From the IMG/VR virus record IMGVR_UViG_3300017613_002427, positions 1 through 22,317 of that record: a stretch of 22,317 nucleotides of DNA. One strand, written 5' to 3'. The notes beneath the pieces were generated by a model that worked only from the letters and a program-made list of their open reading frames with translations, was not told the origin of the DNA and made no database searches. The position numbers and the translations under genes were made by a program. Of the stretch, positions 1 through 22,317 are shown piece after piece. Each line of letters begins with the position of its first letter. Position 1 is the stretch's first letter. Source of the DNA: a virus.

Positions 1-31
1 GGAGCTAACTTAAAAAAAGGAGAAAGTGACA

Positions 32-1828
32 ATGGCTAGAAAAAAGAAACCATCCCAGCCGGGCGGGTACGAGCCTCCATCAGCGGCAAAGCTCGAACGG
101 GCTAAAAAGACGTTAAACGAACGGCTTAAAGCAAGCAAGAAGATAGTAAACGCTAAGAAAGAGAAGTGGAACACGTGGGAGAAGATGTATAAGAACCAGC
201 AGCTCACAACTCGTATTATTGGCGAATCCAACCTCATTCTCCCAAAAGCGGACTATATCGCAGAGGTGATCTCCTCAAAAGTCATCAACTCCATCTTCTC
301 GGTCGCTACGTGGCTAACAATGAAGCATTCAAGCATTCCGCCTCAAGTGTTGGCCGATCAGCAGAAGTTTTTCATGTGGGTGATGGACAGGAAGGTGAAT
401 TTCTACCTCACAGCTCTCGAACTGTTTAAAGCCTCTCCTATCAAAGGTACCTCGATATGTAAGGTCTATATGCGGAACTTCTGGCCACATATTGAGTTTA
501 TCGATCTCGAAAACTTTCTCCCTGATCCGATGGCAAGAAAGCCCGGCGATATCCAGTCAATGCGATATTGTATGCATCAGTTTAACCGGGACCTCCAGCA
601 GATCAAAAAGTTTGTCTCTCCACTCGGGCACCCTATCTACGTCAACATCGAAAAGCTCGAAGAACAAAAAGAGGGCAAGAAAAAGGACGAGATCAAGATG
701 CCGGGAGTAGAAGTATCCGTTACTGACGAGATCTCCCCTATCTTCGATATGGTTGAATATCACGGGGATTTTGAGTATGCCCCTAACCTGTATGGTGAGT
801 ATATCCTGACTGGCACGCTTAAAGACAAACAAGACGACAAGATAGATGAAGTCATCCGCTGTGAGCCTTCCAGCTTCAAAGTCCGGGACGAGTATGCCGA
901 CGAGGACGTATACCTCAAACCGTTCGTTGCAAACATCTATTCTGTCAACCCCGGGGAGTTCTACGGCAAGTCAGCTATCGCATCGGTCGAGTCCCTCATA
1001 AACGAGCAGACAGACCTCCACAACATCTATATGGACAACCACAAACGGCTCGTAAACGGAATAACCAAAGTCCTTAACCGTGCCGACCTTACTCGTGATG
1101 ATCTTCCCCAGACTCCCGGTGCTATGTGGTTTATGGATAACTTTGAGGATGTAGACGTTGAAGTTGTTCCGGAAGTCAACCTCATCGCCTATAAGCAGAT
1201 CCACGAGCTCCTCGATCGTGAAATCGAGAAAGCATCGTCAGTCACCTCATACAACCTTGGAGTTGGCCGTACCAAACGTGAAACCTTCGGAGAAGTCCGG
1301 TCGATGCTCTCAGAAGCCTCTGACCGTTTTCAGCTATTTATCCAGATGGCCGATCGTGTCACGCTGCGTCCAGCCTCTCAGCTCATCTATGCTCTTCTTC
1401 GGGAAACGTTTGAAGTCTACCAAGGCCGTGACTTCCTCGTTGATGGGGAGACGCTCACGATCGATAAAAACAATCTCTTAGCTGACATGGATATCCAGTT
1501 TGCAGCTACTACGGTCGAGAGCGAGCACAGTAAATACTCCAAACAGCAGACCTTCCCGCAAATGCTTCAGATCTTCCAGCAGATCGCAGGAGGACGCCTG
1601 AATGCCGACGAGATAGTGAAGACAGTAGGCGATCTCTTCAACTTCAACAATCCAGAACGCTTCCTGTATCCATCGGAGTCTATACCGATCGCAGCGCTCC
1701 CAGAACAGCTACAACCGATCGCTCAGCAGATATTGGCTCAGCTACAGCAAGAGCAGTCAGGGAGCAAGTCAGCACTTCCACAACCAAGCGAAAGCGTCCC
1801 ACAAGCTCTCGGAGGAGGGATGGGATGA
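32..1828 (+). CDS. Portal protein (head-tail connector), podovirus-like
   Basis: Forms the dodecameric DNA-entry vertex of the procapsid. The 598-aa length, the position directly before scaffold and capsid genes, and internal patterns support this: a basic, Lys-rich N-terminus with a predicted helix, an NFLPDP segment near residues 161-166 resembling the D-x-x-DP region of P22-like portals, a long helical part around residues 318-440 beginning ESLINEQTDLHN (stem/crown type), and a Gln-rich C-terminal tail (about 550-590). I chose ATG at 32 rather than GTG at 26 because AAAGGAG at 16-22 is 9 nt from the ATG but only 3 nt from the GTG. The stop overlaps the next small ORF by ATGA. The terminase gene expected upstream is outside the window. 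The assignment rests on pattern and gene order, not on an alignment. Confidence 0.85.
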   Translation: MARKKKPSQPGGYEPPSAAKLERAKKTLNERLKASKKIVNAKKEKWNTWEKMYKNQQLTTRIIGESNLILPKADYIAEVISSKVINSIFSVATWLTMKHSSIPPQVLADQQKFFMWVMDRKVNFYLTALELFKASPIKGTSICKVYMRNFWPHIEFIDLENFLPDPMARKPGDIQSMRYCMHQFNRDLQQIKKFVSPLGHPIYVNIEKLEEQKEGKKKDEIKMPGVEVSVTDEISPIFDMVEYHGDFEYAPNLYGEYILTGTLKDKQDDKIDEVIRCEPSSFKVRDEYADEDVYLKPFVANIYSVNPGEFYGKSAIASVESLINEQTDLHNIYMDNHKRLVNGITKVLNRADLTRDDLPQTPGAMWFMDNFEDVDVEVVPEVNLIAYKQIHELLDREIEKASSVTSYNLGVGRTKRETFGEVRSMLSEASDRFQLFIQMADRVTLRPASQLIYALLRETFEVYQGRDFLVDGETLTIDKNNLLADMDIQFAATTVESEHSKYSKQQTFPQMLQIFQQIAGGRLNADEIVKTVGDLFNFNNPERFLYPSESIPIAALPEQLQPIAQQILAQLQQEQSGSKSALPQPSESVPQALGGGMG

Positions 1829-1983
1829 GAGAAAGAGAGTTAACAGATGAAGAAAGGAAGAAGGTAACAGAAGCGATAAAAAAGATGGAAGAAGAGGCTT
1901 CAGCTAATATTAAGCATCCATGGGAAGGAGGGTTATGGCAGACAAGTCCAAAAGTGAGAAGCAAGACAGAAAGGCCAAGATAG
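1825..1983 (+). CDS. Small charged 52-aa protein overlapping both neighbours
   Basis: An ATG at 1825 overlaps the portal stop codon (ATGA) and is preceded by a strong GGAGGAGGG tract at 1811-1819, a textbook arrangement for translational coupling. The product starts MRERELTDEERKK and is highly charged, with one predicted helix over residues 5-28 and a Pro/Trp-containing tail (HPWEGGLW). Its last 49 nt overlap the following 110-aa gene in another frame, and that gene's SD (AAGGAGGG, 1925-1932) lies inside this ORF. I recognise no family. The SD and coupling favour a real gene; the heavy overlap is the main reason for caution. Confidence 0.55.
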   Translation: MRERELTDEERKKVTEAIKKMEEEASANIKHPWEGGLWQTSPKVRSKTERPR

Positions 1984-2267
1984 GGTTTGACTTACAGGAG
2001 TTCATCCGGACTGAGGCTGGTATTTACCTCACACAATCCCTAAGTCAGAAAGTAGCTGTTACCCTTTCTGAGATGGGTTTTGGCAAGATCCAGAAAGGAG
2101 ATCGTAAAGGAGAGTTCCTTTGCCAGACACTCCCGGATTTCGAGAGAGCTCGTGGGTTTGCGCTTGGTGTCCAGTGGGTAATAGACCTGTTTGAGGCCCG
2201 GATTGGAGAGGCTAAAAGGATAGAGAAAGACAGGAGAGCCAAAGAGAAAGAACAGTCAAAAACTTGA
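1935..2267 (+). CDS. Hypothetical 110-aa protein
   Basis: Starts MADKSKSEKQ at ATG 1935, with AAGGAGGG at 1925-1932 just upstream. An alternative in-frame ATG at 1920 has no SD. The protein has a Lys-rich N-terminus, a central part containing GFDLQEFIRTEAGIYL and FALGVQWVIDLFEARI (predicted amphipathic helices), and a very charged C-terminal helix ending in KEKEQSKT. It is small, soluble and has no signal peptide. Its place between portal and scaffold suggests a head-assembly accessory role, but I do not recognise the family. Its last codons overlap the -35 element of the promoter described at 2264. Confidence 0.75.
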   Translation: MADKSKSEKQDRKAKIGFDLQEFIRTEAGIYLTQSLSQKVAVTLSEMGFGKIQKGDRKGEFLCQTLPDFERARGFALGVQWVIDLFEARIGEAKRIEKDRRAKEKEQSKT

Positions 2268-2291
2268 CAAGCGGGAAAATAATGCTAGAAT
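2264..2291 (+). promoter_or_regulatory. Sigma70-type promoter with extended -10
   Basis: A perfect TTGACA (2264-2269) is followed after 16 nt by TAGAAT (2286-2291), with TG at 2283-2284 giving an extended -10 (TGCTAGAAT). It overlaps the stop of the 110-aa gene and the start of the 51-aa ORF. A start site near 2298 would lie inside that ORF. This is the best promoter match I found in the window. Confidence 0.55.
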
Positions 2292-2437
2292 GGCTAGTAA
2301 AGATACTTAAGTCGCTTATAGATGGGAAGTTTACAGGGAAGATCCAGATCCGCTTTAAGAACGGCGGGATCAGCTCTATCACTAAGCCAAAGAAGGAAGA
2401 TAATGGAATAAGACTAGATAAAGCTATATCTGAATAA
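2282..2437 (+). CDS. Small 51-aa protein, GKI-x-I-x-F-x-x-GGI pattern
   Basis: ATG 2282 to TAA 2437 encodes MLEWLVKILKSLIDGKFTGK followed by a strand pair (IQIRFKNGGISSITKPKK) and a charged tail. An N-terminal amphipathic helix followed by a Gly-flanked beta hairpin with GGI resembles the small phage/bacterial proteins grouped under DUF2292; this is a resemblance from memory, not a search result. The upstream SD is weak (GCGGGAA, 2271-2277), so translation may depend on coupling to the gene ending at 2267. The ORF begins within the predicted promoter at 2264-2291, so a transcript from that promoter would lack the start codon. Confidence 0.6.
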   Translation: MLEWLVKILKSLIDGKFTGKIQIRFKNGGISSITKPKKEDNGIRLDKAISE

Positions 2438-2439
2438 CA

Positions 2440-2465
2440 TAAGGTCCACCTTAGCATTGCCTAAG
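2440..2465 (+). promoter_or_regulatory. Alternative small hairpins upstream of terminator
   Basis: TAAGG (2440-2444) can pair with CCTTA (2449-2453) around TCCA. The same segment, as CTTAG (2450-2454), can instead pair with CTAAG (2461-2465) around a 6-nt loop. The two helices exclude each other. They sit immediately before the terminator at 2468 and after the stop at 2437. The stems are only 5 bp, so chance is possible. Confidence 0.3.
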
Positions 2466-2467
2466 CC

Positions 2468-2517
2468 ACGCCTGATCGTGAGGAGTCTCGTACCCCTTGC
2501 TTTCAGGCGTTTTTTTT
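2468..2517 (+). terminator. Rho-independent terminator before scaffold gene
   Basis: ACGCCTGA (2468-2475) pairs perfectly with TCAGGCGT (2503-2510), and the strand continues into an uninterrupted T run ending at 2517. The loop is long (27 nt). It separates the portal block from the scaffold-capsid block, only 14 nt before the scaffold SD, and would end a transcript of about 220 nt from the promoter at 2264. Confidence 0.75.
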
Positions 2518-2543
2518 ATTCACCAGTATAAAAGGAGCCAACC

Positions 2544-3497
2544 ATGGATCCAAATGCAGCAACCCCAGACGTTAACACAGGTCCAGCCCCGTCAGCTGAA
2601 CCGGGCGTACCGGCAGCCTCGCCCGCTGCTATCGACGTTACTCCAGCCCCGTCAGCTGGAACAGATGTACCACCTCCAGAAACACCTCACGAAGAGAAGG
2701 TTCCCTATGAACGTCTAAAGGAGTCACTTGACAAGAACAAAGAGTTGCAGGCTCAGCTAGATGCCGCTCTTGGTGCCGCAGCAGGAGCACCAGAACCATC
2801 AGCTACTCCTGAGACACCGCCAGCTCAAGCTCCTCTCGACTGGGCTTCTCTTGGCTTTACTCCTCCAGCTGCACAGGAGGCAGTCCCCCAACAGATACAG
2901 CAAGGACCAATCTCAACACCTGAAGAAGTTGAACAACGGATACGGGACGATATGTATAACAAGCCTTATGCTACGTTTGCCCCGATAATAATCGAGCTGG
3001 CAAAGCAGGTTGTTAGCGAGCAGAAGAAAGCAGAGGCTCAAGTTCGTGGTATGCCGGGCTTTCAGCAAGTTGAGTCCAGTTACTACAACATACCCGATAA
3101 CGTTGTTCAGCAAGCTCAGAACAATCCAGAGGTTATCCGGTATCTCATTGCCAGAAATGCTAACCCATCAGCAGCACAGCCAACACCTCCTCCAAACCTT
3201 CAAGTCCCTCCAGCAGCTCTCCCAACGGCACCCATCTCAGATCCAAACAATCCACCGAAGACAATGGACGAGCTGAAGCAACAGTACATTGCCGAAGGTG
3301 AACGTTTGGCTCTTGAAAAGTTGAGAAAGCAGCAGGGACTTACAGCTGAAGGAGCGGGAAGCATTCCGTCAGCAGGAGGTGACAAACCTGAGCTTGATGC
3401 GGATGGCAAAGCGTTTATGCGTAAACTGGGGTTAGGTGAGGATAAATACGACAACGTAGCTAAGCGGCTGCAATTTTCTGGAGGTAATGACCGATGA
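2544..3497 (+). CDS. Capsid scaffolding protein
   Basis: A 317-aa soluble protein directly before the capsid gene, in the classic portal-scaffold-capsid order. It opens with about 45 residues rich in Ala, Pro, Thr and Ser, then a short predicted coiled coil (ERLKESLDKNKELQAQLDAAL). Low-complexity Ala/Pro/Gln linkers follow, with helical stretches (STPEEVEQRIRDDMYN and IELAKQVVSEQKKAEAQ). The C-terminus has the pattern DADGKAFMRKLGLGEDKY, common at the ends of phage scaffold-like proteins, and then a basic tail that could bind capsid subunits. The start is ATG 2544 with AAAGGAG at 2531-2537, 6 nt away. No Ser-His-Asp protease core is visible, so a fused prohead protease is unlikely. It ends in an ATGA overlap with the next gene. 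Confidence 0.75.
   Translation: MDPNAATPDVNTGPAPSAEPGVPAASPAAIDVTPAPSAGTDVPPPETPHEEKVPYERLKESLDKNKELQAQLDAALGAAAGAPEPSATPETPPAQAPLDWASLGFTPPAAQEAVPQQIQQGPISTPEEVEQRIRDDMYNKPYATFAPIIIELAKQVVSEQKKAEAQVRGMPGFQQVESSYYNIPDNVVQQAQNNPEVIRYLIARNANPSAAQPTPPPNLQVPPAALPTAPISDPNNPPKTMDELKQQYIAEGERLALEKLRKQQGLTAEGAGSIPSAGGDKPELDADGKAFMRKLGLGEDKYDNVAKRLQFSGGNDR
2582..2658 (+). repeat. 17-bp direct repeat in scaffold linker
   Basis: TCCAGCCCCGTCAGCTG occurs at 2582-2598 and again at 2642-2658, exactly 60 bp apart and in frame. It encodes two PAPSA segments (GPAPSAEPGVP and TPAPSAGTDVP) of the Pro/Ala-rich N-terminus. This looks like an in-frame duplication in a disordered linker. Confidence 0.8.
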
Positions 3498-4051
3498 CAA
3501 CAAAACCAACTAGATCTGAAAAAGGACAGTTCGTTAAGCCTATAGTCAAGGATGGCGATAACCCGCCTCCTGAGCCTGAAGATTTTTTCCGGTATGAGGG
3601 TAAAGATAAGGACATGTACTATCACTGGGCAGAAAACGATCCTCGTCGGATCCAAGCGCTCAAGAGAAAAGGGTATGAAGTCGATCCAGCAGCCAGTAGC
3701 GCCCAAGCTGCCAAAAAGGTTGAGGCTCAACGAGAGTACCTTAAGAAAACAATGCACGACCCAAGCACACCCAAGGAAAATCAACAGATGGCTAGAGAAC
3801 TCCTTAACCGTATGGAGAACTCTCCTGCCGATACTGTCGTCAATATTCCCGGTCATGTGATGATGAGAACGTCGATGGAGAACCGTAGAAAGATTATGGA
3901 AGGCCGTGATGCGAAATCTCGTCAGATGGAAGATAAGATCGAGTCAGATGTCCGTGATCTTAACAAGGCACTGCAACGGAGCGGGAAAGGCGGTATCAAA
4001 GCGTTTAGGGATATGTTCGATAGCATCAAAGACAGAGGAGATAGAAGATGA
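3494..4051 (+). CDS. Hypothetical 185-aa head-operon protein
   Basis: Lies between scaffold and major capsid protein, joined to both by ATGA overlaps, with GGAGG at 3480-3484 9 nt before the ATG. The segment MYYHWAENDPRRIQALKRKG followed by YEV (about residues 41-63) is a Trp-Asn/Asp-x-x-R-I-x-x-L-x-x-x-GYE pattern that I associate with small phage structural proteins of unknown function. Residues 70-110 are helical and charged (EYLKKTMHDP, MARELLNRME). The C-terminal third (ENRRKIMEGRDAKSRQMEDK onward) is very basic and helical, which would suit contact with DNA or scaffold. No catalytic motif is evident. Stoichiometric co-translation with scaffold and capsid is likely from the overlaps. Confidence 0.75.
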   Translation: MTTKPTRSEKGQFVKPIVKDGDNPPPEPEDFFRYEGKDKDMYYHWAENDPRRIQALKRKGYEVDPAASSAQAAKKVEAQREYLKKTMHDPSTPKENQQMARELLNRMENSPADTVVNIPGHVMMRTSMENRRKIMEGRDAKSRQMEDKIESDVRDLNKALQRSGKGGIKAFRDMFDSIKDRGDRR

Positions 4052-4980
4052 CAATTATTCGTGCCAACAACGAAAACCTGATGAAAGCCGGTCTGGATGA
4101 AGTCTTATTCTCCCCGTGGGAATTTGCTCAGCCAGATAGCGTGATCTCACAGGTTTTCAACATGGAGACTCATGATAGCGAGTTCAAGAAGTACATGACT
4201 ATCAAAGGGTACCCCATGTTGACCCAAAAGAACGAAGGTGCTGCTTACACTAACGTTGATGCTGGTGAAGCATGGTGGACCGAGCTGAAGCACATTGCTT
4301 ACGGGATGTATAGTACCATTACTCATGAGGCTCAGGCCGATGAGCGGTATGGCGTAATCCGCCAGTTCCCGAACTCAATGAGAGAGTCAGCTGAAGCTAC
4401 TATCAACTATCACGCATCCCGTATCTTCACAAACGGGTTTGCAGCAGTTCCTACTTATCAAACCTCAAACCGTGCGGCAGCTGAATACCTGTTTGATACG
4501 ACTCACGATCTCAAAGGTGGTGGGACACAGGCAAACAGGCCATCAACTGACGTCGATCTTACAGCCACCTCAATCTGGGCGGCAGTAAACGCTTTCTACG
4601 AAGTAACCAACGAGTCCGGGCTGCCGTGGGTTAAGTCTCCTAAAACGTTGCTTATCCCTCATCAGCTGCAACAGAAAGCGATTGAGCTCTTACAGTCTGA
4701 GAAGTACCCTGAAGATGCGAACAATGCCATCAACGCACTTCGGAAGGCAACCGAAATCAACATGGTCGTATGGCCATACTGGTTAGGTAGTGTCGATCCG
4801 GATGCTTGGTTCCTTTTGGCAAAACCCTCGGATCATCAGGTGAAGTTTGTCTGGAGAGAAAAACCCCGGACAAAGATGACGACAGAAGATCTGACCGATA
4901 ACCTTCTCTACTACATCTATATGAGATACTCAACTGGATGGGCAGACTACAAGGGGACTTACGGAACTTCTGGCGCCTAA
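4048..4980 (+). CDS. Major capsid protein, HK97-fold type
   Basis: A 310-aa protein in the canonical position after the scaffold. Features common to phage coat proteins are visible. There is an N-terminal helix-turn region, then a Gly- and Trp-rich segment (NEGAAYTNVDAGEAWW) and TTHDLKGGGTQANRP in the middle. The C-terminal P- and A-domain-like part contains KTLLIPHQLQQKAIELLQSE, WFLLAKPSDHQVKFVWREKP and the end segment RYSTGWADYKGTYGTSG. Residues 130-300 alternate helix and strand as in HK97-fold proteins. No N-terminal propeptide cleavage site can be recognised, consistent with a separate scaffold. The start is ATG 4048 (ATGA overlap) with GAGGAG at 4035-4040. The HK97 fold is inferred from position and pattern. 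Confidence 0.85.
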   Translation: MTIIRANNENLMKAGLDEVLFSPWEFAQPDSVISQVFNMETHDSEFKKYMTIKGYPMLTQKNEGAAYTNVDAGEAWWTELKHIAYGMYSTITHEAQADERYGVIRQFPNSMRESAEATINYHASRIFTNGFAAVPTYQTSNRAAAEYLFDTTHDLKGGGTQANRPSTDVDLTATSIWAAVNAFYEVTNESGLPWVKSPKTLLIPHQLQQKAIELLQSEKYPEDANNAINALRKATEINMVVWPYWLGSVDPDAWFLLAKPSDHQVKFVWREKPRTKMTTEDLTDNLLYYIYMRYSTGWADYKGTYGTSGA

Positions 4981-5106
4981 CAGAAGCGGCCTCAGGCCTA
5001 AACTTAAAGTAAAACTTTAACTATTTAACCTAGTACCCTCGGTCTGGCAGGTGGCCTAAGAATAATAACCCTGTCAAATTCAGGATACGTTTAATGAGGT
5101 ACTAAA
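4981..5106 (+). promoter_or_regulatory. Intergenic region after capsid gene, with inverted repeats
   Basis: This 126-nt gap contains GGCC-TCA-GGCC (4988-4998) and a perfect 7-bp inverted repeat TTAAAGT-AAA-ACTTTAA (5004-5020). Neither is followed by a T run, so they are not canonical terminators; they may stabilise the 3' end of the capsid mRNA. A short CCTG...CAGG pairing lies near 5070-5083. GAGGT at 5096-5100 is the SD of the next gene. I see no convincing promoter here. Confidence 0.4.
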
Positions 5107-5649
5107 ATGGCTAATGTAGACCACCCTCACGGGTTAAGAGCAATCATGTCGAGGTTTCACGATACTCCTCGCATGACCGAATACAAGGCTAACGTAACTA
5201 CCGCTATCTTTAGGGGTGACATTGTTACCTTAAGGGCTGACGGCAGAGTGGATGCCTTGAAAACAGCAACCGGGGCAGCTAATATCCTTGGTGTTGCTGC
5301 CAACTATGTCGCTGCCGGCACTACACCGCCAGCTAAGATTTTTGTCTTTGATGACCCTGATACTGTGTTTGAAGTTCAGGGTGACTCAACCACCGATGTA
5401 GCAGAAGCTACTATTGTTGCAGAAGTTGGGGAAGAGGCAAGTATCGTTGTTGGGTCTGGGATCACTGCCAGTGGTCAGTCTGCTCATGAGTTGGACTCAA
5501 GCTCACTTACAGGAACTGTAACCACAACGGTTAAGGCACTTCAGGTTGTCGGGCATTATGGGATAGTTGGAAATGATCTTAGTCTCGCTCATGTTCGCTA
5601 TCTAGTAATTCTCAACCAGCACATCTTTACGAAGGGAATAGGAATCTAA
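5107..5649 (+). CDS. Capsid decoration / head-stabilising type protein
   Basis: A 180-aa protein immediately downstream of the capsid gene. It begins MANVDHPHGLRAIMSRFHDT and is beta- and Gly/Ala/Val-rich. It contains AIFRGDIVTLRADGRV, NILGVAANYVAAG and VFDDPDTVFEVQGDS, the pattern of the small beta-barrel proteins that follow the coat gene in many phages and coat the head as trimers. It has no membrane segment or catalytic motif. The C-terminal part (SSLTGTVTTTVKALQVVGHY) looks like further strands. SD GAGGT is at 5096-5100. The stop overlaps the next ATG by one base (TAATG), so the GT-MTase gene is translationally coupled to this virion protein. The exact structural role is inferred. Confidence 0.65.
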   Translation: MANVDHPHGLRAIMSRFHDTPRMTEYKANVTTAIFRGDIVTLRADGRVDALKTATGAANILGVAANYVAAGTTPPAKIFVFDDPDTVFEVQGDSTTDVAEATIVAEVGEEASIVVGSGITASGQSAHELDSSSLTGTVTTTVKALQVVGHYGIVGNDLSLAHVRYLVILNQHIFTKGIGI

Positions 5650-6947
5650 TGTATGATAAGGACTGGAAGAAAGCTAAGCTCTGTATCGGACTCTGTAACA
5701 ATCAGGATAAGATCAACTCATCGTTCTTCTGGAACTTTATCGAGTTAGCTAAACCTTCAAACTATATTGTCGTCAGGGGGGACTCGTCGGTTAAGAGCTC
5801 CTCCCTGAATACAATAGCTAGGATAGCGTGGGATAAGGGATCGGAGAAGATCCTGTTTCTCGATATCGACCAAGAGTTTCAGTTTGATACTATCCCAAAA
5901 CTACTCAGCAGGAAAGTACCGATAATCTCTGGGGTCTATCACACAAAGAAATATCCTTACTCTCCGGTTATGGGATGGAAGAAGAAAGGGAAGTATGTCA
6001 ATAGTGCTGGGCAGAACTGGAAGTTCAGCTATGCTCCTCTCCCAGATAACGATGACCAGCTAATTGAGGTAGACTGGGCTGGGATAGGCTGTCTTCTGGT
6101 TGACATGAAAGTGTTTGACAAGATTCGGTTCCCTGCCTTTCGTGATACCTACAACTCCGAAACAGGGGAGCGGAAGAAAGGACACGATATCATATTCTGC
6201 GATAGTGTTAAGAAGGCAGGTTTTAAGATCTACGCCGACAATACGGTACAATGTACGCATCGTGGGACAATGGGCGTTAACGACTTGTTTGTAGATACTT
6301 ACTATGCTTCTGGTATGCATCGTAAGGAGATGGAAGTAGCTAAAGCAGGAGCACAAAATAAGTTGTATTGGAACGAGCGACATTTTGCTGACAGGGTACA
6401 GGGGCTTCAACGTAAGTATACTGGGGAGTTTAACACGATCGGTAAGTATGTCAAAAATAACTCCTCCGTTGCTGACATGGGATGTGGTCCCGGGTTCTTC
6501 ATGGAATGGCTGAGAGATAACAAGAGGTGTAAGTGTTATGGTTATGACTTCTCGGCTTTTGCAATCTCTGAGGTAAAAGACAAGGGGCTTGATGGTGAGG
6601 TAGCTGATTTCAGAACGTTTAAGCCAAACGGGGAGATGTTTGATTATGTTGTTTCAACTCATGCACTAGAACACATGGTTGATGATGAGGGATACCTTCG
6701 GACGTGTGCTTCTATGCTCAAGTCTAAGGATGGCAAGGTTATCGTTTCAGTACCAAGTAAAGATAATGCTTATACAGCAGCTGTCGAGCATCAACGGACA
6801 TATACCAAAGCATCGCTTACAGCCGTCATGAAAAGAGTCTTCAAAAAGGTTTCTGTGCAGATGTCACACAAAAGTACAGACAAAGAAGCACAGAAGGTTA
6901 CAGCAAAGACGTTTGTTGCTATAGGAAGCCAGCCTCATGGGAACTGA
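5649..6947 (+). CDS. Glycosyltransferase (GT-A) - SAM methyltransferase fusion
   Basis: A 432-aa two-domain enzyme. Residues 10-205 look like a GT-A fold (GT2-like): a run NTIARIAWDKGSEKILFLDI ending in the DID motif (72-74, metal/nucleotide-sugar binding), VPIISGVY (90-97), an acceptor-side segment VDWAGIGCLLVDM (141-153), GHDIIFCDSVKKAGF and a late His (THRG, 203-206). Residues 255-428 are a class I Rossmann methyltransferase: motif I VADMGCGPG (274-282), YGYDFS (297-302), FDYVVSTHALEHM (331-343) and a VIVSVPS strand (364-370). It probably adds a sugar and methylates the glycan or its acceptor. SD AGGA is at 5640-5643 and the start overlaps the previous stop. It is unusual to find it inside a head operon; a virion protein may be the acceptor, but that is inference. 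Confidence 0.75.
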   Translation: MYDKDWKKAKLCIGLCNNQDKINSSFFWNFIELAKPSNYIVVRGDSSVKSSSLNTIARIAWDKGSEKILFLDIDQEFQFDTIPKLLSRKVPIISGVYHTKKYPYSPVMGWKKKGKYVNSAGQNWKFSYAPLPDNDDQLIEVDWAGIGCLLVDMKVFDKIRFPAFRDTYNSETGERKKGHDIIFCDSVKKAGFKIYADNTVQCTHRGTMGVNDLFVDTYYASGMHRKEMEVAKAGAQNKLYWNERHFADRVQGLQRKYTGEFNTIGKYVKNNSSVADMGCGPGFFMEWLRDNKRCKCYGYDFSAFAISEVKDKGLDGEVADFRTFKPNGEMFDYVVSTHALEHMVDDEGYLRTCASMLKSKDGKVIVSVPSKDNAYTAAVEHQRTYTKASLTAVMKRVFKKVSVQMSHKSTDKEAQKVTAKTFVAIGSQPHGN

Positions 6948-7149
6948 TTACGAGAAGCCAAAACTGGATGCAGAGTCTATGCCGATCCCCTATCCGGAAG
7001 GCAAGCGTACCCGTACCTGTAAACGGTGTGGTCAGCAGTGGTGGATAGAGGAGATGGTGCAGGTAGAAGAGGAGAGGTATTACTGTCATCTCTGTTATGA
7101 CGTTCCATACGGAGAAGACCAGCACAGAAGAGGCGATCACGCCGAATAA
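6937..7149 (+). CDS. Small zinc-ribbon protein
   Basis: A 70-aa protein with two knuckles, CKRC at residues 24-27 and CHLC at about 50-53, spaced as in zinc ribbons, with aromatic residues between (QQWWIEEM). The N-terminus is a flexible KPKLDAESMPIPYPEGKR stretch and the C-terminus is acidic and His-rich. It overlaps the end of the GT-MTase gene by 11 nt; AGGA at 6923-6926 is a weak SD. Such ribbons bind nucleic acid or protein; nothing in the sequence says which. Coupling to the enzyme gene suggests a joint role or simply compact packing. Confidence 0.65.
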   Translation: MGTDYEKPKLDAESMPIPYPEGKRTRTCKRCGQQWWIEEMVQVEEERYYCHLCYDVPYGEDQHRRGDHAE

Positions 7150-7151
7150 CA

Positions 7152-7210
7152 CCGGGTAAGCGGGAGTGAGATTCTCCCGGGCAGCTACGGCTGTTCCTAT
7201 TACAGGAGAA
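7152..7210 (+). promoter_or_regulatory. Structured leader with competing hairpins over the SD
   Basis: The 66-nt gap folds in several ways. CGGGAG (7161-7166) pairs with CTCCCG (7174-7179). CAGC-TACG-GCTG (7182-7193) forms a hairpin with a UACG tetraloop of the stable UNCG class. TCCT (7195-7198) faces AGGA (7204-7207) of the SD. Alternatively TTCTCC (7172-7177) pairs with GGAGAA (7205-7210), hiding the SD of the 7216 gene and excluding the first hairpin. This is compatible with translational control, from sequence only. Confidence 0.4.
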
Positions 7211-7215
7211 AGATT

Positions 7216-8136
7216 ATGAGTTTAACACATTTTCCAAACGGTATCACAAGCTTTGGCGTACCTGTCTTAGGTGGCGGGTCAATCGTAACAACAGGGAAGA
7301 TCTTCTTCGTCGATTCAGGAGCTGGGTCTGATGGCAATAGTGGGAAAGATCCGGGTCAGCCATTCGCTACTATCGATTACGCAGTCGGGAAGTGTACGGC
7401 TAGTAACGGAGATCATATTATCGTTATGCCGGGTCATGCGGAAACCATTGCATCTGCAACTTCACTTGCCCTAGATGTGGCTGGTGTCACAGTTATCGGA
7501 CTGGGAAGAGGGTCAGATAGACCGGTTCTTAACTTCTCTGCAACTGGTAGCCTTATTCCAATCTCAGCTGCAAACGTCGTTTTGCAGAACTTTCTGTTCA
7601 CCGGTGGGATCGATGCCATCGTCAACATGGTTACGATATCTGCTGCTGATGTTGGTATCTATGGCCTTGAGCTGAGAGATGTTACCGGACAGATGGTTAG
7701 CGGTATTACCACAACTGCCGCAGCTGATAGGTTAACTATCGACGGGTATCGGTTCAATGGAGCTGCTGCTGCTGGATGTGATACAGCAATTAGCATTGTT
7801 GGTGGAGAGGGCATTAATCTTCGTAACCTGTGGATCGACGGAAACTTTGCGGTCGCTTGTGTTGAGGGGGTTACTACAGCAGCTACTAATCTGACTATTG
7901 GCGGAACTGATCAATCAAGCTATTTTCGTACTCGAAATGCTGCTGATGTTATTATCACTCTTGTTGCAACTGGAACAGGGTTTGTAGGCCCTAACCTTCA
8001 TATGCGATTACAGGATAACGCTGACAACATTACGGAAGCTATGGTGGGAGCTGACATGCAGTTTATGCAGCCAATCCATATTTGTAATGCTGATGGCGAG
8101 TCTTCAATCGTGACTGACATCACAGCCTCAAGCTAA
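7216..8136 (+). CDS. Right-handed beta-helix surface protein
   Basis: A 306-aa protein. After a short N-terminus with a GGG segment it has FFVDSGAGSDGNSGKDPGQ then PFATIDYAV, the entry signature of pectate-lyase-like beta-helix proteins. Rungs with regular small-hydrophobic strands follow: DHIIVMPGHAETI, AGVTVIGLGRG, AANVVLQNFLFTGG, ADVGIYGLELRDV, GINLRNLWIDG and ATNLTIGG. No catalytic carboxylate cluster can be assigned, so a structural (head fibre or decoration) role is as likely as depolymerase activity. The start is ATG 7216 with AGGAG at 7204-7208. It is flanked by a structured leader and a terminator, so it may be a separately regulated cistron. Confidence 0.7.
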   Translation: MSLTHFPNGITSFGVPVLGGGSIVTTGKIFFVDSGAGSDGNSGKDPGQPFATIDYAVGKCTASNGDHIIVMPGHAETIASATSLALDVAGVTVIGLGRGSDRPVLNFSATGSLIPISAANVVLQNFLFTGGIDAIVNMVTISAADVGIYGLELRDVTGQMVSGITTTAAADRLTIDGYRFNGAAAAGCDTAISIVGGEGINLRNLWIDGNFAVACVEGVTTAATNLTIGGTDQSSYFRTRNAADVIITLVATGTGFVGPNLHMRLQDNADNITEAMVGADMQFMQPIHICNADGESSIVTDITASS

Positions 8137-8166
8137 ACAGGAGTAGCCTATACGACAAACTTAACC

Positions 8167-8220
8167 GAAAGCCTAAAACATGAAGAGGATAGGGACACGC
8201 TTACCTTCAAACAGGCTTTC
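8167..8220 (+). promoter_or_regulatory. Anti-terminator-like helix interlocked with terminator
   Basis: GAAAGCCT (8167-8174) is the perfect complement of AGGCTTTC (8213-8220). The second arm lies inside the loop of the terminator hairpin at 8183-8231 and shares its last two bases with the top of that stem. The order a-b-a'-b' allows either a competing helix or an H-type pseudoknot. Confidence 0.45.
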
Positions 8221-8239
8221 TCTATCCTCTTTTCATTTT
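8183..8239 (+). terminator. Strong terminator hairpin upstream of adaptor gene
   Basis: AAGAGGATAGGGA (8183-8195) pairs with 8219-8231 (UUCUCUAUCCUCU-type arm) over 13 bp with a single G-U pair; the inner AAGAGGATAG/CTATCCTCTT is perfect. It is followed by TTCATTTT (8232-8239). The loop is 23 nt. The adaptor SD (GGAG, 8240-8243) begins right at its end, so the hairpin could also affect initiation at 8250. Confidence 0.7.
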
Positions 8240-8249
8240 GGAGCAGCCA

Positions 8250-9140
8250 ATGGAACTAAGCGATATCCGAAAAAGAGTCAGGTCGATCATCCGGGAACCT
8301 CGTGAGAACTTTGTAAAGGATGACGAACTCAACGACTGGTCAAACGATGCATCATTCGAGGCCACTAAGGATCTTAACTACCCATGGAAGGAGCAAACGC
8401 TTCATGGTGTAGAGGAACAGGCTGACTATGACTATGCCGCTGACTTCATCAAGCTCCACCCGCTCCTGCTCCCGTTCTTTAACAAAAAGGAGCTCAAAAA
8501 GCGTGGGTTGAAGTATCTGGAGTCTCAATATTCTAATATCTTAACAGCTGATGGAGTGGATCAGCCCGAACATTATTATATCCGTTTTCTTGATAAGTTC
8601 TCAATCTATCCACCACCAAAACTTCAAGACTCCGGCACCGCTACTGCCGGTTCTGGTCTCACTACGCTTATCGACAGTTCGGCCAGCTTCACAGATACTT
8701 ACATCGGTTACTCTATCCGAAACATAACAGACGGCAGCAATGGCCTGATTACAGCTGTCACAAGCACAACAGAACTCACAGCAGCTCTTTCTGGCGGCAC
8801 AGGAGATGTCTGGGCAGATGCTGACACCTACAAGATCAACCGGGCTGGAACGATCCCATATGTCTACAAAGAAACTGCCATGGCTGACGATGATGATGAA
8901 AGTGCTATCGCCGCTGAGTTCCCATACCTCATCATCTACCGGGTAGCGAATATGGCATATCTAAAATCTAACCAAGCGGACACAGCCTCGATGGTTCAGA
9001 CCAAATCTACCCGCTACGACACACTCTACGCTAACGAGTTTGCTCGTGCGAAGAAACAAGTCAACCAGCTTGTCCGAGGGTACATGGGAAGAACGAAGTC
9101 ACCTATTACTTACTCACAACATCATAGAGTGAGGACATAA
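8250..9140 (+). CDS. Head-tail adaptor protein with inserted beta module
   Basis: A 296-aa protein. The N-terminus MELSDIRKRVRSIIREP followed by DDELNDWSNDASFEATKDL is the helical L-x-x-I-R-x-R...W-x-N/D-x-A pattern of phage connector/adaptor proteins that sit under the portal. The C-terminal part (FPYLIIYRVANMAYLKSNQ, YANEFARAKKQVNQLVRGYM) is also helical, as expected for that family. Residues about 128-197 interrupt the fold with a beta module also found three times in the next gene. I chose ATG 8250, with GGAG at 8240-8243, over the in-frame TTG at 8238. It overlaps the nozzle gene by one base. The adaptor identity rests on N-terminal pattern plus position before the nozzle. Confidence 0.7.
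   Translation: MELSDIRKRVRSIIREPRENFVKDDELNDWSNDASFEATKDLNYPWKEQTLHGVEEQADYDYAADFIKLHPLLLPFFNKKELKKRGLKYLESQYSNILTADGVDQPEHYYIRFLDKFSIYPPPKLQDSGTATAGSGLTTLIDSSASFTDTYIGYSIRNITDGSNGLITAVTSTTELTAALSGGTGDVWADADTYKINRAGTIPYVYKETAMADDDDESAIAAEFPYLIIYRVANMAYLKSNQADTASMVQTKSTRYDTLYANEFARAKKQVNQLVRGYMGRTKSPITYSQHHRVRT
8634..8840 (+). repeat. Beta module copy A (in adaptor)
   Basis: Encodes a ~70-aa segment with LTTLIDSSASFT, YIGYSIRNITDGSNGLI, STTELTAALSGG and W-x-x-A-D-x-Y. The same succession of motifs (TLIDSAA-x-FT, VG-x-x-I-x-N-x-TD, SATE, LSGG, W...D-x-Y) appears in the nozzle protein at 9913, 10393 and, more divergently, 11713. Confidence 0.75.
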
Positions 9141-12100
9141 TGCCTAAACAAGACTTATACCACATAACCGGGCCGTTTGGTGTGGACAGGAGAGACTCTG
9201 CTATCGTCAAACATCAGCCCGGGATCCTATACGAGCTGAGGAACTACCTTGTCCACAATGGCAATATCGAGGTGAGGGAGGGGATGACAAACGCTCTCTC
9301 TACCCTTGATGGGAATAATTTCACATCTCTTCAGGCTGGCTATCGGATCCTCGCACTCCACCGATACTACGGCCTAGACGCTCTGGAAGCTGAAGTAAAA
9401 GAGTTCTACGCAGCTGTAAACGGTGCCGAAAATGCAACCTTACGTAAATGGAGTGGCACACAATGGGACACGCTTCCTCTTCCACCCGGGATTACCCTCA
9501 CAAAGGATGTCCAAGGAAACTTCGAGCAGCTCAAGGACCGGACGTACTACACCAATCAAAAAGAGCCCGTCCTTATGATCAAAAAGGAAACCGATCAGGT
9601 GTTCGAGGCGGGTATTCCAGACGCAGATCCTGAGCTTGAGATAGCCTATATGGAAACTCTCACTGAGGCTGATGATCAGGCTGACCTGATTGCTACTCCT
9701 GATCGCTGGAGATTCTATACAGATGGCGGAACAAACATGGTGCGTCACTTCCTCGATGGTGGTTTTGAACGTCACACAGAAGGGGATTTCGGCCTGACTC
9801 TCGAACAGTCAGACTTCTCAGCTGGTAAAACGCTCATCGGTGTCTATCATCTTCCAGCCGAGCTCAACCTTGAATGGTTCTATGCGATAACAAAATGGAA
9901 CGATCCAACCAACAACACTGTCTCGTCAGGCTCAGCAGATGGCGTTACCCTCACAGACTCAGCTGCTACCTTTACCACAGCTCATGTCGGGCTACAGATA
10001 GAAAACGTAACAGATGAGTCTACCGCAGTTATTCTCCAGTGGAATAGTGCTACCGAAGTCATCACAACAGAGCTCTCTGGCGGTTCCGATAACAACTGGC
10101 AGACTAACGACGTCTACACAATGGGATCCCGCTCAACCCTAAACGACTACATAGCAATCGACATATTCCGGTTCACCAAGATCGACATCGATGAGGTAGC
10201 GTTTGAGCTCTCGTCTTTTCCTCCTGATGCCTCTGGCGACTTCTCCAAAGGCTTTCATGTCACGATCTACACTGACTCTGATATGGACCACTTTCACATG
10301 ATACAACGGACCATGCTGGCAGAGTGGGCGATGAACCCATATAGCAACAAGCTCTTTTTTGGTCGGTTCCGTAAGCAATGGTTTATCGATATCCAGAGTG
10401 CGGCAACAGCTGGGAGTTCAGGAACGACTCTCATTAATTCTGCTGCTGTCTTTACCGCTGGCGATGTAGGTAAGGAGATCAAGAACCTTACTGACAATAC
10501 AAGTGGGACAGTTGCTACTTATGTGAGCGCTACGGAAATAACCACCTCCATCGGGAACTGGAACGATGGCGATGAATATGAGCTTGCTGATGACTGGTCA
10601 ACGATCAACTATATCAAGGTCCACATCCAATCTAACGCCCAGTCAACTGGCACTAACGCAGCCCGTATAACAGTCGATAATATCCGGCTGCTCAAAACCC
10701 CACCGCTTCCCTCTGAGCTCTCTCTTCAAGTAGCTACCTGTGATGCAATCGAGTCGTGGGTGAACAATGCGACTGGAGCAGCGATCGAAAATAACTACGT
10801 CTATGCAACAGAAGGAGTATCATGTAAAAAGATTCCAACTCTTGTTACAGCAAAGTATGACTGGGCTGGCATTAAGGATCTAAGTGTTTATGGGGAAGGG
10901 ACGGAGGTAGATGGATCTGATGTCTGCATATTCGATGTTTGTGGAGACATTGAAGCTCTTGGAACCGTGGTAACGACAATAAAGTTTTATGATGATGCTG
11001 GAGAGACAGCAGAGGGAACGTTCACTGTTTTTGGAAATCTCAAAAATGTTCAGCAGCGTTACATTCACAAGCAGGAATTTGAGACTAGCAATACGGTATC
11101 CGATTTCGACTGGACATCAGTAGACTATATGCTTGTTAAAAACGTAGGCATTCCTACGAACACTAATACTTTTGGTGTTTTATATATCGATCATGTCCGG
11201 TTTCAGAAAGCCTCTGCCTCCAAACTCATCAATAAGTTCATGCCGCTCGACCTTATCGTGGCCGACGCTTTCAATCGAGGCATCGACCATTACTTCCCAG
11301 AAGGCGGTATAGTAGACACCGTTTCAGACTGGCTCTTTCAAGCCTACGCCAACTTCACTCGTCAAGCAACTGGTCAAGGCCAGCTAATTTTTCCGGAATA
11401 TACACATGGCCGATATAAGATAGGCGACTACTCTTTAGCCTCCATGCAGCTCCAAGTTGATGCTGGTGGTGCTATGACAGTCACCTTTAACCAGAACGAT
11501 GACCTGACAGAATATGAAGAGTTTAACTTCAATCTCGATGGCTTCCTCTTCCCAAAGCAGCAAAACAAGACTGGTAACTGGATGGGGATCGACTGGGTTG
11601 AGATCTCAGGCACACCAACTGATGAGCTCTCGATATGGATCTCTACACCAGACATAAGGGACATTGCCAAAATAACGTTCCGGTTCTACGCTAATGCTAA
11701 TGCAAACTTTGAAGCAGGTACTGGCAAACATACCGGAGGGAATGCTTCTAAAGTGCTGGTTTCAGCTGGTGCAGATTTTACCGTAGCTCTTATCGGCAAA
11801 CGTATCCGAAACGAAAACTGGGTAACTGGAGATCCCGGGAACAGGTGGGGGATTGTTGGATGGGTACTTCCTAACAAGATAGGTGCATGGGGGATGGTAT
11901 GGGATACTGATGACGAGTTTACAATCGATACCTATGGCGGAAAAGGATTCTTGTTTGATAAAGAAGGGATTGGTGGCAAACCTGTTCCTGATGCCAATAA
12001 CTATTACGAGTACGTCCTCGATACAAATACCATGTTTGGAAGCCTTGGTGGAGTTAGTAAAGGATATAACAAGGCTCTTGAATACCCGGCTGAGAACGAA

Positions 12101-13672
12101 GAAACTCTTATTGCTGTTCGTGAGCTTGCTAAAGACTACGGCCTCCAGCGTGTCTATAAAGAAGAAGGCAAAGATGGCTGGTGGCAAGGTATCCTCACGT
12201 GGAAGAGAAAAGACATGATCCCTCATTTAGATGACAACTCTGCATGGTCATCACTTCAAGCTATCGCAGCTCATGAAATTATCGTTCAAGCATCAAGCGA
12301 GAAAAACGCTATTATCAACTTTCAAGATTTCAAGATGACAAAGAAGGGAGCGGTAAAAGGCGATAACATCACGTATAAGATCAAGTTGGAAGACGAGCTT
12401 GGCTATCTAGGCCCAGCATCTGAACCCTCTCACAAGATAACAGTTACAGGTAACGATATCAACCTAGCCGATATCGTAGTTCCTTACGACACCCGTATCG
12501 TTCGCAAGCGTATCTATAGAACAGACTCAATCGGCTCGTTTCGCTACCTAGACACAATCGACAGATTAGAAACCTCATACCTCGACCAGATCCCGGAAGA
12601 TCTCTTAGGCCCAATTATAGAGCCTGATGTCTATAAACCACCAAAGTCGGCTCACATGCGAAAAGTTGATAACCGGATGCTCTACATTGACGTCATCGAC
12701 AGGCGTGGTACTCGTCGTTCATCTCGCTTCCATCTCTCTCTCCCGTTCATACCTCATCAGTGTATGGATAAAGACGCATTCGATCTCAATCCAGATGACG
12801 GCCAGAAATCTATCTGGGGTGAGTTCTATTACGGCTATCTGCTCGCATGGAAGGAAAGAAGCTTCTACACTGTTGACATGAACACGTTTGAGAAGTCTCC
12901 CCGTGACCTCACGATCGGCTGTATAGCTCCACTCTCTGTTGCCTCGATCCCTAATGTCGGTTTTGGCTGGCTCTCACATGAAGGCGTGATCTTCGGCGAC
13001 CACACAAACATCGATAAGGATACCGGCGAGCAGATCTGGGACGACATTAAAGGCTATACTCCAGAAGAGCTCTCTCATGCGGTAGGCTGGTATAACGACC
13101 GCTACTATTACATCTTCTTCGGAAGTGACAGTAGCGTATACAACACCAAAGGGTTTGCCTGCTACATGCCAACAAAGCTGTGGACGGAGATAACAGACTG
13201 GAACGTTCAGTGTGTATCCAAGTGGACAGGCGGGACAGATAGTAGTGAGATCTATACAGGCTCTGATTTTGGCTTTATCAACAAGCTCTTCGATGGTGAG
13301 GAAGATCTTGATGATGATGTCACAAACGCAACCTCTCAAATCACAAGCCGGCTCCGTGCGATTGACTATGATTTCGGGAAACCTCACGTTGACAAGTATA
13401 TCAACTGGATCATCTTCCATGCGAAGAACCTCTCAAGCGATCCATCTCGTAAATCTCTCTTGACCGTTACTCCTTATTACGACCAGATCCCAACGACCCC
13501 GCTTGATGACGAAGAGATCCGGCTCTCTACCTATAAGAAATATGACTTATGCCAAGATCCCGGCGTTAACGGCACACTCGTTGGTTTCTCTATCGATGGC
13601 AAGAAACGGCACGCTATCAAGGAGCTCACACTAGATATTAACGATCAAGGGTTCAGGCCCGATCAGGAATAG
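9140..13672 (+). CDS. Giant tail nozzle/hub-like protein with beta modules
   Basis: A 1510-aa protein. The N-terminus GPFGVDRRDSAIVKHQPG, then LRNYLVHNGNIEVREGM, follows the G-x-D...LxN...G-x-x-x-x-R-x-G pattern of podoviral nozzle/tail tubular B-type proteins. Residues 1060-1510 look like the usual core, with repeated strand and aromatic motifs (RMLYIDVIDRRGTRRSSRFH, WGEFYYGYLLAWKERSFYTV, VGFGWLSHEGVIFG, YNDRYYYIFF) in the manner of a beta-propeller. Between them lie beta-sandwich, CBM-like regions (about 180-520, 530-692 and 700-930) carrying three copies of a ~70-aa module (258-328, 418-483, 858-933). Typical nozzle proteins are roughly 600-800 aa, so about half of this one is added material. 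SD GAGGA is at 9131-9135. The role is inferred from position and N-terminus. Confidence 0.65.
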   Translation: MPKQDLYHITGPFGVDRRDSAIVKHQPGILYELRNYLVHNGNIEVREGMTNALSTLDGNNFTSLQAGYRILALHRYYGLDALEAEVKEFYAAVNGAENATLRKWSGTQWDTLPLPPGITLTKDVQGNFEQLKDRTYYTNQKEPVLMIKKETDQVFEAGIPDADPELEIAYMETLTEADDQADLIATPDRWRFYTDGGTNMVRHFLDGGFERHTEGDFGLTLEQSDFSAGKTLIGVYHLPAELNLEWFYAITKWNDPTNNTVSSGSADGVTLTDSAATFTTAHVGLQIENVTDESTAVILQWNSATEVITTELSGGSDNNWQTNDVYTMGSRSTLNDYIAIDIFRFTKIDIDEVAFELSSFPPDASGDFSKGFHVTIYTDSDMDHFHMIQRTMLAEWAMNPYSNKLFFGRFRKQWFIDIQSAATAGSSGTTLINSAAVFTAGDVGKEIKNLTDNTSGTVATYVSATEITTSIGNWNDGDEYELADDWSTINYIKVHIQSNAQSTGTNAARITVDNIRLLKTPPLPSELSLQVATCDAIESWVNNATGAAIENNYVYATEGVSCKKIPTLVTAKYDWAGIKDLSVYGEGTEVDGSDVCIFDVCGDIEALGTVVTTIKFYDDAGETAEGTFTVFGNLKNVQQRYIHKQEFETSNTVSDFDWTSVDYMLVKNVGIPTNTNTFGVLYIDHVRFQKASASKLINKFMPLDLIVADAFNRGIDHYFPEGGIVDTVSDWLFQAYANFTRQATGQGQLIFPEYTHGRYKIGDYSLASMQLQVDAGGAMTVTFNQNDDLTEYEEFNFNLDGFLFPKQQNKTGNWMGIDWVEISGTPTDELSIWISTPDIRDIAKITFRFYANANANFEAGTGKHTGGNASKVLVSAGADFTVALIGKRIRNENWVTGDPGNRWGIVGWVLPNKIGAWGMVWDTDDEFTIDTYGGKGFLFDKEGIGGKPVPDANNYYEYVLDTNTMFGSLGGVSKGYNKALEYPAENEETLIAVRELAKDYGLQRVYKEEGKDGWWQGILTWKRKDMIPHLDDNSAWSSLQAIAAHEIIVQASSEKNAIINFQDFKMTKKGAVKGDNITYKIKLEDELGYLGPASEPSHKITVTGNDINLADIVVPYDTRIVRKRIYRTDSIGSFRYLDTIDRLETSYLDQIPEDLLGPIIEPDVYKPPKSAHMRKVDNRMLYIDVIDRRGTRRSSRFHLSLPFIPHQCMDKDAFDLNPDDGQKSIWGEFYYGYLLAWKERSFYTVDMNTFEKSPRDLTIGCIAPLSVASIPNVGFGWLSHEGVIFGDHTNIDKDTGEQIWDDIKGYTPEELSHAVGWYNDRYYYIFFGSDSSVYNTKGFACYMPTKLWTEITDWNVQCVSKWTGGTDSSEIYTGSDFGFINKLFDGEEDLDDDVTNATSQITSRLRAIDYDFGKPHVDKYINWIIFHAKNLSSDPSRKSLLTVTPYYDQIPTTPLDDEEIRLSTYKKYDLCQDPGVNGTLVGFSIDGKKRHAIKELTLDINDQGFRPDQE
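9913..10125 (+). repeat. Beta module copy B (nozzle)
   Basis: Encodes GVTLTDSAATFT, VGLQIENVTDESTAV, SATEVITTELSGG and W-Q-x-N-D-x-Y. It is embedded in a larger sandwich, between LEWFYAITKWNDP and LNDYIAIDIFRF, so it reads as an insertion into a surface loop. Confidence 0.75.
10393..10590 (+). repeat. Beta module copy C (nozzle)
   Basis: Encodes GTTLINSAAVFT, VGKEIKNLTDNTSGTV, SATEITTS and W-N-D-G-D-x-Y. It is inserted between KQWFIDIQSAA and STINYIKVHIQSN, strands of the surrounding sandwich domain. Closest in pattern to copies A and B. Confidence 0.75.
10730..11215 (+). other. CBM-like sandwich region of nozzle, AT-richer
   Basis: Encodes a ~160-aa jelly-roll-like domain: IESWVNNATG, YATEGVSCKKIP, YDWAGIKDLSVYGEG, ATTIKFYDDAGE-type strand and a final YIDHVRFQKAS. 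The positions of strands resemble carbohydrate-binding sandwiches. G+C in 10981-11100 is 48 of 120 (40%), against 28 of 60 (47%) in 12601-12660. The codon choice shifts to TTT/GTT/GGA, suggesting separate acquisition. Confidence 0.45.
11713..11938 (+). repeat. Beta module copy D, divergent (nozzle)
   Basis: Encodes KVLVSAGADFT, LIGKRIRNENWVTGDP, IVGWVLPN and W-D-T-D-D-x-F-T-I-D. The order of motifs matches copies A-C but SATE and LSGG are lost. It follows ITFRFYANANANFEAG, again at a strand end of a sandwich. Confidence 0.45.
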
Positions 13673-13674
13673 CC

Positions 13675-14808
13675 ATGGGACATGAAAAACTACCTCAAGA
13701 TTATGAGCCCGGAGCGATCCAGAAGGTAATCGAACGGCTTAAGATGTCGATTACCGGGTCGGAGCTCAAACGAACGAAAGATCTCTATGACACCAGTCAA
13801 GAGCTCAAGAAGCAGATAGCTGATCTTGAGAAACAGCTGACTGAGAAGATACAAACGCTCGGTGATGAGCGGGCTCCTACTCAGGTCAATCTACCCGTTC
13901 CTCAAAACCTCAAGGTATGGGAGATGGGCACGTGGGGCTGGGCAACTGTCGATCCCTTTATGCGGTGGAAGTATATCGGCAAGATCCAAGGATATGAGTT
14001 CTACGGGTCGCAGAATGAAGGGTTCACACCACAGTCAGACCCCTACCTCCAGTCTGGCTATCATTACGGAACGGGTACTGCTGGCTCTCCAGATACCTAT
14101 CTAAAGACAGAGGATACTGGAACACCAGCCAATACGCATGTTCTTGATACCCGGTTGATCCAAGTAACCCTTGACAAACAGCAGTACGAAGGCAACGACG
14201 AAGGTGGGATCTACTACAAACTCACCCTTGAGAACACCACACAAGGCACCAGCGGCCCGATCGCAGCTCTTGCCTACCGCCCCTCCGACAAAAAGCATCA
14301 GATCAAGGCAACTGGCGTCACATGGGTAGAAGGCGATAAGTGGGTCATCAAGAACTATCCATCGAACAAGCTATTTAACATAGGCGCTCTCAGCACATTC
14401 AACAAGCGAGCTGGGAACTTCTATGTTGTTGCCCGGTCAATCGGCAAGGGCAATGCTGCGTCAGCCTTCACCTTAGAGGTGACAAGCGAAGGGCCGACCA
14501 GCTCAGAGGATCTCACAACTCCTACGATTGTTGAGCCTATCCATACGGATGGGACAACCTGCCCACTTAATGCCAGCGGCCAACCTGAATATGGTGGTGC
14601 TGGAGGAGCTGTAGTTCCGTGGACTTCTATCGTTGCAGGCACTCGTGAGACCGATCACTTTAACTGGTTCGGCATAGAGTGGTGCAACGTAGAGATAGTC
14701 TACAACACGATTGACGAGGATGACGGGACAGCCGACATATTCTACCGGGTTAAACGAACCGGTGTAACTGTTGACGATGTTGTTGACGAAGAAACGGGGC
14801 TTGATTAA
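13675..14808 (+). CDS. Tail appendage protein: coiled coil plus FN3-like domain
   Basis: A 377-aa protein. Residues 25-62 form a heptad-like, charged helix (TKDLYDTSQELKKQIADLEK then QLTEKIQTL), probably a trimeric stalk. Then a beta-rich body begins NLPVPQNLKVWEMGTWGWAT with IQGYEFYGSQ, like an FN3 start, followed by a second sandwich (IQVTLDKQQYEG, IYYKLTLENTTQG, RAGNFYVVARSIG). The C-terminus is TADIFYRVKRTGV. It starts at ATG 13675 with AGGA at 13665-13668, two bases after the nozzle stop, and overlaps the next start by TAATG. It is plausibly the adaptor that fixes fibres to the nozzle; the assignment is from architecture and place. Confidence 0.65.
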   Translation: MGHEKLPQDYEPGAIQKVIERLKMSITGSELKRTKDLYDTSQELKKQIADLEKQLTEKIQTLGDERAPTQVNLPVPQNLKVWEMGTWGWATVDPFMRWKYIGKIQGYEFYGSQNEGFTPQSDPYLQSGYHYGTGTAGSPDTYLKTEDTGTPANTHVLDTRLIQVTLDKQQYEGNDEGGIYYKLTLENTTQGTSGPIAALAYRPSDKKHQIKATGVTWVEGDKWVIKNYPSNKLFNIGALSTFNKRAGNFYVVARSIGKGNAASAFTLEVTSEGPTSSEDLTTPTIVEPIHTDGTTCPLNASGQPEYGGAGGAVVPWTSIVAGTRETDHFNWFGIEWCNVEIVYNTIDEDDGTADIFYRVKRTGVTVDDVVDEETGLD

Positions 14809-17441
14809 TGGCTGAAAAGAAAAAGAAGTTTTACAGGTTGCGGTCAAACTCTCTCCACACCTTTAACGTAAAGGCGTGGAGTTCCAGCGCTGTAAGTGAC
14901 TGGTCGGCAGACATCCCAATTCTGACATCGGATATTCTTCCTATTGCATGGCCTCGTACAGCTGAGATTAAAGCCAAGCCGCTTTTCTTCACCCGTTGTA
15001 TCCGTGTGACGTGGACACCTCTTTTAGGCTATCCTCTTCGGTTCAGCCACTACGTTCTCTTCCGCAAGGATACAACTGAAGGGATTGTTGCCCCTACAAG
15101 CGAAGAACTCGCAGCTTCTGGTCAGGCTATTATAGACGGCACACTAGAGGACAATGAGCATTTTGTCAAAGAGACCGGCAAACTCTCTCTCTACGTTGAC
15201 CGGGTTAAGTTCGACTCTGACGACGACACAGATAACGGTGTCCTAGAAGAGCACCAGTACCACTACTGGGTATGGGGTGTGGACAATAATGGCCAGCTAT
15301 CTTACATGTCTGGTTTAGGGAAAGGCTACCTTGGCCCTGACAACGCAGAGTTTGGCAAGCCTAATCAGCCTTTGATTGTTCCAGCTTGGATGACGACAGA
15401 AGTTCACGAACGCAACGCATGGTGGTGTGATGTAAACGTTGTATGGTACTGTATAGATGGAGCTGAAGGCTACTGGGTACAAAGGAAGCTAAAGACCCGG
15501 GCTCTCTGGGGCCTCCCTGTCTGGGTAGAACATGATCCTGACGGTTCTTACGGTGGTGACTTACAGCAGGTGACGCTCAACAACTTCCTGTGCAACACAG
15601 ACTATGAGTTCAGGGTAAAGGCTGTCAACGTTCCTGTCAGGCTTGTCTCAGACATAAGCGAAGTTGGCTCGTATACGACTGATAAAGATCCTTACCCTCC
15701 AGACGAGATTGAAGACGTTGATGCCAAACGACTACGGCAAAACCTCATAACCAGAGGGGAGTATATCAAGCTTACATGGAGCTGGCCAGAAGCTGCTATC
15801 ATGCAGCAGCAGATTGACTACTACCGGATATACAAGTATGAGGGTACGGATGCTGCCGCTATTACTTATCTTGCTTATATCAATCTAGCACAAGATAGTC
15901 CTCTTAAGGCTCCTCCCTACACAGAAACGAAAAAGTTTGGTGGCACACATTTCGTAGATGATGACATAGAGGAGCTTGTTGCTGGGAAGGCGGCAGGGTC
16001 ACAATCATTCTTCTGGAACGGAGAGTATGGATCGCACACACCGAACGATCTCTTAACAGCATATATAGATACTGATCTCAACACAGAGGTAGGGACTCTT
16101 GTAACCAATGCGTTTGTAAACTCAGCATATGCTTATGATGGAACCTACTCGCTGGATTGCTACCAGCAAAGCAGCCGGTTACGTTGGGCAAACCATGATC
16201 TCGATGGGGATGAAGGATATTTAAGCTTACGGTACTATCCAGTCGATAATGTCCATACACAAACGACATGCAGGATTTTTGCAGCAACAGAGGGAGTGAA
16301 CCAGAACGGTGTGGTAATAGAACTAAGGTCTGGCAAGCTTTGGCTCCAGCACAGAGGAGCTGGCACTTTCAAAGAAACAGAGCACACAAAGACATGGGAT
16401 TCGAGCGATAAAGGTAGTTGGCATCACATCGAGGCCCGGTGGAAGAAGGAAGATGACATCCTAGATGTAAAGGTGGATGATGGTGACTGGGTATCGTCAA
16501 TAGATGCCGATGCCTTAACCTCTTTTGATGCAACAGTAGCTGATATAGGGATGGGACCCTCAGGTTTACAGCCCTCTACCAGCACCAGACAAAGATACGA
16601 TCGCTTAATCGTCAGTCCTGATTTTGATTACCCGGAGATCCCAGACATTTACTACCACTACTGGGTAACAGCTGTAGATATCGACAATCAGGAGAGTGCC
16701 GCAACAATGGTAGAGAGCTACGACAAGGTAAGCTTTGGACCGCCGGATGCTCCTGTTCTCGTTACTCCCCTTGTTAATACAGACCCCGGGTTTAACATGG
16801 TCCTCAAGCTTGGCTGGTCACTCTTCACCGTCCGTATGATATGGAAGGAGGTAGATGAGGCTACGTACTATCAGGTGAAAGTCAGGCTTCAACTGCCTAA
16901 TCGTAGCAATCCGGGTCCGTGGATGTATTCAGCCCGTATACCACAAGCAAGGATCGACACAACTGAAGGCAACAATCCGTTCTTTGTCTATCCGTTTCCT
17001 CTTCGTGGTGACACAGAACTTGAATGGGCTGTAAGAGCTGGCAATCTGGCAGGCTGGTCAGAGTCAGATCCGGTGGGTCCGATGACTATCCTATACGATA
17101 CAACAAAACCCTCTAAGCCAGCTACTCCTACTGGCAGGTGTTATGGGATCAACCGACTGTTTGGTGATCCTCTCTGGATGTCAGTCGTTCTCAAGTGGAC
17201 ACCAAACGCCAACTATGAAGGGATAGACTGCTACCAAGTGTTTGAAGATGAGGTACTGGTTGGAACACAGCCACATATGGAGTTAAGGGCGGCTACTAAC
17301 ATCAAGCAAGTTTATACTCACTTCGGAGCAGCAGCTGGAGCTTCGCATCAGTACAGGGTGACAGCTATGGGAAAGGACAAGGTACCGGGACCCCCATCTG
17401 ACAACGTAACGATCAACTTTCAAGAATGGTGGAAGATGTAA
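14808..17441 (+). CDS. Tail fibre: FN3 array with LamG-like insertion
   Basis: An 877-aa beta-rich protein. I read about five FN3-like units. Unit 1 (25-185) has IRVTWTPLLGYP...YHYWVWGVDNNGQ. Unit 2 (190-290) has VNVVWYCIDGAEGYWVQRK...YEFRVKAVN. Unit 3 (300-394 plus 611-640) has IKLTWSWPEA...YYHYWVTAVDIDNQ. Unit 4 (645-760) has VRMIWKEVDEATYYQVKV...LEWAVRAGN. Unit 5 (768-870) has VVLKWTPNANYEGIDCYQVF...YRVTAMGKD. Unit 3 is split by a ~217-aa LamG/ConA-like lectin domain. FN3 arrays in phages are spacers or weak glycan binders on virion surfaces. The start overlaps the preceding stop by one base. No enzymatic motif is seen. Confidence 0.75.
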   Translation: MAEKKKKFYRLRSNSLHTFNVKAWSSSAVSDWSADIPILTSDILPIAWPRTAEIKAKPLFFTRCIRVTWTPLLGYPLRFSHYVLFRKDTTEGIVAPTSEELAASGQAIIDGTLEDNEHFVKETGKLSLYVDRVKFDSDDDTDNGVLEEHQYHYWVWGVDNNGQLSYMSGLGKGYLGPDNAEFGKPNQPLIVPAWMTTEVHERNAWWCDVNVVWYCIDGAEGYWVQRKLKTRALWGLPVWVEHDPDGSYGGDLQQVTLNNFLCNTDYEFRVKAVNVPVRLVSDISEVGSYTTDKDPYPPDEIEDVDAKRLRQNLITRGEYIKLTWSWPEAAIMQQQIDYYRIYKYEGTDAAAITYLAYINLAQDSPLKAPPYTETKKFGGTHFVDDDIEELVAGKAAGSQSFFWNGEYGSHTPNDLLTAYIDTDLNTEVGTLVTNAFVNSAYAYDGTYSLDCYQQSSRLRWANHDLDGDEGYLSLRYYPVDNVHTQTTCRIFAATEGVNQNGVVIELRSGKLWLQHRGAGTFKETEHTKTWDSSDKGSWHHIEARWKKEDDILDVKVDDGDWVSSIDADALTSFDATVADIGMGPSGLQPSTSTRQRYDRLIVSPDFDYPEIPDIYYHYWVTAVDIDNQESAATMVESYDKVSFGPPDAPVLVTPLVNTDPGFNMVLKLGWSLFTVRMIWKEVDEATYYQVKVRLQLPNRSNPGPWMYSARIPQARIDTTEGNNPFFVYPFPLRGDTELEWAVRAGNLAGWSESDPVGPMTILYDTTKPSKPATPTGRCYGINRLFGDPLWMSVVLKWTPNANYEGIDCYQVFEDEVLVGTQPHMELRAATNIKQVYTHFGAAAGASHQYRVTAMGKDKVPGPPSDNVTINFQEWWKM
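15990..16640 (+). other. LamG/ConA-like lectin domain nested inside an FN3
   Basis: Residues ~394-611 of the fibre carry the jelly-roll pattern of laminin-G-like lectins: AYIDTDLNTEVGTL, AYDGTYSLDCYQQSSRLRWA, GYLSLRYYPVDN, CRIFAATEGVNQNGVVIELR, GKLWLQHRGAG, GSWHHIEARWKKEDDILDVK, DGDWVSSID and RYDRLIVSPDF. The preceding THFVDDD and following YYHYWVTAVD are the E and F strands of one FN3, as shown by unit 1 where they are adjacent. Confidence 0.65.
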
Positions 17442-17442
17442 T

Positions 17443-18438
17443 ATGCGTATAACTAACGACTCTCTATATAGCGACGGTGATTACGTTCTCATATCTCAAA
17501 ATGCTGAGCAGGACGAAACTACTCTCATCTGGACCAGTCCTGACAACACAAAAGACAGCTATCTCATCGAAATGATTGACAGCGCTTCTGATAAGGGATA
17601 TGTTTCTATCAAGCGGGCAGATGCGACAGCTGGCAATATCACATGGACAGAGATCGTCCGGGTAAACTTTGATGGTACGATGATACTCCACGAGCAATCA
17701 GCTTCCATCGCAGCCGCAGCAGCAAACGCTCTCAAGCTCTTTGCAAAAGATTATAATGGCAGATCCGTTCTCACTAAACGGGATGATACCGACGAGTCCA
17801 ACATACTAGAAGGCAAAGGGCTGACCCGTGTGTGGAGGCAGGATAGCGAACCAGCTGATGCTAAAATGTGGGATATATGGATCGATACCAGTGATCCCTC
17901 ATCTGTATGGGATGACCTGAGAATAGTTCCGGGAGCTTTTAGCTTCTCCGGCACATCAGATCCGGTCCTTGGCACATGGCAGCCGGGAGGATCCGGCACC
18001 ACTATGAGAGTCTGGCAGTTCAAACAAAACGATCAGGTGTTTTTTACCTGCCAGCTTCCTCACTCTTATAAGCAAGGGACAGATCTTGAAGCGCATGTCC
18101 ATTGGACTCCACGGCAGAGAGGAGTAACTGAAAGCGGTAAAACCGTTCACTGGGAACTTGACTATTCTTGGGCGGACATAAATGGAGCCTTTGGTGTGGC
18201 TGCTAATATCGATCTGCACGATACCGTTGATGGGACAGATGACAAGCATCAAGTAGCTGGCAGCACCACTATCTCCGCCTCTGGTAACATGATCAGTTCC
18301 ATGCTCATCTGCCGACTATGGCGGAACAGCACAGACTCATGGGCGGGAGCTTCAAATGCTAACAGTCCAGTTGTCCTTGAGTTCGACCTACATTTTGAGA
18401 TTGACATAGCAGGCTCCAGAGAAGAGTATGTGAAGTAA
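17443..18438 (+). CDS. Receptor-binding tail fibre/tip protein
   Basis: A 331-aa protein. Residues 1-85 are a beta domain (DGDYVLISQN, TTLIWTSPDN, KGYVSIKRAD, IVRVNFDGT). An Ala-rich helical neck follows (SASIAAAAANALKLFAKD, 87-103), typical of a trimer transition. Residues 110-155 link to a C-terminal beta domain (156-331) starting WDDLRIVPGAFSFSGTSDP and containing QLPHSYKQGTDLEAHVHW (205-221), LDYSWADINGAF, a stretch of small residues (STTISASGNMISSML) and VLEFDLHFEIDIAGSREEY. That WDDLR...HVHW...EFD-H-x-x-D end module recurs at fibre ends of many environmental phages, from memory. It is the last virion gene before the enzyme cassette. ATG 17443 lies two bases after the previous stop. Confidence 0.7.
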   Translation: MRITNDSLYSDGDYVLISQNAEQDETTLIWTSPDNTKDSYLIEMIDSASDKGYVSIKRADATAGNITWTEIVRVNFDGTMILHEQSASIAAAAANALKLFAKDYNGRSVLTKRDDTDESNILEGKGLTRVWRQDSEPADAKMWDIWIDTSDPSSVWDDLRIVPGAFSFSGTSDPVLGTWQPGGSGTTMRVWQFKQNDQVFFTCQLPHSYKQGTDLEAHVHWTPRQRGVTESGKTVHWELDYSWADINGAFGVAANIDLHDTVDGTDDKHQVAGSTTISASGNMISSMLICRLWRNSTDSWAGASNANSPVVLEFDLHFEIDIAGSREEYVK

Positions 18439-18464
18439 TCGTTAACCTATAACAAGGAGGCTTT

Positions 18465-19079
18465 ATGGCAGGACACAATCCAAGCTTTGTCATGAAAGAC
18501 AGAACGATAGATTTTGAGGAGGATATAAGCCGGCATTGTAGTGGTAGGATAACACCTCACGATGCTGAATTGCTTTATAAGACAGCGATGGATATCAAGC
18601 CAAAAACTATTCTTGAAATCGGCTGTATGGATGGTTGTTCAAGTATGCTTTTTGGTATGATAGCCCAGCTGACAGAGGGAAAGGTTCAGAGCATCGAGCC
18701 CATACAGAAGAAGAACTGGCTTGATAATATAGCAAGGCATAACCTTCAGGATTACGTCGAGATGTTTATTGGGCGTTCCCCGTGGATCCCTATAGAAAAG
18801 ATCAACAAGCCTATCGATTATCTCTTCATCGACGGAGATCACCGGACTAGATGGGCAATAGTAGACTATCATTACTGGTGTGAGTATGTCAGGATCGGCG
18901 GCATGATTGCTTTCCATGACTGGGGGGATCCACGTCCTTATCCGGGAGATTGCGTAAGGGAAGCAGTTGAGATTATCTTACGTGATGACTCAGAAATGCT
19001 TAAGAAGGCAGGGGAGTCTAAAAACAGGAGAGGAACTATCGTTTTCGAGAAAATATCGAACAAGAGGAAACATGTATGA
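18465..19079 (+). CDS. Class I SAM methyltransferase (Methyltransf_24-like)
   Basis: A 204-aa Rossmann methyltransferase. Motif I ILEIGCMDGCSS is at 49-60, an acidic ribose-binding residue in SIEPI (E78), motif IV-like DYLFIDGDHRTRWAIVDYHY at 118-137, then GGMIAFHDWGD (145-155). The FIDGDH...HDW set is typical of the Methyltransf_24 / cephalosporin-hydroxylase-like group, which methylates sugars and small molecules, sometimes metal-dependently. It begins a new translational unit with the best SD in the window (AAGGAGG, 18454-18460, 4 nt from ATG). It ends in an ATGA overlap with the GT-MTase gene, so the cassette is coupled from here. Confidence 0.75.
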   Translation: MAGHNPSFVMKDRTIDFEEDISRHCSGRITPHDAELLYKTAMDIKPKTILEIGCMDGCSSMLFGMIAQLTEGKVQSIEPIQKKNWLDNIARHNLQDYVEMFIGRSPWIPIEKINKPIDYLFIDGDHRTRWAIVDYHYWCEYVRIGGMIAFHDWGDPRPYPGDCVREAVEIILRDDSEMLKKAGESKNRRGTIVFEKISNKRKHV

Positions 19080-20395
19080 AAGAAGATCCACGATTAGATA
19101 AGCTGGGTATCCTGATAACTTCTCACCCTAAGCAACAGAAGTTCTGGAAGTATGGTTTGGGGTCATGGGAAGGGTGTCCGCTCTTCCTGCTGATGGGGTA
19201 CGACGATGAGAACACTGACGAACTCCCTCTCGACCAGATTATGCCGCCTGTAAACGAGATGTTCGTAACTGGCCGGCCGAAAGGCCATATAGGTCATTTT
19301 AAGGGTGAGCTGGTACAGATGAGACAGGGCGGGCTGCTCTTGCAGGAGAAAGGCTTCGAGTATATCTTTAAGACAGCTGCTGATACTGAATGGTGGAGAT
19401 GGAGAAACCTTCAGAAGATGTGGAGGGAACTAGGTGATAACGATTTCATCTATAAAGGGACAACCGTGCTCTTCGGACGTCTGGATGCTTTTAACAAATG
19501 CATGGAGCTGTGGGACAAAAGGCCGAAATGTGGAGGGGCGGAGCTTTACTTTAATAGTCAGGTAAGAACGCTTGGGATAAAATACGACATAAGAGGTGAC
19601 TCTTTCTGGCAGCCCTTTTTGGGGAGATCTCACACTCAAGGAGAGTATGCCCTAAACAATGATATAAACGTTACAAACACGTGGACGGTGGGCCAAGTGT
19701 GGGGGGAGGACTATAAGCATAAGGACATTAGTAGTCTGGCAAAACAAAAGTCCTCTACCCTAATATTAGAGGCAGCAGGCAGAAGAAAAGACGACGTAAG
19801 AAAGATCAAAGAGCTGGGGAAGTGGTATCAGACTATTCATTTAGACGATGAGCTAAGCACTCCCGGCGCAAAGAACTTTGGTGAGCCGACATGGGAAATG
19901 ATGGAGCCGTTTCTCCCGGACGTAAAAGGGAAGTGGGTTCTTGATATCGGTTGTAATGCAGGATGCTTCTCCTTCCATCTGTGTCGGAAAGGCGCAAAGA
20001 GTGTGTTAGGAATAGATGCTAGTGAACGATATCTTGCGCAGGCCCGTTTTGTGAAAGAGTATCTTGAGCAGAAAGAGGGACGGGAGTATCCGGTTGAGTT
20101 CTCGCAAGTCAAGCTTCAGTTTGAGAAGGAGCCTAATATTCTTGACCATATCCAGCACAGCTTTCCCGTTGTCTTTCTCAGTGCTTTCATTCATCATGTG
20201 AAACCGGTAGAGAAAGTAGCTGAAAAACTGTTTGGCCTTGCTACCCAATCGCTTGTTGCGTGGCTGGTTGTGGACAAAAATCGGACAGATCTGGCATTTA
20301 TCAAACTGGCTGGCAACTTGGGCTGGAAGGTTGCTCACGACGGGTCATCACCGAAGCGAAAAAGATATTGTATGGTGTATGAAAAAGTCAGGTAG
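19076..20395 (+). CDS. Second glycosyltransferase - methyltransferase fusion
   Basis: A 439-aa protein. Residues 1-215 resemble a GT-A glycosyltransferase: GILITSHPKQ at the start, HFKGELVQMRQGGLLLQEKG (74-93), FEYIFKTAADTEW with an A-D-T-E in place of DXD (94-106), then FIYKGTTVLFGRLDAF and ELYFNSQVRTLG. Residues 248-439 are a methyltransferase of the CmoB/Methyltransf_9 type: KWYQTIHLDDELSTPG (249-264), motif I VLDIGCNAG (288-296), SVLGIDASERYL (309-320), VVFLSAFIHHV (365-375). CmoB itself carboxymethylates tRNA, but the family also includes sugar methyltransferases, more likely here given neighbours. It is a different combination from the 5649 fusion. It begins with an ATGA overlap. Confidence 0.65.
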   Translation: MKEDPRLDKLGILITSHPKQQKFWKYGLGSWEGCPLFLLMGYDDENTDELPLDQIMPPVNEMFVTGRPKGHIGHFKGELVQMRQGGLLLQEKGFEYIFKTAADTEWWRWRNLQKMWRELGDNDFIYKGTTVLFGRLDAFNKCMELWDKRPKCGGAELYFNSQVRTLGIKYDIRGDSFWQPFLGRSHTQGEYALNNDINVTNTWTVGQVWGEDYKHKDISSLAKQKSSTLILEAAGRRKDDVRKIKELGKWYQTIHLDDELSTPGAKNFGEPTWEMMEPFLPDVKGKWVLDIGCNAGCFSFHLCRKGAKSVLGIDASERYLAQARFVKEYLEQKEGREYPVEFSQVKLQFEKEPNILDHIQHSFPVVFLSAFIHHVKPVEKVAEKLFGLATQSLVAWLVVDKNRTDLAFIKLAGNLGWKVAHDGSSPKRKRYCMVYEKVR

Positions 20396-20408
20396 ATCTT
20401 TTAGGCTG

Positions 20409-20837
20409 ATGGAAAACCACCTTGAGATAACAGGCGCTTGTGATCCATTAAGCTGGGGCGATGTTTGGAGAAAGGTAAAGAGAATAGAGAGAGGCAAAGA
20501 ACTCAAGATGTGCTCACACGTAGATCCTTTTTTGGCAATTAATATAAACCTGAGAACGAAGCGGGACGATGCAAGGATTTTGAGAAATCTGGATAATCGC
20601 TACTATAAAGGGGCAGCGTTAGGCCAGCTGTTTCAGAAGTTGTTTGCAAGCATAAAGAAAGAGGGAGTGTTGACCCCGGTATGGGCTTATACCTTGCCAG
20701 AGGATCATGAGTATTGGAGGAAGAGGAAGAAACAGTATAACCCCAAAGCTTATGTGGTTGAAGACGGCAGGCATCGAACGGTAGTTTGCCAGTTCTGGGA
20801 CATCCTAGTGCCGGCGTTTATCTTAGTAGCTCAATAA
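20409..20837 (+). CDS. ParB/sulfiredoxin-like small protein in glycan cassette
   Basis: A 142-aa protein from ATG 20409 (MENHLEITG). An in-frame ATG at 20379 (MKKSGRSF, 152 aa, overlapping the previous gene by 17 nt) is also possible; neither has a good SD. It contains HVDPFLAININLRTKRDD (37-54), LDNRYYKGAALGQL, IKKEGVLTPVWAYTL (82-96) and YVVEDGRHRTVVCQFW (115-130), ending in PAFIL. The I-x-x-x-G-V-x-x-PV...V-x-DG-R-HR succession is the ParB N-terminal (ParB/Srx) fold signature, where the GxRR/HR motif binds phosphate or nucleotide. There is no HTH domain, so it is not a partition protein. Its place suggests a nucleotide-dependent role with the transferases. Confidence 0.6.
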   Translation: MENHLEITGACDPLSWGDVWRKVKRIERGKELKMCSHVDPFLAININLRTKRDDARILRNLDNRYYKGAALGQLFQKLFASIKKEGVLTPVWAYTLPEDHEYWRKRKKQYNPKAYVVEDGRHRTVVCQFWDILVPAFILVAQ

Positions 20838-20856
20838 ATCGAGAGGAGGAAAAAGT

Positions 20857-21870
20857 ATGAAAGTAGCGTTCTTTGGACCGTGGATCGGTGAGTTTGGCTG
20901 GGAGTTAATGACATGGCAGGCATGGTGCAGGAAGAAGTCTCGTGAGTTTGATAAGTCCTACGTTTGCTCCTTTCCTGACATGGAGCCACTCTACAAGGAC
21001 TTCGCTGAGTTCATCCCTCATGACCACGAAGGCCGAGCTCTTGACTGGCATAAGGTCGAGAATATGGAGAAGTGTAAATATGAGGTACCTGACGACGTGA
21101 CAGATAAGTTCTTGCCTCCGAAGAAGTATGTGGTTGATGGTGAGTTTATCAAGTTTGGCGATCGGTCTGGCAAACGTCATCCATACGAATATCTTATTCA
21201 TGCTCGTGGCATAGGTAGAGGAGGGAAAGATTACCCTCTCGATCTATGGAAGAAGATTGTATCAGGTCTACCACCGGGCAAAGTAGCGTCAGTTGGCACA
21301 CTAAGAGACCACCATATCGAGGACACGGTAGATCTTCGGACGGTTGATCTCGACAATCTCATGTTTTATCTGTCAGGAGCTACCTGTGTAATCGGGCAAT
21401 CGTCCGGCGTTATGCATCTCGCTACTCTTTGCTGTGCTCCTATCGTTGTCTGGGGGGATCCCAAGACATACTTTAACGAAACTCTTGACACTCGTTACAG
21501 GAAAACGTGGAACCCGTTTAAGACGCCTGTAAAATTTATCCCTGACGATAACTGGAAGCCGGATCCTCAACGGGTTGTTGATAGTGTGCTTTCTAAAGCT
21601 CTCCCGGTACCTGCACCAGTGAAACTCGAAAAGGTGGGAGATTATCCTCCGCAAGAGATCAAAGACAGGGTGATGGCTGCGGTAGATTCGGGTAGATATC
21701 TCATGACTATATCGTATAAGAATGGGGCTGGCTTAGAACACTTTACAATTACAAAAAACTTTCAAGCTGATGACATTCTCCCATCTATGGACGAAGTAAT
21801 TAAACAGCTCAAAACTAAGCACCTTGGCTCTCAGAAACCAAAGAAAGTAGAGGTAGCTTCATGGCGATGA
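20857..21870 (+). CDS. GT9-like glycosyltransferase with C-terminal extension
   Basis: A 337-aa protein starting MKVAFFGPWIGEFGWELMTW. The GEFGWEL...WQ start replaces the usual GT9 D-x-x-x-x-TP-x-I-x-x-L. Middle and C-terminal features fit GT-B heptosyltransferase-like enzymes: EYLIHARGIGRGGKDYPLDL then WKKIV (nucleotide-sugar lobe), VASVGTL, DLDNLMFYLSGATCVIGQSS and GVMHLATLCCAPIVVWGD (183-200), the SGxxHLA-type donor-binding loop. Residues 263-325 form an extra alpha/beta domain (RVMAAVDSGRYLMTISYKNG, TITKNFQADDILPSMDEV). SD GAGGAGG lies just upstream of ATG 20857. It overlaps the next gene. It probably transfers a sugar to a surface glycan; donor and acceptor are unknown. Confidence 0.7.
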   Translation: MKVAFFGPWIGEFGWELMTWQAWCRKKSREFDKSYVCSFPDMEPLYKDFAEFIPHDHEGRALDWHKVENMEKCKYEVPDDVTDKFLPPKKYVVDGEFIKFGDRSGKRHPYEYLIHARGIGRGGKDYPLDLWKKIVSGLPPGKVASVGTLRDHHIEDTVDLRTVDLDNLMFYLSGATCVIGQSSGVMHLATLCCAPIVVWGDPKTYFNETLDTRYRKTWNPFKTPVKFIPDDNWKPDPQRVVDSVLSKALPVPAPVKLEKVGDYPPQEIKDRVMAAVDSGRYLMTISYKNGAGLEHFTITKNFQADDILPSMDEVIKQLKTKHLGSQKPKKVEVASWR

Positions 21871-22317
21871 CAAAGGTAGAGTTTCATAGTGGGCTGGCTG
21901 TAGGCGACACGCTTATGGTGACATGTGCGATAAGAGATCTTAAAACATCATACCCAGACAAGTATCTGATCCGGGTAAAGACGCTTGCCCCTCACATATG
22001 GGACAATAACCCAAATCTGTCTGAGTTTGATGATCCCGACATGGTTGTTGAGCTCGGTCCTAAACGGTTTGTACAAGGCTCCCAGACACGTGGTTTACAT
22101 TATGCAAACGCTTTCAGAGAGTCGATGGAGCATAATCTGAATATCCCTATCCGGCAGGGACATATCAAGCCGGATCTTTATTTAAGCGAAGAGGAGAAGG
22201 CAGATAAGATCGTAGATGGCCACTACTGGATTATTGTAGCTGGCGGCAAGCCTGATTTCGGGACAAAGATATGGCCGCCAGAATACTGGCAGGAGGTTAT
22301 CGATGCTTGTCCTGAAA
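21861..22317 (+). CDS. GT9 / heptosyltransferase-like protein, 3' truncated by window
   Basis: Open from ATG 21861 to the window end (152 codons, no stop). I chose 21861 (MAMTKVEF) rather than ATG 21867 because GAGG at 21850-21853 is 7 nt away. The sequence follows the GT9 N-terminal half: VEFHSGLAVGDTLMVTCAIR, LKTSYPDKYLIRVKTLAPHI, WDNNPNLSEFDDPDMVVEL, then HYWIIVAGGKPDFGTKIWPP and EYWQEVID, the KxWP-x-E-x-W segment that begins the donor lobe in heptosyltransferases. The first 10 bp overlap the preceding GT gene, so the two are coupled. A pair of different GT9-like enzymes could build a disaccharide. The catalytic C-terminal half is outside the window. Confidence 0.7.
   Translation, partial: MAMTKVEFHSGLAVGDTLMVTCAIRDLKTSYPDKYLIRVKTLAPHIWDNNPNLSEFDDPDMVVELGPKRFVQGSQTRGLHYANAFRESMEHNLNIPIRQGHIKPDLYLSEEEKADKIVDGHYWIIVAGGKPDFGTKIWPPEYWQEVIDACPE

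Follow-up and report, generated by a model that had tools for sequence, protein, structure and literature searches.

The adaptor and nozzle genes of one virus record contain copies of the same β-rich segment of about 70 residues, raising the question of whether this segment is a portable domain in its own right and what it would contribute to the virion. The window, by which we mean the whole stretch of DNA analyzed (22.3 kb), carries an SU10-type portal gene upstream of the adaptor (PF23899, 4e-18), a head-protease/major-head type protein matching phrog_133, the head-tail adaptor and a nozzle-type protein. The adaptor gene (8250–9140, plus strand) encodes 296 residues, and its start is probably the ATG at 8250 rather than the TTG at 8238 because all orthologs begin at ATG 8250. 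Its product matches phrog_399 with an E-value of 4e-5, and the ortholog from related phage L011 does so with 3e-6. The gene for the nozzle-type tail protein (9140–13672, plus strand; 1510 residues) follows directly, and the C-terminal part of the protein matches phrog_511 (2.8e-8) and, weakly, a "phage stabilization protein" (E 3e-3). Portal, adaptor and nozzle are found in the order of SU10/T7-type short tails. The nozzle call, which draws on gene order and on the phrog_511 and stabilization-protein matches, is the weakest of the three assignments.

Several neighboring genes are of separate interest. A fused gene between the head and tail genes (5649–6947) combines a glycosyltransferase-like N-terminal part (phrog_1574, phrog_34859) with a C-terminal SAM methyltransferase (Methyltransf_23, 1.4e-15), and the related phage L052 has a similar gene before its adaptor (1586–2860). 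Two further methyltransferase genes (18465–20395), the second of which also weakly matches leucine-rich repeats, are perhaps involved in virion or host glycan modification. Just upstream of the adaptor, 7216–8136 encodes a 306-residue protein without a family match and with β-helix-like sequence (GAGSDGNSGKDPGQPFATIDYAV...), possibly a decoration or fiber protein. The 877-residue product of 14808–17441, with weak fn3 and LamG matches, is a candidate tail fiber or receptor-binding protein.

Four related segments in two tail proteins

All four segments lie on the plus strand. Module A (about 8634–8840) follows the strand FSIYPPP in a β-rich, probable fiber-dock domain of the adaptor. The nozzle contains modules B (about 9914–10123), C (about 10397–10585, between WFIDI and DDWSTINYIK) and D (about 11711–11938), the last of which is divergent, with a middle part that is unrelated or expanded. 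The coordinates and motif order reported in an earlier note on this DNA proved right. Pairwise BLOSUM62 scores among A, B and C ranged from 114 to 129 against shuffle means of 34 to 35 (Z 12.6–14.2). Failure of HMMs to cross-detect A–C had been named beforehand as one result that would refute the module, and every two-copy model found the third copy (1e-11 to 1e-14), with iE-values of 1.1e-11 for C from A and B, 2.4e-12 for B from A and C, and 1.1e-14 for A from B and C. At the level of sequence, the homology and common ancestry of A, B and C are beyond doubt. An independent origin, in which adaptor and nozzle segments would be alike only as low-complexity Thr/Ser/Gly/Asp-rich β segments, agrees with a module composition rich in T, S, G and D, but it is exceedingly improbable and is refuted for A–C by the shuffle and profile scores, as composition-preserving shuffles never come near the real scores and the motif order is kept across about 70 columns in 85 copies.

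Three-copy models recognized D weakly (iE 0.05–0.6 over 28 residues). Against an enriched profile of 62 environmental copies, with D itself left out, D scored 18.7 bits, compared to 8.5 for the best of 1,000 shuffles. The match covers the opening 32 columns and the closing 9 (W-DTDDEFTI), the middle being unrelated, and D is also found in the nozzle of L011. D is likely a divergent member of the module family, as the earlier note had described it. Within the window, no DNA-level or tandem repeat linking the copies was found, and a six-frame scan gave no further members beyond A–D. A calcium loop (DxDxD before D-x-Y) was also considered for the module and was dropped because A–C do not retain DxDxD.

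Predicted fold and placement of the module

In the AF2 model of the adaptor, pLDDT per ten-residue block was 78–96 over residues 121–200 and mostly 83–96 over 131–200, compared to mostly below 50 outside the module, a contrast that derives partly from alignment depth because the flanks had a thin alignment. The adaptor alignment as a whole was thin, consisting of four adaptors and 20 module fragments. Module A was modeled as a six-stranded barrel with a short helix, comprising about 70 residues, with strands at adaptor residues 125–130, 139–141, 155–158, 163–172, 175–178 and 193–197. The structure prediction proposed in the earlier note has thus returned a separate barrel for the adaptor copy, and we are confident in module A as a predicted self-contained fold within the adaptor. 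The AF2 model of the nozzle (807 residues, nine alignment rows) had a mean pLDDT of 38 and was set aside except for the B region (pLDDT 53–70), in which the strand order is as in A. Because this model is poor, the assignment of the fold of A to B–D rests on sequence, which argues for it strongly in B and C and modestly in D.

A Foldseek search of predicted viral structures recovered the module unit in another viral protein (1.8 Å over 76 columns, 42% identity). The structural neighbors are closed small barrels, namely the N-terminal barrels of F1/V1-ATPases and phage tail barrels. They include a region of the Solidus gp83 tailspike (Z 8.6), a gene-transfer-agent protein (Z 8.3), endosialidases, and portal-tail chains of LME-1 and Carin-1.

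The placement of the module was compared between two adaptor lineages whose first 69 residues are homologous (hhalign E 6e-7). With the modules removed, the FSIYPPP strand of the present lineage aligns with LxLDPPP of lineage 2, a stretch that is not significant alone. The module follows FSIYPPP here and precedes the matching LxLDPPP strand in lineage 2. On this alignment, the two lineages carry the module in different loops flanking one strand, which indicates independent placement. It is kept in all complete adaptors examined, namely four of the present lineage and all complete ones of lineage 2, three of which gave weak module scores.

In the nozzle, B–D lie in a large insert that precedes the conserved C-terminal core. 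B is present in all four orthologous nozzles. The C site, flanked by conserved WFI-I and DDW-TINY-K, is filled in the window and in L052 and cleanly empty in the other two (L011 and L005), and a gain or loss occurred at this site; L011 is 86% identical to the window over the N-terminal nozzle part compared. The L052 copy of C was not alignable in the nozzle family by MAFFT and was assigned by its profile score, which none of 1,000 shuffles reached.

Carriers, range and age of the family

The family was gathered from scans of IMG/VR and of one genome per species followed by profile searches, which yielded 62 good copies in 45 carrier proteins. When the module was masked, these carriers fell into 14 groups without residual similarity, among them both adaptor lineages, the nozzles, a group of tail proteins and β-helix proteins. 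Copies occur in carriers that are unrelated outside the module and on this ground qualify as a new family. The portable, self-contained module proposed earlier is borne out by the 14 carrier groups, the two adaptor loops, the filled or empty C site and the confident folding of A alone in the model. It is best described as an unnamed family of small predicted barrels shared by virion proteins and secreted proteins.

Copy number and company vary widely among carriers. One carrier is a 1169-residue viral protein with five copies, and gammaproteobacterial carriers hold three to six. Three to six modules per protein were seen in L019 10-3516, which is viral, and in L027, L029, L034 and L042, four of these five being gammaproteobacterial. 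Further carriers are large proteins that combine multiheme-cytochrome motifs with LamG, and others that bear a Por secretion tail. The companion domains on cellular carriers (LamG, β-helix, fn3, Por secretion tail, multiheme motifs) are of extracellular types. In L031, L033, L043 and L045, the module lies downstream of multiheme CXXCH motifs in large LamG proteins, an unexpected setting for a module of phage tails. Six viral contigs (L020–L025) carry a near-identical 171-residue protein with one module, the other end of which matches the tail-fiber family phrog_12296. The hosts include MAGs of Gammaproteobacteria, Chloroflexota, Planctomycetota, Nitrospirota, Elusimicrobia, WOR-3 and candidate phyla, as well as a Nanoarchaeota bin, whose carrier is similar to proteins of phage tails and is possibly viral.

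The module is rare in cellular genomes, with 0/199 other genomes of one phylum and 1/148 of another containing it. Similar sequence does occur in environmental surface proteins, as the earlier note held, but "many" is too strong. When 36 diverse members were compared to Pfam-A and NCBIfam, none scored above a curated cut-off, and the best E-values (0.016–0.4) fell on unrelated families, one member each. By tblastn, module A had no match in cultured phages and plasmids, the three copies tried (module A and those of L008 and L017) had none in about 50,000 phage records, and the adaptor as a whole likewise had none in cultured phages.

In a tree of 65 copies, built from just 71 columns, the A copies from four related phages cluster together and the B copies form a second cluster (93/92), and the C copies of the window and L052 pair weakly (91/59). 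This weak pairing would favour an old C that was lost twice rather than two gains. Between the window and L011, omega was 0.16 for both A and B, 0.05 for D and 0.02–0.08 for the flanks, values that are rough because dS is near saturation. These estimates place A, B and D under purifying selection, with a quicker rate of change in A and B than in the sequence around them. Since the A and B copies group by position and are therefore old, and since they are under purifying selection, recent spread within the genome is not supported. Nor is recent duplication inside the phage, given this clustering, the selection on A, B and D and the lack of DNA repeats, and mobility over short time scales appears lower than the earlier note held.

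Proposed role and comparison with known barrels

We favour, with moderate confidence, small independently folding barrels that lie in surface loops of their carrier proteins as putative exposed accessory modules binding glycans or fibers. A barrel of about 70 residues with six strands and a short helix would be inserted into carrier surface loops. Module A would protrude from the fiber-dock region of the adaptor, and B–D from inserted β-domains of the nozzle close to the tail tip. As the phage adsorbs, the protruding barrels would provide additional contacts with glycans of the host surface or with extracellular glycans, or they would take part in holding tail fibers. Because C can be absent, at least this copy would be an optional enhancer and not essential. 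Because A is constant, a structural or docking role is more likely for it; A itself may well be a fiber dock, and for a module fixed in adaptors an assembly role fits better than an optional adhesin. The extracellular nature of the cellular carriers speaks for binding, as do A and B, which are constrained yet quick to change. Against it, the conserved residues (TL-D, N-x-TD and D-x-Y, motifs kept across phyla) look structural, and no conserved binding pocket or surface site was found in the alignment of 85 copies.

It is possible, although not probable, that all the modules are docking barrels holding fibers between adaptor and nozzle, like the small barrels of T7 gp11 and gp12. The T7 adaptor and nozzle each have a small β-barrel fiber dock with the fiber between them (PMC6702177), and in SU10 the fiber-dock loops stick out from the adaptor (PMC9509320). 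A phage-only module profile matches the solved Carin-1 nozzle (E 0.0028) at residues 183–222 and 599–650, two stretches that follow the order of the tip and dock in T7, Foldseek returned the LME-1 portal-tail chain with a probability of 1.0, and module A is constant in adaptors. However, hhalign against cultured nozzle barrels gave a probability of 4%, compared to 5.5% for the best control window, and T7 gp12 was not detected by module profile comparison. The insert containing B–D precedes the conserved C-terminal core, away from the T7 dock position, and cellular carriers have no fibers. Exposed binding is favored over a fiber dock because the module also occurs in proteins unrelated to fibers.

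A stable soluble barrel without a specific ligand, serving as a passive spacer or decoration that adds bulk, protease resistance or solubility, is unlikely. Such a barrel would agree with the loop placement, the clean presence or absence at C, the great diversity of carriers and the lack of a conserved surface site in the alignment. It agrees poorly with the purifying selection seen for A, B and D (omega 0.05–0.16), with conservation of N-x-TD and D-x-Y across phyla and with the constancy of the module in adaptors.

Portable surface modules are a main phage route to altered adhesion, and to our knowledge those described so far (Ig-like, BACON, carbohydrate-binding) all belong to named families. 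The present module has no Pfam or NCBIfam entry, and its kind, that of accessory virion modules, is already known. It sits in the adaptor and nozzle, parts commonly regarded as pure plumbing, and the presence or absence of C among close relatives offers a natural experiment on what the module contributes. A family model would annotate part of many unlabeled surface and virion proteins.

Among known barrels, the N-terminal barrel of the F1/V1-ATPase α and β subunits resembles the module in fold (Z about 7 over 66–73 residues), and Z values below 8 are common among unrelated small domains. The two share a common architecture, with no sequence or functional link.

Ig-like and BACON domains are optional domains of about 70–100 residues found across virion proteins and common to secreted bacterial proteins. 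BACON is treated as such a portable domain in PMC6949934. None of the Ig, Big, fn3 and BACON models matches module members. The best structural neighbors of the module are closed barrels and not sandwiches; Ig folds are missing among the listed structural neighbors, which is noted and is not proof.

The endosialidase tailspikes of K1F and phi92 also carry a small barrel on a phage tail protein (Foldseek E 5e-5). The superposition is poor, with an rmsd of 13 over 138 columns, and the match may depend on the flanks; binding residues are not transferable. The resemblance is at the level of fold at most, with no sequence relation found, and homology was set aside. In K1F the barrel binds polysialic acid, tolerates mutation and is a hotspot of host discrimination (PMC12632334), and by analogy it speaks for an exposed binding role of the module.

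Finally, a barrel with a helix also forms the tip of the T7 nozzle (PMC6702177), and the T7-type nozzle barrels of Carin-1 gp36 (PDB 8CK1) and LME-1 (PDB 9EFK chain M) are likewise small barrels with a short helix. They share with the module the motif T-x-T-x-S-A-x-x-F-x(4)-D-V-G, both occur in nozzles, and Foldseek with the module finds 9efk_M and 8ck1_A, known as chain-level matches. The Carin-1 match of the phage-only profile was lost with a diverse profile, a PDB sequence search with the latter gave nothing convincing, and profile-profile scores did not exceed controls, so that kinship is suggestive only. An undescribed mobile barrel family that supplies interchangeable docking or adhesion sites to phage tails and to secreted microbial proteins, ancestral to or descended from the T7-type tip and dock barrels, is decidedly doubtful. 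If true, a core part of the short-tail machine would also travel as a free module. T7-type barrels are fixed parts of the nozzle, whereas the module occurs in 14 unrelated carrier groups.

Follow-up and report, generated by a model that had tools for sequence, protein, structure and literature searches.

Gene content of the cassette

The window analyzed here, all 22,317 nucleotides of IMG/VR virus record IMGVR_UViG_3300017613_002427, ends in a five-gene cassette located in the structural module, between fibre-type genes and an amidase (Table 1). The cassette starts 26 nt after the preceding gene, and its successive junctions are -4, -17, +19 and -10 nt. The tightly linked gene set described in an earlier note is real and intact. 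That note also called the Shine-Dalgarno sequence at 18465 the strongest in the window; its duplex (-10.9 kcal/mol) is among the strongest, with that at 3494 at -10.6, but the one ahead of gene 4 is slightly stronger (-11.3).

Table 1. Positions and assignments of the cassette genes, the gene preceding them and a related fusion in the head gene module
Feature	Position	Strand	Basis or remark
Putative receptor-binding/fibre protein, 331 aa	17443..18438	+	Function from position only; no Pfam family
Methyltransf_24 methyltransferase, 204 aa	18465..19079	+	PF13578, 5.6e-15
GT-A-like and SAM methyltransferase fusion	19076..20395	+	Residues ~1-210 GT-A, ~270-439 methyltransferase
Small gene, 152 aa from ATG 20379	20379..20837	+	17-nt overlap with preceding gene
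GT9-like glycosyltransferase, 337 aa, conserved core gene 1	20857..21870	+	Motif GPWIGEFGWE
GT9-GT4 glycosyltransferase, conserved core gene 2	21861..22317, open, cut by window end	+	
Second GT-methyltransferase fusion, 432 aa, head gene module	5649..6947	+	Methyltransf_23, 1.4e-15

The putative fibre protein shares 58% tblastn identity with its counterpart in related contig L003 and has a partial match in L004; its gene is the upstream border of a segment that is exchanged between relatives. The Methyltransf_24 gene has a 55% homologue at the equivalent position in L004, and its family was detected on 19 of 21 related contigs compared with 2 of 16 controls. In the fusion that follows, the C-terminal half matches Methyltransf_9 (2e-12) and Methyltransf_12 (8e-9) in Pfam. 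Its N-terminal half has no GT match in Pfam and was assigned to GT-A from a structural model (pLDDT 77.7) for which Foldseek returned SpsA and 3cgx (E ~1e-6); homologues of this GT-A part occur unfused in L003 and L004. The small gene is in frame with a TTG-initiated ORF at 20232-20837 and matched no family in Pfam, PHROGs, NCBIfam or PDB sequences, leaving its former "ParB-like" label unsupported. The GT9-like protein matches GT9 weakly (Pfam 0.058; NCBIfam heptosyltransferase I 0.019), and its GPWIGEFGWE motif is invariant across 18 relatives. None of the cassette proteins has an obvious transmembrane segment, the highest 19-residue hydropathy being 1.65, in the small gene product.

The fusion in the head gene module matches phrog_1574 (3.5e-19) and phrog_34859 (glycosyltransferase, 4.8e-10) through its N-terminal half, carries its methyltransferase in the C-terminal half and has a 56% homologue at the equivalent position in L037; it may be functionally linked to the cassette. 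The domain count is five GT and three methyltransferase domains, one of the former being a GT4 domain that lies beyond the window, and the earlier figure of at least four and three therefore stands. Overall, the phage-borne glycan toolkit that had been proposed is real, intact and conserved.

The cassette runs into poly-serine proteins

The last gene could be completed with contig L002, which is 99.99% identical to the window (one mismatch in 11,461 bases). In full it encodes a 692-aa GT9+GT4 protein (L002:11005-13083) with a GT9 match above the cut-off (3.5e-6) and a GT4 half whose model matches GT-B structures. The gene order in L002 continues with two genes for poly-Ser proteins of 946 and 866 aa, the first beginning 123 nt past the end of GT9-GT4, and then the amidase. 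These proteins were missed in the first reading because they are located past the window end. Their tracts consist of repeats such as (SSSSSSSSI)n and long (S)nI, with all six Ser codons in use; the idea that even-length serine runs arise from alternating AGY/TCN codons was ruled out, as there was no parity effect. The domains flanking Ser tracts are mostly unrelated to each other, and one is a recognized tail protein (phrog_1101, 1.6e-47). L003 keeps the same physical order, with the GT genes beside the poly-Ser gene, while in L054, L060 and L067 a GT-A-like gene pair ends 4 to 56 nt ahead of a poly-Ser gene. A literature search on poly-serine phage proteins found nothing relevant. Because the cassette runs into poly-Ser proteins, the phage probably makes its own sugar-coated fibres.

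The GT9-GT4 family is associated with poly-serine proteins

A long poly-Ser protein was found within ~10 kb on 21 of 32 IMG/VR contigs carrying a GT9-GT4 gene, as against 0 of 24 contigs with only a GT9-like gene and 1 of 117 other viral loci. Fisher tests for the two comparisons gave 1e-7 and 1e-16, values that overstate independence because the contigs are phylogenetically related. When only loci of at least 10 kb were considered, the proportions were 19/29 and 0/49, and poly-Ser proteins accompanied 14 of the 15 GT sequence clusters defined at 60% identity. L007 and L008, both closely related and carrying the two-GT core, lacked a poly-Ser protein in the flanking sequence retrieved. In the reverse direction, a DNA-pattern search gave 11 contigs with poly-Ser, of which only 1 had a GT9-GT4 homologue; GT2 was present on 5 of these 11 versus 5 of 34, a suggestive enrichment. 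Loci without poly-Ser that had been drawn with a different pattern provided the background of viral contigs.

A conserved GT core beside exchanged decoration genes

The GT pair is under purifying selection that is stronger than on tail/fibre genes, with dN/dS of 0.07 for the GT9-like gene (versus L003) and 0.06 for GT9-GT4. The genes upstream of the pair are exchanged between relatives together with fibre-adjacent genes, so that a conserved GT core contrasts with exchanged decoration genes. The cassette region is syntenic in L003 and L004, and its GC and GC3 are those of the phage backbone.

The nucleotide-sugar genes that the earlier note proposed to seek beyond the contig end occur on relatives: DegT (NDP-sugar aminotransferase) on 10 of 21 related contigs, and a GmhB-GmhA fusion for heptose synthesis on L005, where it precedes the two-GT core; this was the one contig in 50 with heptose-synthesis genes. 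None was found on contigs sequenced from the lineage to which the window belongs.

A search of 50,697 phage records matched neither GT, the GT-methyltransferase fusion matched isolates through its methyltransferase part only, and the portal had no isolated-phage match in the phage records searched. In genomes, the GT9-like family matched a single MAG contig and nothing else. The system is thus not found in any sequenced phage isolate among those searchable.

Proposed function and alternatives

The best explanation for the cassette is that it places a variable, methylated glycan on poly-Ser virion proteins. On balance we favor a phage-encoded cytoplasmic O-glycosylation system whose predicted acceptors are the poly-Ser proteins encoded directly downstream. 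The GT9-like and GT9-GT4 enzymes would start the glycan on serines of the tracts with one or more sugars (heptose, or a deoxy- or aminosugar, being candidates) and then extend it, and the GT-A domain and methyltransferases would extend and cap the glycan; relatives appear to substitute other methyltransferases, sulfotransferases, radical SAM proteins, aminotransferases and epimerases. The glycosylated tracts would become part of tail/fibre proteins, where they could form stalks or shields that are stiff, resist proteases and vary in their chemistry. More tentatively, and with a likelihood that we place a little short of even, these proteins may represent a widespread, undescribed structural class: near-homopolymeric Ser stalks, Ser-rich over as many as ~1,400 residues and bearing dense O-glycans added by a virus-specific GT9-GT4 enzyme, in which an exchangeable glycan-decoration segment lets the virion alter its surface chemistry.

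Glycosylation might instead provide a general shield on virion proteins of other kinds (capsid, decoration or tail-tube), with the poly-Ser stretches serving as flexible linkers nearby. Mycobacteriophage capsid glycans are reported to alter antibody binding (PMC11256854, PMC12619734), the 5649 fusion sits in the head gene module and some GT-core contigs are without poly-Ser in their flanks, but a general shield leaves the association of GT9-GT4 with Ser tracts on unrelated proteins unexplained, and we consider it unlikely. Of the two roles put forward in the earlier note, virion coating is favored, while a change in host LPS is less supported because there is no obvious membrane segment and the genes lie in the structural module. 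Alteration of LPS or another host surface glycan, blocking superinfection or adsorption to debris, would be in keeping with the LPS heptosyltransferases included in GT9 (weak matches here) and with the O-methyltransferases and nucleotide-sugar genes of LPS loci. Such a role appears improbable for a cassette that lacks a membrane GT, flippase or anchor, lies between fibre-type genes and amidase, and is exchanged together with fibre-adjacent genes.

Glycosylation of modified bases in phage DNA against restriction has precedent in DNA-hypermodifying viral GTs (cited in PMC12619734), and thymidylate-synthase-family genes are present on 4 of 21 related contigs. We regard it as very improbable here, as no such gene lies on the incomplete contigs sequenced for the lineage of the window, a Tet/JBP search run without a positive control was negative, and the cassette is not adjacent to replication genes. 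The cassette does stop at the window edge, as would a host fragment joined during assembly or a set of decaying passenger genes, but the data refute this reading: independent contigs read through the edge into a contiguous structural-to-lysis module, synteny and backbone-like GC and GC3 indicate phage genes, and degraded catalytic domains are ruled out, the GT core having a dN/dS of 0.06-0.07. Neither of the outcomes that the earlier note had named as refuting its proposal, a host-derived junction or catalytic decay in relatives, was therefore observed.

Phage virion glycosylation has been documented in few systems, and we found none with serine-homopolymer stalks. If glycosylation of the poly-Ser proteins is correct, a broad uncultivated phage group makes glycoprotein fibres and swaps their decoration genes, which would bear on how phages recognize hosts, how stable their particles are and how the immune system recognizes them. 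It would also be an O-glycosylation system complete in itself, acting on a simple, repetitive acceptor and open to testing in a laboratory E. coli strain.

Relation to known systems

The locus differs from gtr LPS serotype-conversion cassettes in having no GtrA-type membrane flippase or membrane glycosyltransferase. A viral GT fused to a methyltransferase is also seen in A064R of the chlorovirus PBCV-1, a GT-GT-methyltransferase fusion for a methylated virion glycan; that virus, however, infects a eukaryotic alga, and its glycan is on the capsid protein. The loci of Gram-positive serine-rich repeat (SRR) glycoproteins likewise encode a Ser-rich surface protein next to its own cytoplasmic GTs, and additional genes there make the glycan variable.

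Mycobacteriophage Che8 and its relatives encode GTs that glycosylate virion proteins (Freeman et al. 2023, via PMC11256854 and PMC12619734). The GTs are phage-encoded in both cases, and a virion-protein glycan is what we infer here, whereas the acceptors named in those accounts are capsid and tail-tube subunits and the present GT family matches none of the 50,697 phage records. The TibC/AAH autotransporter heptosyltransferases resemble the phage system in having a GT9-like GT-B enzyme with four conserved cysteines and predicted serine acceptors encoded by a neighboring gene, and one relative (L005) has heptose-synthesis genes. The four phage cysteines (C247, C303, C311 and C325) are invariant in 19 sequences, with the C247-C303 stretch modelled poorly, but their spacing is unlike that of 339, 342, 358 and 370 in TibC (PMC4358343), whose family is marked by a four-Cys iron finger in the C-lobe, and the phage enzyme has an extra GT4 domain. 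Membership in the TibC family by sequence was rejected, since no TibC appeared among PDB hits at E <=10 with either the single protein or a 6-sequence profile; other Ser-glycosylating enzymes among PDB sequences also gave no match to the phage GT.

SRR loci, described in PMC7948813 as an SRR adhesin with GtfA/GtfB and accessory GTs, differ in that the present proteins belong to a phage structural module rather than to a cell-wall-anchored adhesin on the cell surface, a GT9-GT4 fusion replaces the GtfA/GtfB pair, and the tracts are near-homopolymeric Ser. Among the annotated neighbors, no accessory Sec gene was recognized. On the other hand, GtfA is one of the many GT-B structures matched by the GT4 half of the 692-aa protein (rank 42), and, as in SRR systems, a long Ser-rich repeat protein adjoins the GTs in L002, L003 and many relatives.

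The cassette continues into genes for poly-serine proteins

ORF calls and gene junctions agree with the earlier note in placing five tightly packed + strand genes after the putative receptor-binding gene at the end of the window, which is the complete IMG/VR record of 22,317 bases. The SD at 18465, described there as the strongest, is among the strongest in the window, but that of gene 4 of the same cassette is marginally stronger. The small third gene had been called ParB-like; no family was detectable for it in the four libraries searched. Family searches identified the C-terminal half of gene 2 as a SAM methyltransferase, and the N-terminal half, which was not recognized by Pfam, was modelled from 27 sequences (pLDDT 77.7), with a predicted structure that matches GT-A glycosyltransferases such as SpsA. 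The acceptor of the second such fusion, in the head gene module (see table), may be a head protein.

The gene cut by the window end is complete in L002, part of a 43.8-kb contig found in the relative search to differ from the window at 1 base in 11,461, and encodes a 692-aa GT9-GT4 protein. It is followed by a poly-serine protein and five further genes (see table). Because gene order continues in this way, the cassette is interior to a structural-to-lysis module rather than at its edge. The proposed check for nucleotide-sugar genes past 22317 gave a divided answer: DegT, epimerase and GmhA genes were not found on the L002 contig, but DegT aminotransferases are encoded on 10 of 21 GT9-GT4 contigs.

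Features of the window and of related viral contigs
Contig	Coordinates	Feature	Detail
Window	5649-6947	GT-methyltransferase fusion	56% conserved, same place in head module of L003 contig
L002	13207-16047	First poly-serine protein after GT9-GT4	946 aa, serine-rich tract of ~525 residues
L002		Next protein	96 aa
L002		Next protein	866 aa, LamG domain and several serine tracts
L002		Following genes, in order	CxxCxxCC protein, 236-aa protein, amidase
L003	13237-16710	Serine-tract protein	
L004	13581-16256	Serine-tract protein	
L048	13307-20965	Serine-tract protein	2,553 aa, ~1,300-1,400 serine-rich residues, 649 nt from GT9-GT4 gene
L005	5469-6578	GmhB-GmhA fusion	Heptose-phosphate enzymes
L003	9069-10004	Radical SAM protein	Beside GT genes
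L007	10652-11563	Radical SAM protein	Beside GT genes
L068	6475-7410	Radical SAM protein	Beside GT genes
L049	10673-11617	Radical SAM protein	Beside GT genes

GT9-GT4 is associated with poly-serine proteins

Two sets of loci were assembled by scanning viral contigs for the GT9-like and the GT9-GT4 families. The criterion for a long poly-serine protein, set after the first cases had been seen, was an ORF no shorter than 100 aa in which windows with 60% serine or more covered 40 residues or more. Such proteins are statistically linked with GT9-GT4: they were found in the fetched flanks of 21 of 32 GT9-GT4 contigs versus 0 of 24 GT9-like-only contigs and 1 of 117 other viral loci, the contigs being related and the controls shorter on average and sampled by an unrelated low-complexity pattern. 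The reading frame behind the sole control match (L140) may be spurious. Omitted from the GT9-like-only group were L012 and L015, which have a GT9-GT4 homologue elsewhere, and L031, which resembles L015; with all three included, the count is 2 of 27. When only loci of at least 10 kb were considered, the figures were 19 of 29 versus 0 of 49. Clustering of the GT9-GT4 proteins at 60% identity gave 15 groups, of which 14 included a poly-serine contig.

For the reverse test, 11 poly-serine contigs were picked by DNA pattern, independently of glycosyltransferases. Cases including L195, L196 and L203 had GT2, GT4 and methyltransferase genes immediately next to the poly-serine gene, and the enrichment of GT2 (5/11 versus 5/34) is only suggestive. 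A GT9-GT4 homologue was present on only one of the 11, so this glycosyltransferase is not a requirement for poly-serine proteins. L077, a very large phage contig of 548 kb, encodes three consecutive poly-serine proteins, and stop codons interrupt the matched stretch of a GT9-GT4 homologue elsewhere on it.

The tracts reach ~1,400 residues (L048) and use all six serine codons, which argues for selection at the protein level and not for DNA slippage. In L002 and its relatives L003 and L004 they are interrupted mostly by Ile, and serine runs are overwhelmingly of even length (195 even, 13 odd; five proteins, including those tabulated for these contigs). No alternation of codon class was found in these tracts, so the preference for even lengths seems to operate at the protein level. 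Tracts on other contigs are interrupted mainly by Arg, Leu, Cys or Lys, and in them this preference is weaker or absent. Most of the flanking domains bear no relation to one another. The L050 protein, with a near-identical homologue in L064, is a recognized phage tail protein (phrog_1101, 1.6e-47), and in L063 gene order places one tract protein after apparent portal and capsid genes. We infer that serine is the acceptor; a virion location in the window's phage and an advantage to the phage would be presumed on the same footing.

A conserved core with exchanged decoration genes

L003, taken from a 79-kb contig, keeps the structural genes as well as the GT9-like protein (tblastn 76%, global alignment 78%) and the GT9-GT4 protein (88%). 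Between fibre gene and core, L003 has other genes in place of the window's: one that is GT-A-like, one that is unassigned, a Methyltransf_24 gene, a second that is GT-A-like and one for a radical SAM protein; the unassigned gene is possibly a sulfotransferase by eye, with no library confirmation. L004 carries a third combination, sharing with the window the Methyltransf_24 gene (55%) and an unfused GT-A (46%). Between L002 and L003, the GT pair had dN/dS values of 0.07 and 0.06, compared with 0.20 in the fn3 tail protein and 0.11 in the receptor-binding protein; all are approximate because synonymous sites are near saturation. The cassette genes are intact, and their GC and GC3 are those of the phage backbone. 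Many GT9-GT4 proteins of the L046-L068 group exceed the 692-aa protein in length, with ~900 aa or more, and their alignment consensus has a methyltransferase-looking insert between the GT9 and GT4 parts.

Methyltransf_24 occurs on 19 of 21 GT9-GT4 contigs versus 2 of 16 controls. The L005 fusion matches the phosphoheptose isomerase model at 7e-48, under the curated cut-off, and upstream of the two-GT core it is accompanied by an RmlC gene and one resembling GDP-fucose synthase; GmhA was found on only 1 of 50 contigs, and heptose is therefore a lead, not a conclusion. L057 encodes a rhamnosyl O-methyltransferase family protein (8e-56) and a Sulfotransfer_2 protein. Any sugar and order of steps proposed from these genes would be provisional.

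Comparison with known systems

No relative of either glycosyltransferase was found in 50,697 phage records, and when 84,980 genomes of bacteria and archaea were scanned with a single peptide pattern, one relative of the GT9-like family was returned. This match (L072), a 150 kb Hydrogenophilaceae MAG contig, may be a binned phage. TibC/AAH enzymes modify serines and not threonines and contain a four-Cys iron finger (PMC4358343). Four Cys are invariant in the GT9-GT4 family and are spaced unlike those of TibC. On the features tested, the cassette belongs neither to this system nor to the serine-rich repeat glycoprotein systems. Its arrangement appears to work similarly both to serine-rich repeat glycoprotein loci and to serine heptosylation by TibC/AAH.
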